Shown here: piece after piece, positions 1 to 64,000 of the stretch | Position numbering within the stretch: the first letter of the stretch is position 1 | How the letters are laid out: every line of letters starts with the position of its first letter | Assembly: GCF_037201965.1 (NCBI RefSeq) | Contig: NZ_CP147518.1 | Coordinates: 3,713,001-3,777,000, forward strand | Origin: Spirosoma sp. SC4-14 | Lineage (GTDB): Bacteria; Bacteroidota; Bacteroidia; Cytophagales; Spirosomataceae | Length of the DNA stretch: 64,000 bases | Direction of reading: 5' to 3' | Notes under the pieces: generated by a model | Database searches by the model: none | Seen by the model: only the letters and a program-made list of their open reading frames with translations | What the model was told of the DNA's origin: nothing | Position numbers and translations under genes: made by a program

Positions 1-37
1 TAAAATTACGTTAGAAACAATTATTATTTTTTAGTGA

Positions 38-565
38 TTACCCATTCCGAATGCGCTTATACAGGCGAATGGCCAGCATCAATATAATCATCAGCGCCAG
101 CAGCCCAAGCAGGCCCCATAGCATATTCAGGGCGTCTTTCAATACTACCAGAAACACAATGGCAAACAGGAAGAGGGTAGCTACTTCGTTCCAGATACGC
201 AGTTGATTGGATGTGTACCGAAATTCGCCCCGCTGTTCCTGCCGAAAAAGGGCATGACACAACCCGTGGTAAGCATAGAGCCCGGCAACCAGAACGAGCT
301 TATACACCAGCCAGTCAGGAGTAGAACCGTAGTTATACCAGGTATTCAATCCCAGTAGCAGGGTGATAATTGCCGATGGCCAGGTGATGCCGTACCACAA
401 CCGGCGTTGCATAAGCAGCAATTGATTCAGAAGAACACGTCGACCCGGTTCTGCTTCCTGCCGGGCCTCGGTAGCATAAATAAAGAGCCGGGGAATATAA
501 AACAGACCTGCAAACCAGGTCACGACGAAAATAATATGAAGCGCTTTGCTGTAATAAAATGCCAT
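38..565 (-). CDS. hemJ: HemJ-type protoporphyrinogen IX oxidase
   Basis: A 175-residue integral membrane protein of the HemJ (UPF0093) family, which oxidises protoporphyrinogen IX to protoporphyrin IX in haem synthesis. About five hydrophobic segments are visible (roughly residues 8-30, 60-78, 85-107, 124-146, 149-169). The family hallmarks are present: His10 in KALHII in the first helix and the YKLVLV...YHGLC motif in the third. Length is normal for the family. It is the only haem gene seen, so it is probably transcribed alone; a long inverted repeat separates it from the transporter gene upstream. The family assignment is by recognised motifs, the reaction is family knowledge. Confidence 0.9.
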   Translation of the reverse strand: MAFYYSKALHIIFVVTWFAGLFYIPRLFIYATEARQEAEPGRRVLLNQLLLMQRRLWYGITWPSAIITLLLGLNTWYNYGSTPDWLVYKLVLVAGLYAYHGLCHALFRQEQRGEFRYTSNQLRIWNEVATLFLFAIVFLVVLKDALNMLWGLLGLLALMIILMLAIRLYKRIRNG

Positions 566-578
566 CGTTAATGCGTTT

Positions 579-652
579 ACGGGAAGGGTTTATGGTTGCG
601 CTGCTTATTAGCATATACCTTCCCGTGCAGCGCAACTATAAACCCTTCCCGT
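579..652. repeat. Long inverted repeat after the hexuronate transporter stop codon
   Basis: Arms 579-604 and 627-652 are 26 nt each and complementary apart from one position; the loop is 22 nt. It lies directly after the exuT-like stop codon and before hemJ, so it could form a strong RNA hairpin that terminates or protects the upstream transcript. There is no T-run, so classical intrinsic termination is not certain. It is the first of many such elements in this window. Confidence 0.8.
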
Positions 653-658
653 ACAAAG

Positions 659-1978
659 TTAAGCAACAGGCTCGTTTTGCTGCGCTTCCAGATTAACGGG
701 CTGCATTTTAGGGGTGAACAGGTGCATAACCAGCCAGGCCAGCAGATAAGCAGAACCGCACATCAGGAAGATGATGCCATAGCCGCCCTGTAGGTTTCCG
801 GCCTGTTTGTAGCTATCCAGTATGCGGCCAACTATTTCCGGGAAAATGATTCCTCCAACAGAACCTGCCATGCTGCCAATACCGACAATCGAACTAACGG
901 TCCGCTTGGGAAACATATCCGAAGCTGTCGTGAAAATATTGGCACTCCAGGCCTGATGGGCAGCTCCTGCCAGACCAATCAGGGCCACTGCTCCCCAGAT
1001 TCCCGGACCAAAACGAACCGCAATAACGGGCACAACCAGTACCGCAAAAACAAGCATTGATGTTTTACGCGCTTTCCAGACACTCCATCCCCGTCCAATC
1101 AGCCAGGACGACAGGTAGCCGCCACCAATACTTCCAATACTTACCAGCGTATAGAGCACCGCCAGATACATATTTGGTTTTTTGGTATCGAGATTGAAAG
1201 TAGTCGAGAAATAATCCTGTAGCCAGAACAGAAAAAACCACCAGATAGGATCGGTAAGCATTTTGCCAAAAACAAACGCCCACGTTTGCCGATAGCTCAA
1301 TAGTTTCGCCCAGGAAACCGATTCTCCATGATCGGCCACTTCGTCGGGCGTATGTTCGTTATCACTGTGAATGTAGTCGTACTCTTCTTTCGACAAGCGA
1401 GCCTGCTTTGAGGGGATTTCGTAGCTGAAATACCAGAAAATCAGCCAGATAAACCCTACGGCACCTGTAGCAATGAAGGCCATTTCCCAACCGTAAACCC
1501 CCAGAATCCAGGGCACCACAATAGGAGCAATAACGGCCCCTATGTTCGCTCCTGAATTAAAAATACCAGTTGCCAGTGCCCGTTCTTTCTTTGGAAACCA
1601 TTCGGCTACGGTCTTGATGGCAGCCGGAAAATTGCCTGCTTCGCCCAGGCCCAGGCCAATTCGGGCAAAAATAAAGCCGAGGGTGCTGCTGGCCATGGCG
1701 TGCCCCATAGCCGCTATGCTCCAGAAAATAATGGCAATGGTGTAGCCTAGCTTCGTTCCAATCCGATCAATGAACCGACCAAATAATAACAGGCCAACGG
1801 CATAAGCAGCAGAGAAAACCTGTACAATTCGGCTGTAGTCAAGTTCCGACCAGTTAAACTCCTTTTCCAGGGTCGGTTTCAACAGGCCCACAACCTGTCG
1901 ATCGAGGTAGTTGATGGTTGTAGCAAAAAACAACAGTGCTACGATGGTCCAACGGTAACTTCCAATGGGTTTATTCAT
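659..1978 (-). CDS. exuT: MFS hexuronate transporter, ExuT-like (anion:cation symporter family)
   Basis: A 439-residue, twelve-helix major facilitator protein. The N-terminus carries INYLDRQVVG and the GRFIDRIG loop between helices 2 and 3, both typical of the anion:cation symporter family that includes E. coli ExuT. Specificity for galacturonate/glucuronate is inferred from the neighbouring uronate isomerase, the LacI-type regulator and the GH105 hydrolase, not from the sequence alone. It lies 198 bp downstream of uxaC on the same strand and probably shares its transcript, with an attenuating hairpin between them. Other acid-sugar substrates (glycerate, tartrate) are possible in this family. 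Confidence 0.8.
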   Translation of the reverse strand: MNKPIGSYRWTIVALLFFATTINYLDRQVVGLLKPTLEKEFNWSELDYSRIVQVFSAAYAVGLLLFGRFIDRIGTKLGYTIAIIFWSIAAMGHAMASSTLGFIFARIGLGLGEAGNFPAAIKTVAEWFPKKERALATGIFNSGANIGAVIAPIVVPWILGVYGWEMAFIATGAVGFIWLIFWYFSYEIPSKQARLSKEEYDYIHSDNEHTPDEVADHGESVSWAKLLSYRQTWAFVFGKMLTDPIWWFFLFWLQDYFSTTFNLDTKKPNMYLAVLYTLVSIGSIGGGYLSSWLIGRGWSVWKARKTSMLVFAVLVVPVIAVRFGPGIWGAVALIGLAGAAHQAWSANIFTTASDMFPKRTVSSIVGIGSMAGSVGGIIFPEIVGRILDSYKQAGNLQGGYGIIFLMCGSAYLLAWLVMHLFTPKMQPVNLEAQQNEPVA

Positions 1979-2133
1979 GCGGAGTAGAAATGAAAAAAAT
2001 GCGGGTAGGACTTTTTTTTCCGGCAGGTGTATTTGGCTGGTATCCGACCCGGAGCCACTACCGGATTAGGTTAGCTGGTTAACGGTAGAAAAGCCAATCG
2101 GGCATAGCCATTACTTATTCATAATAACTTCGT

Positions 2134-2166
2134 CCCGGTAAGCCAATTCTCAATAGGCTTACCGGG
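2134..2166 (-). terminator. Hairpin between uxaC and exuT
   Basis: Perfect 11-bp arms (2134-2144 and 2156-2166) with an 11-nt loop lie just beyond the uxaC stop codon. There is no clear T-run on the minus strand, so this may be a stability or partial termination element within a uxaC-exuT transcript. Confidence 0.6.
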
Positions 2167-2176
2167 AAGGGCCAAA

Positions 2177-3622
2177 TCAGACCAGCAACGAGACTGGTTC
2201 GTTACTGAAGCCAAAAAATGTCTTGGCGTTACCATAACAGATGTTCTGAACAACCTGACCAATCCATTCCATATCGTCGGGTAGTTCGCCATTTTCGATA
2301 TCGTTCCCGAATAGGTTGCACAGAATTCGACGGAAGTATTCGTGACGCGGATAAGACAGAAAACTGCGTGAATCTGTAAGCATTCCTACAAAACGGCTAA
2401 TCAGTCCCATATTCGAAAGAGTATTCATCTGGCGTTCCATACCCTCTTTCTGATCCAGAAACCACCAGCCAGAGCCAAATTGGACTTTTCCGGCCACCGA
2501 CCCATCGTTGAAATTGCCAATCATGGTAGCCATCAGCTCATTATCGGCCGGATTGAGGTTATATAAAATCGTTTTGGCCAGCTTATCCGTACTGTCGAGC
2601 CGGTCGAGGAACCGGGCCAGAGCTGCTGCCTGCGAAAAATCACCAATGCTATCCCAGCCCGTATCGGGACCAAGCTGACGTAATTTGCGGCTGTTATTAT
2701 TGCGTAGGGCACCCAGATGAAACTGCTGTGTCCAGCCCTTCTCCCAGTCCAGTTCGGCCAGATATACGAGCATCGCCGATTTAAATTGCAGGATTTCCTG
2801 CATATCGAGTACGTTGCCAGCCCGGATTTTATCGAAAATGGTCCGAATGTCGGAAGTCCGGTATTCTTCGGCATAAATCTGCTCAAGGCCATGGTCCGAC
2901 AATTTGCAGCCCATGGCAGCAAAATAATCATGCCGTTGCCGAAGGGCTTCCAGGAAATCTTCGAACGTGGTAACCGACACATCACTGGCCGATTCCAGAC
3001 GGGTAATGTATTGATTGAACAGTTTTGGGTCTTCAACGGCCATTGCCTTATCGGGCCGGAAAGTTGGCAGAATCGTTATTTCGAAACTACCACCTGCCAT
3101 TCGTTCGTTCAGCAACTGTTGATGATATTCCAGCGAATCGACCGGATCATCGGTTGTACAAACGGTCTCCACATTCATCCGCCGAAGCAGATTGCGCACC
3201 GAAAACTCGGGCGTTTGTAGTTGTTCGCTGCATATATCGTAGATACGACGGGCGCTATTCCCATTCAGAATTTCATTGATACCGAAATACCGTTGAAGCT
3301 CCAGATGCGTCCAGTGATACAACGGATTGCGAACGGTATAGGGAACGGTTTCGGCCCATTTCTGAAACTTGGCGAAATCGGATTGGTTGCCGGTACAGAA
3401 GCTTTCGTCAACACCATTGCTGCGCATGGCCCGCCATTTATAATGATCGCCATAGAGCCAGATGTGGGTTAGGTTATTAAACTGACGATTTTCGGCGATC
3501 TGATCGGGCGGTAAATGGCAATGGTAATCAATAATGGGCATCGACTTGGCAAATTCATGATAAAGCTGCCGGGCCGTTTCGGTCTGCAATAGGAAGTCGT
3601 CGTTCAGAAAGGGTTTTTTCAT
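2177..3622 (-). CDS. uxaC: Uronate isomerase (glucuronate/galacturonate isomerase)
   Basis: A 481-residue cytosolic enzyme that converts D-galacturonate to tagaturonate and D-glucuronate to fructuronate, the first step of the isomerase route for hexuronates. The start MKKPFLNDDFLL and the metal-binding HCHL motif (PIIDYHCHLPPDQI, residues about 30-43) match UxaC of the amidohydrolase superfamily; E. coli UxaC is about 470 residues, so the length is complete. It is divergent from the LacI gene, with a putative operator between them, and is followed by the transporter. Genes for the following reductase and dehydratase steps are not in the window. Confidence 0.95.
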   Translation of the reverse strand: MKKPFLNDDFLLQTETARQLYHEFAKSMPIIDYHCHLPPDQIAENRQFNNLTHIWLYGDHYKWRAMRSNGVDESFCTGNQSDFAKFQKWAETVPYTVRNPLYHWTHLELQRYFGINEILNGNSARRIYDICSEQLQTPEFSVRNLLRRMNVETVCTTDDPVDSLEYHQQLLNERMAGGSFEITILPTFRPDKAMAVEDPKLFNQYITRLESASDVSVTTFEDFLEALRQRHDYFAAMGCKLSDHGLEQIYAEEYRTSDIRTIFDKIRAGNVLDMQEILQFKSAMLVYLAELDWEKGWTQQFHLGALRNNNSRKLRQLGPDTGWDSIGDFSQAAALARFLDRLDSTDKLAKTILYNLNPADNELMATMIGNFNDGSVAGKVQFGSGWWFLDQKEGMERQMNTLSNMGLISRFVGMLTDSRSFLSYPRHEYFRRILCNLFGNDIENGELPDDMEWIGQVVQNICYGNAKTFFGFSNEPVSLLV

Positions 3623-3632
3623 CTGAATAAAA

Positions 3633-3686
3633 AGCCCCCAACCCCAAAGGGGCGTTTAGAAACCGGGTATTCATACCCTGGGGGTC
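3633..3686. repeat. G/C-rich multi-hairpin element in the uxaC leader
   Basis: An outer stem (CCCCCA at 3635-3640 with TGGGGG at 3679-3684) encloses two small hairpins: CCCC-AAA-GGGG (3642-3652) and GGGTAT-TC-ATACCC (3665-3678). The same architecture with very similar G/C blocks recurs at 29708-29783 inside a coding sequence, suggesting a dispersed repeat family. Confidence 0.6.
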
Positions 3687-3797
3687 TGTGTGAGTATGAA
3701 TGGTTCATATAAAATACTTGACTAACTGAGAGAATGAGCGATTAAGATTAATCAGGATGTCTTTTATATAGAAACTTTTAAAGATATTTATTCACGC

Positions 3798-3817
3798 AAA
3801 CGTTATCGGGAACGTTA
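3798..3817. promoter_or_regulatory. Putative LacI-family operator (uxaC/lacI)
   Basis: A 20-bp dyad reading AAACGTTATCGGGAACGTTA with AACGTT half-sites around a CGG-containing centre. It matches a second site at 7051-7070 at 16 of 20 positions, and 22 of 26 when the shared flanks are included. Dyads of this size with a central CG are typical of LacI/GalR regulators, and the regulator gene is adjacent. Confidence 0.7.
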
Positions 3818-3932
3818 CCGGTTTTCTTTTTTCCGCTTATAGCGTTATATTGAAAAATCTCCCATAAGTTGCCATCAATGCCAATCTGCATTTCATGAAT
3901 TTATACTCTTTTGTATTTTATCAATAGCTACC

Positions 3933-4949
3933 TTGGATACAGTAACCATTAAAGATATTGCCCGTGCCTTAAATCTTTCAACCTCGACGGTTTCGCGAGC
4001 GTTGCGGGATAGTTATGAAATTAACCCGGAAACTAAACGGCTGGTCACCGAATATGCCGAACGGCTCAATTACCGCCCAAACCCAATTGCCCTGAGTTTA
4101 AAAGAAAACAGGAGTCGGGTCATTGGGGTTATTGTTCCTCAAATTGCCAATGTTTTCTTTTCACAGGTTATCAACGGTATCGAAGCGGTGGCCTATAGCC
4201 GAGGCTATCATGTTATTATTTTCCAAAGCCATGAATCCTACGAACGCGAAGTAGCAACGGTTCAGCAGGCAGTTGCCCGCAAGACCGACGGGCTGCTTAT
4301 TTCGCTGGCCAGCAATACATTCGACATTGCACATCTTCAGCACCTTCAGGAAAAAAAACTGCCCATCGTTCTTTTCGATCGGATTTCGACATCACTCGAT
4401 GTTCCCTGTGTGACAGCCGACAATTTTATGGGGGCTTTTTCGGCCACCGAACACCTCATCAAGTCGGGATGCCGCCGGATTGCCCACGTAACGGTACCTC
4501 CGCACATTTCGATAACCCAGGAGCGGCTGGCCGGCTACCGGGCCGCGTTGGATACATACGGAATCCCCTACGACGAAAACCTCATTCGGCACGTTGAATT
4601 TACCAACAATGAAGTATTGCCAATCATTGATGAGTTACTCGACCAATCGCCCGATGCATTGTTTGCCGCCAGCGACCGGCTGGCGCTGAACTGCCTGGCT
4701 GCCCTCAGGAAACGTAATATTGCCATTCCAGAGCGTATTTCGCTCATAGGGTTTACTAATATTACGGTGGCTGATTTGCTGGCCCCAGCCATGAGCACCG
4801 TTGAGCAACCCGCTCTGGAAATTGGACAGGTGGCGGCTGGGCAGTTAATCGATCTGATCGAAGGCAAGCCGAAAAATACGCCGTCAAATCCAGTGCGCAT
4901 TCCAGCCCGATTGATGATTCGTTCCTCAACGCATCCGGTTTCTAATTAG
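3933..4949 (+). CDS. LacI/GalR-family transcriptional regulator of the hexuronate/pectin genes
   Basis: A 338-residue regulator. Residues 4-24 form the LacI helix-turn-helix (VTIKDIARALNLSTSTVSRAL), followed by the hinge and a periplasmic-binding-protein-like effector domain starting near residue 60. The start is a TTG codon; no in-frame ATG or GTG exists between it and the preceding stop, and the helix-turn-helix begins four residues in, so the start is well fixed. It is divergent from uxaC and convergent with the GH105 gene. Two matching dyads, upstream of uxaC and of GH105, suggest it represses both; the effector is probably a hexuronate or a pectin breakdown product (inference). Confidence 0.9.
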   Translation: MDTVTIKDIARALNLSTSTVSRALRDSYEINPETKRLVTEYAERLNYRPNPIALSLKENRSRVIGVIVPQIANVFFSQVINGIEAVAYSRGYHVIIFQSHESYEREVATVQQAVARKTDGLLISLASNTFDIAHLQHLQEKKLPIVLFDRISTSLDVPCVTADNFMGAFSATEHLIKSGCRRIAHVTVPPHISITQERLAGYRAALDTYGIPYDENLIRHVEFTNNEVLPIIDELLDQSPDALFAASDRLALNCLAALRKRNIAIPERISLIGFTNITVADLLAPAMSTVEQPALEIGQVAAGQLIDLIEGKPKNTPSNPVRIPARLMIRSSTHPVSN

Positions 4950-4951
4950 TT

Positions 4952-5000
4952 ATTGGTCATTAGATAATAACTTTTTCTTATCCAATGGCTAATGACCAAT
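4952..5000. terminator. Convergent hairpin with 7-nt internal repeat structure
   Basis: Perfect 12-bp arms (4952-4963 and 4989-5000) lie between convergent lacI and the GH105 gene. The sequence is built of 7-nt units of the form ATTNGTN on one side and NNCNAAT on the other, repeated about four times each. A bidirectional terminator role is likely from position. Confidence 0.65.
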
Positions 5001-5009
5001 GGCTAATTT

Positions 5010-6932
5010 TTACTGCTTTAACAACCAGGTTGCCAGTTCTTTTCCTGCTTTAAAATTTTGGTAACGGGCCGGTATTTTTCGGCCATCGGTATACTCATTA
5101 TATAACCACGGATCACCTACCACAAACACGGTTCCTTTACCCAGTTTGGCGGTTGCCATAATCACATTGTCGCCTTTACTGACTACTGCATGGGCCGGTG
5201 CTTTTACGCTTAGGGGCGAAAGCTCTTTAATGTATACGGTGTTGACTTGCGGAAAAATTGGATTGCCTGCCACAATTGTGACCATGCCCTGCTCATACTG
5301 ATCGCCTTTCACCATGTTTACGTTTTTTGGCAGAAATTGTACGCCAAAAGCCGCAGCCAACTGATTGAAATGCGTATGCTCGCAGTTTGAGGTATCATTT
5401 GCCATCAGCACCAGAACACCACCGCCTTTCACCCAGTCGCTGATGGCTTTTATCTCGGCCTGATTCACATAATTGGGGGTTAGCGTTTCTTTCGGGGTGT
5501 CGGGGTCGACAATAATATAGACATCAACGTTTTTCAGCGCAGCCGCCGTTGGAGCCGTTGGAATGGATACGGTTTTGGCTCCCAGGTCGCGGAACGTATT
5601 GCCCCAGAGCCAGAAACCCGAATGCTGCCGATCTTCCCAGGTGTAGTGGAACGGTTCGGGCTGACCATTAAGGCCTTTGCGCGACTCATGGTTGAAATAG
5701 GTATCCAGTCCTACCACTTTATTTTTGCCTAATGAAGTTTCATCGGCAATTTCCATTTCGACGCTGGCCATAATGAAGGAGCCAACACCTTTCAGATCGT
5801 CCTGACGAAGTGGTTCGCGGAGATAATATTCATAACTGCCATCGCGGTAGGGGTTACCGCCCAATCCGCTAACGCTTACGGTTTTTTCGAGGTGGATATG
5901 ACCCGCTTCGTCGGTCGAAATAAAATTTTTCAGCATACCGGCATAGCCTTTCCGGGCGTATGTCATCATAGATGCGGGCAGATAGCCCATCCGTACGCCT
6001 TTGGCCAGCCCATATACGAACATGCTCGTTCCCGATGCTTCCAGATAGTTGCCTTTGTCGCCACCCCGATTGGTTACCTGATACCAGCATCCTTCTTTCG
6101 GGTCCTGATATTTCACCACAGCAGGCATAAGCCGTTGCAAAATGGCAACCACCTCTGCCCGGCGCGGATGATTGGCAGGAATGTAATCCAGCACATCGAC
6201 CAGCGCCATCACATACCATCCAATGGATCGACTCCAGAAATTTGGTGATTTACCCGTTTTGGGGTCGGCCCATTTCTGCTGGCGACTTTCATCCCAGCCG
6301 TGGTAAAGGAGTCCGGTTTTAGTATCGCGGGCGTGCTGCTCCATCCACACAAACTGGTTAATAATGTCGGTAAAATCCTTACCTTCAGGCTCAAACAGAC
6401 GGGTATATTCGGCGTAGAAGGGTTCGGCCATGTAGAGGCCGTCGAGCCACATCTGATAGGGGTATATTTTCTTGTGCCAGAAACCGCCTTCGTTGGTGCG
6501 GGGCTGTTCGGCGAGTTGTTTCCGAAGTATATCGGCCGCTTTTCGATATTTTTCCTTATCGGGCAATGATTGTTGACAGAGCATCAACAACGACCGGCCG
6601 GGTGTTATGAAATCGATGTTGTAGGTTTCGGGTTTGTAGGTACGGATGCTTCCGTCAGATTCCACAAACCGATCCATCGTTTGCTTGATGTAGTCGAAAT
6701 AGCGGGCATCGCCAGTTCGGTACCAGATCTGCTCGACCGATTGCAGAAAAACGGCCGTTTCGTACTCCCAATGTGCATGTGGATCATCTTTCAGATGACC
6801 CTGTGCGTCCGATTTGGCGGCCATAATCGTAGCTGCCATCCGTTGCGACCAGGGGTGTTTTGCTTCGGTGGTAGGTTGCGCAACCACCAGATAGGGGAGA
6901 ACAAGTAGGGAGACTACCAGAAATTTCTTCAT
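5010..6932 (-). CDS. Secreted GH105 unsaturated rhamnogalacturonyl hydrolase with C-terminal DUF4350/GATase-like domain
   Basis: 640 residues beginning with a signal peptide (MKKFLVVSLLVLPYLVVAQ). Residues about 30-390 are a GH105 (YteR/YesR-type) alpha/alpha barrel that removes unsaturated galacturonic acid from pectin fragments; the motif YPYQMWLDGLYMA is present with the catalytic-type Asp at 164. Residues about 405-640 form a second domain with glutamine-amidotransferase-like beta-alpha elements (VYIIVDPDTP, GGGVLVLMAND, GTVFVVGDPW), an arrangement known from Bacteroidota GH105 proteins but of unclear function. A LacI-type dyad lies about 120 bp upstream, matching the site near uxaC, so it is probably co-regulated with uronate uptake and isomerisation. 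Confidence 0.88.
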   Translation of the reverse strand: MKKFLVVSLLVLPYLVVAQPTTEAKHPWSQRMAATIMAAKSDAQGHLKDDPHAHWEYETAVFLQSVEQIWYRTGDARYFDYIKQTMDRFVESDGSIRTYKPETYNIDFITPGRSLLMLCQQSLPDKEKYRKAADILRKQLAEQPRTNEGGFWHKKIYPYQMWLDGLYMAEPFYAEYTRLFEPEGKDFTDIINQFVWMEQHARDTKTGLLYHGWDESRQQKWADPKTGKSPNFWSRSIGWYVMALVDVLDYIPANHPRRAEVVAILQRLMPAVVKYQDPKEGCWYQVTNRGGDKGNYLEASGTSMFVYGLAKGVRMGYLPASMMTYARKGYAGMLKNFISTDEAGHIHLEKTVSVSGLGGNPYRDGSYEYYLREPLRQDDLKGVGSFIMASVEMEIADETSLGKNKVVGLDTYFNHESRKGLNGQPEPFHYTWEDRQHSGFWLWGNTFRDLGAKTVSIPTAPTAAALKNVDVYIIVDPDTPKETLTPNYVNQAEIKAISDWVKGGGVLVLMANDTSNCEHTHFNQLAAAFGVQFLPKNVNMVKGDQYEQGMVTIVAGNPIFPQVNTVYIKELSPLSVKAPAHAVVSKGDNVIMATAKLGKGTVFVVGDPWLYNEYTDGRKIPARYQNFKAGKELATWLLKQ

Positions 6933-7417
6933 AAACTCTTGTATCGGGATCGGGAATAGTTATGGGCATTTGGTTACACCGCAGCTCGCCTGACCAAAAT
7001 TTTGCTGGCAATTTCCGTATTATTTCATGGTTATATTCAATTTTTTACGCAAACGTTCCCGGCAACGTTTCCAAATTGGTGTAGGACAAATTCTAAAACA
7101 CTTGATCACGAATAGGCTCATTTATCCATCTGCGTTTTGAGTCAAATCAGTTTTTGCGCAATTTGAGGATTCATTTACGCAATCAGTGCAAGCCCCAGAT
7201 CAGAATTGCCTAATTTCGCTTATTGGATAATTTAATTTTTTTTAGTTAATTTTGGCTTTGTTCAATGTCTGTCTGCAGCCGCCCATCCATAGTTTTAGTC
7301 TTTGACAATCAGCGTTTTCCGGCGAAAATGTCTAGCTACTCGGCCCAATTCCCGCTTTATCGACTTCATAACTACCTGTAATACCTTTTTTTTGACTCTC
7401 TAAATTTGACGATCGTT
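6933..7417. promoter_or_regulatory. Divergent control region of GH105 and the GMC oxidoreductase genes
   Basis: About 485 bp without a gene. It contains the second LacI-type operator (7051-7070) and a perfect Bacteroidota -7 box (TAAATTTG, 7401-7408) ten bases before the ATG of the small GMC subunit, which would give a very short leader. The remainder is AT-rich, with no clear -33 partner or structured element recognised. Confidence 0.5.
7051..7070. promoter_or_regulatory. Putative LacI-family operator (GH105)
   Basis: The 20-bp dyad AAACGTTCCCGGCAACGTTT is self-complementary at all but one symmetric pair. The shared flank ACGC precedes both this site and the one at 3798. Its place upstream of the secreted pectin hydrolase links that gene to the uxaC regulator. 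Confidence 0.75.
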
Positions 7418-7936
7418 ATGCAAAGACGTTCCGCTATAAAAAATGTAGCGTTGGCTTTCGGCGGCCTGATTAGCCTTCCGGCCTGGGCATCGGGCTGGAC
7501 ACCGGATTCAATAGGAACCGTTTCGACCTTATTACCCACCGAAGAAGATCTCTTGGCCGACATCGTGGAGACAATAATTCCGGAAACCAGTACGCCCGGT
7601 GCTAAATCGCTAAAGGTGCATCAGTTTGTGATGCGAATGATTCAGGATTGCTATGGCGAACCCGCCCAAACCGGATTAAAACAGGGCCTTGTAGTAGTGG
7701 ATGATACGGCTAAACAAGCCTACTCGAAAGCATTTGCCGACTGCGACTCGATGCAACGGCTGGACACGCTGACGAAACTGGCTTCCCTTCCCGATCCTCT
7801 TGGCAAACAATTTGTCGACATGGTGAAAAATCTGACCATTCAGGGCTACACCAGTTCGGAATATTATATGGTTAATCAACTGAAATTCAATATGGCACCG
7901 GGTTTCTACCATGGCTGCGTACCTATATCAAATTAG
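7418..7936 (+). CDS. Gluconate 2-dehydrogenase subunit 3-like small subunit of a GMC oxidoreductase
   Basis: 172 residues. The N-terminus MQRRSAIKNVALAFGGL has a twin-arginine-like RR pair and a hydrophobic stretch, consistent with export. The body (LLADIVETIIPETSTPGAKSLKVHQFV) is the signature of the gluconate 2-dehydrogenase subunit 3 family, which accompanies flavin-containing GMC dehydrogenases. An ATG at 7418 is chosen over an upstream TTG at 7406 because the RR motif follows directly. The large subunit lies 117 bp downstream, with a long hairpin in the gap. The true substrate cannot be read from the sequence. Confidence 0.85.
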   Translation: MQRRSAIKNVALAFGGLISLPAWASGWTPDSIGTVSTLLPTEEDLLADIVETIIPETSTPGAKSLKVHQFVMRMIQDCYGEPAQTGLKQGLVVVDDTAKQAYSKAFADCDSMQRLDTLTKLASLPDPLGKQFVDMVKNLTIQGYTSSEYYMVNQLKFNMAPGFYHGCVPISN

Positions 7937-7969
7937 TTTATGGTTCATTGTTTAAGGCTTATGGTTTTC

Positions 7970-8038
7970 AGTTTACGGTTTACGGTAGCTCCGCCTACTA
8001 AAACCATAGTACTGTGGAACCACCGTAAACCGTAAACT
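7970..8038. repeat. Long inverted repeat with 7-nt units between the two GMC genes
   Basis: Perfect 17-bp arms (7970-7986, 8022-8038) around a 35-nt loop. The left flank from about 7937 reads as successive 7-nt units of the type GTTTATG / GTTTACG. It lies within an apparent two-gene operon and could set the ratio of the two subunits by partial termination or mRNA protection (inference). Confidence 0.75.
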
Positions 8039-8053
8039 CAAACTCTTCAGACA

Positions 8054-9772
8054 ATGTCTTACCTCAATATAGATTCTGTAAAAGACCGGACGTTCGATGC
8101 CATTGTGATTGGATCGGGTATTAGTGGTGGCTGGGCAGCCAAAGAACTCACCGGCAAAGGATTGCGTACGCTGGTGCTGGAGCGCGGGCGCGACGTCAAA
8201 CACGTTACCGACTACCCAACAACCATGATGCAGCCCTGGGAATTTCAGCACCGCGGGCAACTTACCAAAGACTATCTGGATGCCAACCCCATTGCCAGCC
8301 GATGCTACGCAAACCGGGAAGATGCCGTTCATTTTTTTGTCAAAGATGCTGAGCACCCGTATATTCAGGAAAAACCTTTCGACTGGATTCGTGGCTATCA
8401 GGTGGGTGGTAAATCGCTCATGTGGGCACGCGGTACGCAACGGTGGTCTGATTATGATTTCGATGGACCCGCCCGCGATGGGTTCGCCGTCGACTGGCCC
8501 ATTCGGTATGCCGACATTGCACCCTGGTATAGTTATGTAGAGCGGTTTGCCGGTATTTCTGGTAATAAAGACGGGCTACCTCAACTCCCGGATGGCGAAT
8601 TTCTGCCCCCGCACGAAATGGCCTGCGTTGAAAAGCATTTCAGTCAGCAGGTAGCCAAACACTATAACAACACGCGTCCGGTTATTATCGGGCGTTGTGC
8701 GCACCTCACCAAACCGCAACCCATTCATCTTCAGCAAGGTCGTGGACAATGCCAGAATCGCTCCTTGTGCCAGCGCGGTTGTCCCTACGGTGGGTATTTT
8801 AGCAGTAATTCGTCGACGTTACCCTGGGCCGCCAAAACGGGCAAAATGACGCTCCGACCTGACTCGGTAGCTCACTCGATTATTTTCGACGATAAAAAGA
8901 ATAAGGCAACCGGCGTTCGGGTGGTCGATGCGCATACCAAGCAGATGACCGAGTACTACGCCAAAATTATTTTCGTCAATGCCGCCTGTCTAAACTCGAA
9001 CCTGATTCTACTGAACTCGAAATCGAATCGGTTCCCGAACGGACTGGGTAACGACAATGGTCTGCTCGGAAAATACATGGCCTTCCATAATTTCCGGACT
9101 ACCATTTCGGCCGAACACGAAGGTTTTACCGATGTTACAACCGAAGGTATCCGTCCGAACAGTAGCTATATTCCCCGTTTTCGGAACGTGTTCAAGCAGG
9201 AAACGGATTTTCTGCGGGGCTATGCCGCCGGGTTTGGGGCCAGCCGCATGATGGACGTTGACAAGTCGGGCATGGGCGAAACGTTAAAAAACAGCCTGAT
9301 GACCAAAAAATACGGCAACTGGCGCGTAGGTTCGCACATGATGGGCGAAACCATTCCGAAAGAAACCAACTATGTTGCGCTCGACTCGGCCCTGACCGAT
9401 CCCTGGGGTATTCCGCAGCTACGGGTTTCGGTTGCCTACGACGACAACGATGAGAAAATGATTCGGGATTTCCACGAGCAAATGACCGAGATGCTAACAC
9501 TTTCGGGCTTTACCAACATTCAGACGCACGACAAACCCGACAAAGCACCTGGTCTCGACATTCACGAAATGGGTGGTGTTCGGATGGGGAAAGATCCCAA
9601 AACTTCGTTGCTGAACAAGTGGAACCAGTTCCATACCTGCAAAAACGTGTTTGTTACCGATGGTGCCTGCATGACCTCTACGTCGACGCAAAATCCATCC
9701 CTCACGTTCATGGCCATTACCGCCCGCGCGGCCGATTATGCAGTGAAAGAAATGAAAAAAGGAAATCTATAA
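8054..9772 (+). CDS. GMC-family FAD-dependent oxidoreductase (large subunit)
   Basis: 572 residues. A Rossmann FAD-binding motif is near the N-terminus (AIVIGSGISGGWAAKEL, about residues 16-32). The C-terminus has the GMC active-site region (HEMGGVRMG and TQNPSLTFMA), as in membrane-bound gluconate/sugar dehydrogenases and glucose-methanol-choline oxidoreductases. With the subunit-3-like partner upstream it probably forms a periplasmic sugar or polyol dehydrogenase passing electrons to cytochromes. No signal sequence is visible on this subunit; it may be co-exported by the Tat system with its partner (inference). The substrate is unknown. Confidence 0.88.
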   Translation: MSYLNIDSVKDRTFDAIVIGSGISGGWAAKELTGKGLRTLVLERGRDVKHVTDYPTTMMQPWEFQHRGQLTKDYLDANPIASRCYANREDAVHFFVKDAEHPYIQEKPFDWIRGYQVGGKSLMWARGTQRWSDYDFDGPARDGFAVDWPIRYADIAPWYSYVERFAGISGNKDGLPQLPDGEFLPPHEMACVEKHFSQQVAKHYNNTRPVIIGRCAHLTKPQPIHLQQGRGQCQNRSLCQRGCPYGGYFSSNSSTLPWAAKTGKMTLRPDSVAHSIIFDDKKNKATGVRVVDAHTKQMTEYYAKIIFVNAACLNSNLILLNSKSNRFPNGLGNDNGLLGKYMAFHNFRTTISAEHEGFTDVTTEGIRPNSSYIPRFRNVFKQETDFLRGYAAGFGASRMMDVDKSGMGETLKNSLMTKKYGNWRVGSHMMGETIPKETNYVALDSALTDPWGIPQLRVSVAYDDNDEKMIRDFHEQMTEMLTLSGFTNIQTHDKPDKAPGLDIHEMGGVRMGKDPKTSLLNKWNQFHTCKNVFVTDGACMTSTSTQNPSLTFMAITARAADYAVKEMKKGNL

Positions 9773-9780
9773 TTGGTCAT

Positions 9781-9838
9781 TGGAGATTGGTTAATTAGTC
9801 ATTAGAAAATAAGCTAATGACTAATTAACCAATCTCCA
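9781..9838. terminator. Perfect 25-bp inverted repeat between convergent genes
   Basis: Arms 9781-9805 and 9814-9838 are perfectly complementary over 25 bp with an 8-nt loop. It lies between the GMC gene and a convergent gene, ending next to the latter's stop codon, and so could serve both. Its flank shows 7-nt spacing of TTGG and ATTAG units. Confidence 0.8.
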
Positions 9839-9839
9839 G

Positions 9840-11489
9840 TCAATGCGTTATCAGTACTTTCCGAATTTCGGTTCCGGTCTGGTTCTGGATCTGTAACAGA
9901 TAGAGTCCGGCGGGGAGTGCGCCAGTTGATAGCGTTTCCAGATTGCGGCTTACCTGCCTGTTCAGGACCGTTTGCCCTTGTATTGTGAGTAAATTAAGTG
10001 ATGTAGCACTGGCAGGTCGTTGCGGAAACGAAATGGTTAGTTCCGTATTGGCCGGATTAGGGTATACGCCGACATGGCTGAAAAGCGGCTCATTGGCCGT
10101 CACGGCGCTCATGTCGAACTGGCACAGGTAGACCTCCCGACCGGCTAATGAAATGGTTTGCTGCCAGTTTTTATAACGAACGACTACACTGGTTTGCTGG
10201 CCATTGGCCGCATAGGGATTCTGAGCGGCAATCAGAATTTTGTTGTCTTTCACTACACCTCGCCAAACTGGCAGTTGTTTATCCATCAAATCGCGGGCAG
10301 GGGTTTCAATGACCAGTTCATAGGTACCCTGAAACATATCGGCAAACCTCGACAGCCGGTACAGGCCATGAATAAAATGCTCGTAGGCTGCATAGGTATC
10401 GGTTCGGGTTTGGTCGAACGACGGGTTTTCCCAGAGCCACAGGCCCGACGCCCCCGAAAAAAAAGGAAAAATAGCCGTGGCTTCGGCCATAAACGGCTGA
10501 ATGAAATTTGGATAACTGCTCGAACTGTCGTGATATCGCATCCACACCCACGGAATAATAGGCTTATTGCTCCAGGCACGATTTACTTCTACCTGAAATA
10601 GCAGATAAGCCAGATAATCCTGCGCCAGCGGATTGGGGTAATCGTAATAATAATAAGCCGAAGGAGTTAAGGCATCCAACTGATTGTAGTACGGTCCACC
10701 CACGTTTTGACCCGTCGAATCTTTTACCAGATAATTCACCCGGCTCAGATTTGTGCTCCAGTCAGTCCAGGAGTTACCAATCACATTTAGGTAGGTATTC
10801 AGGATCGGTGTATCGGCATAGCTGCTGACCGTAATGCCCGTCAGATCAGCGTGCTGACGAACATACCGCATTCCTTCGGCATACAGATTTCGAATGGCGT
10901 TTTTATATGCTGCAATAAAATTAGCATCCGTCAACTGTCGGTATTCGTTCGGGACACTCGTATTCTGCTTAAGCGCGAGAATACGGGTATCGGTTTCCTG
11001 AATGCGTTCAATATCCAGCGTCAGGCGATTGGTTTGAATAAGATACTGGCCAGCCGCGTTCTTTTGCCCGCCCGAAAGCTCCGATAAAAACTGATCCCAT
11101 TTAGCCCGATAAGCCATCATATCGTTGTTCCAGGGACTTTCGAGCGTTTCCCAGGGTTGATTGAGCCCCGTAGCGAATCCGTAATAGACCGTCGCCCGCT
11201 GGGCTGTTTTTACCAAGCCGCCTAGCACTTCGTTATCCTTTACCGAAACCAGATGACTAAACCCATGCCGGAGCGGACTGGCCTGCTGGTCGCTAAAACG
11301 CGGACCGCCATAAATGACTGGAAACGGCAGCGTAAAGTCCGGAAATTTACTCCATTCGATCAGATTTGACTGACTGACGGGGGTAAACGATAAGGGCGTT
11401 GCGCATTGCTCCTGTGCCATGGCAGGTGGCGAAATCAGGCTAAACAAGCAAAAAAGAACACCTGCCCCAAGACCATTTCTAACCCCCAT
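9840..11489 (-). CDS. Secreted protein of unknown function with type IX secretion sorting tail
   Basis: 549 residues with a signal peptide (cleavage probably after PPAMAQ near residue 26) and a C-terminal domain of about 75 residues (VYPNPANTELTISF ... GLYLLQIQ ... RKVLITH) that is a standard type IX (Por) secretion sorting signal. The central 400 residues are rich in aromatic residues and contain WVWMRYHD and GASGLWLWENP, reminiscent of TIM-barrel glycosidase-like proteins, but I do not recognise a family. It is therefore likely exported to the cell surface or medium. It stands alone between convergent and divergent neighbours. Confidence 0.75.
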   Translation of the reverse strand: MGVRNGLGAGVLFCLFSLISPPAMAQEQCATPLSFTPVSQSNLIEWSKFPDFTLPFPVIYGGPRFSDQQASPLRHGFSHLVSVKDNEVLGGLVKTAQRATVYYGFATGLNQPWETLESPWNNDMMAYRAKWDQFLSELSGGQKNAAGQYLIQTNRLTLDIERIQETDTRILALKQNTSVPNEYRQLTDANFIAAYKNAIRNLYAEGMRYVRQHADLTGITVSSYADTPILNTYLNVIGNSWTDWSTNLSRVNYLVKDSTGQNVGGPYYNQLDALTPSAYYYYDYPNPLAQDYLAYLLFQVEVNRAWSNKPIIPWVWMRYHDSSSSYPNFIQPFMAEATAIFPFFSGASGLWLWENPSFDQTRTDTYAAYEHFIHGLYRLSRFADMFQGTYELVIETPARDLMDKQLPVWRGVVKDNKILIAAQNPYAANGQQTSVVVRYKNWQQTISLAGREVYLCQFDMSAVTANEPLFSHVGVYPNPANTELTISFPQRPASATSLNLLTIQGQTVLNRQVSRNLETLSTGALPAGLYLLQIQNQTGTEIRKVLITH

Positions 11490-11606
11490 GCTTAGTTTTT
11501 TTCGTCAAAACTAAAGAATTTTATGCCATCGGGTAGACCAGTCGATAAACGAATATCGCGTTCATTCCCGTTTGTAATGATACAAATGGCTATCCGTTAT
11601 GCGCTT

Positions 11607-12059
11607 ATGAAACAGATCCGCGTTGCTCTCATTGGTTTATTGCTCTCCATCGTTTTTGCTGGCTGTAAAAAAAATGATGACACACCCACGCCTACAGCGC
11701 AGTCGCAAACCGATCTGCTGGTGGCCAATAAGTGGCTGCTCAATCGGGTATCGACTACCGATGACAAAACCATCGGTACCAGCCAGATGAATACAACCAC
11801 GCTGCTACTGTTCGAACTCGATATGCAGTTTAAAGACGATGGAACCGTGCGGGCCATTAACCACCTGACAGGGCAAATTCCGAATGGAGGTACCTGGAAA
11901 CTGGCATCCGATAATCAATCTATTGATGTTGATGTAACAGGTTTCAAAGGCAATTTCCCGATTGTTGTCCTGACCAAAACAAAGCTGACGCTTCGTCAGC
12001 GTGCGCCGGTAAACGGGGTCGATACCGACATCAATCTGGAATTTACGCCATCTCTTTAA
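11607..12059 (+). CDS. Small lipoprotein, possibly lipocalin-like
   Basis: 150 residues from the ATG at 11607, chosen over an upstream in-frame start at 11523 because it places a lipoprotein signal at the N-terminus (MKQIRVALIGLLLSIVFAGC, lipobox FAGC). After a Thr/Pro-rich linker, the body has LLVANKWLLNRV and FKDDGTVRAINHLTG...GTWKL, a pattern found in lipocalin-like domains of Bacteroidota lipoproteins (tentative). The alpha/beta hydrolase gene starts 16 nt downstream, so they may be co-transcribed. Confidence 0.65.
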   Translation: MKQIRVALIGLLLSIVFAGCKKNDDTPTPTAQSQTDLLVANKWLLNRVSTTDDKTIGTSQMNTTTLLLFELDMQFKDDGTVRAINHLTGQIPNGGTWKLASDNQSIDVDVTGFKGNFPIVVLTKTKLTLRQRAPVNGVDTDINLEFTPSL

Positions 12060-12075
12060 CGGTAATACGTACCTC

Positions 12076-12942
12076 ATGCCAATTCTCCATGTTGAAACGG
12101 AACCCGGTTTTTTTATCACGGCCGAAGCATATGGCAATCCGAAGCATCGGCCCGTATTACTTTTGCACGGTGGTGGACAAACCCGGTATTCCTGGGGCGA
12201 TACGGCAAAATTTCTGGCCGATGCTGGCTGGTATGCCATTGCGCCCGACGCCCGTGGGCATGGCGATAGCGACTGGTCGGCCGAAGGGCATTATACGCTC
12301 GATTATTTAGCCAGTGATTTGCGGGCCATTGTTGCTCAACTCGATCGGAAACCCGCCATTGTAGGCGCTTCGATGGGAGGCATGACCGCTCTGATTGCTG
12401 AAGGCGAACGACCCCCAGGCTCCGAGCCAATCTGCACTGCCATAGTGCTGGTAGATATTGCCCCTCGTGCCGAGCAGAAAGGTATTGAACGGATTTTTAC
12501 GTTCATGAGCAAAAACCTAGATGGATTTGCCAGCCTCGACGAAGCGGCCGAAGCTGTTGCCGCTTATCTGCCCCATCGGCCCCGTCCTGCTGATCATAGC
12601 CGTCTCGAAAAAAATCTACGCTTCCGAAATGGACGTTACTATTGGCACTGGGACCCAACTATGCTGACATTGTGGCGAAACAACACCCGGCCCGACCAGC
12701 AGATCCGAACCGAAGAACGCCTATATCGGGCTGCTCAGGCCCTGACGGTTCCCACGCTCATTGTTCGGGGGGGGATGAGCGACGTCGTCAGTGAAAAAGT
12801 TATGGCCGAATTTCTGGATACTGTGCCACACGTACAAAGTGTTAGTGTTGACAGGGCAGGGCATATGGTGGCTGGCGATTCAAATCATGCTTTTACGCGG
12901 GCGGTGATAAATTTTTTAATGAGTGAATTAGCGAATGAGTGA
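12076..12942 (+). CDS. Alpha/beta hydrolase
   Basis: 288 residues with a complete alpha/beta hydrolase core: oxyanion-hole HGGGQ (31-35), nucleophile elbow GASMGG (Ser99), an acidic residue near VRGGMSDVV, and the catalytic His in DRAGHMVAG. No signal peptide, so probably cytosolic. This general fold covers esterases, peroxidases and C-C hydrolases; the substrate cannot be assigned. The last codons of the gene lie inside the left arm of a 20-bp inverted repeat, so part of the C-terminus (about SELANE) is encoded by repeat sequence. Confidence 0.85.
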   Translation: MPILHVETEPGFFITAEAYGNPKHRPVLLLHGGGQTRYSWGDTAKFLADAGWYAIAPDARGHGDSDWSAEGHYTLDYLASDLRAIVAQLDRKPAIVGASMGGMTALIAEGERPPGSEPICTAIVLVDIAPRAEQKGIERIFTFMSKNLDGFASLDEAAEAVAAYLPHRPRPADHSRLEKNLRFRNGRYYWHWDPTMLTLWRNNTRPDQQIRTEERLYRAAQALTVPTLIVRGGMSDVVSEKVMAEFLDTVPHVQSVSVDRAGHMVAGDSNHAFTRAVINFLMSELANE

Positions 12943-12991
12943 ATGAGTGAATAATTTGGTCGACCCTTCTGCATTCGCTAATTCACTCATT
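12918..12991. repeat. 20-bp inverted repeat overlapping the hydrolase 3' end and abutting the next start codon
   Basis: Arms 12918-12937 and 12972-12991 are perfectly complementary over 20 bp. The left arm is inside the hydrolase coding sequence, the right arm ends one base before the ATG at 12993. Between them are 8-nt units GAATGAGT. Folding of the mRNA would enclose the hydrolase stop codon and end at the start of the transporter gene. Confidence 0.8.
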
Positions 12992-12992
12992 G

Positions 12993-14303
12993 ATGAAGAA
13001 CAACCCCCGAACCCTTACTGCCTGGACGTATTACGACTGGGCTAATTCTGTTCATTCGCTGGTAATTGTCTCCAGCATTTTTCCCGTATACTTTTCGGCC
13101 ACAGCCCTCAATGATGCAGGTGGTCCAATGATTAGTTTTCTGGGCTTTCCGATTAAAAACTCCGTCCTGTTTTCCTATACGGTTTCGGCAGCTTTTCTAT
13201 TTACGGCGCTGCTATCACCGGTATGCTCAGCTATAGCCGACTACAGTGGCCGAAAAAAAGCATTCATGAAGTTTTTTTGTTATACGGGCGCCATCAGTTG
13301 TAGTTTGCTGTACTTTTTTACGCGTGAAACAACCACCTTCGCCGTCATCTGTTTCTGGATAAGCCTCATTGGCTGGAGTGGTAGTATTGTCTTCTACAAC
13401 TCGTATTTGCCCGATATTGCAACGGAAGATCAGTTCGATCGGGTCAGTGCCCGTGGCTTTTCAATGGGGTACATTGGCAGTGTGCTGCTAATGATTCTAA
13501 ACCTGCTGGTCATTTTAAAGCGCGAATGGTTCGGTAATATATCCGAAGCACTAGCTTCCCGCATTGCCTTTCTGACGGTTGGCCTGTGGTGGATTGGATT
13601 TGCCCAGATCCCATTCCGTCGGCTACCCGACGGCATTCGAAAAGAACGAAAAACCAGCAATTATCTGCTCAATGGGTTTAAGGAACTTCGGCACGTGTGG
13701 ACCGAACTCCAGGATCGTCCACTGGCTAAACGCTTTCTGATTGCGTTTCTGGTTTATAACATGGGCGTTCAGACAGTCATGTATGTAGCAACCATTTTTG
13801 GTAGCGATGAACTGAAATTGCCTGGGCAAAGCCTGATCATCACTATATTGTTGATCCAATTGGTGGCTATTCCGGGCGCTTATAGTTTTTCGCGGTTGTC
13901 GGAGAAACTGGGCAATACGTATGCGCTGATGATTGCCGTTGTGATCTGGATTGGTATTTGTGCCTGTGCTTATTTCGTTGCCACCGAATCGCAGTTTTTT
14001 GCGCTGGCGGGCGTAGTGGGATTGGTTATGGGAGGCATTCAGTCACTTTCCCGCTCGACTTATTCGAAACTGATTCCGGCTACGACCGACACCGCTTCCT
14101 ATTTCAGCTTTTATGACGTTACCGAAAAGTCATCGATTGTGATGGGAACGCTGCTCTATGGACTGATTGAACAACTAACGGGCAGTATGCGCAATAGTGT
14201 GCTCGCCTTACTGGTACTTTTTGTGATCGGGCTACTACTCTTGTGGCGTATTCCTTCGCAAAAAATTTATGGAGTTCGTTTGGGAAAAGCAGAAGTTTTG
14301 TAA
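12993..14303 (+). CDS. MFS transporter of the UMF1 (Atg22-like) family
   Basis: 436 residues and about twelve transmembrane helices. The N-terminal TAWTYYDWANSVHSLVI is the hallmark of the UMF1 family, which includes yeast Atg22 vacuolar effluxers and many uncharacterised bacterial proteins. ATG at 12993 is preferred to the TTG one codon earlier. The substrate is unknown; amino-acid efflux is the family precedent. The 3' end of this gene carries the promoter for tRNA-Val. Confidence 0.85.
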   Translation: MKNNPRTLTAWTYYDWANSVHSLVIVSSIFPVYFSATALNDAGGPMISFLGFPIKNSVLFSYTVSAAFLFTALLSPVCSAIADYSGRKKAFMKFFCYTGAISCSLLYFFTRETTTFAVICFWISLIGWSGSIVFYNSYLPDIATEDQFDRVSARGFSMGYIGSVLLMILNLLVILKREWFGNISEALASRIAFLTVGLWWIGFAQIPFRRLPDGIRKERKTSNYLLNGFKELRHVWTELQDRPLAKRFLIAFLVYNMGVQTVMYVATIFGSDELKLPGQSLIITILLIQLVAIPGAYSFSRLSEKLGNTYALMIAVVIWIGICACAYFVATESQFFALAGVVGLVMGGIQSLSRSTYSKLIPATTDTASYFSFYDVTEKSSIVMGTLLYGLIEQLTGSMRNSVLALLVLFVIGLLLLWRIPSQKIYGVRLGKAEVL

Positions 14304-14308
14304 GTTTG
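14279..14308 (+). promoter_or_regulatory. Promoter of tRNA-Val inside the MFS gene 3' end
   Basis: TTTG at 14279-14282, an 18-nt spacer, and a perfect TAAGTTTG box at 14301-14308, the Bacteroidota -33/-7 arrangement. The -7 box includes the TAA stop codon of the MFS gene. Transcription would begin near 14315, about 23 nt before the tRNA. Confidence 0.7.
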
Positions 14309-14337
14309 CAACCCCAACGCTCAGCAATGGGCAAAAA

Positions 14338-14412
14338 AGGAGGTTAGCTCAGTTGGTTCAGAGCGCTGCTTTGACAGAGCAGAGGTCAGCGGTTCGAGCC
14401 CGCTACTTCCTA
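14338..14412 (+). tRNA. tRNA-Val (anticodon GAC)
   Basis: 75 nt folding as a full cloverleaf: acceptor AGGAGGT with ACTTCCT (one G-U pair), D-arm GCTC/GAGC, anticodon stem CTGCT/AGCAG with loop TTGACAG (anticodon GAC), T-arm AGCGG TTCGAGC CCGCT. CCA is not encoded. A 25-bp inverted repeat begins at its second-to-last base. Confidence 0.95.
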
Positions 14413-14466
14413 CTAAATACAGCAAAGCCTCTCATTCGTTGATGAGAGGCTTTGCTGTATTTAGTA
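14411..14466 (+). terminator. Perfect 25-bp inverted repeat joined to the tRNA-Val 3' end
   Basis: Arms 14411-14435 and 14442-14466 pair perfectly over 25 bp with a 6-nt loop. The left arm includes the last two bases of the tRNA. In the precursor RNA this hairpin would sit directly at the 3' processing site; it may terminate transcription or guide 3' processing. Confidence 0.75.
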
Positions 14467-14870
14467 GATGCTAATCCGGACCGTGTGGTTTAAGGTTTAA
14501 TAGCCCTCTATCGTCAAAGCATAGGGTAGGACCGGTAGAAAGAAAAACCAGCCTTAGGCCGGTTTTCTTACCCCTCAAAAAGTCATATCACAACCGTAAC
14601 ATGACTTTCCAGCTATAAAAAACTACTCAAAAAACTATAGGTGCTCAAGCGAGCATACGATAATCTAATTAGGTTGGTTTGGTCTTCTGATTTGATAGGG
14701 CGCTATAACATACTGGCTGCAAAAGTATACTGCGTTATATGGGGCTACATGGGTGAAATACCCTTTTTAGTACGGGAAAAACACCCTTTTTGGTAGAAAC
14801 GAATCGTTGATACATCGCTTTTGATAACCAGTAATTAGTTCGGGCAAATGACGGGGTATTGCTCCCCGGC
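14467..14870. other. Gene-free stretch with hairpins and a minus-strand promoter box
   Basis: About 400 bp without a convincing coding sequence. It contains a hairpin with T-runs in both directions (14544-14566), an 8-bp-stem hairpin (14579-14608) and a perfect TAnnTTTG box on the minus strand (TACTTTTG, 14727-14720). Together these could define a leftward small RNA. Confidence 0.4.
14544..14713 (-). ncRNA. Candidate small RNA of about 170 nt
   Basis: A minus-strand TACTTTTG box at 14727-14720 predicts a start near 14713. Downstream are a hairpin at 14608-14579 (AAAGTCAT/ATGACTTT) and then a terminator-like stem AAAACCGGCC/GGCTGGTTTT (14566-14544) followed by T-rich sequence. No open reading frame of note lies within. 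No -33 element is clear and no known RNA family is recognised, so this is tentative. Confidence 0.3.
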
Positions 14871-15287
14871 TTAATTTCGATAGTTATCCTGATAGAAAAT
14901 TTTTACCAGACCCATAATCACACTTCCCCGGTTTTGGGATTGAGGAGCCGATTTTTCCATAAGAGGAATCAGGCTTTTAAACTGATCCATTTCGGTTGCT
15001 GAAATGGTTTTATACCCTACAAACCAGTCCGAGAACGAACGGGAAGGAATCGAGTGGTCGTATAGTTTTATGAGCTGATGATGCCGGGGGTCTCGTTTAA
15101 TGACTTCATACAATGAGTTAACTTTCTCCTGTTCGCCTTCCAGTACTTCAATCACACTTCCATTGAAATAGAGCAAAACGCCCGTAATGCCCAGCGCGCG
15201 ATTATTTGTCTGACTTCGTTGCGTTAGACGAATTAATTCATCTTCAGATAGTGGGGTCGAACTGATATAAACAATGCAGTAGTCCAT
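14871..15287 (-). CDS. BLUF-domain protein with Glu in place of the key Gln
   Basis: 138 residues consisting of one BLUF domain, the FAD-binding blue-light sensor. The domain pattern is clear: CIVYISS with Tyr7, SQTNN (Asn28/29), ITGVLLYFNG, VLEG, RH, and FSDWFVGYK. In BLUF proteins the glutamine in the F-x-Q-x-L-E-G motif hydrogen-bonds the flavin and is needed for the normal photocycle. Here that position is Glu47 (VIEVLEG; codon GAA). The Tyr and Asn partners are kept. No effector domain is attached. It may bind flavin but photochemistry could be altered. Neighbouring genes give no clue to a partner. Confidence 0.88.
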   Translation of the reverse strand: MDYCIVYISSTPLSEDELIRLTQRSQTNNRALGITGVLLYFNGSVIEVLEGEQEKVNSLYEVIKRDPRHHQLIKLYDHSIPSRSFSDWFVGYKTISATEMDQFKSLIPLMEKSAPQSQNRGSVIMGLVKIFYQDNYRN

Positions 15288-15722
15288 GCCGTATTATGGG
15301 GTTCAGATAGTGACTCGGCAAAGTAATCATACATTCTGGTGCGCTAAATTGAGTTCGGTCAGACTCGCCAATGATTTTACTCAGCCCCATTTGGCAGCCT
15401 GAGAGAGAAGTATTGGAATAGCTTGACCGGGCAAACCGGAGACCAGGAAAAGTTGAAAAAATAGACTATGTTGCTTCGTACCCATTGTGTAAAAAGTACA
15501 ATTTATAAGCCTGCATTGGTGGTGAAAAATGGTTATATAAGTGACATTTAATGCCTATTTTTGTATAATATTTATGGTTTTTAGTTTATATTATAGTTAA
15601 TATGTGCAATGTTGAATAATTAATTTGAAGCAAATTGGCTGATTTTGTCAGTTTTGTTTAACTTTTTACTGAAATTTGCCCTTAAAACTACTTCAAAGTT
15701 AAACAAAGTGCCGGGCAATTTT
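15288..15722. promoter_or_regulatory. Intergenic region upstream of the BLUF gene and of a small hypothetical gene
   Basis: 435 bp, increasingly AT-rich to the right. A perfect TAnnTTTG box (TATTTTTG, 15556-15563) points right, about 160 bp before the next ATG. No RNA gene or repeat was recognised. Confidence 0.35.
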
Positions 15723-16088
15723 ATGTCATCAGATAACGAGCAGTACATACAGGAAAATGTCAATTTTCAGCGAATATTAAGCGAGTGGTCAGAAGCTGTG
15801 TCCGATTTTTATATGAATTATAGTAAATTGATTAGTTGCCTTAAGAATGGAAATCAAATCGTTAACAATCGGGAGATACAAATTGGGCAATGCCCAGTGA
15901 GTTTGTTGACAAGGTTAGTTGATCAGATGCATCTGGAATTGGAAAAATTGAACCGTGAAATGAATAAAGAGATTTCTTCTGATCGAATTCATGGGTGCAA
16001 AGTGTTGTCTGCTCATACTACAGTTATAAATGAGCTTAACCAACAGGCAGAAAGTAGTCTTATTCTGGCTTTACTTTCTGCTTCTTAA
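15723..16088 (+). CDS. Hypothetical protein, helical
   Basis: 121 residues from the ATG at 15723; a longer version would need a TTG at 15645 and is less likely. The protein is polar and mostly predicted helical by eye (QENVNFQRILSEWSEAVSDFY, then LVDQMHLELEKLNREMNKEI), with no signal peptide or membrane segment and no recognised family. It lies in an AT-rich region among other short unassigned genes. Confidence 0.5.
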   Translation: MSSDNEQYIQENVNFQRILSEWSEAVSDFYMNYSKLISCLKNGNQIVNNREIQIGQCPVSLLTRLVDQMHLELEKLNREMNKEISSDRIHGCKVLSAHTTVINELNQQAESSLILALLSAS

Positions 16089-16231
16089 TCAGAGCTGAAT
16101 AGCGTTCTGGGTTTTATTTTTCCGAAAAAGTAGAGGTTCTGCTTTTTTTCTGATACTAATTTGTTGCCCGATCGAGTAAATATGTATTGAATCGGGCTTA
16201 TATTTATTGTGTATTATCCACACGTTATCCC

Positions 16232-16462
16232 ATGGCTACCTTATATCAACAGAAACTCACGCTCGAAGCTAAACTACGTCGTTCGGAGGAAACAATTCAG
16301 ACGCTTGCTCAGGCATTAGCTGAAATAAAAAAAAGCAGGCATGGAAAAGATTTAAGTATCCTGGCTATTTCGGCCTCCGAAAGTCTGGAAGCCGAGAAGT
16401 TTTTACGCGATCGCCTGCTTTCTCAATACAGCATTATACTGGGCAAATTAGGACAGGCTTAG
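16232..16462 (+). CDS. Hypothetical small helical protein
   Basis: 76 residues from ATG at 16232, preferred to an upstream start at 16187. The sequence MATLYQQKLTLEAKLRRSEETI suggests a coiled coil over the first 35 residues. No family recognised. Its stop codon (16460-16462) touches the left arm of a 59-nt perfect palindrome. Confidence 0.5.
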   Translation: MATLYQQKLTLEAKLRRSEETIQTLAQALAEIKKSRHGKDLSILAISASESLEAEKFLRDRLLSQYSIILGKLGQA

Positions 16463-16520
16463 GTATAAACATTTTTCAGCAAGCGCTAACAGTTAGCGCT
16501 TGCTGAAAAATGTTTATACC
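16462..16520. terminator. Perfect 29-bp palindrome with a 1-nt centre
   Basis: Arms 16462-16490 and 16492-16520 are perfectly complementary over 29 bp, with a single base (16491) at the centre. It sits between two convergent hypothetical genes, beginning at the last base of a stop codon. As RNA it would form a very stable hairpin in either direction; as DNA it could extrude a cruciform. Confidence 0.85.
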
Positions 16521-16531
16521 TATCGACCTGT

Positions 16532-16849
16532 TCAACTTACTCCTTTCTGTGCTAAGACCTGAGGCCTGGGTAAAACCATTTCAATATCACGTCCTACCTG
16601 ATAGCTGACTTCACTTACGTAAAAAGGATTCTGTGTATCCTGCCGAGTGGAAAAATGGGCCGATAGAGTACAATCGAGCAGGCTATAAGCCCGTTCGTAA
16701 GCGGCTCTCTGCTTGCCGGATGTATGAGCAAATTCATCATGTAATAGCCTTAGAATATCAATCATCAACTGATTGACTACTTCTATATCCGCTGAATCTG
16801 CTGCTACAGATTTGAGAAGGGCGTATTTTTGTACTAAAGAAGAGCGCAT
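16532..16849 (-). CDS. Hypothetical protein
   Basis: 105 residues, no signal peptide, no transmembrane segment. Helical and polar (VVNQLMIDILRLLHDEFAHT, RAAYERAYSLLDCTLSAHF). No family recognised. It is convergent with the 76-residue gene across a strong palindrome and lies 50 bp downstream of another short gene on the same strand. Confidence 0.5.
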   Translation of the reverse strand: MRSSLVQKYALLKSVAADSADIEVVNQLMIDILRLLHDEFAHTSGKQRAAYERAYSLLDCTLSAHFSTRQDTQNPFYVSEVSYQVGRDIEMVLPRPQVLAQKGVS

Positions 16850-16899
16850 ACTACCAATTAACTATGAGCTAAAAGGAACAGATAAATTATTTTCAAAGC

Positions 16900-17199
16900 T
16901 TATTTTATATATGCAAACAGATCCGGCGTATTTTTATGACGAACCGTTTTCCGGGTCTGATCAGGAACAAATCTGACTTGCTTTACGGTCGATGGCTCGT
17001 TTGACAAATTTTGTTGAGGTTGTCCAAACTGTAACAAACTGTACATAAGCATCGAGCCGAACCCGCCGAATAATAGGGCAGAGGATGCATATTGAAGCCG
17101 TAACTGCCCATTTATTTTCTGAGAAAATAGCTTACCGATAAAATAAATCGATAAGCAAAACTGGCACCCTGTTCCGAGAATAACGAAGAAAGTGTTCAT
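16900..17199 (-). CDS. Hypothetical small membrane protein
   Basis: 99 residues with two hydrophobic segments (about residues 4-24, MNTFFVILGTGCQFCLSIYF, and 38-57, ASSALLFGGFGSMLMYSLLQ) and a basic, polar C-terminal tail. No family recognised. It may be transcribed with the 105-residue gene downstream. Confidence 0.5.
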   Translation of the reverse strand: MNTFFVILGTGCQFCLSIYFIGKLFSQKINGQLRLQYASSALLFGGFGSMLMYSLLQFGQPQQNLSNEPSTVKQVRFVPDQTRKTVRHKNTPDLFAYIK

Positions 17200-17507
17200 G
17201 TCCTGATTATTTGCTGTCCTGTAGTTTGTACTCTATTATTTTGACTCAGAATTTGCTCAGAGAGACAACTTATTTACTTATCGGTATCTTTTGGTAGGGT
17301 ATGTATTTGTTATCAATGATAGGTTACAAGTAACTGTATTATGTGTAAATATCTGACTTACAGAAAGTTATTTCATGATTAAGGCCATCTGCACATGAAA
17401 TACCGTTCAGTAAATAAATAAGAATCTGACGCAACCCTTACCCTCCCGGTTCCGTATTGCCGCAATAAGTTATTCCTCTCAAGGGAAATACGTTAAGTCG
17501 GTATAGA

Positions 17508-17541
17508 AAGCCAGTTCGCTATTTGTGGGCTGGCTTTTTTG
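17508..17541 (+). terminator. Intrinsic terminator-like hairpin
   Basis: The stem AGCCAG/CTGGCT encloses about 15 nt and is followed by TTTTTT. Nothing annotated ends here, so it may belong to an unrecognised short transcript. Confidence 0.5.
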
Positions 17542-17798
17542 TGCGGTGCTCCGCAACTGCTCTATGCACTTGGCCAGTATAACTGATCGTTTTCTGATTC
17601 CTGTAGCGTCTTCTGGTTTGGCCGTAGTTGCGGCCAACTTTTTAACCTTCCTACTTAATGCGGACTGGCCGGATCAACTGAGGTTTTGGCACGTTATAGC
17701 CGAATAATTAATTAGTAGGCCGGTTAATTAATTCGCGATATTGCTCATAACCTATTGATTATCTTAGGCTTGAACTTATCGAAACATTTTGGTGTGCT

Positions 17799-17830
17799 AA
17801 TCCCGGCTGGCTCTGTCGGCTGGGATTTTT
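17799..17830 (+). terminator. Intrinsic terminator-like hairpin
   Basis: AATCCC/GGGATT with further G-C and G-U pairs towards a 5-nt loop, followed by TTTTT. It lies about 90 nt beyond a 47-codon reading frame and 100 nt before a 39-codon one. Confidence 0.55.
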
Positions 17831-17932
17831 GTCTGATTAAGTAGAAGAACTAAGAGCATATCTTGGCATAAAAACTGGTGAGATCGAGGCATTTACGATC
17901 AAATGCCGGTTAGGTCAAATTTCCCTGTTAAG

Positions 17933-18052
17933 ATGAATAAATTCGACTGGTTTAACCGGGTTGCGTTCCTGTTGCTTTGTTTGCTATATGGCCTGTTACT
18001 TACCCTGTTGCTGTGGCTGGGTTTTCGGATTCTATGGAATTGGGCAGACTAA
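17933..18052 (+). CDS. Possible 39-residue single-span membrane protein
   Basis: An ATG-started frame reading MNKFDWFNRVAFLLLCLLYG and continuing through an uninterrupted Leu-rich segment (about residues 10-31) to a Trp-rich end (LWNWAD). The polar/basic N-terminus, single hydrophobic helix and amphipathic end are typical of real small membrane proteins. No homologue or promoter is recognised and the frame is short, so it remains tentative. Confidence 0.4.
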   Translation: MNKFDWFNRVAFLLLCLLYGLLLTLLLWLGFRILWNWAD

Positions 18053-18490
18053 TTGGGCTTTTAGCCTGAGCAGCTATTCGCTCTTAGCCTTGCCTTATAG
18101 GTATGCAATGGTACCGTAACGAAGAAGCGGTTAAACGAAAGGTTAACGTATACTATATACCGTTATGGATGCTTACTTATAAATTAGATTTGGGTTTCCG
18201 GTTAATTAATTAAGAGTAGTATATCCTAGTCCGTTCATATTGTTCAATAAATTTGTAGTTGCTGATAAGATTAGACACATCAGGCACAAAATTCCCATTG
18301 GTCATACTGGTGGGAATTATCGTTTGTAGCACAGTTGAACCATAACTCACGTAATCACTACTCAACCGGGTTCTATTAAATATGGCTTAGCATCCGTTAA
18401 TAAATAGAAAATGTAGATCTATATGGTTTTGACCCATAAAATAGTGCTATAAATACTATTCAATAATTTTTTCATATGAATTGAACAACG
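18053..18490. other. Gene-free AT-rich stretch
   Basis: About 440 bp. It has a perfect TAAATTTG box (18248-18255) followed 35 nt later by a hairpin with 8-bp stem AATTCCCA/TGGGAATT (18290-18318), but no T-run. A 14-bp sequence (CCGGTTAATTAATT) at 18198-18211 also occurs at 17720-17733. Confidence 0.35.
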
Positions 18491-18527
18491 TTGATTTGTT
18501 GATTTATCGAATATAATTTTGCTTAAC

Positions 18528-18604
18528 ACTTCTTCATCATGCTTATAGCACTGGAGCAGTTTAACCGGCCTGATAGCCCGTAGAACGGCTATCAGGTTTT
18601 TTAT
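18528..18604 (+). ncRNA. Candidate 77-nt small RNA with its own promoter and terminator
   Basis: TTG (18491-18493), a 20-nt spacer and a perfect TAATTTTG box (18514-18521) fit the Bacteroidota promoter. The predicted transcript starts near 18528 and ends with a stem CCTGATAGCC/GGCTATCAGG followed by TTTTTT (about 18569-18604). A 14-codon frame (MLIALEQFNRPDSP) lies inside, ending within the terminator stem, so it could instead be a leader peptide; no downstream gene on that strand follows. Confidence 0.5.
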
Positions 18605-18610
18605 GATACA

Positions 18611-19210
18611 TCATATAGGCTTCCGATAAAATTTTGACGCAAACCCAATGTAAAATACCAGTGGGGCGAGAATAAAAACAAAACTGGCATAGGGATGTAT
18701 GAGGCTGCTTATGCAAGCCGTTGCATAACAGCAGGGCCCAACCAGGCCGATTCGGTTGGCCTGAGTGTACAGTTTTTGCGAATAAATGGAATGCTGGAGC
18801 GTTGAGTGCCGGTGGATATGATCAACAAAAACAAGATGCTGTATACCAATGGCACCCAGCAACGATGAGTAGATAATGATGGAACTGGCCAGGTGAGGGT
18901 GTTTGGCCAGCAGGGCCGCAGGAAACGGAATCAAGGCAACCGTCATCAAGTAAAAAATATTGCCAAAAAGCAGAAACGAGTCGACCTCCCTCACCATATT
19001 GAAAATGCGGTGGTGCGCCACCCAGAAAATACCTACAACCAGAAAGGTGAATACATAGGTCAGTATGCTGGGCGTAATTGACCGTATCATTGCCAGAAGC
19101 TCACGGTCAGAAATAGCTTCGGTTTTGGGAAGGTGAATATCTAATACAAGTAGGGTGATTACAATAGCGAATACACCATCCGAAAACGCTTCCAGGCGGT
19201 TCTTGTTCAT
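18611..19210 (-). CDS. TMEM175-family potassium channel-like membrane protein (DUF1211)
   Basis: 199 residues. The N-terminal MNKNRLEAFSDGVFAIVITL contains the RxxxFSD signature of the TMEM175/DUF1211 family, whose bacterial members are potassium-permeable channels. About six hydrophobic segments are present, matching the single-repeat bacterial form. It follows an unrelated upstream gene and ends next to the terminator of the candidate small RNA. Confidence 0.85.
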   Translation of the reverse strand: MNKNRLEAFSDGVFAIVITLLVLDIHLPKTEAISDRELLAMIRSITPSILTYVFTFLVVGIFWVAHHRIFNMVREVDSFLLFGNIFYLMTVALIPFPAALLAKHPHLASSIIIYSSLLGAIGIQHLVFVDHIHRHSTLQHSIYSQKLYTQANRIGLVGPCCYATACISSLIHPYASFVFILAPLVFYIGFASKFYRKPI

Positions 19211-19300
19211 GAACGAGTAGCTTGCTTTTAGGAGAAAGTGCTACAAAATAAACAGTAATCTGCTCCCATCCGAATAGAAAAACAAGCTGGTGGAGTTCTC

Positions 19301-19347
19301 CTCCAGTAACTAGCCTCCAGATCCGATCTGGAGGCTAGTTACTGGAG
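19301..19347. terminator. Perfect 23-bp palindrome with a 1-nt centre
   Basis: Arms 19301-19323 and 19325-19347 are perfectly complementary over 23 bp around one central base. It lies just beyond the stop codon of the 460-residue membrane protein gene. It is the second such 1-nt-centre palindrome within 3 kb, with unrelated sequence. Confidence 0.85.
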
Positions 19348-19358
19348 AGACTATCAGA

Positions 19359-20741
19359 TCACATGTCGTCGGATAAAAACTTGCGGATTGTTTGGTAGGG
19401 GCGAAGCTGGGCCTTTCCATTAGTCCCTTTTTCGGCCGATCCGTTGCCTGAATGGGTTTCGCCCGGTCGGTTAACACCGTTAACCCGCTTCCCGTTTTGT
19501 CGTGTAGCCATTTCACGGCGAAGTTGTTGTTGCTCTTCATCGCTTAAAGCCTGGCGATTGGCTTCGCCCTGCCCATAGCCATCATTAAAATTACTGATGC
19601 GGCTGTCGGTTTGGGCTAGTTTCAGTTCGGCCAAAAATTCATTTAATTCGGAAATAGCCAACTGCCGCTGTTCTTTCAGTTCTTCGAGCGAAGGCAGCAG
19701 GTCGAGATTGTGCTGCAATACATGTTGCTGAGTGCGTTGCTCAGCCAGTTGCGCTTCGAGGGGAGCAATTTCGGCGTCAAGTCGTTTGAGCCGCCTGCGG
19801 AGTTTCCAAAGCTTTATATCGGCCTGAAGCCATCGGAACCAGAAAGCCGAGAGCACCGGCAACGCGATACCAAGGCAGACAGCGCCTGCCAGCGCGAACA
19901 AAATGCCACTCAGTACAAACGATAGCAATGCCCAGGGGCTGTTTACTAAGGCGAGGTTAAGTTCGCTGGATTCGCTGAGTTGCTTTTCGATCTTATCAAC
20001 GGTTGAGGGACTAAGCACTTGGGTGGCTGCCGTGGGGTCGGTGCTTAACTGAAGCTGGCGTACCGATTTGTTGATGGCAGCTTTCAACTGATCGGTTCGG
20101 TAGGCTTCATACCGAAACCAGCCCAGTACGGCCAGGGTCAGAACCGAAAAAACAGCCAGTGTGATCTTAAACTTCTCGTACTTGCTTTGGTTTTGCTCTG
20201 GATTTTCGTGGTATGGTTTCTCGATGAGTCGATCATAGGCCGGTTTCAGCAGGATTGAAACCATTGCTAGCCCGACCGCAAACGCCCAGGCTTCGTTGGT
20301 ATTACGTATATTGAGGGCGTAAGCAACAATTTCGTGTGAGATAATCAGATCGCCAGCCAGAAAGGAGATACCCGCAATAAGGAACAAAAGCCCAGCCACC
20401 AACGAATAATCGGGGGCTGCTTTAGCCCGGCGTTCGCGTAGGCTATCGCGATCGGTTATTAGTGCCAGCCGGTCGGTTTCCCGTTGCTTCACCTGTTTAT
20501 CCAGCCGTTCGACCTGGAGGGTATGGTTTTGAAGTTCGGCAAAGGCTGTTCTGCGGGCATCGGTTGCTTCGCTGAGTTTTTGTTCGGTTGTCGTAAGCTC
20601 AGCGCGTTTTTCCTGAATTCGTTCCTGTAGCCAATCAGTATTGACCTGACTGGACAGGTAACCTTCGTATGTTTCCCGATTGACACCTTCCACACCGCTC
20701 GTGTAGCCGTGCTGAAAGTCGGGGTTGTTGGTTGGCTCCAT
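19359..20741 (-). CDS. Coiled-coil membrane protein of unknown function
   Basis: 460 residues. Residues about 35-110 are a long charged coiled coil (LQERIQEKRAELTTTEQKL...), followed by two hydrophobic segments (about 112-130 and 146-165), a third at about 193-211, a Gly/Ala-rich membrane segment around 265-300, then a second coiled coil (about 315-385) and a Gly/Asn/Ser-rich tail. No catalytic motif or family recognised. The gene upstream (20899-21978) has the same coiled coil-membrane-coiled coil plan, so the two may form a complex. Order of genes and spacing (about 157 bp gaps) suggest coordinated but separately promoted expression. Confidence 0.6.
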   Translation of the reverse strand: MEPTNNPDFQHGYTSGVEGVNRETYEGYLSSQVNTDWLQERIQEKRAELTTTEQKLSEATDARRTAFAELQNHTLQVERLDKQVKQRETDRLALITDRDSLRERRAKAAPDYSLVAGLLFLIAGISFLAGDLIISHEIVAYALNIRNTNEAWAFAVGLAMVSILLKPAYDRLIEKPYHENPEQNQSKYEKFKITLAVFSVLTLAVLGWFRYEAYRTDQLKAAINKSVRQLQLSTDPTAATQVLSPSTVDKIEKQLSESSELNLALVNSPWALLSFVLSGILFALAGAVCLGIALPVLSAFWFRWLQADIKLWKLRRRLKRLDAEIAPLEAQLAEQRTQQHVLQHNLDLLPSLEELKEQRQLAISELNEFLAELKLAQTDSRISNFNDGYGQGEANRQALSDEEQQQLRREMATRQNGKRVNGVNRPGETHSGNGSAEKGTNGKAQLRPYQTIRKFLSDDM

Positions 20742-20898
20742 TTGTTGTGTACTGTTTAGACATTAAAGCTGACTGATACATTGGTCACCCAGCCTAACGT
20801 GGTTGATCATTAGTTGATAGACGTACTTGGTTGTGTACACAGTTTTTTATTGATAGGCTAATTGAATAACTAATGATACCGAACAAATGAATTCTTGT

Positions 20899-21978
20899 TT
20901 AATTAAAGATGGCCTGCCGCTGCTGTTCTGTCAGCCTATTGCGGAGGCTGCGAGCGAGTTCAAACTCACTTAGAAATAAATTAACCAGCCGATCGCGTTG
21001 TGTGTTTAGCTGGGCCCGTTGGCTGTCGGCCTGTTTCTGGGCTGTTGCCACTGGCCACTTCTCTGCCTGCAGGTGACTGATTTCCTGCCGAAGTTGATCC
21101 AGACCAGTCTCCCAGGCAGGAATTTTTTGCTGTTTATCGATAGCTAACCGCCGGTTCAATTGGGCTGTTTTCAGCCCTGCTTCCAGGGTCGTAAGGGTAC
21201 TTAATACGAGTTTTCCCGCTAGTAGAAACAACATAAACACAAACACAAACAGACTACATGCCTGTAAAGTTGACTGAGTTTGCAAAGCCTGAACCAGTAT
21301 AAAGATCGATGCTGACAGAGGCAAGCCTGTTTCTTCAATCAACCGCCGTCCACTGAGCCGGGTACCTTCTTCGTAGAAAAACGATGTTCGTCCGAATAAA
21401 TTGAACATGCCCGCCAGAAAGACACCTGCGGTTATCCAGGTGTTTGAAAATGCTGGGTGCAGTGTATGGTCAATCAGGTAATAGTTGCCGATACAAACCA
21501 CGGCCGATAAGGTCAGGCTTACGCCGGTACGGAGCAGGTGGGTTTGTGCAGGTTCCTGGTTTTGGAGGATTGTAATTTGCTGTTGCCGGATGGCTACACG
21601 ACGTTCCAACTGCTCAATCAACTGGTCGTATTCGCCTGCTTTTTGCCCAAGTTGTTCAATGGTTGCTTCTAGCGGAGCCGTTTGATAAGCAAAGTAAGCG
21701 CTGATTTCAGCTATTTTCTCATCGGGTTCGGCAGTTGACAGGCCATACAACACGCCCTCATCCCGCAGGGTTTCTTCATCCGTGAGCCAATAAGGGAGTG
21801 GCTCAACAGAAGAACTGCCAGAAACAGTCGGTAATGGTTGCCATTGAGGAGCGGTTATCGTTGGCTGGATAAAGCCGGGTTGTGGTACTGCCTGACCAGT
21901 CGGATTCAAAACCGGTGGCGAAATTTCGGAGGCTGCCTTAGGGCGAAAAAAAGTGCGCAGACGTTGGCTTAGCGTCAT
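20899..21978 (-). CDS. Coiled-coil membrane protein of unknown function
   Basis: 359 residues. A Pro-rich N-terminal 60 residues is followed by a coiled coil (about 90-145), three to four hydrophobic segments (about 150-255; TGVSLTLSAVVCIGNYYLI, LFVFVFMLFLLAGKLVL) and a C-terminal coiled coil (about 270-350). No signal peptide. It resembles the neighbouring 460-residue protein in layout but not obviously in sequence. Function is unknown; a scaffold or envelope role is only a guess. Confidence 0.6.
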   Translation of the reverse strand: MTLSQRLRTFFRPKAASEISPPVLNPTGQAVPQPGFIQPTITAPQWQPLPTVSGSSSVEPLPYWLTDEETLRDEGVLYGLSTAEPDEKIAEISAYFAYQTAPLEATIEQLGQKAGEYDQLIEQLERRVAIRQQQITILQNQEPAQTHLLRTGVSLTLSAVVCIGNYYLIDHTLHPAFSNTWITAGVFLAGMFNLFGRTSFFYEEGTRLSGRRLIEETGLPLSASIFILVQALQTQSTLQACSLFVFVFMLFLLAGKLVLSTLTTLEAGLKTAQLNRRLAIDKQQKIPAWETGLDQLRQEISHLQAEKWPVATAQKQADSQRAQLNTQRDRLVNLFLSEFELARSLRNRLTEQQRQAIFN

Positions 21979-22134
21979 TCGGTAAACCCGGTATGTGGGT
22001 TAATGAACAGAATAGTTGCGTATAAAACATCCGTAAATACGTAAATAGTGCCCTAATAAAGCAAATCTGGGCCCGAATAATGACAAAGAAAGGCCAGATC
22101 ATGTATCTAAAATGGTACTTATTGTATTTACCCT

Positions 22135-22872
22135 TTATTGTTGCTGTAAGAATACCCGTTGCAAAGCACCCCAAAGCCGCTTTTTAAGATTCAGATCAGC
22201 CTCGATGGTGGGCAGGGAATCGGCCATCAGAAAAGTGATCCCAAAAAAGCGAATAGGATGGTACCGATCCATTGCTATATCGAGATGAATCCGCTTAAAG
22301 GGAACCCCAAACGTAATGAAATGATGAATTTTTTTCGTTTCAACCAGCGCTGCAAAGTCCAGGTCGCCCGCACCATGCAGGTTGAGCAGATCAACGCCAT
22401 CGATGTTAAGGTTGATGGCTTTTAGAATTTTTTCCAGAAATAACAGATTGCTGGGATCTAGTTCTTCATCGGCCAGAATCAGCACTTTATGATTGAGCTG
22501 GGGGCGAACCGGTTGCTGAACGGCAGGGATGATGGGGGGCGTCGATGAGCGGGCAACGGATTGAGGAAGTGGCTCAGGAGCGGGTACAAATACGGGCGTT
22601 TCTTCGTCTGGTTCCTGCGTGGTCGTTCTGTCCAGAATTTCGGCAGAAGCAGTGCTCGATTCTCCTATTGAAAGGGATGAGCCCGTCGACAAGGCGTCTA
22701 GTTCGGTAAGCAGATCGGTTGGAGCCGCTGGCTTAGTGGCAGGAGCACTTGTTTCGTCCACAGACAATGGGTCGGCCAAAACCGGCTGGTTTTCGGTTGC
22801 CCATAACTCGTTTTTCAGACGAAATAACTGATCGTTCTGATAAAATGACTGATAAAAATTCGTTGCTGACAT
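22135..22872 (-). CDS. Protein with C-terminal domain resembling DNA polymerase III psi subunit (tentative)
   Basis: 245 residues. The first 120 are low-complexity Ser/Thr/Pro/Glu. From about residue 128 a compact alpha/beta domain begins (KVLILADEEL, LLFLEKILKAINLNIDGVDLLN, HHFITFGV, FFGITFLMADSLPTIEADLN, KKRLWGALQRVF). This order, ending in LP...LKKRLW, recalls the uracil-glycosylase-like fold of HolD/psi proteins, but similarity is judged by eye only. The gene begins 11 nt after the sulfite-oxidase cytochrome gene ends, so it may be on that transcript by read-through. Confidence 0.4.
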   Translation of the reverse strand: MSATNFYQSFYQNDQLFRLKNELWATENQPVLADPLSVDETSAPATKPAAPTDLLTELDALSTGSSLSIGESSTASAEILDRTTTQEPDEETPVFVPAPEPLPQSVARSSTPPIIPAVQQPVRPQLNHKVLILADEELDPSNLLFLEKILKAINLNIDGVDLLNLHGAGDLDFAALVETKKIHHFITFGVPFKRIHLDIAMDRYHPIRFFGITFLMADSLPTIEADLNLKKRLWGALQRVFLQQQ

Positions 22873-22883
22873 TCGTCTGCTGC

Positions 22884-23321
22884 TTAATGACTGCTTTTCA
22901 GTTTATACCAGTTGATATCATGGAGCGGTTCGCGCCGACCATCGAATGAATTGTCAACCGGACCGTAATATTTAACAAGATAATTCAGGATGGCTGGTTC
23001 TGATTCGCCCAGATCCCAGAGTTTTTGGGTTCGTTGCATCCAGCGAATGCGTTCGATCCATTTATCCCGTGAAAAATGACTTTGCAGGATCAACTTACTC
23101 GAATGGCAGGCTGTACACTGTCCTTTTACCAGCATAAGTTGCGGATCGATGGCCAGCCCTGTTTCCGGGTCTTTCCTGACGGAGTCCAGTGCCATTGCTG
23201 TCCAACTCACTGTGGGTGGCTTTGCCGATCGAATCGGGTGTTCTTCCCCCGAATGTGTTGTCATTGATACGAGCCCGAACAGCACAAACATACTAAAGAA
23301 AACTACGGTTTCGCTTTTCAT
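22884..23321 (-). CDS. Monohaem cytochrome c, likely electron acceptor of the sulfite oxidase
   Basis: 145 residues with an N-terminal signal/anchor segment (about 5-22) and one haem-binding CTACH motif near residue 70, so exported to the periplasm. It follows the sulfite oxidase gene by 15 nt, the arrangement seen in SorAB-type sulfite:cytochrome c oxidoreductases. It has no second CxxCH. Assignment as a SorB-like partner rests on context. Confidence 0.8.
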   Translation of the reverse strand: MKSETVVFFSMFVLFGLVSMTTHSGEEHPIRSAKPPTVSWTAMALDSVRKDPETGLAIDPQLMLVKGQCTACHSSKLILQSHFSRDKWIERIRWMQRTQKLWDLGESEPAILNYLVKYYGPVDNSFDGRREPLHDINWYKLKSSH

Positions 23322-23336
23322 CCTTTTGTCGTTTCG

Positions 23337-24578
23337 TTATCCAACCTTTACCGCTATCCGATGGCAGGCATTGTTCAGATAGCCTTCCGGGTTCCATTGC
23401 GGCATAACCATTGGTTGTGTAACTCCCTCGCTGTCAGTTGCTCTGGCCCATATTTCGTAATAGCCTGGCTGCGGAAGCTTCACTTCGGCTGTCCAGTGTT
23501 GCCAGGCCAGCCGATTTTTAGGTGGTTTCAAATCGGCTTTCTGCCAGGTTGCGCCAAAGTCAGCCGAGAGATGCATTTCACGGACCGATCGGTCGCCAGC
23601 CCAGGCATGGCCACGCAAGCTGAGGGGTTGCCCTTTGGTTAGCATAGCACCCGTTTGAGGATACGTAATGAGCGACTTTATGGGCATCGATTCAATGATC
23701 TTAAACTGATCTTCAGGCGGATCAACACCAGGTTCAACCGGGTTGATGGGTACCTTATAACTTTTGCCCGTCATCTTGGTGCCATCGTGAACTTTATTTC
23801 GAACGGCAATGGTATGCAACCACTTTCCCGATGTCGATGCAGGCCAGCCACCAACAACCAATCGGAGGGGAGCTCCATTGACGAGGGGAATATCCTGACC
23901 ATTCATGGCCCAGGCAACCAGTGTTTCGTCTTCAAGAGCCTTTCGCATCGGAACGCCCCGTGAGATGGCTTCTTTTTTCGGGTCCAGACTAATATGCAGG
24001 TCTTTGCCGTAGTAGCCGATATAGACGGCATCGTCTTTCAGACCGGCATCATTCAATATGTCTTTTAACCGCACACCGGTCCATTCGGCACAGCCAACAC
24101 CGCCCAGCGTCCACTGGTTTCCTGAGGTTTTCGGATAATACCCGGCCCGACCATTCCCGGCGCACTCCAGCACCAGTTGATAGGTATAGTGCTTAAACTG
24201 TTTTTTTAGATCTTCAAGTTTGTAGGTCTTAACCTGTTTAACTGATTCGCCTTTGATTGTCAGGGTCCAGTTTGCTGCGTCGACTTTTTCGGGAGCCAGC
24301 CCGTTGTTTCGTATGAAGTATTTATCGGCGGGGGTGATGGCATCGTCCAGCAAATGAGGGGGTGTTTCTACATTCCAGGGTTTGTCGCTAAGAACAACCA
24401 GCCCTTTGTCTTTGGTTGCCATCGGGTCGATATCGAATGCCAGTGGCAGATAATGCTTCGGCAATTGATTGGCAAAAACGATGTCGGTGCCTAAGAGTGT
24501 GGTGAGTGTGGCCAGTGAACTTTTTTTCAGGAATCCCCGGCGGTTGAAGAGGTTATCAGATGGGTTGAGTAAAGCCAT
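23337..24578 (-). CDS. Periplasmic molybdopterin-dependent sulfite oxidase (SorA-like)
   Basis: 413 residues from the ATG at 24578. A Tat-type signal NRRGFLKKSSLATLTTLLG lies near the N-terminus. The body has the sulfite oxidase molybdopterin domain (residues ~60-275; LVLECAGNGRAGYYPK carries the molybdenum-ligand Cys; LRLVVGGWPAS, GKWLHTIAV) and the C-terminal dimerisation domain (~290-410). It oxidises sulfite to sulfate and passes electrons to the downstream cytochrome. An earlier ATG at 24644 is rejected because a perfect TAATTTTG promoter box (24609-24602, minus strand) lies between the two. Confidence 0.9.
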   Translation of the reverse strand: MALLNPSDNLFNRRGFLKKSSLATLTTLLGTDIVFANQLPKHYLPLAFDIDPMATKDKGLVVLSDKPWNVETPPHLLDDAITPADKYFIRNNGLAPEKVDAANWTLTIKGESVKQVKTYKLEDLKKQFKHYTYQLVLECAGNGRAGYYPKTSGNQWTLGGVGCAEWTGVRLKDILNDAGLKDDAVYIGYYGKDLHISLDPKKEAISRGVPMRKALEDETLVAWAMNGQDIPLVNGAPLRLVVGGWPASTSGKWLHTIAVRNKVHDGTKMTGKSYKVPINPVEPGVDPPEDQFKIIESMPIKSLITYPQTGAMLTKGQPLSLRGHAWAGDRSVREMHLSADFGATWQKADLKPPKNRLAWQHWTAEVKLPQPGYYEIWARATDSEGVTQPMVMPQWNPEGYLNNACHRIAVKVG

Positions 24579-24601
24579 GTGTCTAGTGCAGTATTGTAGG
24601 C

Positions 24602-24635
24602 CAAAATTACGCAAAAATGAAGAGGCATCTCTCAA
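24602..24635 (-). promoter_or_regulatory. Promoter of the sulfite oxidase operon
   Basis: Minus-strand TTG (24635-24633), 23-nt spacer, TAATTTTG (24609-24602). A transcript would start near 24595, about 17 nt before the ATG at 24578. Confidence 0.6.
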
Positions 24636-24782
24636 TGCAACCAAGTTTGCTGATAATCATTTGTTATGGCCAATGCAAAATGGAATACGATAAGCCATAG
24701 TGTATCGGTAGAGAGTTTGCATTCGTTTTACCGCAACGACGCTAATCACTAATGATAACGCATGGATGACTAACTGCCTGTT

Positions 24783-27122
24783 TTACTGCCCGTTTTTTTC
24801 TAATTCGGTCAGTGTCCAGGGCGAGGTTCGCTGGGCAGTTTCCTGACGGAGTCTGGCGACTTCACTCGTGCTAATCATGGGAAGAGTCCGACGACCGAAT
24901 GTTCCGCCGACCCGTACGGCTGGAGGAGTCGTTGGAGTGGCAGGTCGGTTATTGGTCTGACCGGTGGAGCGCCCTGGCGGTGGGAAAACGGGCGTGCCGA
25001 ATTCGAACCGGATATAGTTAGCGACAGAAGCAATCCATTCATCGTTATTTTCGGCCATTGAGGGCATCAGGGTTGGGTAGGATTTGCCGTCGATAGGGCC
25101 GGATAATCCTTTTAATAGAATGTTGAGTAGCAGATCCTTGTCTGCCAGATGTTTCGATCCGGCAATTGGGGGCGCTACCTGACTGGCTAATCCTTTGCCA
25201 TCGGTTCCGTGGCAGGATGAGCACAGTGATTTGAAAATTTCGGCACCTTTCAGCACTGATGCCCGATCGGCCGCCGATAGAATGCCCAGTTTGTTACCAT
25301 AGCGCTTGAAATCGTTGTTTTTCTGGATGCTGGCTTCAACGGCGGTAATCATCATGTTGTCGGTATTTTGGGCCAGTAATTCCTCTACAACCGTTTTTGC
25401 TTTCGGGGAGTCGCTCATATGCATAGATTCCAGAACCTGAATCCGTACATCGGTGCTCGGATCGTTCTTCAGGCTGGCTACCTGGCCGATAAGCACTTCA
25501 TCATTTTTCTTCAGATAGGGTTCGCTAATCCACACTGCCGTCCGGCGTACCTGGGCATCATCGTCTTTTAGGGCTGCATTTAGCGTTGCCACATCAATGG
25601 CATCGAGACCTTCCAGCGTCCAGAGGGCATGAATGCGGGCTAATACGCTGGTTTTATTTTGTGCACCCGTCGCAATCTGTTTTAGAGCAGGTACCACCGA
25701 TTTGTCGCCTAACACGATCAGTTGGCGCTGCGCGTTATCGCGCCACCAGCCGTTTGGGTGGTCAAGGTAAGCCACCAGCTGGCTGGCCGTTTCATTCAGC
25801 ATATGTGGTTTGGGGCTGGGTTTGGCCCCATCCTGAACGAGCCGCCAGATTCGCCCGTGCTGAATATGCTTGTCTAGCCCCAACCGTTCGATCTGCGGAC
25901 GAATCCAGCTTCCTTTGGGGGTCCATTGCGATTCCTGAATAATACCCCGGTTCATATCCACGATATACAAGTTACCATCTGGACCCGTGTAGGTGTTGAC
26001 CGGACGGAAATTGAAATCCGACGATGCAATGAATTCCTGCTCTTTATACACATTTTCGAGTTGGGTTTTTCCCTGCCGATGCAGCACGTGGGCGCGACGG
26101 ATAATCCGGGCTACGGGTTCACAAATCAGGTAGTCGCCAACCAGATCGGTCGGGAGTTTGTCACCCCTGTAGATGGACTGACCGCAACCGGCCGTGAAAT
26201 GATTCAGTGTACTGTCGGGACGTAAGCGTTTGGGGCCGCCCTGGGCATCCGGATTCGCGATAATCGACCAGACGGGGGCAAACGTTTCTTCATCGTAGGC
26301 ATCAGCCAGTTCCAGTGCCCCATATTTTGGGTTGATCTGGAAACCAGACCCCGCATTTTCGCCACCACCCCGGCTAAAGAAGAGCCGCCCATAGTTGTCG
26401 TGCGTTAAGCCCCACTGCCCGTTGGAACCGCTGGACAGCGAATCGACCCGAATACTACCGTTGGTATACCGAAACCGAACCGGATCAACTGTTACATAAA
26501 TCCAGTTGTCGAGATTCCAGTCGAGGCCACTGCGCTGGTGTTCGAGGTTGCCGGGCGCTTTGCGGTCAACATGGTAAATCCGTTTTTTATCGTCGGCTAC
26601 ACCATCACCGTTTGTGTCTCTGTAGCGCCAAAGATCGTACGTATCTGTTTCATTGACAATAAGTTCGTGGTTGACACACAGCAACATTCGGGGTAACAGC
26701 AGTTTGTTGATGAAAACAGAACTTTTGTCCATTTTTCCATCCCCGTTGGTATCTTCCAGCAACATCACCCGACTCACCGGTTCGTGTTCGCCGGTGGCAT
26801 CGGCATCCTGCATGTACGTATCCATTTCGGCAACATACATACGGGCATTTCCATCCCAGGCAATGGCTACCGGCTCGTGAATCATTGGCTCGCTTGCTAC
26901 CAATTCCATATGATATCCGGTCGGTACCCGAAACGATTGCAGGCTTTGCTCCGGTGTTAATTGGGCTGGATTTGCAATCGGATTAATAGTTGGCTTCGGT
27001 TCTAAACCCCCATTTGTCGATGACGCTGTTTGCTGGGTTTGCGCCGTTTGTTTTGACACTGTGCATGTAACAGCCAGAGCCGAAAGAAGAAGGAGCGTTG
27101 CTGGCCATGTATTTTTTTTCAT
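24783..27122 (-). CDS. Secreted beta-propeller dehydrogenase with HEAT repeats and cytochrome c domain
   Basis: 779 residues with an N-terminal export signal (possibly lipidated, AVTC near residue 20). Residues about 60-410 form a membrane-bound-dehydrogenase-type beta-propeller (VPTGYHMELVASEP, DTNGDGKMDKSSVF, SGLDWNLDNWIYV). Residues about 440-590 resemble HEAT/PBS-lyase repeats, and about 610-700 are a cytochrome c domain with CSSCHGTDGKG and a later Met. Such three-part proteins are common in Planctomycetes and Bacteroidota and are thought to oxidise sugars or related substrates; no specific substrate is known. A similar dehydrogenase follows upstream at 27538-30495. Confidence 0.85.
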   Translation of the reverse strand: MKKNTWPATLLLLSALAVTCTVSKQTAQTQQTASSTNGGLEPKPTINPIANPAQLTPEQSLQSFRVPTGYHMELVASEPMIHEPVAIAWDGNARMYVAEMDTYMQDADATGEHEPVSRVMLLEDTNGDGKMDKSSVFINKLLLPRMLLCVNHELIVNETDTYDLWRYRDTNGDGVADDKKRIYHVDRKAPGNLEHQRSGLDWNLDNWIYVTVDPVRFRYTNGSIRVDSLSSGSNGQWGLTHDNYGRLFFSRGGGENAGSGFQINPKYGALELADAYDEETFAPVWSIIANPDAQGGPKRLRPDSTLNHFTAGCGQSIYRGDKLPTDLVGDYLICEPVARIIRRAHVLHRQGKTQLENVYKEQEFIASSDFNFRPVNTYTGPDGNLYIVDMNRGIIQESQWTPKGSWIRPQIERLGLDKHIQHGRIWRLVQDGAKPSPKPHMLNETASQLVAYLDHPNGWWRDNAQRQLIVLGDKSVVPALKQIATGAQNKTSVLARIHALWTLEGLDAIDVATLNAALKDDDAQVRRTAVWISEPYLKKNDEVLIGQVASLKNDPSTDVRIQVLESMHMSDSPKAKTVVEELLAQNTDNMMITAVEASIQKNNDFKRYGNKLGILSAADRASVLKGAEIFKSLCSSCHGTDGKGLASQVAPPIAGSKHLADKDLLLNILLKGLSGPIDGKSYPTLMPSMAENNDEWIASVANYIRFEFGTPVFPPPGRSTGQTNNRPATPTTPPAVRVGGTFGRRTLPMISTSEVARLRQETAQRTSPWTLTELEKNGQ

Positions 27123-27537
27123 AGGAAGGGACTTGGGTTATAGTATGCGGTTTATGGTTGTTCAATAGATTGAGTTTATGCTCCTGACAGGACGATTGAG
27201 CTACATCAACTTGTCTTTCCTTTCGGGGCTGGGGTAATGGTAGTCCAATAAATTTGGTTAAAACCCGATGGAACTGGAGCACTCAACAGCCCAACCGAAA
27301 ACCGGATATCGAACCGAATTCAGCGTTTATGTTTGTAGTTTCATAAGTCGTGAGCGTGGTGCTTTTTACTCTATTTGATGCACTATTTAATCTGGTTTTT
27401 ATCCTACAGTTAGCACGTAGGAAACTACCTCTTGTCGGCTTCGGGAAGTTTCGTTACGTGATGGACTGGCATACAAAAAGCCATTGTGAACGTATCTCAC
27501 AATGGCTTTTTGTAGAAATGAACGATCTGTAATGAAT
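27123..27537. other. Intergenic region between two dehydrogenase genes
   Basis: 415 bp. It holds an 18-bp inverted repeat (27472-27514) that probably terminates the 985-residue gene, and a plus-strand TATGTTTG box (27328-27335). The leader of the 779-residue gene has no recognisable -7 box. Confidence 0.4.
27472..27514 (-). terminator. Bidirectional terminator downstream of the PQQ-type dehydrogenase
   Basis: Perfect 18-bp arms (27472-27489, 27497-27514) and a 7-nt loop. Each arm contains a run of five A or T, so a U-run forms in either direction. Confidence 0.75.
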
Positions 27538-30495
27538 TTACTTTTGATTGCTGGCCTGTTCCTTTTCCTGATCCATAAACTTGATCGTGGAGAACGACAG
27601 CAGTGGCTGAATGGATTTTGCCTGATCGTTTTTGAAAATGAAATAAAGATCATGAACGCCGTTCTGAGCTTTCAGCGAAATAAAAACGGGTGGGCGGGCA
27701 AACGGGTTGAAACCTGCACCGGGTTTGGCCGTTGCTGGTTTATTGCCGGGAGCACCGCCCGACGACGAAGCTACACCATTTGCCCCCGCTTTTGCGTTCG
27801 ATTCCATCTGAGCCATAAGCTTAGCTATGTCCACTTCGGGAGCCAGTTCCACCGTCGTTTGACCGATGATTGGTCCCGTTGGAGAACCGATCCGCACTTC
27901 AATTGTTCCACCGGCACTACCTTCGCGACGCTGGGCGGCTGCGTTCAGTTCCAGTTGTTTGATACCCGTCAGGTCCAGCTTCTGAAATGCGATGTAACTA
28001 TTATTGTACGGAATCACGTTTTCGCCTTTGCCCATTCCTTTCGCTTTAATGTCGGCTCCGTGCACAACCTGGGCCGACGACGCATCGAGCTGCGGACTGT
28101 GCAATACGAGCAGTTGTTCGGTCGTTTGAGCCGGAACTTCTTTGCTCCCTTTGGTGGCGGCAGCCCCACGGTCAGTATAAGCCGCCCGGATCAGAACGGA
28201 ACCTTTGCCATTGTCGCCTTCTGGAAGTTTAAGTGCGTATGTTCCTGCCAGTGGCAGGCTGCTATAGGTTTTATCGTTAACGTGCAAAATGTACTGAACC
28301 AGCGTACTGGCATCGACTACCGACATGGCCGGATGCCCTGGCATGGCCACATCGCCCCAGACCCCAACGCCACCCTGTCTGATTTTGGCAACCAGACGAT
28401 CAGGCGCACCTGCATCGCCTTTATATTTGGTGGCAATGGCCGTGAAAGCAGGACCTACCGATTTTGTGCTGATCTGATGACATACTTTGCAATCGCTCTG
28501 ATTGATGAGCGTATGAGCAACGGCAAACTGCGTTGAGGCATCAACGCTACGCTGAGTCTGCATCACTTCGGCATAATCGAATCCTTCAGAAGTATAGTCG
28601 ATGCTCATGGCTACACGTGCCGCAGGTATTTTGCCATTGGCCAGGCTGCCGTCTTCCTTATCGTCGACCTGAACCGTGTACTGAATAGGTTGATCGGGAA
28701 AGAAGAAAGTTCGGTTGCCCGTTAGGTTGACCGAAACCGTTGGGGGAGCATTCCCGGCAATGATTTTTACGGACTGACTATTAGTGGCACCCTGTGGATC
28801 GCTTACCGTAAGTGTCGCCGTATAGACTCCCGGCTTATCGAAGGTAACGGCTGGGTTGGCGGTAGAAAAAAACCGTGGTGCTGTACCGGGCGACGTAACT
28901 TTCCACTGATAGCTTAGTTTATCGCCGTCGTTATCCTTGCTACCGTCAGCAAGTAAGGTGAGCTGTAAGGGAATTGGGCCACCCTGTTTGCTTGCCAACG
29001 CCTGAACAATCGGTTTGCGGTTTCCGCCATTATATTCGATGCGAACCAATCGTGAATTATCACTCCTGCGAAACCAGTTGCTGCCATATTCCAGAACGTA
29101 CATATCGCCGTCGGGACCAAATTTCATATCAATCGGTTCAACGGGGTGGTAGCTGGGGAGAAATCGCTCCATCGATTTGTAGTTCCCATCGGCATCCATT
29201 GTGATGGCCATGATCCAGCCCCGCGAAAAATCAGTGACTATCCATTTGCCTTCATAATAAGCAGGCCAGGGGCGTTTGGCACCTTTGAAATCGGCCTGAT
29301 GATAAATAGGGCCACCCGTAGCCGATCGCGATCCAGTGCCCACCAGCGGAAATTCTTCCGAAACGGCATACGGATAGTAGATGAACGAGGGCGCTACGGG
29401 CGGTAATTCTTTCAGGCCAGTGTTGTTCGGTGAGTTGTTAACGATGTGATCCGGGTCTTTTTTGTCGAGCGGCTTTTTGTTCTCATAGTCATAGACCGGA
29501 AAAGCCTGCCTGTTACCGACAAACCACGGCCAGCCGAAGTTGCCCGGTTTGCGCGCCTGGTTTAGCTCGTCGTAGCCACGTGGTCCAATCTCTGAATCGG
29601 CCGTGGCATCAGGACCTATCTCGCCCCAGTAGATATAACCCGTTTTGCTGTCGAGCGAAATACGCCAGGGGTTCCGGTGGCCCATCGAATAAATTTCCGG
29701 GCGGGTAAGCCCCCCGTCCCCCGAAGGGGGTGGATTTACCGCAGACCAGCCTCTGGTTTCCCCTTTGGGGGCGGAGGGGGCCTGAAAAAGATTCCCGTCT
29801 GGAATGGTATAAGTGCCATTGGTTTCAGGGTGAATCCGGAGAATCTTGCCGCGTAAATCGTTCGTGTTTCCAGCGTGCCCCTGATCGTCCCAACTACTGC
29901 GGCCGGGTCGTTCGTCGGTTTGGGCAGCTTGCTGGTTGCCCGTATTATTGCCAACGGTCAGGTACAGATTTCCAGCTCGGTCCCAGGTCATGCCGCCACC
30001 CGTATGGCAGCATACTTCACGCTGAGTGGGGACTTCCAGCAGCACTTTCTCCGACTGGATTTTGTTGTCGCGGAATTCCCAGCGGGTGAGCATATGTTTT
30101 TTCTCCGTCGGGTGCGCATAATACAGATAGAGCCAGTGATTCTGATCAAAGTGAGGGTCGAGCGATAAACCCATCAGCCCTTCTTCGGCTTCAGAAACAC
30201 GCCCTTCGGCGGAGGTATATTTGGTATTGACCGGAATTGTTGCGATCAGATCGACCGTTTTGCTGGCCGGATCATATTTTTTTACGGCGCCCTTGCGCTC
30301 GATGATAAATGCCGTGCCATCTTTCAGGACGTCAAACGCCATTGGCTCGTCGAGTTCTTCGGCTACCACTACGGGTGTAAAGCGGGTTTCGTCGGGCTTG
30401 CCGGGGGAGTCCTGTAAGGTAAACGAAGCTAGTCCAAGCAACAAAGCTGTGTTAGCCAGGACTGATAACGAAAGAGAAAAAGGTTTCAGGAGCAT
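27538..30495 (-). CDS. Secreted PQQ-type sugar dehydrogenase with PKD, cytochrome c and CBM6-like domains
   Basis: 985 residues with an N-terminal signal segment. Residues about 35-465: glucose/sorbosone dehydrogenase beta-propeller (EEGLMGLSLDP, CCHTGGGMTWDRAGNLYLTV, RPEIYSMGHRNPWRISLD). About 490-585: PKD domain. About 655-740: cytochrome c with CKVCH and GDVAMPGHP. About 780-900: CBM6-like module (IAFQKLDLTGIKQLEL), then a Gly/Ala/Pro linker and final strand. Residues ~237-264 (APSAPKGETRGW...GDGGLTR) interrupt a conserved propeller loop and are encoded by a palindromic repeat (29708-29783). Likely oxidises a sugar in the periplasm; substrate unknown. Confidence 0.88.
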   Translation of the reverse strand: MLLKPFSLSLSVLANTALLLGLASFTLQDSPGKPDETRFTPVVVAEELDEPMAFDVLKDGTAFIIERKGAVKKYDPASKTVDLIATIPVNTKYTSAEGRVSEAEEGLMGLSLDPHFDQNHWLYLYYAHPTEKKHMLTRWEFRDNKIQSEKVLLEVPTQREVCCHTGGGMTWDRAGNLYLTVGNNTGNQQAAQTDERPGRSSWDDQGHAGNTNDLRGKILRIHPETNGTYTIPDGNLFQAPSAPKGETRGWSAVNPPPSGDGGLTRPEIYSMGHRNPWRISLDSKTGYIYWGEIGPDATADSEIGPRGYDELNQARKPGNFGWPWFVGNRQAFPVYDYENKKPLDKKDPDHIVNNSPNNTGLKELPPVAPSFIYYPYAVSEEFPLVGTGSRSATGGPIYHQADFKGAKRPWPAYYEGKWIVTDFSRGWIMAITMDADGNYKSMERFLPSYHPVEPIDMKFGPDGDMYVLEYGSNWFRRSDNSRLVRIEYNGGNRKPIVQALASKQGGPIPLQLTLLADGSKDNDGDKLSYQWKVTSPGTAPRFFSTANPAVTFDKPGVYTATLTVSDPQGATNSQSVKIIAGNAPPTVSVNLTGNRTFFFPDQPIQYTVQVDDKEDGSLANGKIPAARVAMSIDYTSEGFDYAEVMQTQRSVDASTQFAVAHTLINQSDCKVCHQISTKSVGPAFTAIATKYKGDAGAPDRLVAKIRQGGVGVWGDVAMPGHPAMSVVDASTLVQYILHVNDKTYSSLPLAGTYALKLPEGDNGKGSVLIRAAYTDRGAAATKGSKEVPAQTTEQLLVLHSPQLDASSAQVVHGADIKAKGMGKGENVIPYNNSYIAFQKLDLTGIKQLELNAAAQRREGSAGGTIEVRIGSPTGPIIGQTTVELAPEVDIAKLMAQMESNAKAGANGVASSSGGAPGNKPATAKPGAGFNPFARPPVFISLKAQNGVHDLYFIFKNDQAKSIQPLLSFSTIKFMDQEKEQASNQK
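29708..29783. repeat. Palindromic multi-hairpin element inserted in frame in the dehydrogenase gene
   Basis: A 76-bp G/C-rich block with near-complementary ends (about 22 nt, two small bulges). It contains three internal hairpins: CCCCC-GAA-GGGGG (near 29718-29730), ACCAG-CCT-CTGGT (29745-29757) and CCCC-TTT-GGGG (near 29760-29770). Its layout matches the intergenic element at 3633-3686. It has no stop codon in the coding frame and adds about 25 residues. Confidence 0.7.
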
Positions 30496-30537
30496 ACGAA
30501 TGAGTTAGGCGAGTTGAGTTAACAGGGAAGGTCAGAA

Positions 30538-30587
30538 ATGATTCATAAAATGAGGTAGGTTTTAGCCTACCTCATTTTATGAATCAT
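30538..30587 (-). terminator. Perfect 22-bp inverted repeat after the isomerase stop codon
   Basis: Arms 30538-30559 and 30566-30587 pair perfectly over 22 bp with a 6-nt loop. The right arm ends in the TGA stop of the TIM-barrel gene, between it and the start of the 985-residue dehydrogenase gene 43 nt downstream. Confidence 0.8.
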
Positions 30588-31555
30588 CAGGCCAGAATTT
30601 TTGTCAGATTCGTATAGCTCGTTGTGATGCTTTCAATAGGCGTAGCGGCCATGTCCTGCTCCACAAAGAAGTATTTCAGTCCGGCTACTTTTGCCGCAGC
30701 AAATGCCCGTTTAAAGTCGACGACGCCATTGCCCACTTCCGTAATGGTTTTGTTATCGGCCTTAATGTCTTTGATGTGCCAGAGCGGGAAGCGGCCAGGA
30801 TGTTGGTTGAAGATCTCGACCGGATCTTTACCGGCTTTGGTAGCCCAGGCCAGGTCCAATTCCATCTTCACCAGATCTTTGTCGGTTTGCGACAGAATCA
30901 GTTCATACGGCGTTTTGCCGCCCTCGACGGGGTCGAATTCGGTGGAGTGATTGTGGTAAGCAAAGCCAATCCCTGCTTTTTTACAGGCTTCGCCCGTTTT
31001 CTGGAATACCTCGATCGATTTCTGAATTTCGTCCAGCGTGGCAACGGGTGTGCTTGCACAGACCAGATAGGAGAGACCTCCTTCAACAGCTTCGTCGACT
31101 AACTGCTGATAGTTGTCGCGTAAATTAAGTTGCGGAGGCATTTTTGAAAAATCCATCGCCGGACGCTGGGCACTACCGCCCGGTGCTTGCCCACTCGGAG
31201 GAGGTCCACCTGCTGCGGCCGGACGTGGACGGAAAGGAGCACCACCTGCATGATGGGCGCGCCAGGTCATACCCAGGTCAGCTACGAGTTTTTTGAATTC
31301 TTTGGCCGTGTAGCCATAATATCCGCCCCGCAGGTTGAAAGCCGATTCAATTTCCTTGTAACCAACAGCCGCCACTTTCTCTAAAGTGCCTTTCGGGTCT
31401 TCGTTCATTGGGCGGAAAAGGGTAAATAGCTGAAGTCCGATAGGTCGCGTAGGGGCACCCGCCAGTAAATCGCTGGCATGGGCGAGTTGAGGAAGCGCCA
31501 GACCGCCGATAGCAAGGGCGCTGGCATCGCGAAGAAAATGTCTTCTGGATATCAT
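30587..31555 (-). CDS. Exported sugar phosphate isomerase/epimerase-like TIM-barrel protein
   Basis: 322 residues with a twin-arginine-type signal (MISRRHFLRDASALAIGG) and an AP-endonuclease-2-like TIM barrel: IGLQLFTLF, YKEIESAF, YHNHSTEF with metal-ligand His/Glu, MELDLAW, HIKDIK, FVEQD. Such exported proteins are frequent in Bacteroidota and Planctomycetes next to ThuA/dehydrogenase genes, and the neighbour here is a secreted sugar dehydrogenase, so a role in periplasmic sugar conversion is likely (inference). Residues about 105-135 are an unusual Pro/Gly/Ala-rich insertion (FRPRPAAAGGPPPSGQAPGG). Confidence 0.85.
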   Translation of the reverse strand: MISRRHFLRDASALAIGGLALPQLAHASDLLAGAPTRPIGLQLFTLFRPMNEDPKGTLEKVAAVGYKEIESAFNLRGGYYGYTAKEFKKLVADLGMTWRAHHAGGAPFRPRPAAAGGPPPSGQAPGGSAQRPAMDFSKMPPQLNLRDNYQQLVDEAVEGGLSYLVCASTPVATLDEIQKSIEVFQKTGEACKKAGIGFAYHNHSTEFDPVEGGKTPYELILSQTDKDLVKMELDLAWATKAGKDPVEIFNQHPGRFPLWHIKDIKADNKTITEVGNGVVDFKRAFAAAKVAGLKYFFVEQDMAATPIESITTSYTNLTKILA

Positions 31556-31571
31556 AGGAAAGGAATAGTTT

Positions 31572-31605
31572 AAAAAAAGCCGCAGGCTGCGAACAACCTG
31601 CGGCT
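31572..31605 (-). terminator. Intrinsic terminator of the YceI gene
   Basis: On the minus strand the stem AGCCGCAGG/CCTGCGGCT (9 bp, 10-nt loop) is followed by seven T. It lies 12 nt beyond the yceI-like stop codon. Confidence 0.85.
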
Positions 31606-31616
31606 GGGAAATGAGA

Positions 31617-32213
31617 TTATTTCTTTTCGGCTACCGCGCCATCCTGCCTGGCAAATTCGCCACTGGCTTTTATTTCGACTTCATCGCTGACGACCGTTGT
31701 CGGAACCGAGCCGACGCCAAAATCGGACCGTTTCAGGGTCCCGCTGATTTTTAGACCCGCTTTGTCCTGCTTACCGCGTGGACTGTCCATCGTGACAGGA
31801 CCCGTCAGAACGGCGTCGAGCGTGACGGGTTTCGTAACGCCATGCATGGTCAGATTGCCCGCCAGCTTGTAGTTTTTACCCTCAACTTTCTTGAACGAGG
31901 TACTTTTAAAGGTAATCGTTTCAAATTTGGCAGCATCAAAAAAATCGGGACTTTTCAGATGCCCGTCGCGCCGGTCGTTATCCGTATTGATGCTATTGAC
32001 ATCGGCGGTTAATTCGACAACAGCATCGGAGAGATCAGGTTTTGCCGAGATGATTTTTGTATCGAAGGTCTTGAAATTGCCATCAACTTCCGATAGCATC
32101 AGGTGAGTAACCGTAAAGCCAACTTTGGCGTGTGACTTATCGACTGTCCAGGTTTGAGCGTTTGCGGCCGAAACAGCCAGCAGAGTGGCAACAGATAATA
32201 GAACCGACTTCAT
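31617..32213 (-). CDS. YceI-family periplasmic lipid-binding protein
   Basis: 198 residues with a signal peptide (cleavage near ANAQ, residue 20) and a full YceI domain (WTVDKSHAKVGFTVTHLMLS at the start; GNLTMHGVTKPVTLD; SDFGVG). YceI proteins are periplasmic lipocalin-like beta-barrels that bind polyisoprenoid lipids. It has its own terminator and probably its own promoter; the gene upstream is an outer-membrane beta-barrel protein. The role in this organism is unknown. Confidence 0.92.
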   Translation of the reverse strand: MKSVLLSVATLLAVSAANAQTWTVDKSHAKVGFTVTHLMLSEVDGNFKTFDTKIISAKPDLSDAVVELTADVNSINTDNDRRDGHLKSPDFFDAAKFETITFKSTSFKKVEGKNYKLAGNLTMHGVTKPVTLDAVLTGPVTMDSPRGKQDKAGLKISGTLKRSDFGVGSVPTTVVSDEVEIKASGEFARQDGAVAEKK

Positions 32214-32268
32214 GGTTATGTTACGTTAACAGGTTAAAACAAACTATTGGATAAAATTTTAGAAGCTA

Positions 32269-34902
32269 TTAGCGAGGACGACCACCGCCCGACTGGCCTC
32301 CGGCGGCTGGTGCGGCCTGTTGTTGCTGGCCACCGCCATCGCCATCACCGCCTTTGATGTCGTCGTTATTCACGCCACGAGCCTTACGACGAGGTTGCTC
32401 AAAGGTCATTTTGCCGATCCGGTATGTGAATGTCACTTTTACGTTAGCGTTGTAGAGATTGGTAACGCTGACCTGAGTAAGCAATGGAGAACTCAGGTTC
32501 GTTCGCATTCTTACGCCATTGGTGGCAAAGTTCTCGGCGGCCAGACCAATGCTGCCCCGTTTGTTGGCCAGGTCCTTGCGGAAACCCAGCGAGTACATAT
32601 AAAAACTCCCCATCGTTCCCTGAAGCTGCGGCATTGGTCCCCGGAAGAAACTGAATACCTGAGCACTCCAGCCTTTGTTCAGCTGCAACTGGCTCATCAG
32701 GCGACCTCCAATGCTTACGCCCGATTTTTTGATGGTAATCGATTCTCCGGTGGCGTCTGGCGTTAGGCCCTGCATATACACATAATAACCGTCAATGCCA
32801 CCATTTACACTCCATTTAGAGGTTAGGTTGGTATTGAAAAAGATGTTTGAGCCGAAGGTACGCTGCACGCCGATGTTCTGGTAGGTCGTGATGATCCCTC
32901 CTGCCAGCGTATCTGAAGGAATGCGGATCTGCGTGATAGCATTGTTCGTTAACCGGCCGAAAATGGCGGCATTTAGATACGTTTTCTTGATCGTCGAGCT
33001 TAAACTCAACTCGAAATTATCAGTTAGCTCCGGACTCAGATTGGGGTTACCAACACTAATCATTTGCGGGTTTGCAGCGTTAGGGTTAGGGTTCAATTGC
33101 TGTAGACCAGGCCGCTGAATACGGCGGTTATAGGCCGCTTTCAGCGTGCTGCCACCTTTCAGACTTTTCGATACGTTAATGCTTGGTACCAGATTGCTAT
33201 AGTTTGGAATGTTGAGGTCCGTATTCGGCTTCGACTCGGTCGATTGCGTAGCCGATATGCTCGTGTATTCGTAGCGCGTACCAACTTTAAAGGTGTATTT
33301 GCTGGGCGTTACATAGGTATAGGAAATGTAGCCCGCACCAATATTCTGGTTATACGAGAGCGTGCCAGATGGGTTCGTTGGGTCGAACGACAGTTCGCCG
33401 GTGCTGCTACCAACCAGATACTGATACCGGCTGTCGACCCGGCGCATGATAGATTTTCCCCCAAACTCCAGCAACTGATTTTTGCGGATCGGTGTCTGGT
33501 AATCGGTCTGGATCGTAAACTCCTGATTGGTGTTATTATTCAGGTTTTGCTGGCGGGCCGTGAGGGTGGTGCCGTTGTTGAGAATGTCGGCATAAAAATT
33601 ATTCGTCAGGCCCGTCCGGCTGAATTGGGTTGAAATGCTCCATTCCTGCTGTGGCTTAAACGTGCGAACATAATCGATGTTCATATCCACCGAGTTCGAG
33701 AGATCTTTCCGGTTTACATCGCGGTTGGTCATTCTCAGCAACGAATCGCCAATGGAAGCGCTGGTTAGTTGATTTTGCTGTTGAACAAAATTGCGGGTGC
33801 CATAGCGGATATTGGCCGATAGCGACTGATCTTTAGCCAGGTCGTAGTCGATGCCGAGGGTGTATTGCCCGAATAGTGGCTTATCGAAGGCAGTACCTTC
33901 CTGGTGAGTTTGCTGATAATTAGTGCCTACCAGTGTGGTCTGATCCAGCGTCGAGGAGGCATGGTTGTACATAGCCCGGCCAAAGCCGCCCAGAGAAAGC
34001 CCCAGTTTCCCTTGCCGGTATGAGCCATTTAACCCCAGGTTTGACGCCCGCAGTCCAGCTCCGGCATCGACATTGAGCGTCAGGCCGTGCAGGGTATTCT
34101 TTTTCGTGACGATGTTGATGATTCCGGCGGCTCCTTCGGCATCATATTTAGCTGATGGGCTCGTGATTACTTCAACCGATTTGATCATATCGGCCGGAAG
34201 TTGTTTTAATGCATCGGCAACACTGGCTGCCACAATGGTAGAGGGTTTGTTGTTGATCAGTACGCGAATGTTCTGACTACCGCGCAGGCTAACGTTACCG
34301 TCCAGATCGACCGAAAGCATCGGTACCCGTTTAAGTACGTCCGATGCATCACCCCCTTTTGAGGTCAGATCTTTATCGGCGTTGAAAACCAGCCGGTCAA
34401 CTTTTTCTTCGACCAGGGCCGCCTGACCAGTCACAACCACTTCGCCCAGTGTTCGAACATCGGCTGCCAGTTTTACGGTTCCGATCGTGATGTCGGTCCC
34501 TTTAGCAATAGTGAATGGTTTGGAATCCAGGTTTTTATAGCCAATAAACGAATATTGAAGCCGATAGTCGCCCGGAGCCAGTTTTGTCATCGAGAAATAG
34601 CCTTTCGTATCCGAAGTCGTTCCGTCGACGGGTTTATTTGTTTTCTGACTGATGAGTGCAATAGTTGCAAACTCAACGGGTTTGCCCGAGGTAGAATCGA
34701 GCAGTATACCACTTATTTTACCATTGCCTTTTGGGGTATCCTCCGCAACGCCCGTAAATTCCTTTTTCCGTCGGTCGTTCTGTCCACCAAAACCCGGAGG
34801 GCCGCCCCCCGGAGGGCCAAATTGAGCGTTGGTAGTAGAAATGCCGGTAAGACCGCTCCAGAATCCAAGTGTGAGTAGTAAAAATAGAAGTGCGTGGCGC
34901 AT
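32269..34902 (-). CDS. TonB-dependent-receptor-like outer-membrane beta-barrel protein
   Basis: 877 residues. Signal peptide, then a Gly/Pro-rich stretch, a carboxypeptidase-regulatory-like domain (about 60-150; GKISGILLDSTSGKPVEFATI), a TonB plug domain (about 150-270; SLRGSQNIRVLINNKPS, YDAEGAAGIINIVTKK) and an outer-membrane beta-barrel of the family common in Bacteroidota. The last 40 residues (DIKGGDGDGGGQQQQAAPAA...) are a low-complexity tail that is unusual because these proteins normally end in a barrel strand with terminal aromatic. It is divergent from the LytS/LytTR pair. The substrate is unknown. Confidence 0.88.
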   Translation of the reverse strand: MRHALLFLLLTLGFWSGLTGISTTNAQFGPPGGGPPGFGGQNDRRKKEFTGVAEDTPKGNGKISGILLDSTSGKPVEFATIALISQKTNKPVDGTTSDTKGYFSMTKLAPGDYRLQYSFIGYKNLDSKPFTIAKGTDITIGTVKLAADVRTLGEVVVTGQAALVEEKVDRLVFNADKDLTSKGGDASDVLKRVPMLSVDLDGNVSLRGSQNIRVLINNKPSTIVAASVADALKQLPADMIKSVEVITSPSAKYDAEGAAGIINIVTKKNTLHGLTLNVDAGAGLRASNLGLNGSYRQGKLGLSLGGFGRAMYNHASSTLDQTTLVGTNYQQTHQEGTAFDKPLFGQYTLGIDYDLAKDQSLSANIRYGTRNFVQQQNQLTSASIGDSLLRMTNRDVNRKDLSNSVDMNIDYVRTFKPQQEWSISTQFSRTGLTNNFYADILNNGTTLTARQQNLNNNTNQEFTIQTDYQTPIRKNQLLEFGGKSIMRRVDSRYQYLVGSSTGELSFDPTNPSGTLSYNQNIGAGYISYTYVTPSKYTFKVGTRYEYTSISATQSTESKPNTDLNIPNYSNLVPSINVSKSLKGGSTLKAAYNRRIQRPGLQQLNPNPNAANPQMISVGNPNLSPELTDNFELSLSSTIKKTYLNAAIFGRLTNNAITQIRIPSDTLAGGIITTYQNIGVQRTFGSNIFFNTNLTSKWSVNGGIDGYYVYMQGLTPDATGESITIKKSGVSIGGRLMSQLQLNKGWSAQVFSFFRGPMPQLQGTMGSFYMYSLGFRKDLANKRGSIGLAAENFATNGVRMRTNLSSPLLTQVSVTNLYNANVKVTFTYRIGKMTFEQPRRKARGVNNDDIKGGDGDGGGQQQQAAPAAGGQSGGGRPR

Positions 34903-35147
34903 TGTTTTCTGAGATTAAACAGCCAAAGCAACAACCATTTTATTTCTCCCAAAAATGCAATAGACCGAAGCCCTGAAAATGTCGGCAGAACCCTCAATTC
35001 TACCGATGAATAGAAATATACTCAGACTACATACCGAATGGAGCCATTCGTCGGTCAGAATTTCGATACTGTCGGGAAACTCTGGAAATGTGCCGATTCG
35101 ATAGCCATTTCCCGGAATTTTACTATATACTTGTAGCTTTCTTTATA

Positions 35148-36218
35148 ATGATGGCTTCTACTCTTTTTTCCCGTCGCTATGTTTCGGTACTAATTCATGT
35201 ACTGGGCTGGATTTTACTGGGGTTTTCGCTGTTTTTTTTCCCTTCGTTCAATTCTGATATTCAGCTTCCCCAAATGTTCTGGGTGCGTCAGGTGTTATTT
35301 TTTGGCCTGATGATTGGCATGTTTTACCTGAATGCCCTGATTTTGGTTCCCCGGTTGTTGCTGCGCAGTCAAACGGGAAAATACGTAATGGCTCTGATTC
35401 TGGTTGCCTGCATGGCTCTGATTCTGGTTGCCTGCATGGAATATGGGTTTAACCTGCCCGTTCAGATGCACCGTGCTTTTCATCCCGACGGAACCGGAAA
35501 GCCAAAATATTATGGATGGATTCAGCCGACACTCTTTACGGTTATCCTGATTCTTGGTATTAGTACCAGCATTGCGCTGGTGCAAAAATGGCAGGCCGAT
35601 GCTAACCTCCGGCTGGCTCTGGAACAGGCAAAAACAACATCTGAACTATCTTTTCTGAAGGCGCAGATTAACCCCCATTTCTTTTTCAATACACTCAACA
35701 ATATTTATGCGCTGACGTTGATCGATGTTGAAACGGCTCGCGAAGCGCTTCATCGGCTCTCCAGAATGATGCGTTATGTGTTATATGAAACCCAGGCCGG
35801 TACAACCTTACTTAGTAAGGAAATCGATTTTTTGAGCGATTACATTCAGCTTATGCAGCTTCGGTTAACTGATAAGGTAACCGTTACCCTGGATACGCCC
35901 TCACCCTTACATGACCAATCGATTGCCCCCATGCTATTTTTGCCTTTTGTTGAAAATGCCTTTAAACATGGGGTTAGTACACTTGATAAAAGCCGCATTT
36001 TTATTCGTATTCAACAAACGGATCATCAGGTACTGATGGATGTACGCAATACGTTGTTTCCACAAAAAGCTCCGTCGCTGGAGGTTGGTAATGGTATTGG
36101 GCTGGTCAATACACGCCGTCGGCTTGATCTGTTGTATCCCGATCAGTATTCGCTGCATATCGAAGAACAGAATCCGGCTGGCGAATATCAGGTTCAACTT
36201 ATGCTGACCTTATCATGA
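35148..36218 (+). CDS. LytS/YehU-type membrane sensor histidine kinase
   Basis: 356 residues from ATG at 35148. An upstream ATG at 35088 would precede a near-consensus -7 box (TATACTTG, 35126-35133) and is less likely. Four hydrophobic segments (about 10-130) are followed by the histidine-kinase domain (LKAQINPHFFFNTLNNIYAL with the phospho-His, about 180-200) and an ATPase domain (FLPFVENAFKHG, NGIGLVNTRRRL). A perfect 24-bp tandem duplication makes MALILVAC repeat twice within a membrane helix. It overlaps its response regulator gene by 4 nt (ATGA), so the two form a two-component system. Confidence 0.92.
   Translation: MMASTLFSRRYVSVLIHVLGWILLGFSLFFFPSFNSDIQLPQMFWVRQVLFFGLMIGMFYLNALILVPRLLLRSQTGKYVMALILVACMALILVACMEYGFNLPVQMHRAFHPDGTGKPKYYGWIQPTLFTVILILGISTSIALVQKWQADANLRLALEQAKTTSELSFLKAQINPHFFFNTLNNIYALTLIDVETAREALHRLSRMMRYVLYETQAGTTLLSKEIDFLSDYIQLMQLRLTDKVTVTLDTPSPLHDQSIAPMLFLPFVENAFKHGVSTLDKSRIFIRIQQTDHQVLMDVRNTLFPQKAPSLEVGNGIGLVNTRRRLDLLYPDQYSLHIEEQNPAGEYQVQLMLTLS
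35388..35435 (+). repeat. Perfect 24-bp tandem duplication in the LytS membrane domain
   Basis: The 24-nt unit 35388-35411 is repeated exactly at 35412-35435, encoding MALILVAC twice in a row in a transmembrane helix. Identity at every base implies either a recent duplication or a slipping locus. Confidence 0.95.
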
Positions 36219-36982
36219 CCCTGACTTGTATTGCTGTCGATGATGAACCCCTTGCACTGGGACTCGTTTGTGCCTTTATTGAAAAAACTCCTTTTCTGGA
36301 GCTGAAAGGTCGGTATAGTAGCGCGGTAGAAGCCTTACAGGGGTTGTTACAACAACCTGTCGATGTGATTTTTCTGGATATACAGATGCCCGACCTGACA
36401 GGGCTGGAACTAGCCAGAGTACTGGAACGAAGTCACCGCGGAACCCATAAAACCCGCATTATTTTCACCACTGCCTTCGATCACTTTGCTTTGGATGGGT
36501 TTCGGGTCGACGCCCTGGATTATTTGCTGAAGCCATTCAATTATGAAGAATTTTTGCGGGCGGCCAGCAAAGCCCGTCACTATTTCGAACTGATTCAGCG
36601 TCCAGAATCAGCTCCTGCACCACTGGTTACGATTCCGATTAGCCCAGCCGATGCTACTGACGATTATTTGTTCCTAAAAGTGGAATATCAGTTGGTGCGG
36701 GTGGCCTATGGTGATATACTGTATATTGAAGGATTAAAAGATTACGTAAAAGTTTATCGCCAAACCGATCCCGACCGGCCGCTGTTATCGCTGACAAGCC
36801 TGAAAGCATTGGAAGAAAAATTGCCTTCCCGCCGGTTCATGCGCATTCACCGGTCATATATTGTAGCGTTGGAGAAAATAAACTCAATCACACGCAATTC
36901 TGTCCAGATTGGGTCGGCCGTCATTCCGGTCAGTGATCAGTACAAAGAACCCTTCGGACAATTTATCAGCAAATGGATATGA
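36215..36982 (+). CDS. LytTR-family response regulator
   Basis: 255 residues. The receiver domain (1-125) has the acidic pair Asp9/Asp10, the phospho-acceptor Asp55 in VIFLDIQMPD, and the K of YLLKPF. The LytTR DNA-binding domain (about 150-255) has ILYIEGLKDYVKVY and RFMRIHRSYIVAL. The start codon overlaps the stop of the kinase gene, so the two proteins are translationally coupled. Targets are unknown; the divergent outer-membrane receptor gene is a candidate. Confidence 0.93.
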   Translation: MTLTCIAVDDEPLALGLVCAFIEKTPFLELKGRYSSAVEALQGLLQQPVDVIFLDIQMPDLTGLELARVLERSHRGTHKTRIIFTTAFDHFALDGFRVDALDYLLKPFNYEEFLRAASKARHYFELIQRPESAPAPLVTIPISPADATDDYLFLKVEYQLVRVAYGDILYIEGLKDYVKVYRQTDPDRPLLSLTSLKALEEKLPSRRFMRIHRSYIVALEKINSITRNSVQIGSAVIPVSDQYKEPFGQFISKWI

Positions 36983-36984
36983 TC

Positions 36985-37043
36985 TAGAGTTTTCGGTGCT
37001 CCACAAAAGGAGGTTCTAAACAAGCGAAGCACCGAAAACTCTA
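36985..37043. terminator. Inverted repeat between convergent response regulator and purA
   Basis: Perfect 16-bp arms (36985-37000, 37028-37043) and a 27-nt loop. Positioned just after the response regulator stop and just before the purA stop on the other strand, so it may serve both. Confidence 0.75.
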
Positions 37044-37059
37044 AACTAAAAACTCATTA

Positions 37060-38349
37060 CTACAAACTCCCTACCGCCTGCCGATGGATGATGGCTTCGC
37101 GGTCGGGGCTGGTCGATATAAAACTGATAGGCAGGCTAAGCGTTTCTTCCAGAAATGAGACATAAGCGGCCAGCTCAGCAGGCATTTCATCGAAGGAATG
37201 AATGTTGGCCAGGTCGGTTTGCCAGCCTTTGAATGATTTGTATACCGGCGTCACAGCCGTGTCGCACAGGTCATAAGGCAATTGCTCGGTTAGTGTGCCG
37301 TCGGCAAGCTGGTAGTGAGTACAAACCTGAATTTCTTCGAAAATATTCAGAACATCGACCTTCATCATTACCAGTTGCGTAACGCCGTTGATCATGATGG
37401 CATATTTTAGCGCAGGTAGGTCGAGCCAGCCGCACCGACGTGGGCGGCCGGTTGTTGCTCCAAACTCACGGCCTTCCTGACGGATTTTCTCGCCAGTTTC
37501 ATCGGAAAGCTCAGTAGGGAATGGACCGCTACCCACGCGAGTACAATAGGCCTTGAAAATACCAAACACTTCGCCAATTTGCCGGGGAGCAATACCCAGT
37601 CCCGTACAGGCTCCGGCCGTCATGGTATTGGATGAGGTAACAAACGGATACGAACCAAAATCGATGTCGAGCAACGATCCCTGAGCTCCTTCGGCCAGTA
37701 CCTTTCTATTGTCGGTAAGCGCCTGATTCACTGCATATTCGCTATCCGTTAGCTGGAACTGTTTCATGAATTCGACAGCGGCAAAAAACTCAGCTTCAGC
37801 ATCTGGCAATATTGTTGCATAATCGTAATTGTTCTGTTCCAGAATTACTTTGTGCAAAGCGACCAGTTTGTTGTATTTAGCCGGGAAATTTGGCGACAGG
37901 ATATCACCAACGCGTAAGCCCTGACGAGCTACTTTGTCCTGATAGGCAGGACCGATACCGCGGAGGGTAGAGCCAATTTTCGATTCCCCTTTGGCCTGTT
38001 CATAGGCAGCATCCAGCAAACGATGGGTTGGAATGATGATCGAGGCTTTCTTGGAAATCTGGAGGTTGGCCGTAAGTGGCAGGTTGAATTTGGCCAGCCC
38101 GTCAATTTCTTTTTTAAACACAATGGGGTCGAGCACAACCCCATTGCCAATGATATTCAGAATATCGTCTCTGAATACCCCAGAAGGAATCTGGTGTAAA
38201 ACGTGCTTAAATCCGTTGAACTCAAGCGTGTGTCCGGCATTGGGTCCCCCCTGAAAACGGGCAACAACCTGATACTGTGGCGCCAGCACGTCCACAATTT
38301 TACCTTTTCCTTCGTCGCCCCACTGGAGGCCTAATAAAACATCTACCAT
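37060..38349 (-). CDS. purA: Adenylosuccinate synthetase
   Basis: 429 residues; GTP-dependent conversion of IMP and aspartate to adenylosuccinate in AMP synthesis. Recognised by the N-terminal LGLQWGDEGKGKIVD phosphate loop, GGPNAGHT, GPAYQDKVARQG, EGAQGSLLDIDFG and the C-terminal ISTSPDREAII (GxxG/TKxD-type guanine region). Length matches the family. It starts 27 nt downstream of the DUF3291 gene, so they may be co-transcribed. Confidence 0.97.
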   Translation of the reverse strand: MVDVLLGLQWGDEGKGKIVDVLAPQYQVVARFQGGPNAGHTLEFNGFKHVLHQIPSGVFRDDILNIIGNGVVLDPIVFKKEIDGLAKFNLPLTANLQISKKASIIIPTHRLLDAAYEQAKGESKIGSTLRGIGPAYQDKVARQGLRVGDILSPNFPAKYNKLVALHKVILEQNNYDYATILPDAEAEFFAAVEFMKQFQLTDSEYAVNQALTDNRKVLAEGAQGSLLDIDFGSYPFVTSSNTMTAGACTGLGIAPRQIGEVFGIFKAYCTRVGSGPFPTELSDETGEKIRQEGREFGATTGRPRRCGWLDLPALKYAIMINGVTQLVMMKVDVLNIFEEIQVCTHYQLADGTLTEQLPYDLCDTAVTPVYKSFKGWQTDLANIHSFDEMPAELAAYVSFLEETLSLPISFISTSPDREAIIHRQAVGSL

Positions 38350-38376
38350 TCGAATTGGCCGCTTAAGCGGCTATGA

Positions 38377-38850
38377 TTATGCTAATTCATTACTTTGAAC
38401 AGCCCTGGTTATGGGCATAGGCTGAATATCCCGAAACGTAAAAGCGTTTGGGCCAGTGCCAAACTGGTTTAAATAGCTGAGTCGTTCTTTGGCTTCTTCT
38501 ACGCTAGGAACATGCCCTACGGGAATCCACCAGAGGACGGTTGTCATCTGATCTGGTTTTTCGAACCATTTGCGTCGGTCTTTCATCACGTCGGTATGTA
38601 AGGTTCGAAAAACAAACGTCTGCAATTTTTCCGGCGATTCCCAGACCGACATATTCACAATGATACGCTCATCGTCGAATGGTCGAAAGTCGGTAGCGTT
38701 GTTGCCTTCGCCCTTTAAGCGCCAGATAAACCCATCACTTTGTTCGGCCAACTGATTAATGGTATCGAGCTGCGCAACAAAGTCAGCCATAATCGGGTGA
38801 TCGATGGTTGGGGCAAGCATCCGCGATATATTTAACTGAGCAAGATGCAT
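38377..38850 (-). CDS. DUF3291 family protein
   Basis: 157 residues from ATG at 38850. An in-frame ATG at 38898 is rejected because that upstream stretch lies within an inverted repeat (38871-38910). Core motifs HLAQLNISRM, DGFIWRL, VNMSVWESPEKLQTFVF and WWIPVGHVPSVEEAKERL identify DUF3291, a ferredoxin-like (dimeric alpha/beta barrel) family of unknown function related to antibiotic-monooxygenase-like folds. It lies between a Fur-family regulator and purA. Confidence 0.8.
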   Translation of the reverse strand: MHLAQLNISRMLAPTIDHPIMADFVAQLDTINQLAEQSDGFIWRLKGEGNNATDFRPFDDERIIVNMSVWESPEKLQTFVFRTLHTDVMKDRRKWFEKPDQMTTVLWWIPVGHVPSVEEAKERLSYLNQFGTGPNAFTFRDIQPMPITRAVQSNELA

Positions 38851-38870
38851 ATATAGTGGGTATGAAACAT

Positions 38871-38910
38871 GAACCAGGAGGTATGGAGCATACTTCATAC
38901 CTCCTGGTTC
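38871..38910. terminator. Inverted repeat between the Fur-family regulator and DUF3291 genes
   Basis: Perfect 15-bp arms (38871-38885, 38896-38910) with a 10-nt loop. It lies 16 nt beyond the regulator stop codon and can separate that gene from the DUF3291-purA transcript. Confidence 0.75.
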
Positions 38911-38926
38911 CGATCATGGGTATCGT

Positions 38927-39424
38927 TTATTCTTCAACAGGAACCTGTGCCACCTGAGACAGTTGTTTGTTTTCGCAGGAGTCGCGGGCGCAGGCACCAT
39001 AAAAAATTAATGAGTGATGCATAACATTAAATTTCAGCAAATCGCCGACCATATTCTGTATGTTTTGCACACGGGGGTCGCAAAACTCCATCACTTTATG
39101 GCAATCCGTACAGATGAGATGGTCATGCTGACGGTAGCCATACGATTTTTCGTATTGAGCCAGATTTCGTCCAAACTGATGTTTGGTTACTAAGTCGCAG
39201 TCTACCAGTACATCGAGCGTATTATAGACCGTTGCCCGGCTGACACGGTAGTTTTTATTCTTCATCGAGATATACAGTTCATCCACATCGAAGTGGTCTT
39301 CACGGTTGTAGATCTCTTCCAGAATGGCGAATCGTTCGGGTGTTTTGCGCAGCCCCTTGTTCTCAAGGTAAGCTGTGAAAATTGTCCGGGCAGATTCTAA
39401 ATTAGATTGTTTCGGCGCAGCCAT
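38927..39424 (-). CDS. Fur-family transcriptional regulator
   Basis: 165 residues. Winged-helix domain (about 18-95; [30 protein letters not shown]), then the dimerisation/metal domain with [17 protein letters not shown] and a second cysteine pair CARDSCENK that would form the structural zinc site. This pattern covers Fur, PerR and Zur; the metal or signal cannot be decided here. A perfect TAACTTTG box on the minus strand (39455-39448) lies 24 bp before the start codon. Confidence 0.92.
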
Positions 39425-39447
39425 ATCCGTTCCGATGATTGAAAGTA

Positions 39448-39455
39448 CAAAGTTA
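39448..39455 (-). promoter_or_regulatory. -7 element of the Fur-family regulator gene
   Basis: TAACTTTG on the minus strand, a perfect TAnnTTTG match, predicting a start near 39441 and a leader of about 17 nt. No clear -33 element. Confidence 0.5.
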
Positions 39456-39462
39456 TAGGTTT

Positions 39463-39541
39463 GAGGTATACGGTATTCGGTTTACGGTGGCAGGTGGGTG
39501 AATAAAATCGTATGAACCGCAAGCCAACTTCCGAAAACCGG
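39463..39541. repeat. Degenerate 7-nt repeat region between SpoT and Fur genes
   Basis: The left half reads as five consecutive 7-nt units beginning GGT (GGTATAC, GGTATTC, GGTTTAC, GGTGGCA, GGTGGGT). The right half has complementary-style AACCGN and CCGAA units, but arms pair only partly. It resembles a decayed member of the hairpin family seen at 7970 and 53185. Confidence 0.45.
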
Positions 39542-41812
39542 TTAAGAATCGAACCGAACAACCTCAAATACGCCGGGAACGCGCTCCAGTTTACGCATCA
39601 GAATTTCGAGGTGAGCTGTATCGTGAACATACAATCGGATATTACCTTCAAAAATACCGTCTTTTGAGTCAATTGTAACAGAGCGCATATTAATGTGCAG
39701 TTCATTGCTGATAACGCGCGTCACGTCGTTGACCAGGCCAACCCGGTCGGTTCCCGTAATGCGCAAACCCGCCAGAAACGCCAGCTCCTTCTGCGAAGTC
39801 CATTTGGCCTTAATAATACGGTTTCCATGATTCGACATTAGTTCGACCGCATTAGGGCAGGTTACGCGATGAATCTTGATGCCGTCGTTGATGGTTACGA
39901 AACCAAACACGTCGTCGCCCGAAATGGGGTTACAGCACTTGGAGAGTGTGTAGTCGATACGGTCCATATCTTCGCCAATGAGCAGCATGTCGGCATCTGC
40001 GCGTTCGCCATGAATCTTTTTGAGTTCTTTGGTGAACGATTTGGCGTCCTGGAGTGCATCGGTATTGAGCTTATTCTGCCGGTTTTCCTTTGCTTCCTTG
40101 TCGGCTTTAAATTTCTTGAATTCCTGAACGTCGATATGGCCTTTTCCTATACGGTAGAAGAAGTCGTCGGAGGTTTTCGACCCGAAATAAGCCCGGAGCT
40201 GGTTGATGGTTTCGTTTGTCATCTCCATCCTCAGCACCCGCAGTTTCTTCTGCGCCATATCGCGGCCATCGGTAACAAACCGTTTGTTCTCCTCCTTAAT
40301 GAGGTCTTTTATTTTGGTTTTGGCCTTCGAGGTAACCACAAACCGAAGCCAGTCTTCGCTGGGTTTCTGCCGGTTCGATGTAATGACTTCTACCTGGTCG
40401 CCATTTTGGAGCACATGGCTCAATGGAACCAATGTATTGTTGACTTTAGCGGCCATACACCGGGCACCAATCTGGGTATGAATATCGAACGCAAAATCGA
40501 GTGCTGTGGCTCCCCGTTGCAGCACTTTCAGATCCCCTTTAGGAGTAAAAACAAAAACTTCTTCGCTATACAGGTTGCTTCTAAAATCGTCGACAAACTC
40601 GATAGCGGTTTTTTTATCGCCATTTCCGGCCGATTCCAGCATGTCGCGAACCTGACTGATCCAGGCTTCGATACCGGCTCCTGCCTGCGTGTCGTTGCCT
40701 TTATATTTCCAGTGAGCAGCGTAGCCTTTCTCGGCAATTTCGTTCATTCGCTCGGTTCGGATCTGTACTTCAACCCACTGTCCTGACCGGCTCATAACGG
40801 TTGTATGCAGCGATTCGTAACCATTGGCGCGGGGGGTGCTGATCCAGTCTTTTAAACGATCTGGGTTGGGTTTGTAATGATCCGTAACGATCGAATAAGC
40901 CCGCCAGCAAGCAGCTTTCTCTTCTTCCTGCGGTACGTTTAATATGATCCGAACCGCAAAAAGATCATAGATTTCTTCGAATGGTTTTTTCGACTTGCTC
41001 AGCTTATTCCAGATCGAATAAATGGATTTCGGGCGGCCTTTAATAACATACTTGATTTTGGTTTCGGCCAGGTCTTTTTCGATGGGTTCGATAAACCGGC
41101 CAATAAACCGATCGCGGGCGATGCGTGTTTCGCGTAGTTTTTTGGCAATTTCTTTATAGGCGTCCGGCTCAACATGCTTCAGATAGAGATCTTCCAGCTC
41201 CGATTTGATGGAATAAAGACCCAGCCGGTGGGCGAGTGGAGCATAGATGTAAATCGTTTCGGCCGCAATTTTTAGCTGTTTATCGCGGGGCATCGAGTCG
41301 AGCGTCCGCATATTGTGGAGCCGATCGGCCAGTTTTACCAAAATTACCCGTACATCGTCGGATAGTGTCAACAGCATTTTTCGGAAATTCTCAGCCTGCT
41401 GTGAGGTGCCATACTCGAAAATGCCGGAAATCTTGGTAAGGCCATCGATGATGCGGGCAACTTTAGAGCCAAATGCCCGTTCGATGTCGGCAATAGTCGT
41501 GTCGGTATCTTCCACAACGTCGTGGAGAAGGGCAGCTACGATACTAGTGGTGCCTAATCCAATTTCTTCGACTGCAATCTGGGCAACAGCCAGTGGGTGG
41601 TAGATGTACGGTTCGCCCGAGCGCCGACGCATGTTTTTATGCGCTTCGGCGGAGGTATTAAATGCTTTTTTGATCAGTTTGGCATCATCGCCCTTCAGCA
41701 TGGGCTTGGCAGCCCGCAATAATCGCCGATAGCGTTTCAGGATTTCCTGCCGTTCCTGCTCTAAATCAATAACGGGTTCAACGTCGGGACGACGTTCGAG
41801 GGTATTCATCAT
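39542..41812 (-). CDS. spoT: RelA/SpoT bifunctional (p)ppGpp synthetase/hydrolase
   Basis: 756 residues with the full Rel/Spo layout: HD hydrolase domain (about 50-200; YHPLAVAQIAVE, LHDVVEDTDTT), synthetase domain (about 250-370; KGRPKSIYSIWNK, YESLHTTVM), TGS domain (about 410-470; EVFVFTPKGDLKVL) and C-terminal ACT domain (about 680-756; LRITGTDRVGLVNDVTRVIS). Both catalytic domains retain typical motifs, so it likely makes and degrades (p)ppGpp, the stringent-response alarmone. It stands alone upstream of the Fur-family gene. Confidence 0.95.
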   Translation of the reverse strand: MMNTLERRPDVEPVIDLEQERQEILKRYRRLLRAAKPMLKGDDAKLIKKAFNTSAEAHKNMRRRSGEPYIYHPLAVAQIAVEEIGLGTTSIVAALLHDVVEDTDTTIADIERAFGSKVARIIDGLTKISGIFEYGTSQQAENFRKMLLTLSDDVRVILVKLADRLHNMRTLDSMPRDKQLKIAAETIYIYAPLAHRLGLYSIKSELEDLYLKHVEPDAYKEIAKKLRETRIARDRFIGRFIEPIEKDLAETKIKYVIKGRPKSIYSIWNKLSKSKKPFEEIYDLFAVRIILNVPQEEEKAACWRAYSIVTDHYKPNPDRLKDWISTPRANGYESLHTTVMSRSGQWVEVQIRTERMNEIAEKGYAAHWKYKGNDTQAGAGIEAWISQVRDMLESAGNGDKKTAIEFVDDFRSNLYSEEVFVFTPKGDLKVLQRGATALDFAFDIHTQIGARCMAAKVNNTLVPLSHVLQNGDQVEVITSNRQKPSEDWLRFVVTSKAKTKIKDLIKEENKRFVTDGRDMAQKKLRVLRMEMTNETINQLRAYFGSKTSDDFFYRIGKGHIDVQEFKKFKADKEAKENRQNKLNTDALQDAKSFTKELKKIHGERADADMLLIGEDMDRIDYTLSKCCNPISGDDVFGFVTINDGIKIHRVTCPNAVELMSNHGNRIIKAKWTSQKELAFLAGLRITGTDRVGLVNDVTRVISNELHINMRSVTIDSKDGIFEGNIRLYVHDTAHLEILMRKLERVPGVFEVVRFDS

Positions 41813-41928
41813 GGATGGCGTCTTTGCAGCTAATTGCCTACAGGGTTGTACTCATACTACCAAGATAACAAAATATTAATCGAAAAACGATCATCGGGTT
41901 GTTAAAAATAAAACCTTCGCAAAATTCG

Positions 41929-41959
41929 TTTGGTGAATTAAAATTCTTTTGTACTTTTG
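41929..41959 (+). promoter_or_regulatory. Strong promoter for tRNA-Leu and trigger factor
   Basis: TTTG (41929-41932), 19-nt spacer, TACTTTTG (41952-41959): a full Bacteroidota -33/-7 promoter. A transcript would start near 41966, about 97 nt ahead of the tRNA. Confidence 0.8.
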
Positions 41960-42062
41960 CACCTCCAAAACGGAAGTTTACGGCAGCAAAGACGTACAGA
42001 TTCCAGTTGATCGACTGAAAACGTACTATAAAACTGTCTCTGTAAACCACAAACAATGAGCC

Positions 42063-42144
42063 GCGGGCGTGGCGAAATTGGTAGACGTGCCAGACTTAGG
42101 ATCTGGTGCCGCAAGGCATGGGGGTTCGAGTCCCTCCGCCCGTA
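42063..42144 (+). tRNA. tRNA-Leu (anticodon TAG)
   Basis: 82 nt with acceptor GCGGGCG/CGCCCGT, anticodon stem CCAGA/TCTGG with loop CTTAGGA (anticodon TAG), a long variable arm (TGCCGCAAGGCAT) typical of class II tRNAs, and T-arm GGGGG TTCGAGT CCCTC. CCA is not encoded. Confidence 0.95.
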
Positions 42145-42154
42145 CAAATCTTTG

Positions 42155-42239
42155 AATGACTGAATGATTGAATAATTGAATGCTGAAACGGTTCTGTGCC
42201 AGCAATTCAATCATTCAATTACTCAGTCATTCAGTCATT
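42155..42239. repeat. Long inverted repeat made of 8-nt units between tRNA-Leu and trigger factor
   Basis: The left arm is four 8-nt units TGAATGAC / TGAATGAT / TGAATAAT / TGAATGCT; the right arm is the complementary series with one unit more. About 27 nt pair with two mismatches. It may end the tRNA transcript or protect the trigger factor mRNA. Confidence 0.75.
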
Positions 42240-42255
42240 TTAAACCAACACAATA

Positions 42256-43617
42256 GTGGATATTACGTTAGAAAAAGCCAGCGATACAAACGCTTCGCTC
42301 AAAATCGTTCTTACTCCAGACGATTATAAACCAGAAGTCGACAAGAAACTGAAAGATTACGGTCGGAAGGTTCAACTGAAAGGATTTCGGCCTGGACACG
42401 TACCGGCTTCGCTCATCCAGAAAATGTATGGAAAGAGCATTTTGGTTGATGAGATTAACGCTATGTTGAGCAAAACGGTAAGCCAGTATATCCGCGAAAA
42501 TAAATTACAGGTAGTGGGCGATCCGGTTCCGAATCGCGAAGAAGCTGATGCTATCGACTGGGATAACCAAACGGATTTTGCCTTCAGCTACACACTGGGT
42601 CTGGCTTCTGAATTCGATATCGACTTCAATGATCTGCCCAGCGTTAATCAATACGACATTCAGGCGGGTGATGCGGAGGTTGAGTCAACCATCGCCGACC
42701 TTCAGCAACGGTTTCATACCCATGCTCATGGCGAAGAAGTGGGCGATGGTGATACCATCTATGGCGAGCTGAAGCGGGCAGGTGAGACCGAAACAGAGGA
42801 CTCGTTTTCGGCAAAAACCGCTTTCCCGATGAATCAGATGGCCGAGGATGCAAAACCATCGTTTGTTGGTAAGAAAAAAGGGGATGTAGTAACGTTTGTG
42901 CTGGAGCAGGCTTTCCCGGATGAGAAAGCTCGGGCCAATGCTACTGGAGTTAAGAAAGAAGAAGCCGCTGAGCTAACCGGTGAGTTTACGTTCGAAATTG
43001 ACGATATTACCCGGCATGAGCCAGCCGAACTGAATCAGGAGTTTTTTGATAAAGTTCTGGGCGTTGGTGCTGTTGAAAATGAGGAGCAGTTCCGCGAAAA
43101 AGTTATTGAAATTATCAAGAGCAACTACGCTCGTGAGGCCACTCAACTGCTGCGCCTGGATATTGAGAAAACGCTGTTAGACAATACCCCTATTTTGCTG
43201 CCCGATGAGTTTCTGAAAAACTGGTTGATGGAAGTGAACGAAGGAAAATTCACCCCCGAACAGATCGATGAGCAATACGACGACTTTACGAAATCGGTTA
43301 AATTGCAATTGATCAAAAATAAAATCGCTGATAAAGCTGACATCAAGGTTGACTTTGAAGAAGTACTCGATGTTACTCGTCAGATGGTTCGTGAACAGTT
43401 CGGCTTTATGAGCAGCGAAGACGATGAGATGAACAAAACCATCGACCGGATTGCTCGTAACTACCTGTTGGATGAGAAAAACAATGGCCAGAATTATACC
43501 AGCACCTTTAACCGGGTGTTTGACGATAAAGTACTTGACTATGCAAAATCGCAGGTAACCATTACTGCGCAGGACGTAACCGTCGATGAATTTAAAGCCC
43601 TGGTCGAGAATCGTTAA
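42256..43617 (+). CDS. tig: Trigger factor, ribosome-associated chaperone
   Basis: 453 residues. N-terminal ribosome-binding domain with the signature KGFRPGHVPASLIQKMYG (about 43-60), a degenerate central FKBP-like domain (about 155-240) and an extended helical C-terminal domain. The start is GTG at 42256; the sequence MDITLEKAS fits the family start. As usual in Bacteroidota, the central domain is poorly conserved, so peptidyl-prolyl isomerase activity is uncertain. A textbook terminator follows. Confidence 0.93.
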   Translation: MDITLEKASDTNASLKIVLTPDDYKPEVDKKLKDYGRKVQLKGFRPGHVPASLIQKMYGKSILVDEINAMLSKTVSQYIRENKLQVVGDPVPNREEADAIDWDNQTDFAFSYTLGLASEFDIDFNDLPSVNQYDIQAGDAEVESTIADLQQRFHTHAHGEEVGDGDTIYGELKRAGETETEDSFSAKTAFPMNQMAEDAKPSFVGKKKGDVVTFVLEQAFPDEKARANATGVKKEEAAELTGEFTFEIDDITRHEPAELNQEFFDKVLGVGAVENEEQFREKVIEIIKSNYAREATQLLRLDIEKTLLDNTPILLPDEFLKNWLMEVNEGKFTPEQIDEQYDDFTKSVKLQLIKNKIADKADIKVDFEEVLDVTRQMVREQFGFMSSEDDEMNKTIDRIARNYLLDEKNNGQNYTSTFNRVFDDKVLDYAKSQVTITAQDVTVDEFKALVENR

Positions 43618-43640
43618 TTTTCTTCACCAATCGTTTCTGA

Positions 43641-43668
43641 AAACCCGGTCGGCCGACCGGGTTTTTTT
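43641..43668 (+). terminator. Intrinsic terminator of trigger factor
   Basis: A perfect 24-bp palindrome (43641-43664) with GC-rich arms, running into seven T. Located 24 nt after the stop codon. Confidence 0.9.
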
Positions 43669-43814
43669 GTGCCCTGTTTGCAGCAGGTTGTTCATGTCGT
43701 TTTCATCTTATTTTAATATTTCTTCCTGATAGGCAGTAAATTTTGTTTAAACCGGTATTAATTAAGCATAAGCCGTTTGTGAGCCCGACGCATTAGTTAG
43801 CCTCTTTACCTTTC

Positions 43815-46220
43815 ATGCAAAAAATTTTACTGCTTCTAGTTCTTTTTCCTTTCCTGTCAACAGCTCAACAAAAACCAGATCGTCAGGTACTGATAAAAGG
43901 TGTACTTATCGATGAGCAGGCAAAACCGATTCCGTTTGGTACGGTTACGCTGCATCGCCAGACCGATTCGTCGATGGTTACTGGTGCCTTGTCCGATGAG
44001 TCGGGAAAATTTGAAATTCGAACTCAACCTGGGATTTTCTGGCTGAAACTATCGGTTGTTGCCTATCAGGAGCGGAAACTATCGCCCGTTAAGGCTGTTG
44101 ATCGTCCTGTCGATTTAGGGAAAGTTTTATTAAAAGCCAGCACCAAACGCCTGGACGAAGTAGTAGTACGGGGGGAAAAGAGTCAAATGGAATTATCGCT
44201 GGATAAGCGAATTTTCAATGTTGGTAAAGACCTGGCCAATGCGGGCGGTACGGCCGTCGATATATTAAGTAATGTGCCGTCGGTGGCGGTCGATGCCGAG
44301 GGGAATGTAAGCCTGCGGGGAAGCACTAGCGTTCGGATACTGATCGACGGGAAACCATCGGGACTGGTTAGCCTGAAAGGAGGAAGTGGTTTACAGCAAT
44401 TACAGGGCAGTGCTATCGAACGAATCGAAGTCATTACCAACCCATCGGCGCGGTATGAGGCCGAAGGAATGGGGGGTATCATCAATATTGTCCTTAAAAA
44501 AGAACATAAAGAAGGTATAAACGGCTCTTTTGACGTAATTACGGGCTATCCCAGCAATTTTGGTTTAGCGGCTAACGTAAATTACCGTCGCAAAAACCTC
44601 AATTTCTTCGTCAATTATACCGCTTCGTTTCGGAATACGCCCGGTCGGAGTTCGCTGTATCAGGAGGTTTTCCGAAATGATTCTACCTTCATCACCCAGC
44701 AAAATTCAACCAATCGACTAAAAGGCTTAAACAACAGTGCCCGCGCTGGCCTCGATTATTTCTTCAATCCAAAAAACATATTGACGGCGTCATACACATG
44801 GCGAATCAGTAAAGGGAAACGTTATTCAGACATTCTGTACCGCGATTATCTGTTTTCAACAAATTCCCTGCGTAGCACAACCACACGCACTCAGGATGAA
44901 ACCGAAACGGAGCCTAACTCTGAATATGCACTCACCTACAAGCGCTCGTTTGCTCGCGAAGGGCATGAGCTTACGGCCGATGTGCGCTACCTGGACAACT
45001 GGGAAAGTTCGGATCAGTATTTTGATCAGCATACCTACGAGCCCGACGGCATTACGGCCAGCACTCCCGCCGTGCTACAGCGTTCGCTGAATGATGAAAC
45101 AGAAAAACAACTGCTGGTTCAGATCGATTATGTGCGGCCGTTTAGCAAGAATGGGAAGATTGAAGCCGGAATTCGGAGTAGCTCGCGGGATATGACGAAT
45201 AATTATTCGGTGACTCAACAGAATGATGATGGAAACTGGACGGCCTTGCCGGGACTTACCAACGATTTTCTATATCAGGAGCGAATCAATGCTGCTTATG
45301 GAATTATTGGTAATAAAACCCGCAAATTAGCATACCAGGCTGGGTTGCGGGGCGAAATCACCGACGTCACGACCACCCTGCGCCAAACCAACGACGTAAA
45401 TCCACGGCATTATGCCAATCTGTTCCCAAGTGTACACGTCACCTACGAGCTGCCACGTCAGCATGCATTGCAACTTAGCTACAGCCGCCGGATTCGTCGG
45501 CCGCAATACAACGACCTGAGCCCATTCATGACCTTTAGCGACAACCGCAATTTTTGGAGTGGCAATCCGAATTTGAATCCGGAGTTTACCAATGCTTTTG
45601 AGATTGGTCATATCAAATATTTTAACAAAGGGTCGATCAGCTCGTCGGTCTATTATCGGCATACCGACAACAAAATTCTGTCGATTCGGCGGGTTAACGA
45701 TCTGGGTTATTCAACCACGCGTCCCGAAAATCTGTTGAGCGAACATTCATTCGGGGCTGAATTTGCGGGTTCATATTCGCCCTATTCGTGGTGGAAACTC
45801 GATGGAAGTTTCAACTTTTTTCGCGCCATCACGAATGGGAGTAATCTCGATGTCAATTACCAGAGTGATACATACAGTTGGTTTACGCGTATGATTTCGC
45901 GCTTTACATTGCCCGGAGCTACTGATATTCAGCTACGCGGTAATTACGAAGCACCACAAAAAACACCGCAGGGACGCCGGAAAGCACTGGCTACACTGGA
46001 TCTGGCCGTCAGTAAAGACTTGTTCAACAACAATGGCACACTGACACTCAACGTGATTGATGTGTTCAATTCCCGTCGGTTTCGTTCCATTACGCAGGGA
46101 GAGAATTTTTATACGGAAACCAGTTCGCAATATCGGCTTCGGCAGATTAACCTGACGCTTAGCTATCGATTACGGCAGGCAAAAAAGAAAGAAAAAGATG
46201 GGGGCGAAAGCGAGTTTTAG
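43815..46220 (+). CDS. TonB-dependent-receptor-like outer-membrane beta-barrel protein
   Basis: 801 residues: signal peptide (FPFLSTAQ near residue 17), carboxypeptidase-regulatory-like domain (about 25-110), plug domain (about 120-225; SLRGSTSVRILIDGKPSG, YEAEGMGGIINIVLKK) and outer-membrane barrel to the C-terminus. It belongs to the same family as the protein at 32269-34902. It stands alone, has no SusD partner and ends in charged residues (KKKEKDGGESEF). Function and substrate unknown. Confidence 0.9.
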   Translation: MQKILLLLVLFPFLSTAQQKPDRQVLIKGVLIDEQAKPIPFGTVTLHRQTDSSMVTGALSDESGKFEIRTQPGIFWLKLSVVAYQERKLSPVKAVDRPVDLGKVLLKASTKRLDEVVVRGEKSQMELSLDKRIFNVGKDLANAGGTAVDILSNVPSVAVDAEGNVSLRGSTSVRILIDGKPSGLVSLKGGSGLQQLQGSAIERIEVITNPSARYEAEGMGGIINIVLKKEHKEGINGSFDVITGYPSNFGLAANVNYRRKNLNFFVNYTASFRNTPGRSSLYQEVFRNDSTFITQQNSTNRLKGLNNSARAGLDYFFNPKNILTASYTWRISKGKRYSDILYRDYLFSTNSLRSTTTRTQDETETEPNSEYALTYKRSFAREGHELTADVRYLDNWESSDQYFDQHTYEPDGITASTPAVLQRSLNDETEKQLLVQIDYVRPFSKNGKIEAGIRSSSRDMTNNYSVTQQNDDGNWTALPGLTNDFLYQERINAAYGIIGNKTRKLAYQAGLRGEITDVTTTLRQTNDVNPRHYANLFPSVHVTYELPRQHALQLSYSRRIRRPQYNDLSPFMTFSDNRNFWSGNPNLNPEFTNAFEIGHIKYFNKGSISSSVYYRHTDNKILSIRRVNDLGYSTTRPENLLSEHSFGAEFAGSYSPYSWWKLDGSFNFFRAITNGSNLDVNYQSDTYSWFTRMISRFTLPGATDIQLRGNYEAPQKTPQGRRKALATLDLAVSKDLFNNNGTLTLNVIDVFNSRRFRSITQGENFYTETSSQYRLRQINLTLSYRLRQAKKKEKDGGESEF

Positions 46221-46261
46221 CGAAAAAGAGTATCTTTACCCCCCTGAATATCACATTGGTT

Positions 46262-46370
46262 CCATAGCGCAGACTTTCTTTAAGGTAACCTTCCGGCACG
46301 AAGGTCGATAGTCTGTACCCGTTCAGACAGGGGCGCCCGGATCTGTCTTTCTCCACGTTTTTTTTTCTGT
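46262..46370 (+). other. Possible structured RNA or leader ahead of the SnoaL-like gene
   Basis: An outer stem CAGACT/AGTCTG (46270-46275, 46310-46315) encloses a hairpin ACCTTC/GAAGGT (46288-46305). A second hairpin AGACAG/CTGTCT (46325-46330, 46343-46348) is followed after 9 nt by nine T (46358-46366). This recalls an aptamer plus terminator, but no known class is recognised; it could simply be the terminator region of the receptor gene. Confidence 0.3.
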
Positions 46371-46486
46371 TTTTTCATCTGATGGGATCAGTTAATTCCC
46401 CAACAGGTCTGGTATGCATGCTGGCATTCCTCAGGATGCCCTATGCCGGACAAGTTCTTAACTCAAAAGTGAACCAGAGTTTTGTT

Positions 46487-47251
46487 ATGGAACAGTACGT
46501 AAGTAATAAATCAATCATCCAGCATTTGTACCGGCGGGTTGTTGGTCAGGGCGATCTGGCTTATGCCGATGAAATAATTGCCGACACCTATATTCAGCAT
46601 AGCCCTATGAAACCTGGTAAAGCGGGCCTTATGGAAGCGTTGGGCTTTTTGAAACAAATGCCTAAGCCCGTCAATCCTGCAAAACCGTTTATGCGGTTAA
46701 TTGCCGATGGTAACTATGTGGCTACTAATCTGAGCGTTGAGCTGGGGGGCAGGAAAAAAGTAGTAGTAGATTTGTTTCGGCTGGAAGGAGGAAAAGTGCT
46801 TGAACACTGGGATGCCATGCAGGATGAGCCTGACAGCTCACGCAATGGAAACCCAATGATGAATGGTGATGCGGAAGTCGATCCTTCCGACGATGCCGAA
46901 CCGAACAAAGCTATTGTCGACCAATATTATGACGTGTTAATACATCGGCAAATCGAAAGGCTGCCATACTATGTTTGGGCGGATATGGTGCAGCATAGTC
47001 CGGAAATAGCCAATGGATTAACTGGCCTGACCGAGTTTCTACAACGACCTGCCGATCAGTTTTCGATACAGAAAGCACATCGGATCATTGGGGAGGGGAA
47101 TTTTGTAGTTGTGCAGGCAGCAGGTATATGGAATCAAAAGCCCGCTGTATTCTACGACACGTTCAGGCTCGACAAGGGTAAAATTGCTGAGCAATGGACT
47201 GTCAGGCAGTTTGTTCCCGAAACGATGCCTCATCAGAACGGCATAATATAA
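46487..47251 (+). CDS. Two-domain SnoaL-like (NTF2-fold) protein
   Basis: 254 residues from ATG at 46487; an upstream ATG at 46382 would add 35 poorly conserved residues. Two SnoaL-like polyketide-cyclase-type domains lie in tandem: about 1-118 (YADEIIADTYIQHSP, GGKVLEHWDAMQDEP) and about 140-254 (LPYYVWADMVQHSPE, LDKGKIAEQWTVRQF). Most relatives have one such domain. Both keep the HSP and the W near the end. No signal peptide. Enzymatic function is unknown. Confidence 0.8.
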   Translation: MEQYVSNKSIIQHLYRRVVGQGDLAYADEIIADTYIQHSPMKPGKAGLMEALGFLKQMPKPVNPAKPFMRLIADGNYVATNLSVELGGRKKVVVDLFRLEGGKVLEHWDAMQDEPDSSRNGNPMMNGDAEVDPSDDAEPNKAIVDQYYDVLIHRQIERLPYYVWADMVQHSPEIANGLTGLTEFLQRPADQFSIQKAHRIIGEGNFVVVQAAGIWNQKPAVFYDTFRLDKGKIAEQWTVRQFVPETMPHQNGII

Positions 47252-47258
47252 TAACGTC

Positions 47259-47291
47259 AATGCCCCGAACAACCGGGTTGTTCGGGGCATT
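47259..47291. terminator. Bidirectional hairpin between convergent genes
   Basis: Perfect 15-bp arms (47259-47273, 47277-47291) with a 3-nt loop, between the SnoaL-like gene and the convergent lipoprotein gene. Confidence 0.8.
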
Positions 47292-47332
47292 AAAAGAAGG
47301 AGAAAACACCCGCTTATTCGTCGATACGGCGA

Positions 47333-48361
47333 TTATTGGTATTGAATATACATTGGCTTAGGAGTTAGGGCCAATACTTCCTCGGGCGTCATAATTCGTG
47401 ATCCCGGCTTACGGAAATCATTGTCATAGAACAGCTTGAAGCCAGTATACTGAACCGGCTCTTTCTGAATGTAAGCGTGGTAAGAGTCTTTTTTGAGTAC
47501 GGGTGGCCCCCAGCCATCCATGTTCATCACGATCTGAACGTTGGGGTCGAGTTTGATATTTTTATAGTTTTTGATCATCCCCTGCGTGAAGCGATGAACA
47601 ACCAGAACTTTGGGCGGAAGCTTGTTTTCTTTCACAATCCGACTCAGAAACTGGACGGCCTGATTCACATCGGCAGCATCGTAACTGCCAATTTTAGTGC
47701 CGGGGCGGGCACCTGTCACCATCGAAAATTCAGGATCGATACCCAGATGGACAAAGGGAAGCTTAAGGTATTTTTCCAGATAGGCCATTTCGGGGCCCAG
47801 TGGGGCATGGCCTCGCTGAATATCAAGGAATACGATGGCTTTATGCTCGTTTCCCCATTTCAAAACTTTCTTGATCGTTTTGTCTGACATGCGAAGCCGG
47901 TAGCCACCATCTTTTCCGGGGGCACCCTGCGCCGAAATAGCTACCAGATGTAACGCTGGCTGAATAGGTGTGTTCGGGTCGGCTTTTTCCCAGTTTTTGA
48001 TTTCACGGTCCAGCCTTTCCAGCATTTCGTCTTTCGGATACTTTCCTAAAATCCCCATTTTCTTTGAATGCGGATTGCCATAGTAGGCGAAAATACGTTT
48101 TTCGGGCAGAATGGCTGCGGTAGGTGCATAGGTGAGCGAATCGAGTGTTGAATCGCCGGTTGAATGTGCCGGATTTGCCGCAACTGGTTCAGTTGATTCG
48201 GTTGATGTTTGGGTGGTGTCGGATTTGGCAGCAGCAGGGGCTGCGGTTGCTTCGGTCGTAATTTTGCCCGTTTGCGACGGGTTTTCCTGTTTGGAGGGTG
48301 AAGAGCAGCCAACAAATTGGCCGAGAGCCAGCAATGAAAGCGCGGCCAGGGATAAACGCAT
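47333..48361 (-). CDS. Lipoprotein of unknown function, possibly TIM-barrel
   Basis: 342 residues from ATG at 48361, chosen because it opens with a lipoprotein signal (MRLSLAALSLLALGQFVGC). Residues about 20-75 are a Thr/Ser/Ala/Pro-rich linker. The remaining domain (FAYYGNPHSKKMGILGKYP, PALHLVAISAQGAPGKDGGY, IVFLDIQRGHA, FVHLGIDPEF, VLVVHRF) alternates strands and helices in a pattern suggestive of a TIM barrel, but I cannot assign a family. Likely anchored in the outer membrane. Confidence 0.7.
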   Translation of the reverse strand: MRLSLAALSLLALGQFVGCSSPSKQENPSQTGKITTEATAAPAAAKSDTTQTSTESTEPVAANPAHSTGDSTLDSLTYAPTAAILPEKRIFAYYGNPHSKKMGILGKYPKDEMLERLDREIKNWEKADPNTPIQPALHLVAISAQGAPGKDGGYRLRMSDKTIKKVLKWGNEHKAIVFLDIQRGHAPLGPEMAYLEKYLKLPFVHLGIDPEFSMVTGARPGTKIGSYDAADVNQAVQFLSRIVKENKLPPKVLVVHRFTQGMIKNYKNIKLDPNVQIVMNMDGWGPPVLKKDSYHAYIQKEPVQYTGFKLFYDNDFRKPGSRIMTPEEVLALTPKPMYIQYQ

Positions 48362-48463
48362 GTTAATTAGATGAGTTTGGGATAAGTTGTAATGCAACAG
48401 GTTAAACTCTACACAGCGAAGCGTTTACCCTATTCTGCAAGTATAGAATCAAATTGTAACTTT

Positions 48464-49084
48464 TCAAAGCGTTATTTCACCTAAGCCCTGCCGAATTATC
48501 GTAAAGTCATCGTCAGTAGCATCAACAATGGTTGAGGCCACATTTCCACCATAGCCACCATCGATAACAATATCGACCAGATGCTGAAATTTTTCGAAAA
48601 TCAACTCTGGATCGGTTGAATATTCGATCACTTCGTCTTCATCACGGATAGAGGTTGTAATAATGGGATGACCAAGCTCAAGCACAATCTGACGAGGGAT
48701 ATTATTATCGGGAACCCGGATTCCGACCGTTTTTTTGTTTGTATTCAGTAATTTAGGAACACTGCCACTGGCTTCCAGGATAAACGTGTAAGGACCGGGT
48801 AGTAGTTTCTTCATCAGTTTAAACGCCTGATTGCCCACCCGCGCATAATCGGCAATATGGCTTAGGTCGTAGCAGATAAAGGAGAAATCGTTTTTTGTAG
48901 GTTTGATCCCTTTTATACGGGCTACCCGCTCAACGGCCCGGGCATTATGAATATCGCAGCCCATACCATAAATGGTATCGGTAGGATAAATAATTACGGC
49001 TCCTTCGCGCAGGGCTTTCACAATGTACTCGATCCGGCGAGTATCTGGATTTTGTGGATATAGTTTAATGAATTCTGCTGGCAT
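48464..49084 (-). CDS. Sua5/YciO/YrdC family, threonylcarbamoyl-AMP synthase-like
   Basis: 206 residues with the YrdC fold: [16 protein letters not shown] (about 32-47), [34 protein letters not shown] and HPIITTSIR. These proteins make threonylcarbamoyl-AMP for tRNA t6A, or belong to the close YciO group. The KPTKNDFSF variant of the KxR motif resembles YciO-type, so the exact activity is uncertain. Confidence 0.88.
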
Positions 49085-49185
49085 AGAGAATAGATACGGC
49101 TTGTCGTGGCAGGAGTTCGTGCATCCATTTGTTCAACGAAGGCAATCTGAAAACTGTTTACCGTATATCAAAAACTACAAATGCA

Positions 49186-50229
49186 CTAAACCAGTTTCAC
49201 CTGCGGATAAGCAGAGTGCGGGCGTGGGTTCCATTTGATGTAATGCCGGTATAAACTATTGACCGGTAGGTGCAGCCGACTAAGCTTAAGAATGATGCTG
49301 GTGAGCAGATTGGGACGTTCGATATGCTGAAGCAGTTGCCCAAATTGAGAGGCCAATTCGAATTGTTCGGCATAAAAAGCTTTTCGAATAAATTTCTGAA
49401 TCCGACGGGACAGCGCCTGATATTCAGCGGAGCAGGCACACTCGTCGAAGGCTTTATAGCAGATTGCCAGCGAGGAACTGAGCAGTTGATTATCGGGCAG
49501 AACAACCTGAGTAGATAACGAGCTGGAAAGGCGACGTTTCAGCGTAAGCACTTCGTCCAGGTAGGCGTAATGGTATCGCCGGGAGGATCGGACCCAGAAA
49601 TCGAAATCTTCGTAGGCGAGTGATTCATCGTAACCGCCTAATTCGTTCAACACATCCCGACGCATCATCATGGTTGGTGTACAAATAAAGTACGATTCCA
49701 GAATGTGTTTGAACACATTACCCGACGGAACCTCCGTGCGAGCCCGGCCATTGGCGTCTACGGCGTAATGAATAGCCGTTGTTTTTCCGGCTTCATCAAT
49801 ATAAGCCGCATTGGAAAAAACGACGGCATATGGTCCCGCCAGTTCCTCGAATAAGGCTGTCTGCTGCGAAATACGACTGGGCAGGAGTACATCATCGGCC
49901 GACAGATCAATAACATAGCGCCCTTCGGCAAGGGATAGCCCCTGATTGAAAGCGCGATTTAGGCCAAGGTTAATAGGGTTTTTGATAAACCGTATGCCCG
50001 GATGTAGTTCTACAAAAGCAGCAATCCGTTCTGCCGATCGATCGCTGCTGCCGTTATCAATAACAATAAGTTCAACATTGGGGTAGTTCTGGTCAACTAC
50101 CGATTGAAGTGCCTGTTCAACGTATGCTTCGTGATTGTAACAGGTACAAATTACGCTGACCCACGGCTTTATCCGATTGAGATAAGGGCTCATCGGTAAT
50201 GGGTTAGATTGGCCGGTAACGGAAATCAT
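49186..50229 (-). CDS. Family 2 glycosyltransferase
   Basis: 347 residues. N-terminal GT-A domain: VSVICTCYNHEAYVEQALQS, VIDNGSSDRS, and the metal-binding acidic motif DLSADDVLLP (about 113-122), with YEDFDFWVR further on. No transmembrane segment. The C-terminal 100 residues are helical. It probably transfers a sugar to a cell-surface polysaccharide or lipid, but no polysaccharide locus surrounds it. Confidence 0.87.
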   Translation of the reverse strand: MISVTGQSNPLPMSPYLNRIKPWVSVICTCYNHEAYVEQALQSVVDQNYPNVELIVIDNGSSDRSAERIAAFVELHPGIRFIKNPINLGLNRAFNQGLSLAEGRYVIDLSADDVLLPSRISQQTALFEELAGPYAVVFSNAAYIDEAGKTTAIHYAVDANGRARTEVPSGNVFKHILESYFICTPTMMMRRDVLNELGGYDESLAYEDFDFWVRSSRRYHYAYLDEVLTLKRRLSSSLSTQVVLPDNQLLSSSLAICYKAFDECACSAEYQALSRRIQKFIRKAFYAEQFELASQFGQLLQHIERPNLLTSIILKLSRLHLPVNSLYRHYIKWNPRPHSAYPQVKLV

Positions 50230-50473
50230 GCAGCCTGATCAATAAATAAAATAAGTCAATAAAGATGTAGTAACACTATATACCGTGGCATCTAATGCAA
50301 ATTTAAAAATGCTTTGTCACCAGTTTGTACTTTTTTGAGTAAACGGAAAAAAGAATACATCAATATTAACGAAGTATCATAATTGGCACGATTTTTCGGA
50401 AGAATAAAGGAGCGGTTGTGTTGGTATCAGGTTCTGATCCACCAACCGAACTTACATTTATGGGTTAGGGTTT

Positions 50474-50511
50474 GCAAACGCCATCTCAGCTATTAGGGGT
50501 GGCGTTTGTTG
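50474..50511 (-). terminator. Hairpin at the end of the YihY gene
   Basis: The stem CAAACGCCA/TGGCGTTTG overlaps the last codons and stop of the yihY-like gene at 50486. Confidence 0.55.
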
Positions 50512-51439
50512 TTTTTGCTTCAACACTAGGATCAGGATCGCCTTCCAGATCATAGAGTGCTACATTCATTTCGAAACCAATAATTAATAACAGCGACACC
50601 AGGTTGATCCAGATCATGAGTGCGATCAGTGTGCCAATAGACCCGTACACTTTGTTGTAGGAGCCAAAATTGGAAACATAGTAGGAAAAGCCCAGCGTGG
50701 TAAGCACAATAAGGACTGAAGCCAAAACGGAACCTGGTATCACAAAAGTCCATTTCATTTTAACATCGGGACCAAAATGGTAGATGACCGACAGAGTTGC
50801 TACAAAAACGGCAAAAACCAGTAAATACCGTCCTAAGGCTAACAGGTTAATAAAGACAACATTGTTCAGAATGCCAAACCGTAATAAATAATCACTGACT
50901 ACACCGCCAACAATCAGTACAATGATAGCCAGAACCAGCGCAAAGGCCAGAAGTAATGTTAGCCCAACAGCAATGGCGCGAATCTTAAAAAAACTGCGCC
51001 GATCTTCGGTTTCATTCGACGAGTTGAACGCATTCATCAGGGCAACCACACCGCTCGTTGCCGAATATAGGGCGAGCAGAAAACCAAACGACAGAACTCC
51101 GCCACGAGGTCGACTGATGATGTCGCGGATGGTTATTTCGACCGTACTGAAGGTGTCGCCGGGCAGCACTTCCTGCAAAAAGCTCATAATTTGCTCTTCG
51201 AGGTTCGGAATGGGTATGTAAGGAATCAGCGTGAAGAGAAAAATGATAGTTGGGAATACGGCCAGAATCAGGCTGTAAGACACCGAGGCCGCCCGCTCGC
51301 TGGTATCGTTTTGCGAAATCTGAGTGGTAATTCTTCGCAGAAAATGGTACCAGCTTATTCGGGAGTTGAGCGCATTGTGAGTTCGGAGCCAAATGCGGGT
51401 GTTCCGTAACGACTTAAAGCTCATTAATTTTTCAAACAT
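50486..51439 (-). CDS. YihY/BrkB family inner-membrane protein
   Basis: 317 residues, six hydrophobic segments. The family pattern ERAASVSYSLILAVFPTIIFLF, SATSGVVALMNAFN and YGSIGTLIALMIWINLVSLLLIIGFEMN is clear. YihY/BrkB proteins (once wrongly called RNase BN) are of unknown function, perhaps transporters. The N-terminus has a 30-residue basic, cytosolic extension before the first helix. Confidence 0.9.
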   Translation of the reverse strand: MFEKLMSFKSLRNTRIWLRTHNALNSRISWYHFLRRITTQISQNDTSERAASVSYSLILAVFPTIIFLFTLIPYIPIPNLEEQIMSFLQEVLPGDTFSTVEITIRDIISRPRGGVLSFGFLLALYSATSGVVALMNAFNSSNETEDRRSFFKIRAIAVGLTLLLAFALVLAIIVLIVGGVVSDYLLRFGILNNVVFINLLALGRYLLVFAVFVATLSVIYHFGPDVKMKWTFVIPGSVLASVLIVLTTLGFSYYVSNFGSYNKVYGSIGTLIALMIWINLVSLLLIIGFEMNVALYDLEGDPDPSVEAKTTNATPNS

Positions 51440-51643
51440 ACGTAAGTCAGTGAGTTATTGGCGGAGCAGGGCAGCAACTAGAGCTTACGAACAGCGAATG
51501 GTCTTACTGGCAGACCGGCGAATTATCTGATTATCAATGACAGATAAAGTGTGACAAACTAAATTTTACCGGAAGATGTCGGAATAATGATCTGTATAGT
51601 AAGCGGTTAACTAATTGTCAGTTTCCACTGCATGTTCATTTAG

Positions 51644-52063
51644 TTAAACTGGCTGCTCGAAAAAAGGTTTGATCGCGTCCAGCAAATCATGTGGTGCGGG
51701 CCCCGGTCGGCCCGTTGCCGATTTTAGAAAAATCAGGGTTGTTTCGCCGGTGTTGAGTAATATACCCGCCTGATTGAAAATCTCGTACTGAAACAGAATT
51801 CGGGTATTGGGTAGTTGAGGAATCGTTACCCGGACGGTGAGCAGGTCGTCATATTTGGCGGGTCTGATGAAGCGGGAATTCATAGCATAAACGGGCATAC
51901 TGACCCCACTTTCTTCGAGGGTTTTATACTCCATACCCAGATAACGGAGTGCTTCAACCCGGCCGATTTCATAAAAACGGGCATAATTTCCGTAATAAAC
52001 AATGCCCATCTGATCGGTATCGTAATACCGAACGCGGATACCGGTAACGTCATAAGTAAACAT
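51644..52063 (-). CDS. Acyl-CoA thioesterase of the 4HBT/YbgC family
   Basis: 139 residues from ATG at 52063; an upstream ATG at 52099 adds 12 unconserved residues. The hot-dog fold motif VRYYDTDQMGIVYYGNYARFYE carries the catalytic Asp of 4-hydroxybenzoyl-CoA thioesterase-type enzymes. Likely hydrolyses short or branched acyl-CoA in the cytosol, as YbgC. It lies 80 nt downstream of mltG. Confidence 0.9.
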   Translation of the reverse strand: MFTYDVTGIRVRYYDTDQMGIVYYGNYARFYEIGRVEALRYLGMEYKTLEESGVSMPVYAMNSRFIRPAKYDDLLTVRVTIPQLPNTRILFQYEIFNQAGILLNTGETTLIFLKSATGRPGPAPHDLLDAIKPFFEQPV

Positions 52064-52143
52064 AGGGAGCGTAAAGGATCGTGTGTTGCGGGAAAGCAAT
52101 GAGCATCGTTTTCAGGGCCTTCCCGCAATGAACTGATCGACTG

Positions 52144-53181
52144 TTATTTCATGATTTTCATCCGGGTAAGTGCCTGTTGATACAGGCGGGCATTGGCCAG
52201 ATGTTCCGATAGTGTTTTTGAGAACGTATGGTAGCCGTTGAAGTTGGCATTTACTACAAAATACAGGTAATCGTGGTGCTCGGCATTCAGAACGGCGTCG
52301 ATTGTGGCAGGAGCGGGGAGGTTAATAGGGCCGGGAGGCAGGCCCGCATAACGATACGTGTTATAGGGCGAATCAACGGTCAGTTGTTTGTTCAGGAGTC
52401 GACGGATGCCGAAATCGCGCAGGGCGAAAATGACAGTTGGATCCGCTTCGAGTTTTATACCCTTTTTGAGCCGGTTCAGATAAACGCCCGCCACGCGTGG
52501 TTGTTCGTCGCGTTTGTTGGTTTCGGCAGCTACAATAGAGGCTAGTACCTGAACCTGCGTCTGACTCAGGCCCAGGGCCTGAGCCTTGGCCTGACGCTCG
52601 GGGGTCCAGAATTTTTTATATTCGTTGCCCATCCGCTCCAGAAACGCTTCCGGTTTAATTGTCCAGAAAAACTCGTAGGTATTGGGCAGAAACATACATA
52701 CGATAGTGGTTGTATCGAAACCGAATTTTTCGCAGGTTGCCGGATCGTTCAGTAAGTTACCGAGAGCAGCGGGACCAAACTCAAATTTACTGCCCAGCCG
52801 CTGGATGAGGTCGCTTTTGAGCCGAACCGTATTGAACGTAACGGGCATAGCATCCTGGCTACCGCTACGCAGTTTAACGAGTGCTTCGCGGTTGCCCATG
52901 CGTGGCCTGATCTCATAACGACCTTCTTTCACGCGTTCCGGGTATTTCATCAGTTTTGCCAGAAACCGGAACGATAGCTCATCATTAATGACATCGTGCT
53001 TTTGGAGCGTATCCATAACCGATTCGAACGTTGCACCTTTTGGAATAAGCAGAGCAAACGTTTTGTCGTTATCTCTAACTTGAAGATTAGGGCTTTTGAA
53101 TACCTGCCAGAAATAAAACGTAAATGTGGTGAGCAGGATAGAAAAGGTCAGGAACAGACCAATTTTTAGATTACGAGACAT
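52144..53181 (-). CDS. mltG: Endolytic murein transglycosylase
   Basis: 345 residues with one N-terminal membrane helix (about 7-27), a LysM-like subdomain (FALLIPKGATFESVMDTLQK) and the YceG/MltG catalytic domain. The key region VLASIVAAETNKRDEQPRVAGVYLNRL (Glu about 216) and ADPTVIFAL are conserved. MltG cleaves nascent peptidoglycan strands to set glycan length. Confidence 0.93.
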   Translation of the reverse strand: MSRNLKIGLFLTFSILLTTFTFYFWQVFKSPNLQVRDNDKTFALLIPKGATFESVMDTLQKHDVINDELSFRFLAKLMKYPERVKEGRYEIRPRMGNREALVKLRSGSQDAMPVTFNTVRLKSDLIQRLGSKFEFGPAALGNLLNDPATCEKFGFDTTTIVCMFLPNTYEFFWTIKPEAFLERMGNEYKKFWTPERQAKAQALGLSQTQVQVLASIVAAETNKRDEQPRVAGVYLNRLKKGIKLEADPTVIFALRDFGIRRLLNKQLTVDSPYNTYRYAGLPPGPINLPAPATIDAVLNAEHHDYLYFVVNANFNGYHTFSKTLSEHLANARLYQQALTRMKIMK

Positions 53182-53184
53182 GAC

Positions 53185-53307
53185 AGAAAATGAATAATGG
53201 ATAATGAATAACGGATAATGAACGGCAATTGGCCAAAAAAGCCGGGTCTATTTTTGGCATTACAATTGTTTAGGGTTCATTACGCATTGTTCATTATTCA
53301 TTTTTTT
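53185..53307. repeat. Long imperfect inverted repeat made of 7-nt units
   Basis: The left arm (from about 53185) reads as 7-nt units such as AATAATG, GATAATG, AATAACG, GATAATG. The right arm to 53307 has the complementary series TTCATTA, CGCATTG, TTCATTA, TTCATTT. A nested CCAAAAA/TTTTTGG hairpin lies in the loop. It separates the divergent mltG and the lipoprotein gene. Confidence 0.65.
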
Positions 53308-53364
53308 AAGAATGCATTGTTATGCAAAGTTAGCCAAAACAAAACCAATCATTCCCTACCCAAA

Positions 53365-53862
53365 ATGAAGATCTCACTTTCTCTTTTGCTAATTTTTGTG
53401 TGGGCAGCCTCCTGCCGAACGCGGGTTGATAGTCCCCGAGCCATGAATCCGGCAGCCGCCATGCGCCAGAAAGCCATCGATGAAATTCGCGAAGCCGACC
53501 AGAATTTTAGTATTATGGCCGAAAAACAGGGCTTGGCCAAGGCCTTTACGACCTATGCGGCCGATGAGGCCATTAAAATGAATGATGGAACTGCCCCAAC
53601 AGTGGGTTTCGATGCCATTCGGGCGCAGATGAGCCAACTGCCCAGCGATGGGTCGGTGCTGTCGTGGCAGGTACTAAAAGCCGATGCTGCTCAGTCGGGT
53701 GAATTAGGCTACACCTTTGGTCAATGGATGCTGACATCTAAAGACGAGGCTGGTAAGCGCAAAGCACAGTATGGCGTTTATGTAACCGTATGGAAGCGAC
53801 AGCGCAATGGGCAGTGGCGGTTTGTTATCGATGGTGGTAATACCACTCCTGAACCTAAATAA
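53365..53862 (+). CDS. Lipoprotein with SnoaL/DUF4440-like domain
   Basis: 165 residues from ATG at 53365, which gives a lipoprotein signal (MKISLSLLLIFVWAASC); an upstream start at 53218 would translate the repeat element. The body (IREADQNFSIMAEKQGLAKAF, DEAIKMNDG, GYTFGQWMLTS, RNGQWRFVIDGG) is the NTF2-like DUF4440 pattern found in ketosteroid-isomerase-like proteins. Exported and lipid-anchored; function unknown. Confidence 0.8.
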   Translation: MKISLSLLLIFVWAASCRTRVDSPRAMNPAAAMRQKAIDEIREADQNFSIMAEKQGLAKAFTTYAADEAIKMNDGTAPTVGFDAIRAQMSQLPSDGSVLSWQVLKADAAQSGELGYTFGQWMLTSKDEAGKRKAQYGVYVTVWKRQRNGQWRFVIDGGNTTPEPK

Positions 53863-53907
53863 CGGAGCCGGATTTGGGTTTTTAGCCTACAGTTCATCGG
53901 AACCCGC

Positions 53908-53915
53908 TACCTTTG
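53908..53915 (+). promoter_or_regulatory. -7 element of the MFS transporter gene
   Basis: TACCTTTG is a perfect TAnnTTTG match placed 25 bp before the TTG start, supporting that start. A -33 partner is not clear. Confidence 0.5.
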
Positions 53916-53940
53916 CAGATACAAACGTCGCTTTACGAAC

Positions 53941-55197
53941 TTGCCATTTTCCCGTCAATCGTCAACATCGCTCTATACGCTCTCCTTTTGGTTGCTTTGT
54001 TTCAGCAACTTCCTGTTTTCGGCTAGTTTTTCGATGATGATTCCCGAACTCCCCGACTATCTGACGAAGCTGGGCGGACGGGAATATGTTGGGTTAATTA
54101 TTGCCTTATTCACCTTTACGGCTGGTGTTTCGCGGCCGTTCAGCGGTAAAATCACCGATACTGTCGGGCGGGTACCGGTGATGGCTTTTGGCTCTATAGT
54201 GTGCTTTCTCTGCGGTTTTTTGTATCCATACCTGATTACGGTATGGGGCTTTCTGACCCTTCGATTGATCCATGGTTTTTCGACCGGAACCAAGCCAACG
54301 GCTACTGCCGCCTATGTTGCCGATGTGGTTCCGGCTAACCGACGGGGCGAAGCGATGGGGATGCTGGGCCTGTTTACGGCAATGGGAATGTCGCTGGGGC
54401 CAGCCATTGGCAGTTGGCTGGCCGACGATTATTCGATGAACGTTATGTTCTGGACCTCCTCGGCTTTTGCACTATTGTCGATTGGTATTCTGCTTCAGAT
54501 GCCCGAAACACTGCTCAAACGGCAACCATTCCGATTCGGTTTGCTGAAACTGAAAAAAGACGAGGTCTTCGACAAACAGGCCTTGCCACCGTTTCTGGTT
54601 TTATTACTTCAGTCGTTTTCGTCCGGTGTAATTCTGACCGTAATTTCGTCGGTAAGTGCGTCGCTCGGTATCACAAACAAAGGGTTGTTTTTTACCGTCT
54701 ATACGATTGCTTCACTGGCCGTTCGGTTGATGTTCAGTAAAACGTCGGACCGATACGGGCGCGTGCCGGTGTTGTTTGTGTCGACCATTGTGCTGGCGTT
54801 TTCGATGAGCTTGCTTTATCTGACGAACCCTGGCAATACTGATGCAAAAATCTGGTTCTGGACGGCGGCCGTTTTTTATGGCATGTCGTGGGGCATGAAC
54901 TCGCCGACCATCCAGGCCTGGACGGCCGACCTGAGCGATGAGCATACGCGGGGACGTGCCATGGCTACCATGTATATTGCCCTGGAAGCCGGAATAGGAC
55001 TGGGGGCTGTGGCGTCGGGCTGGCTGCTGAACCACATGATTGGCGAAGCAGGTATCGATGCCTCATTTGCGGTGTCGGGCGGACTGGCACTGGTGGCCGT
55101 CCTGTATCTGGGCTGGTATTGGCGGCTGGGCGTAAAGCCGGGGCCACATCATATCGACGAAGCCGACGAAGTAGCTTTACTGGATGGAGAACCATGA
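53941..55197 (+). CDS. MFS drug/metabolite transporter
   Basis: 418 residues, about twelve helices. The start is TTG at 53941: no in-frame ATG precedes the first helix (LYTLSFWLLCFSNFLFSAS), and a perfect TACCTTTG box (53908-53915) lies just upstream. The motif GKITDTVGRVPVM between helices 2 and 3 and SDRYGRVPVLF between 8 and 9 are the MFS signature. Substrate unknown. Its stop overlaps the next start (ATGA). Confidence 0.87.
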   Translation: MPFSRQSSTSLYTLSFWLLCFSNFLFSASFSMMIPELPDYLTKLGGREYVGLIIALFTFTAGVSRPFSGKITDTVGRVPVMAFGSIVCFLCGFLYPYLITVWGFLTLRLIHGFSTGTKPTATAAYVADVVPANRRGEAMGMLGLFTAMGMSLGPAIGSWLADDYSMNVMFWTSSAFALLSIGILLQMPETLLKRQPFRFGLLKLKKDEVFDKQALPPFLVLLLQSFSSGVILTVISSVSASLGITNKGLFFTVYTIASLAVRLMFSKTSDRYGRVPVLFVSTIVLAFSMSLLYLTNPGNTDAKIWFWTAAVFYGMSWGMNSPTIQAWTADLSDEHTRGRAMATMYIALEAGIGLGAVASGWLLNHMIGEAGIDASFAVSGGLALVAVLYLGWYWRLGVKPGPHHIDEADEVALLDGEP

Positions 55198-55601
55198 CCG
55201 ATATACTCGAACCCCGGATTCGGCCGTTGGTCGATGCGCTGAATGCGACGGGAATTGTTCAGACCTTTTCGAGCTGCGAAGGGCATTTTCGCCCCGACGA
55301 GCAAACCCTGGTCGACCGTAACCACGCCGAAGTCCGGTTTGTGCCCACGGCGGGCGTGAGTATCGTTGCCGTAGAAACCCTGCTGGCCTTTGTGCTTACC
55401 CGGTTTAAAAACCAGCATGGCATTTTGCCGGTAACAGTTCGTGGCTATCGGCTTTACACACCCATCGACGACGATGCGGTCGAAGAAACGTTTGTGCTGG
55501 AACTTCGGCCGTTCAACCGGTTCGATTCGCCCCATCAGAAACGGAGCGATATAGACAGAGCTATTGAGCGGATTATTAAACTGATAAGAAGTATAGACTA
55601 G
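55194..55601 (+). CDS. Hypothetical protein with SCEGH motif
   Basis: 135 residues from ATG at 55194, overlapping the MFS stop codon by 4 nt, so translationally coupled. The motif FSSCEGHF near residue 25 and DRNHAEVRFVP are the most distinctive parts. The SSCxG motif is reminiscent of TYW3-like tRNA-modifying proteins (SSCSGR) but the overall match is weak. No signal peptide. Function unknown. Confidence 0.6.
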   Translation: MTDILEPRIRPLVDALNATGIVQTFSSCEGHFRPDEQTLVDRNHAEVRFVPTAGVSIVAVETLLAFVLTRFKNQHGILPVTVRGYRLYTPIDDDAVEETFVLELRPFNRFDSPHQKRSDIDRAIERIIKLIRSID

Positions 55602-55749
55602 AATATAGACCGTACTTGATTCTGCTAACAGGGAACTTCGTCCAAGTCTTTTCCGGGATGGCTATTGGTTCACCGATTACAGATGTATCCAAATTGTGGT
55701 GGAGAAATATAAATAGCGTTGGTGTGAGTTAAGTTAAAACTCTGAATTG

Positions 55750-57054
55750 TTATTGCCGTTGGTAAACCGCTCTCCTCAGTTGATAAAATACTCGTTCTAT
55801 AAGCCGCAAATCTTCTGTGATAATCTCGCCAGTGGCTTCCATACCTGTCTTATAAACGAGATGTTTAGCATACGTAGTTTGCAATCCATTTGGTAATTCG
55901 ACCGTTGCGGCAAAATAAGAATTGTCCTGTGACGGAATCTGTGAAACGGTATGTATGATGCCTTCTACCGCACCATATTCTTCAAATGGGTATCCCTGAA
56001 ATTTAATAAGTACTTTCTGCCCTGTTTTAACCCGGCCAAAGTTAGCTTGCGGAATTCTCAGTTCACCAAAGTAGTTATTCATTTTTGCTGGTCCTACATA
56101 CATAATCTCAGTGCCAGACTTTATAGGTTGGTTTTCCTGTAAAACCATCGAAAAATGGATATTTCCGGATACTGGAGATTCCAGCAAATAGCGCTTCTTC
56201 CAATCTGTCAGCGCGCTGATTAATGTATTAACCGCCTGTCTGAATTGATTTTTTTGTTCTGTCGTTTGCCGATCTAGTTCTGTAAGTTCTCTACGTTTCT
56301 GGGTTTGGGCGGTTGAGTTAGACGTAATGGCAACCTCTGTCTGTTTTATAGGTAAGCGCTTGGAAATATATTTGCTTTCCTCCCGCTGATAATCCAAAGG
56401 TGATATGTCTCTTCCCTGATACAGTTTTTTATGAATAGCTAACTCTTTTTGCGCCAGTTTTTCATCCTCAATATAAACGGCATACTGTTGCGAAAGCTGC
56501 TGCTGCGTTTTTATCAGATCGGCTAGTTCCTGGTGTAAGAATGCTTTACGTTTGGCATAGTATCTATTCGAGAAAAGCGCAAGCGTTTGGATATACGACT
56601 CCATAAAACTTTCGTAAGCAGGCTGTAATTCGCCTAATTCCTGAAACTGATGGGCAGGAAACGTATTCAGTCGCTCAAATCGATCTATGTTAATGATCTG
56701 GCGCAATGTTTGTAATTGTTTCAGTAATTGTAAGATCTGACCATGATTGGCCGTAGATTCCAGATAAGCTATTGTTTGACCGGCCACTACGTGTTGCTCA
56801 TCATGAACAAAAAGCCTTGTTATTCGACCGTCGAATTTAACGATTACAGGCTTAGGGGCATTCTGAGCAGTCAGCCGGAAGGAGGCAATGACAATGGTCG
56901 GATAATGAATCAGCCAGCTTATGAAAAAGCCAGCCATAACAGCCAGAAAGATAACGGTAATGCCCCAGCGGATAAGCCAGTTAGGAATCTGGTCGATGAA
57001 ATCTCTGACGGCTTCACTTTGGCTATCCTGTTCCTCTATATCTATCGATTCCAT
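55750..57054 (-). CDS. HlyD-family membrane fusion protein of a peptide exporter
   Basis: 434 residues: short cytosolic N-terminus, one membrane helix (about 29-49), biotinyl/lipoyl-like half motif (VKFDGRITRLFVHDEQHVVAGQTIAYLES, about 71-100), a long coiled-coil hairpin (about 160-270) and a beta-barrel domain (FGRVKTGQKVLIKFQGYPFEEYG). It is the last gene of the putative peptide operon; its ATG overlaps the stop of the ABC exporter gene by one base (TAATG). It likely links the exporter to an outer-membrane channel located elsewhere. Confidence 0.92.
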   Translation of the reverse strand: MESIDIEEQDSQSEAVRDFIDQIPNWLIRWGITVIFLAVMAGFFISWLIHYPTIVIASFRLTAQNAPKPVIVKFDGRITRLFVHDEQHVVAGQTIAYLESTANHGQILQLLKQLQTLRQIINIDRFERLNTFPAHQFQELGELQPAYESFMESYIQTLALFSNRYYAKRKAFLHQELADLIKTQQQLSQQYAVYIEDEKLAQKELAIHKKLYQGRDISPLDYQREESKYISKRLPIKQTEVAITSNSTAQTQKRRELTELDRQTTEQKNQFRQAVNTLISALTDWKKRYLLESPVSGNIHFSMVLQENQPIKSGTEIMYVGPAKMNNYFGELRIPQANFGRVKTGQKVLIKFQGYPFEEYGAVEGIIHTVSQIPSQDNSYFAATVELPNGLQTTYAKHLVYKTGMEATGEIITEDLRLIERVFYQLRRAVYQRQ

Positions 57055-59267
57055 TAATTGCCCAGTTCCAGTTGATTTTTTACAAGAGAATGATAGTATT
57101 TTTTCTGGCTTATTAGATCAAGATGAGTGCCGTGCTCAACAATTTGCCCTTTGTCAAGCACGATAATCTGGTCGGCGTTTTTTACAGTGCTCAACCGGTG
57201 TGCGACAATAACGACCGTTCTGTTTTTAAAAAATGTTTCCAGATTATTCATAATGATTGCTTCGTTTGTCGCATCAAGCGCACTGGTTGCTTCATCGAAA
57301 AATAGAAATTCCGGGTTTTTATACACAGCGCGTGCTATCAGAATACGTTGTTTCTGGCCTCCACTAATACCGATTCCGCTAGAGCCGATACGTGTATTAT
57401 AACCATTGGGCAATCCTTCAATAAAGGATTCAATATTGGCTGTTGAAACAGCACTACGAAGTTTTTTACGGTTAATCAGACCATTTGAATCGGATTCACT
57501 TACGTTTCGGGCAATCGAATCCGAAAAGATATACCCTTCCTGCATAACTGTTCCGCACTGACTACGCCAGAAATCGTAACTGATGTGTTTAAGATTACTA
57601 TTACCAACATGGATCTGTCCGAGAGTGGGTTCGTAAAATTTGAGCAGGAGCTTTAGCAACGTTGTTTTTCCGCTGCCACTTGCCCCAACAATAGCTGTAA
57701 CTTTTCCTTCCGGAATTGTAAAGCTGATATTTTTCAGGACGTTTTCAGAAGAACTACTGCCATACCGGAAACTGACATTGTCAAAACGGATGCTTTTTTC
57801 GATGGGCAATTCGTAAATCATACCCGCGTCAGTCGGTTCTTCATCTGGCTTATCATGAATTTCGGTGAGTCGATTCAGGCTGAGTTTGGCATCCTGATAG
57901 GTTCTGATGAAGGTGATAAAATTGTTGATCGGTACGTTCATCTGGCCAACGATATACTGAACCGATAGCATGGAACCAAGTGAAATTTGGCCGTCAATCA
58001 CCGATTTGGCCGCCACGAAGCTGATCAGAATATTTTTGACTTCATTCAGAAATCGTCCCCCTTCATTTTGCGTTTGTGAAAGAGCCATACTGCGGATATT
58101 GAGCCTGAACAAACGGGCTTGTATGGCTTCCCACTCCCAGCGTCGGCGTTTTTCTGATCCGTTGAGTTTGATCTCCTGCATGCCATTGATCAGTTGAATT
58201 GCACTGCTCTGATTGCCTGCCGCCTGATCGAAGTAACGGTAGTCGAGTTCGGCACGTTGCTTCAAAAAGAGCAAAACCCAAAGCATATAGACAGTTGAGC
58301 CGATTAGAAAAATAAAAAACAATTGGGCGTTGAAATAAAATAGAATGGCACCAAAAATGAGGAACGTAATGCCCGAAAAAAGTACGTCTAACGTATTGGC
58401 CGATAGAAATGCCTGCAAACGATTGTGATCCTGAATACGTTGCAGAATATCGCCGGTACCTTTCGCATCGAAAAAGGCGATGGGAAGCCGCATCAGTTTC
58501 ATCATGAAATCGGATAACATACGCAGGTTAACGCGGCTTGTTACGTGTAGCAAAATCCAGCTTCGTAGTACGTTTACACCTGTTTGCGAGACGAATAAAA
58601 CTAGTTGAGCAATCAGGATCAGGTAAATGAAATTTAGGTTTCGGGTATTTATGCCCGTATCGACAATTTGCTGGGTTAAAAACGGTAAGGCTAGCTGGAG
58701 TAGACTGATAGTCAGTAGGCTCAGAAACAACTGTAATCCATAACGATTGTAAGGTCGGAAATAACGAGATAGAAAACCACTGAATGTTTTCTTTTTAATA
58801 TCCGGGGTTTCCAGTTCATAAAATTTCGGAGTGGGCTCAAAAACTAATAATACACCTTCCGACTCCTGCGTTGCTACTTTTTCAGGAATCCAGCCTTTGA
58901 GAAATTCCTGTCGGGTATACGTAATCAGCCCATGGCCCGGATCGGCAACAAGTACTTTGCTCGGATTGGCTTCGTATACAACCACAAAATGCCGTTGACG
59001 CCAGTGAGCTATACATGGTAATGGGATCTGTTCGGCCAGCGTATCATAGGGTGCATTCAGGGCCAGAGTACCAAAGCCAATACGTTCGGCTGCATCGGCA
59101 AGTCCGCCCAATGTCGTACCGTCTCGGGCCAGACTGGCGATCTCGCGCAGGTAAGCCGCGTCCAGTGTTTTGCCGTAAAACTTGCTGATCATGCGCAGGC
59201 AGGTAGGACCACAGTCCATTAAATCGTACTGCCGATAGAACGGATATTTTTTTGCCACGATACCCAA
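57054..59267 (-). CDS. Peptidase C39-containing ABC exporter (double-glycine leader processing)
   Basis: 737 residues. C39 peptidase domain (1-130): QYDLMDCGPTCL with catalytic Cys19, HFVVVY (His93) and ADPGHG (Asp109). Six-helix membrane domain (about 165-440) follows, then an ATPase with IVGASGSGKTTLL (Walker A), SGGQKQRILIARA (signature) and FLFFDEATSALD (Walker B). It should cut a precursor after Gly-Gly and export the released peptide. The obvious substrate is the 53-residue peptide encoded at 62705-62866. Adjacent genes abut or overlap, indicating one operon. Confidence 0.94.
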   Translation of the reverse strand: MGIVAKKYPFYRQYDLMDCGPTCLRMISKFYGKTLDAAYLREIASLARDGTTLGGLADAAERIGFGTLALNAPYDTLAEQIPLPCIAHWRQRHFVVVYEANPSKVLVADPGHGLITYTRQEFLKGWIPEKVATQESEGVLLVFEPTPKFYELETPDIKKKTFSGFLSRYFRPYNRYGLQLFLSLLTISLLQLALPFLTQQIVDTGINTRNLNFIYLILIAQLVLFVSQTGVNVLRSWILLHVTSRVNLRMLSDFMMKLMRLPIAFFDAKGTGDILQRIQDHNRLQAFLSANTLDVLFSGITFLIFGAILFYFNAQLFFIFLIGSTVYMLWVLLFLKQRAELDYRYFDQAAGNQSSAIQLINGMQEIKLNGSEKRRRWEWEAIQARLFRLNIRSMALSQTQNEGGRFLNEVKNILISFVAAKSVIDGQISLGSMLSVQYIVGQMNVPINNFITFIRTYQDAKLSLNRLTEIHDKPDEEPTDAGMIYELPIEKSIRFDNVSFRYGSSSSENVLKNISFTIPEGKVTAIVGASGSGKTTLLKLLLKFYEPTLGQIHVGNSNLKHISYDFWRSQCGTVMQEGYIFSDSIARNVSESDSNGLINRKKLRSAVSTANIESFIEGLPNGYNTRIGSSGIGISGGQKQRILIARAVYKNPEFLFFDEATSALDATNEAIIMNNLETFFKNRTVVIVAHRLSTVKNADQIIVLDKGQIVEHGTHLDLISQKKYYHSLVKNQLELGN

Positions 59268-60752
59268 TTAGTTCGTTCCCACTGATTTTCGCAGATCTTC
59301 AACCGATCCATAGGCTGCCTGACCGTTCAGTGGCCATGAGGTATAGATTTTATCGATGGCCAGGCTCTGGTTTGTAATAAGCTTATAAACAGCCTTTCCA
59401 CGGTCGCCCATGGGCATGACTCGGCCATCGGCGCGGAAGAACAATAAATCGCCTGACCAGAGGAGCTTTTGCTGCGGAAAATAGAAGACCAGATGTTCGG
59501 CCGTATGGCTGGTACCTTTACCAATTTCGTAGGCAACTACTTCCGTCTGAGCATCTGTATATATTTTCTTACCATCCGTAGGGACGAAATCGAATTTGTA
59601 GGTTGTTTCACTCGACAATTGTGTTTCGCTTAATGTATGAGTATTGCCCAGTAGCTTTCTAAAATACGTTTCATTGCCTGATGTGGTAATGAATGTTACA
59701 GGCAGAGCCGCGAACGCACGAATGCCACCTGCATGGTCGGGGTGATGGTGCGTAAGGAAAATCTGTTTGAGTGGCTTCTGTGGGTATCTTTGCTGGATTT
59801 CTTGTAAAATCTGTGTGTTCAACCCAATTCCTGATGGACTTTCGAACAAGGCTGTATGGTCGGCGAATTGTACAATCAGCACTTTATTGTTCTGTGAATT
59901 AATCTTAACCAGATCAATGTTTGGGGCAATCGTTTCAAATGACAACAAGTCTGCTTTTTTTACGATCTGCGGTAGAGCATTCCGAAACGCTATTGGCGTC
60001 CATTTGATTTTTAAATCGCTGGTATCTGGTTTAATATCGAAACGTATGTCTTTATACGTTACATCGCGCTCCGCTTTACCGAACTCATAATCAGTACGGC
60101 TTTTGGGCGTTTTCAAACCGTTCTTATCTTCATAGCCGTTGTATTCGCTGCTAAACGTTACGTCACCATAGCGGTCGCTATAACCCAGCGTTTCTGTTTT
60201 ATTGAGTAAGTGAGTCTTTTTATTGATATACAACGTAACAGCATCATTGGGTTTATAGCTGAATGATAGCAGGTAATGGCCTTCCTGTTGACCTAGGTAA
60301 CGTAATGACTGCCGATTTTCGCGGGCAAATTGCAGGAGTTTAACAGGTAGTAGGCGAGCAGCCTCATATCGAAAATCCTGGGCTATGCCCCGAACAGGTA
60401 TTCGATTGTAGTAGCTGATTGAATAGAGCGAGTCCGCTTTGCTTACAGCCGTACGGGTGTATGAACCGCCATTGTTTTGAATGGCTGAGTGCAGGTAAGC
60501 AATCTGTTCATCCTGAAAAAAAGCAACAGTTTCATCGACAGGTATTTCTTTCGTTTTTTCCGGGGTTTCGTAATGACCCAGATTATGTATGGTTCCGCTG
60601 CTGTTGAGCAGAATATGATCTGGAATCGTTTTACCGGTTGCCTGAATGGCTTTATCTAAAATGGCTAATGCTTTCTGGTAATTAGCTGTTGTCTGTGCCC
60701 GTACTTGAAACGTACTAACGGCTAAGGCTAACGTTAAATAAATTAATTTCAT
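59268..60752 (-). CDS. Secreted metallo-beta-lactamase-fold hydrolase in the peptide cluster
   Basis: 494 residues with a signal peptide (cleavage near VRAQ, residue 20). The first 260 residues are a beta-rich domain; the C-terminal MBL domain has LTHHHPDHAGG (metal ligands His335, His337, Asp339, His340), GTSHTAEHLVFYF and WSGDLLF. Its stop codon is immediately followed by the exporter start, and its start overlaps the upstream gene by 4 nt, so it belongs to the cluster. An extracytoplasmic hydrolase could mature, degrade or protect against the exported peptide; no direct evidence decides. Confidence 0.88.
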   Translation of the reverse strand: MKLIYLTLALAVSTFQVRAQTTANYQKALAILDKAIQATGKTIPDHILLNSSGTIHNLGHYETPEKTKEIPVDETVAFFQDEQIAYLHSAIQNNGGSYTRTAVSKADSLYSISYYNRIPVRGIAQDFRYEAARLLPVKLLQFARENRQSLRYLGQQEGHYLLSFSYKPNDAVTLYINKKTHLLNKTETLGYSDRYGDVTFSSEYNGYEDKNGLKTPKSRTDYEFGKAERDVTYKDIRFDIKPDTSDLKIKWTPIAFRNALPQIVKKADLLSFETIAPNIDLVKINSQNNKVLIVQFADHTALFESPSGIGLNTQILQEIQQRYPQKPLKQIFLTHHHPDHAGGIRAFAALPVTFITTSGNETYFRKLLGNTHTLSETQLSSETTYKFDFVPTDGKKIYTDAQTEVVAYEIGKGTSHTAEHLVFYFPQQKLLWSGDLLFFRADGRVMPMGDRGKAVYKLITNQSLAIDKIYTSWPLNGQAAYGSVEDLRKSVGTN

Positions 60753-61909
60753 ACAACGCGCGTTTTAGGGAGTGGGTTGAGGTGGCTGAACAGATTGTAT
60801 TGAAAAGTATACGGCTGATTTTGATAAGAAAACCCAGACAAAGCCGACTGATACTTCTGACGAATATAGTTATAACCGATGGCAAACTGTCGATGAAAAT
60901 CCATGCTAGTTTCAGTAAGAATGTTAGGGTTATTCAGGTTGACAAGATCAAAACCAAACTTGTCGAGGTAAAAACCTAATCGGCCAAGGGCTTCATGACG
61001 TAAGGCATCATCGAAATTTGAAGGGCTGCTAAGAAGCGTATCCAGCGAATGCAGAATGGTTGTATAAGTAAACAGCCCATGGAAGGCTCCATAGACACCT
61101 CTACGTTCTCCATCATATCCCGTAAATTCTTTTAGCGGAAAATCTTTCGGAACCCGTAAATACTGATTCGTATCTAGTGTTAAGGCATTAAAAATAATAT
61201 GCCCACACTGATGCGCAATATCATCAATGAAAAAGACGGCTGATTTCGTTGTGTTTTCTACATTGAAATAAGCCGTACCATGATGCATGATACCAGCAAA
61301 CGAATGATGCTCGGGTGGGCTGTTGAATACGACAAACTCGCGCGTAACGGTTTCTATAAGCTGCCAGAAATCAGGTAAATTCGTTTGAAAGAAGTGAACG
61401 GCCAGAAAAAGAGATTTCTGATAATTTTGAACAGTTAGTTCTGTTGACTCGTAAAACGTAATATTCTTTTGATACCCTAATAAATCGGTAGGATGCCAGC
61501 AAAACCGAATTGAACTACTGGGTAAAAATTGATTGGGAATTAACAACTGATCCAACTCTGTAGTACTGAGTGTAAACGTTTCATACGGCTTAGCCCGAAC
61601 GTAGCCTAGATTGGGCAAATTTACCAGCCCGAACCGATCTGCTTTGACAGTTAGAGACGATGGCCGATCTTCCACCGGTATGTATCCAAATAGGCATTGT
61701 TCCAGCGGAGTTAACTCTGATTTGTCGATGTCAGATAAAAATTGGCAGAACAATGTTGGCTCTAAAAAGATGCGATCATCATTATAATCAAGTAACTCAA
61801 ATAAAGTTTCATCTTTCTGGTATACAGCCATTCGGATTGTATCGGAGAGGGAAGCTTGATGATTGTCTAACTGTTCCTTCTTGAAAGGGAAATATAGTAA
61901 GGTATTCAT
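60749..61909 (-). CDS. Putative peptide-modifying enzyme of HExxH (aKG-HExxH-like) type with HQCGH motif
   Basis: 386 residues, cytosolic. By eye the region 180-300 follows the layout of HEXXH-domain RiPP proteins, some of which are 2-oxoglutarate-dependent peptide beta-hydroxylases: a conserved run before NTTKSAVFFIDDIAHQCGH, then a variable loop and the GERRGVYGAFHGLF motif (Arg270, His277), where relatives have RP..GV.HG. The expected HExxH reads HQCGH (His233-His237), so both metal-binding His are kept but Glu is Gln. The N-terminal half has no recognised domain. Overlaps the MBL gene by 4 nt. The family link is tentative; chemistry is unproven. Confidence 0.55.
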   Translation of the reverse strand: MNTLLYFPFKKEQLDNHQASLSDTIRMAVYQKDETLFELLDYNDDRIFLEPTLFCQFLSDIDKSELTPLEQCLFGYIPVEDRPSSLTVKADRFGLVNLPNLGYVRAKPYETFTLSTTELDQLLIPNQFLPSSSIRFCWHPTDLLGYQKNITFYESTELTVQNYQKSLFLAVHFFQTNLPDFWQLIETVTREFVVFNSPPEHHSFAGIMHHGTAYFNVENTTKSAVFFIDDIAHQCGHIIFNALTLDTNQYLRVPKDFPLKEFTGYDGERRGVYGAFHGLFTYTTILHSLDTLLSSPSNFDDALRHEALGRLGFYLDKFGFDLVNLNNPNILTETSMDFHRQFAIGYNYIRQKYQSALSGFSYQNQPYTFQYNLFSHLNPLPKTRVV

Positions 61910-61952
61910 GATAAATTATATATCCACATGTAATTTTATTGGAATGTTAATG

Positions 61953-62612
61953 TTAGAGGCTTAAAAAGAAAGGAGATAATCCAATCGAGTTTATAGCCAT
62001 GTGCAATAAAATAGAAAATATTAAATTGTATTTTAGTCGAGCTATTGAAAATAGTATGCCGCTAATTATTTTAGGTGTAATTATTGCGATAATGTAAAGT
62101 TTGTTGCTCTCTATGGGATTGTAGTTAACCAAATGAAGAATGGCAAATAAAACAGAGTAAAAAATAGTTATTTTCCATGGGTTATTAGTTAAAGTAAATT
62201 TGGATAAAAGAATATTTACGTTATATTTATTTAACAAAAAAAATAATGTGAACCCAGTGATAATTGCTATTATTATTATTGTGTAATTAGTACTATTAAT
62301 GACATAGAGGTGTGTATGGAAGAAAAATGATAAAATAAAATAAAGAAAGAACGTTAAACTAACAGATAAATTTATATTATTAAGCTTTAAAGGTAATCTG
62401 AATGATAGCTCTTCAACTATAGGACCCAAAATACAATAAAGTGATATAATTTCTAGGGTACTTTGATCTTTTCTAAACTTGAACAAATGACTTTCGGGAA
62501 GATTAATACTTAATTTATTAAGTAGATATTCAATCAATACAGTGGATAAAATAGATAAAAATAAAATGGAAAATAAAAAAATGAAGAAATCTTTGATTGG
62601 TTTTAATGACAT
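61953..62612 (-). CDS. CPBP-family intramembrane metalloprotease
   Basis: 219 residues, very hydrophobic, six or seven helices. All CPBP (Abi) motifs are present: EELSFR (Glu67, Glu68, Arg72), FAILH (Phe156, His160) and HMAIN (His204, Asn208). In peptide-bacteriocin loci such proteins often give self-immunity or mature precursors. The gene is strikingly AT-rich, with runs of ATT/AAA codons, unlike the flanking genes, suggesting recent acquisition. It lies between the precursor and the modifying-enzyme genes on the same strand. Confidence 0.9.
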   Translation of the reverse strand: MSLKPIKDFFIFLFSILFLSILSTVLIEYLLNKLSINLPESHLFKFRKDQSTLEIISLYCILGPIVEELSFRLPLKLNNINLSVSLTFFLYFILSFFFHTHLYVINSTNYTIIIIAIITGFTLFFLLNKYNVNILLSKFTLTNNPWKITIFYSVLFAILHLVNYNPIESNKLYIIAIITPKIISGILFSIARLKYNLIFSILLHMAINSIGLSPFFLSL

Positions 62613-62655
62613 AATAGCTAATGAGAAAATTTATATATGATTTATTCTTAAGTCA

Positions 62656-62697
62656 TCTTCCCACCTACCATTATTAAAACAATGGTAGGTGGGAAGA
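62656..62697 (-). terminator. Hairpin after the precursor peptide gene
   Basis: Perfect 17-bp arms (62656-62672, 62681-62697) with an 8-nt loop, starting 8 nt after the precursor stop codon. There is no strong T-run on the minus strand, which suits partial termination and mRNA stabilisation, so that the short precursor message outnumbers the rest of the operon. Confidence 0.8.
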
Positions 62698-62704
62698 CAG
62701 TAAA

Positions 62705-62866
62705 CTAAAAGAAAATAAATTGTTCAATTTTTTTCAAAACCTCTGCTACATGGCACCAATCTACATCACCACCTTTAATAGCTTCCAAATTAACTTCAAC
62801 GTTTTGTGCTAATTGATCTTTTTGCGTTGCCTGTGCTTTTAATTCATCTAATGATAATCGTTTCAT
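62705..62866 (-). CDS. Double-glycine precursor peptide (putative bacteriocin/RiPP)
   Basis: 53 residues from ATG at 62866. The leader begins MKRLSLDELKAQ, a pattern typical of Bacteroidota natural-product precursors, and ends LEAIKGG at residue 33. The 20-residue remainder has one Trp and one Cys (DVDWCHV) near its start and a hydrophobic end (EQFIFF). A longer frame from 62929 is possible but would add an unusual leader and cross the likely promoter. Downstream genes supply a C39 exporter, HlyD adaptor, CPBP protease and possible modifying enzyme, so cleavage after Gly33 and export are expected. Confidence 0.75.
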   Translation of the reverse strand: MKRLSLDELKAQATQKDQLAQNVEVNLEAIKGGDVDWCHVAEVLKKIEQFIFF

Positions 62867-62875
62867 GTATGTTTG

Positions 62876-62934
62876 TGCCAAAGGGAATAGTTGTGTTGCA
62901 ATAGTGCGTTGTTGCTTTGGCAGGAGCAAAGATG
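62876..62934 (-). promoter_or_regulatory. Promoter and leader of the precursor peptide gene
   Basis: A near-consensus -7 box CATCTTTG lies at 62934-62927 (7 of 8 positions), predicting a start near 62920 and a leader of about 54 nt. Within it an 8-bp inverted repeat CTTTGGCA/TGCCAAAG (62915-62922, 62876-62883) could be an RNA hairpin or an operator for the divergent XRE-type regulator. Confidence 0.5.
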
Positions 62935-63041
62935 AGAAAAGTAGTTTAGTAACTGATTATGTAAAAATAATTGATTTAATTAAATTTTTAATTTTTTTTC
63001 ATAATAGGTTACTTATAGGGGGGGGATTTACGTCTGATAAT

Positions 63042-63049
63042 AATGTTTG
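63042..63049 (+). promoter_or_regulatory. -7-like element of the XRE regulator gene
   Basis: AATGTTTG matches TAnnTTTG at 7 of 8 positions. The transcript would start near 63056, about 8 nt ahead of the ATG at 63064, so this favours that start over the ATG at 63043, which lies within the box. Confidence 0.4.
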
Positions 63050-63063
63050 ATCATTTAGTTTAT

Positions 63064-63456
63064 ATGACATTAGGAACCAGACTTCGCAAATCCCGCCAGA
63101 AACGACGCTTATCACAGGCTGAAGTTGCTGAACTCGTTGGTATATCGCAGACAACGTATTATAACTGGGAAGCGGACGTATCAGGTATGCGGATCGACTA
63201 TTTGCCCATGCTACTACGGGTGCTTGATATCGATATTGATGAGCTATTGCCTGAGATTACTGTTGCTAATACCGCTCGCAAACAGACTGATGGCGAAGTA
63301 AGAAAAAATGAAGAGGAAGCCGGGCAGCAGCAACTACATGATCTCTACAAAGATTTACTCAGTAGTAAGGACGAAGTTATTAAACTTCTAAAACAGGAGA
63401 ACGAAGTGCTCAGAATCAGGAATGTTCAGCTTGAAGAAACACAGAAAGCCGCGTAG
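63064..63456 (+). CDS. XRE-family helix-turn-helix regulator with C-terminal coiled coil
   Basis: 130 residues from ATG at 63064. Residues about 3-60 form an XRE/Cro-type HTH (LGTRLRKSRQKRRLSQAEV, ELVGISQTTYYNWE). After a linker, residues about 85-130 are a charged coiled coil (SSKDEVIKLLKQENEVLRI), probably for dimerisation. It is divergent from the precursor peptide gene (197 bp apart) and convergent with hslU, so it is a candidate regulator of the peptide operon (inference from position). Confidence 0.85.
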   Translation: MTLGTRLRKSRQKRRLSQAEVAELVGISQTTYYNWEADVSGMRIDYLPMLLRVLDIDIDELLPEITVANTARKQTDGEVRKNEEEAGQQQLHDLYKDLLSSKDEVIKLLKQENEVLRIRNVQLEETQKAA

Positions 63457-63505
63457 CTGAAGGATAAAAATTAATTAACGATTTTCCTTCAGCTATGCGG
63501 GCTTT
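63445..63505. terminator. Inverted repeat between the XRE regulator and hslU
   Basis: Arms 63445-63464 and 63485-63505 pair over about 20 bp with one bulge and one mismatch. The left arm covers the last codons of the regulator gene; convergent hslU ends at 63525. Confidence 0.7.
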
Positions 63506-63524
63506 CGCCTAGGCTATGCCGAGA

Positions 63525-64000
63525 TTACAGAATGAACTGACTTAAATCCCGGTTTTTGACCAGGCCGTTTAATTTGTTAGAAACCAGTTCCTTCGTGACA
63601 ACAACATGCTCATTGGGGCTGATCACATCAGGAATATCGAACATAAAGTCGTTCATCAGATGACTTAACACAGTCTGGAGCCGACGCGCACCGATATTTT
63701 CGACCTCTTCGTTTACCTCAAAGGCAATACGGGCCAATTCGCGGAGGGCATCATCCTGAAAACTCAATTCTACGCCTTCGGCTGCCAGCATCGCAACATA
63801 CTGTTTCGTCAGGGCGTTTTTAGGCTCTTTCAGAATCTGGTAAAAATCGTCTTCCGACAGGCTTTGCAACTCAACCCGAATCGGGAAACGACCCTGCAAT
63901 TCAGGAATCAGATCGCTGGGTTTGGAGACATGGAAAGCCCCGGCGGCAATAAACAGGATGTGGTCGGTATGAATAACGCCATGTTTGGTATTAACGGCGC
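63525..64000 (-). CDS. hslU: ATP-dependent protease ATPase subunit HslU (C-terminal part)
   Basis: The visible 158 codons run off the right edge, so the start is missing. Seen are [32 protein letters not shown] (in pieces), the sensor-like [22 protein letters not shown] and the C-terminal LSQFIL, which matches the conserved tail that docks into HslV. HslUV is the ATP-dependent cytosolic protease. It is convergent with the XRE regulator and marks the edge of the acquired peptide locus. Confidence 0.95.

What the first reader, a model, noticed from the sequence alone, without database searches (positions are those of the whole stretch)
55750..62866. A compact peptide natural-product operon with a new gene combination
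Read leftwards: 53-residue GG-leader precursor, CPBP protease, HQCGH protein, secreted MBL-fold hydrolase, C39 ABC exporter, HlyD. The last four genes overlap by 4 nt, abut, or overlap by 1 nt, so they are clearly one unit. C39 exporters and HlyD are known to process and export GG peptides; the combination with an HExxH-like enzyme and a secreted MBL hydrolase is, as far as I know, not a described class. The function (antibacterial peptide or signal) is inference.
Basis: partly seen in the sequence, partly recalled or inferred. Interest (0 to 1): 0.9.

Follow-up and report, generated by a model that had tools for sequence, protein, structure and literature searches.

The report
Peptide operon with conserved Cys-His motif
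A Spirosoma-type bacterium carries a six-gene operon that appears to make, chemically modify and export a short peptide; relatives share an invariant cysteine-histidine pair in the peptide and an unusual oxygenase-like enzyme, which points to an undescribed family of peptide natural products.

Summary
The operon is real: gene order, overlaps and the 53-codon frame are as described, and neither refutation condition is met. In 222 genomes of the family the same 19 (window included) carry the HQCGH protein and the precursor. Two things were missed. (1) The precursor has an invariant Cys-His exactly four residues after GG (20 of 20 family precursors). A Cys-His peptide also lies within 10 kb of the enzyme gene in 18 of 18 assessable wider loci, among them Gamma-, Zetaproteobacteria and Planctomycetes; 0 of 28 other GG-leader peptides examined in the same family have it there. 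(2) The HQCGH protein's predicted fold (pLDDT 94) significantly matches only ChlB's HExxH domain (8s5f, alpha-ketoglutarate-dependent oxygenase; E 2e-9), but the HExxH Glu is Gln in 30 of 30 and no member reaches the TIGR04267 cut-off. Best reading: a RiPP whose Cys-His dyad is oxidised in the cytoplasm, then cleaved and exported by C39/HlyD. CPBP behaves like an immunity partner, changing together with the peptide tail; the secreted MBL is one of three hydrolase types found there. The modification, immunity and bioactivity are inferred, not shown.

The parts
62705..62866 (-). Precursor peptide, 53 aa: 33-residue GG leader plus 20-residue core with Cys-His at core positions 5-6 (GG-X4-C-H)
   Evidence: leader, GG and Cys-His conserved in 20 of 20; sole good match in own genome (E 6.2e-19; next 1.67)
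62867..62930 (-). 5' UTR with a stem (GCCAAAG / CTTTGGC) ending shortly before the ATG
   Evidence: on 5 of the 10 aligned UTRs (those whose arms line up): 97.5% of cells paired, one pair changed on both sides, but 107 of 500 shuffles do as well, so suggestive only; one match in own genome
62655..62698 (-). 20-bp perfect hairpin directly after the precursor stop, without a T run; may raise precursor over downstream genes (inference)
   Evidence: (81-nt stretch, -38 kcal/mol, z -7.6); first 60 nt after the stop fold with z <= -3 in 16 of 20 clusters, window included
61953..62612 (-). CPBP (CAAX/Abi-type) membrane protein with EExxxR and FxxxH motifs; probable self-immunity
   Evidence: motif definitions from passages of PMC9298176; motifs read by eye in the translation
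60749..61909 (-). HQxxH protein, 386 aa, fold of the alpha-ketoglutarate-dependent HExxH oxygenase domain; probable modifying enzyme of the Cys-His dyad
59268..60752 (-). Two-domain hydrolase with an N-terminal signal-like stretch (by eye), a beta-rich first domain and a C-terminal B1-type metallo-beta-lactamase fold with HxHxDH
57054..59267 (-). C39 peptidase-ABC exporter (expected to cleave after GG and export)
   Evidence: catalytic Cys context QYDLMDCGPTCLRM read in the translation
55750..57054 (-). HlyD-type periplasmic adaptor

Best explanation
The operon makes a RiPP. The GG leader brings the precursor to the HQxxH enzyme, an alpha-ketoglutarate/iron oxygenase-like protein, which oxidatively modifies the invariant Cys-His dyad four residues beyond the GG site (most simply beta-hydroxylation of His; a Cys-His crosslink is possible). 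The C39 domain then cuts after GG, and the ABC exporter with HlyD secretes the short product (20 residues here), whose N-terminal block is constant and whose tail is hypervariable. The CPBP protein encoded next to the precursor protects the producer from its own tail type. The secreted MBL-fold protein acts on the exported peptide outside the cytoplasm, as trimming or self-protection. The product is most likely a bacteriocin-like peptide used against close relatives. Shown here: gene linkage, invariant dyad, fold similarity, joint divergence of tail and CPBP. Inferred: the chemistry, the site of modification, leader function, immunity, antibacterial action.
For: The same 19 of 222 family genomes have HQ and precursor. 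GG-X4-CH in 20 of 20 family precursors and a Cys-His peptide in 18 of 18 assessable wider loci; 0 of 28 other GG-leader peptides examined have it there. Fold: four chains of 8s5f (ChlB HExxH domain), E 2.1e-9 to 1.7e-8; next hit E 0.95. TIGR04267 'aKG-HExxH-type peptide beta-hydroxylase' hit by 14 of 30 members at E <= 1, best 2e-6, in one case over 1-175 of 177 positions (L064). Eight residues invariant in 30 of 30, among them H233, Q234, H237, R270, H277, R310, which would suit metal and co-substrate binding (inference). Two Dyadobacter loci: C39 96% and MBL 96% identical, but CPBP 27% and tail 6%. Clusters with CPBP next to the precursor have aromatic tails (0.15-0.26) against 0-0.09 without, 10 v 10, p 1.1e-4, uncorrected for kinship.
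Against: No member reaches the TIGR04267 cut-off (best 27.9 of 40 bits), 16 of 30 do not hit it at all, sequence searches of the PDB found no relative, and the family's Glu is Gln throughout, so the chemistry of characterised members may not carry over. ChlB's fold is itself described as reminiscent of zincin proteases, and PflC hydrolyses truncated peptides (PMC12636437). No adjacent C39 exporter was seen in Planctomycete L057 and L064, Taibaiella L055 and F. jejuense L056, and 7 of 23 wider precursors lack GG, so C39 export is not universal. Not every pair of clusters shows tail divergence: L024 and L031 share 47% of the tail with CPBP at 37%. Some clusters have broken enzyme or exporter frames. 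One family cluster (L029) has no hydrolase. HQ is rare: 5 of 395 genomes sampled from the phylum (only up to 4 candidates a genome were scored). CPBP proteins can process peptides instead of giving immunity (PMC9298176). No expression or activity data.
Confidence: 0.6

Rival explanations
1. Metal-handling peptide: the Cys-His dyad, modified or not, is a metal ligand and the exported peptide is a metallophore or metal-buffering peptide rather than a toxin.
For: Cys and His are metal ligands; MNIO-modified bufferins are a precedent for RiPPs that chelate metal (start of the abstract of PMC12452194, listing). The dyad is the only fixed core element in the family precursors.
Against: Tails are hypervariable and diverge together with CPBP, which a metallophore would not need. 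I did not search the clusters for metal transporters or TonB receptors.
Confidence: 0.15
2. Signal peptide: the product is a pheromone, C39/HlyD its exporter, CPBP its processing protease.
For: C39 exporters also export pheromones (established knowledge); the CPBP proteins SilX and MroQ serve signalling peptides (PMC9298176 passages).
Against: Six of six window genes are accounted for without a receptor or kinase. I did not search the relatives for such genes; one search scored only modules that I named.
Confidence: 0.2
3. The HQxxH protein is a peptidase or pseudopeptidase that trims or carries the precursor, and no side chain is modified.
For: HQxxH lies in the HExxH place; the ChlB fold is reminiscent of zincins and PflC hydrolyses truncated substrate (PMC12636437).
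Against: The Glu that is the general base of zincins (established knowledge) is Gln in 30 of 30. Among solved structures only the oxygenase domain of ChlB matches significantly. The C39 domain already accounts for leader removal. Trimming does not need a fixed Cys-His.
Confidence: 0.1
4. Oxidative backbone cleavage as in PflC/PosC: the enzyme cuts at or beside Cys-His, so the product is a very short peptide and the variable tail is a discarded follower.
For: PflC/PosC cut at a conserved motif and leave an amide (PMC12636437).
Against: Tail type goes with the presence of CPBP and diverges with it, which suggests that the tail is part of the active product.
Confidence: 0.1

Closest known systems
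alpha-KG-HExxH RiPP enzymes (ChlB domain 8s5f, PflC/PosC, BpmH, PesO; TIGR04267/IPR026337)
   Same: Overall fold, sub-threshold profile similarity, linkage to a precursor-like peptide; family members hydroxylate His, Asp, Phe, Gln and Pro (PMC13060819 passages)
   Different: HQxxH instead of HExxH in 30 of 30, below the curated cut-off, stand-alone 386 aa, precursors with a fixed Cys-His dyad; no radical SAM or MNIO among the six window genes (relatives not searched for these)
Class II bacteriocin operons with CPBP/Abi immunity proteins (recalled, and PMC9298176 passages)
   Same: GG leader, C39 exporter, HlyD-type adaptor, small membrane CPBP protein beside the precursor
   Different: Gram-negative host, putative tailoring enzyme, secreted hydrolase, constant Cys-His block
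TIGR04149 GG-leader peptides of Bacteroidetes
   Same: GG-leader peptides in genomes of the same family
   Different: Window precursor does not hit the model; 0 of 28 such peptides examined carry Cys-His at that place
MNIO-modified RiPPs (bufferins, Dyb/Chr peptides)
   Same: Short precursors with conserved Cys modified by iron enzymes; DybA is from Dyadobacter (PMC12636315 passages)
   Different: Other enzyme family; CPACGMG-type motif instead of Cys-His

Membership tests
alpha-KG-HExxH peptide beta-hydroxylases (TIGR04267) | Score above the curated cut-off (40 bits) | tested here: not met
   18.2 bits for the window protein; best relative 27.9
alpha-KG-HExxH peptide beta-hydroxylases (TIGR04267) | HExxH metal-binding motif | tested here: not met
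   HQxxH in 30 of 30; both His kept, Glu replaced by Gln
alpha-KG-HExxH peptide beta-hydroxylases (TIGR04267) | Fold of the ChlB HExxH domain | tested here: met
   8s5f, E 2.1e-9, probability 1.00, TM 0.55/0.62; the only hits with E <= 0.001
alpha-KG-HExxH peptide beta-hydroxylases (TIGR04267) | Fe(II)/alpha-ketoglutarate-dependent oxidation of a peptide | not testable with these tools
   needs enzymology; ligand residues not mapped onto 8s5f
GG-leader peptides exported by C39 transporters | Short precursor with leader ending in GG, linked to a C39 exporter | tested here: met
RiPPs | Post-translational modification of the precursor | not testable with these tools
   needs mass spectrometry; invariant Cys-His and linked enzyme are indirect support
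CPBP (PF02517) intramembrane proteins | Pfam gathering score and EExxxR / FxxxH motifs | tested here: met
   23.9 against 22.4 bits; motifs read by eye (EELSFR, FAILH). The L025 relative scores 21.4, just below
CPBP bacteriocin immunity proteins | Protects producer from cognate peptide | not testable with these tools
   only co-variation with the tail was seen
TIGR04149 GG-type precursors | Match to the model | tested here: not met
   none for the window at E <= 1; 3 of 20 members, best E 0.089
Metallo-beta-lactamase fold hydrolases | MBL fold with HxHxDH, third His and Asp | tested here: met
   (one of 15 aligned proteins, L053, lacks the DH)

The most novel reading that the evidence does not exclude
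A new RiPP class, spread over Bacteroidota, Gamma- and Zetaproteobacteria and Planctomycetes, is defined by a Cys-His dyad that a glutamine-variant (HQxxH) alpha-ketoglutarate oxygenase turns into a cyclic or crosslinked warhead. The seemingly interchangeable secreted hydrolases (B1 metallo-beta-lactamase-like, amidohydrolase, Peptidase-MA-like) would open that ring as self-protection, much as a beta-lactamase opens a lactam, while the hypervariable tail sets target specificity.
Probability: 0.12. Interest if true: 0.93.

Novelty: new variant of a known kind. Interest (0 to 1): 0.74.

Why it matters
The alpha-KG-HExxH enzymes were described as oxygenases only recently (2024 paper, seen through its citation in PMC13060819), and the branches studied since show varied chemistry. 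This branch, with Gln in place of the family's Glu and one fixed Cys-His target, gives a predicted substrate residue pair and a testable reaction. It also supplies a genome-mining handle (GG-X4-CH near HQxxH) in environmental Bacteroidota and other phyla, and a natural set of tails with matched CPBP partners.

Tried and rejected
PDB sequence searches with the HQ profile and two single members found no relative; only the fold comparison did. A search for canonical TIGR04267 members in 148 genomes of the phylum found none, and the tool's controls did not ring either, so no profile-profile alignment to true members was made, and metal and co-substrate ligands are inferred from conservation alone. 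Rfam gave no credible family (five matches, all far below their gathering scores). Promoter and terminator scans were at chance level. The first version of the Cys-His control ignored strand and was replaced; that control covers 30 fetched loci, one per genome, of a much longer list of matches, and 2 of the 30 gave no GG/GA site. Considered and rejected as main readings: a zincin protease and a plain class II bacteriocin.

Limits of my counts. Precursor-HQ co-occurrence uses a profile built from those genomes. The wider loci were found through HQ alone, but their Cys-His peptides were picked by a GG-CH pattern in short frames and by eye for leader-like N-termini, which favours finding them; the same pattern also hit frames that I set aside as chance, on the other strand or without a leader: one each in L064, L065, L071, L072 and L076 and one more in L065. 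Left out of alignment A3: loci with broken (L048, L051, L059) or contig-cut (L061, L063, L075) HQ, so 28 of 34 loci are in it; for L058, L060, L064 and L067 I began the HQ frame inside the longest ORF. One search compared 6 of 20 clusters. Three of the non-Bacteroidota phylum-level records (L057, L064, L066) and L060 are metagenome-assembled, so their taxonomy is only as good as the bins; L058 (Saccharophagus) is not marked as one.
Full report
WHAT IS THERE. The six genes are on the minus strand exactly as described, with the tight HQ-MBL-C39-HlyD spacing, and carry the expected Pfam domains for C39-ABC, HlyD, MBL and CPBP. The genome is 8.1 Mb in two contigs, completeness 100. Two genomes of its genus (G190, G215) have contigs whose lengths equal those of named Spirosoma lacussanchae and S. 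utsteinense contigs, so the genus is Spirosoma. The genome has one HQ protein and one good precursor match (E 6.2e-19, next 1.67).

CONSERVATION. Of 222 genomes of the family, 19 (window's own included) have the HQ protein and the same 19 have the precursor. In a sample of 395 genomes of the phylum, 5 have HQ, own included (up to 4 candidates a genome scored, so a lower bound). I fetched 19 stretches covering the 18 relatives of the family. Counting two units in one Emticicia genome and one Spirosoma cluster split over two contigs, there are 20 clusters with the window. C39 and HlyD frames, some of them broken or cut, follow HQ wherever the contig continues past it (L041 and L042 end inside or just past HQ; the tandem Emticicia units share one pair). 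19 of 20 have at least one MBL, Peptidase-MA-like (my label from the HELVH...NEG motif; no Pfam hit in 2 of 2 tested) or amidohydrolase gene, before or after HQ; L029 has none. That these are secreted is read from N-termini by eye.

THE CYS-HIS DYAD. The 20 family precursors share leader, GG, and then Cys-His after exactly four residues; C and H are invariant, the rest of the core is not. A scan of genome contigs through the HQ profile gave 34 named loci; 14 have the contig lengths of clusters already seen, 20 are new. Two of the 20 (L063, L075) begin inside HQ at a contig end and cannot be judged. In 18 of the remaining 18 a short frame with Cys-His follows a glycine-containing site: 23 peptides, 20 with a spacing of four, two of five and one of six; 16 have GG, and 7 have GH, CG, GQ or GR. 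In most they lie just upstream of HQ; in L065, L068 and L072 they are about 3 to 9.5 kb away, in L062, L067 and L074 1 to 3 kb. The pattern used also hits a few chance frames (see Tried and rejected). Two Planctomycete precursors (L057, L064) begin with twin-arginine-like signals (motif recalled, not tested) and, with the Zetaproteobacterial one (L066), share a G-I/V-W-I-x-ELVPVF tail. Control: of 30 other GG-leader (TIGR04149) loci fetched from the same 222 genomes, 28 had a GG or GA site and 0 had Cys-His three to six residues after it; 2 had CH elsewhere in the core.

THE ENZYME. Thirty HQ proteins share eight invariant residues (G211, H233, Q234, H237, R270, H277, T281, R310). An AlphaFold2 model (pLDDT 94) matched four chains of PDB 8s5f, titled 'HExxH domain of ChlB, a novel alpha-ketoglutarate dependent oxygenase' in substance (E 2.1e-9 to 1.7e-8); the next hit had E 0.95. 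TIGR04267 is hit by 7 of 14, 14 of 30 and 6 of ten diverse members; none reaches the cut-off. I therefore do not file it as a member of TIGR04267 but as a probable sister branch that works like it. The Glu of HExxH, the general base in zincins (established knowledge), is Gln throughout, which argues against peptidase activity (inference). Known members hydroxylate His, Asp, Phe, Gln and Pro (PMC13060819, passages); PflC/PosC hydroxylate Gln and cut the backbone (PMC12636437, parts 1-4 of 6 read). The Nature Chemistry paper on ChlB is not held; what I say of it comes from these citing papers and the PDB title.

TAIL AND CPBP. In six clusters compared, tail and CPBP diverge more than HQ, MBL and C39: window against L024, C39 87%, HQ 69%, CPBP 33%, tail 21%; the two Dyadobacter loci L031 and L034, C39 96%, MBL 96%, HlyD 77%, CPBP 27%, tail 6%. 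Tail identity ranges from 6 to 47% over the 15 pairs and CPBP from 24 to 37%; tails are short, so these figures are rough. Ten clusters with CPBP next to the precursor have aromatic tails (15-26%), ten without have 0-9% (Mann-Whitney p 1.1e-4 for aromatics, 2.4e-4 for bulky hydrophobics, 0.014 for hydropathy; not corrected for kinship; the second Emticicia unit, counted as without, has a CPBP gene further downstream). CPBP proteins are reported as bacteriocin immunity proteins but also as processors and receptors (PMC9298176, passages).

RNA. A 20-bp hairpin follows the precursor stop (81-nt stretch -38 kcal/mol, z -7.6); 16 of 20 clusters have z <= -3 in the first 60 nt after the stop. A 5' UTR stem precedes the ATG; its covariation is suggestive only (5 of 10 UTRs counted), and the element occurs once in the genome.

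MBL. The C-terminal half has a B1 metallo-beta-lactamase fold, the N-terminal half is beta-rich. Its substrate is unknown.

LITERATURE. Ten full-text searches, seen as listings, with five papers opened in part (PMC12636437, PMC13060819, PMC12452194, PMC12636315, PMC9298176), showed no description of GG-X4-CH precursors, HQxxH enzymes or this gene combination. The library holds only open-licence papers, so this is not proof of absence.

Noticed in passing
window 62867-62930 (minus strand): 5' UTR stem shortly before the precursor ATG (GCCAAAG/CTTTGGC), with changed but still pairing arms in several relatives; one match in the genome.
   Followed up: partly
window 62655-62698 (minus strand): Perfect 20-bp hairpin after the precursor stop without a T run; the stretch after the stop folds unusually well in 16 of 20 clusters although its sequence differs.
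   Followed up: partly
L057:9601-9927, L064:9522-9932, L066:9605-9871: Planctomycete and Zetaproteobacterial Cys-His peptides with a shared GIWIPELVPVF-like tail; the two Planctomycete ones start with a twin-arginine-like signal. No C39 exporter seen in the fetched DNA (the L066 contig ends just after HQ).
   Followed up: partly
L024, L032, L034, L037, L040, L060: HQ, C39 or HlyD frames broken in some clusters: decaying clusters or sequencing errors.
   Followed up: no
L026 / L043: Emticicia contig with two precursor-HQ units in tandem and one C39/HlyD pair; the two precursors differ in tail and in the gene next to them (CPBP against Peptidase-MA-like).
   Followed up: partly
L030:1341-2363 and L062: A ThiF-like protein lies between precursor and HQ instead of CPBP, with an alpha/beta hydrolase in L030: possibly a second modification.
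   Followed up: no
L028:7236-8487, L029:7369-8575 and others: A small protein that I labelled TonB-like by eye (no Pfam hit) and a TPR protein recur as a pair in several clusters.
   Followed up: no
window 63043-63456 (plus strand): Divergent helix-turn-helix gene (XRE-type by eye, not searched) upstream of the precursor; possible regulator.
   Followed up: no
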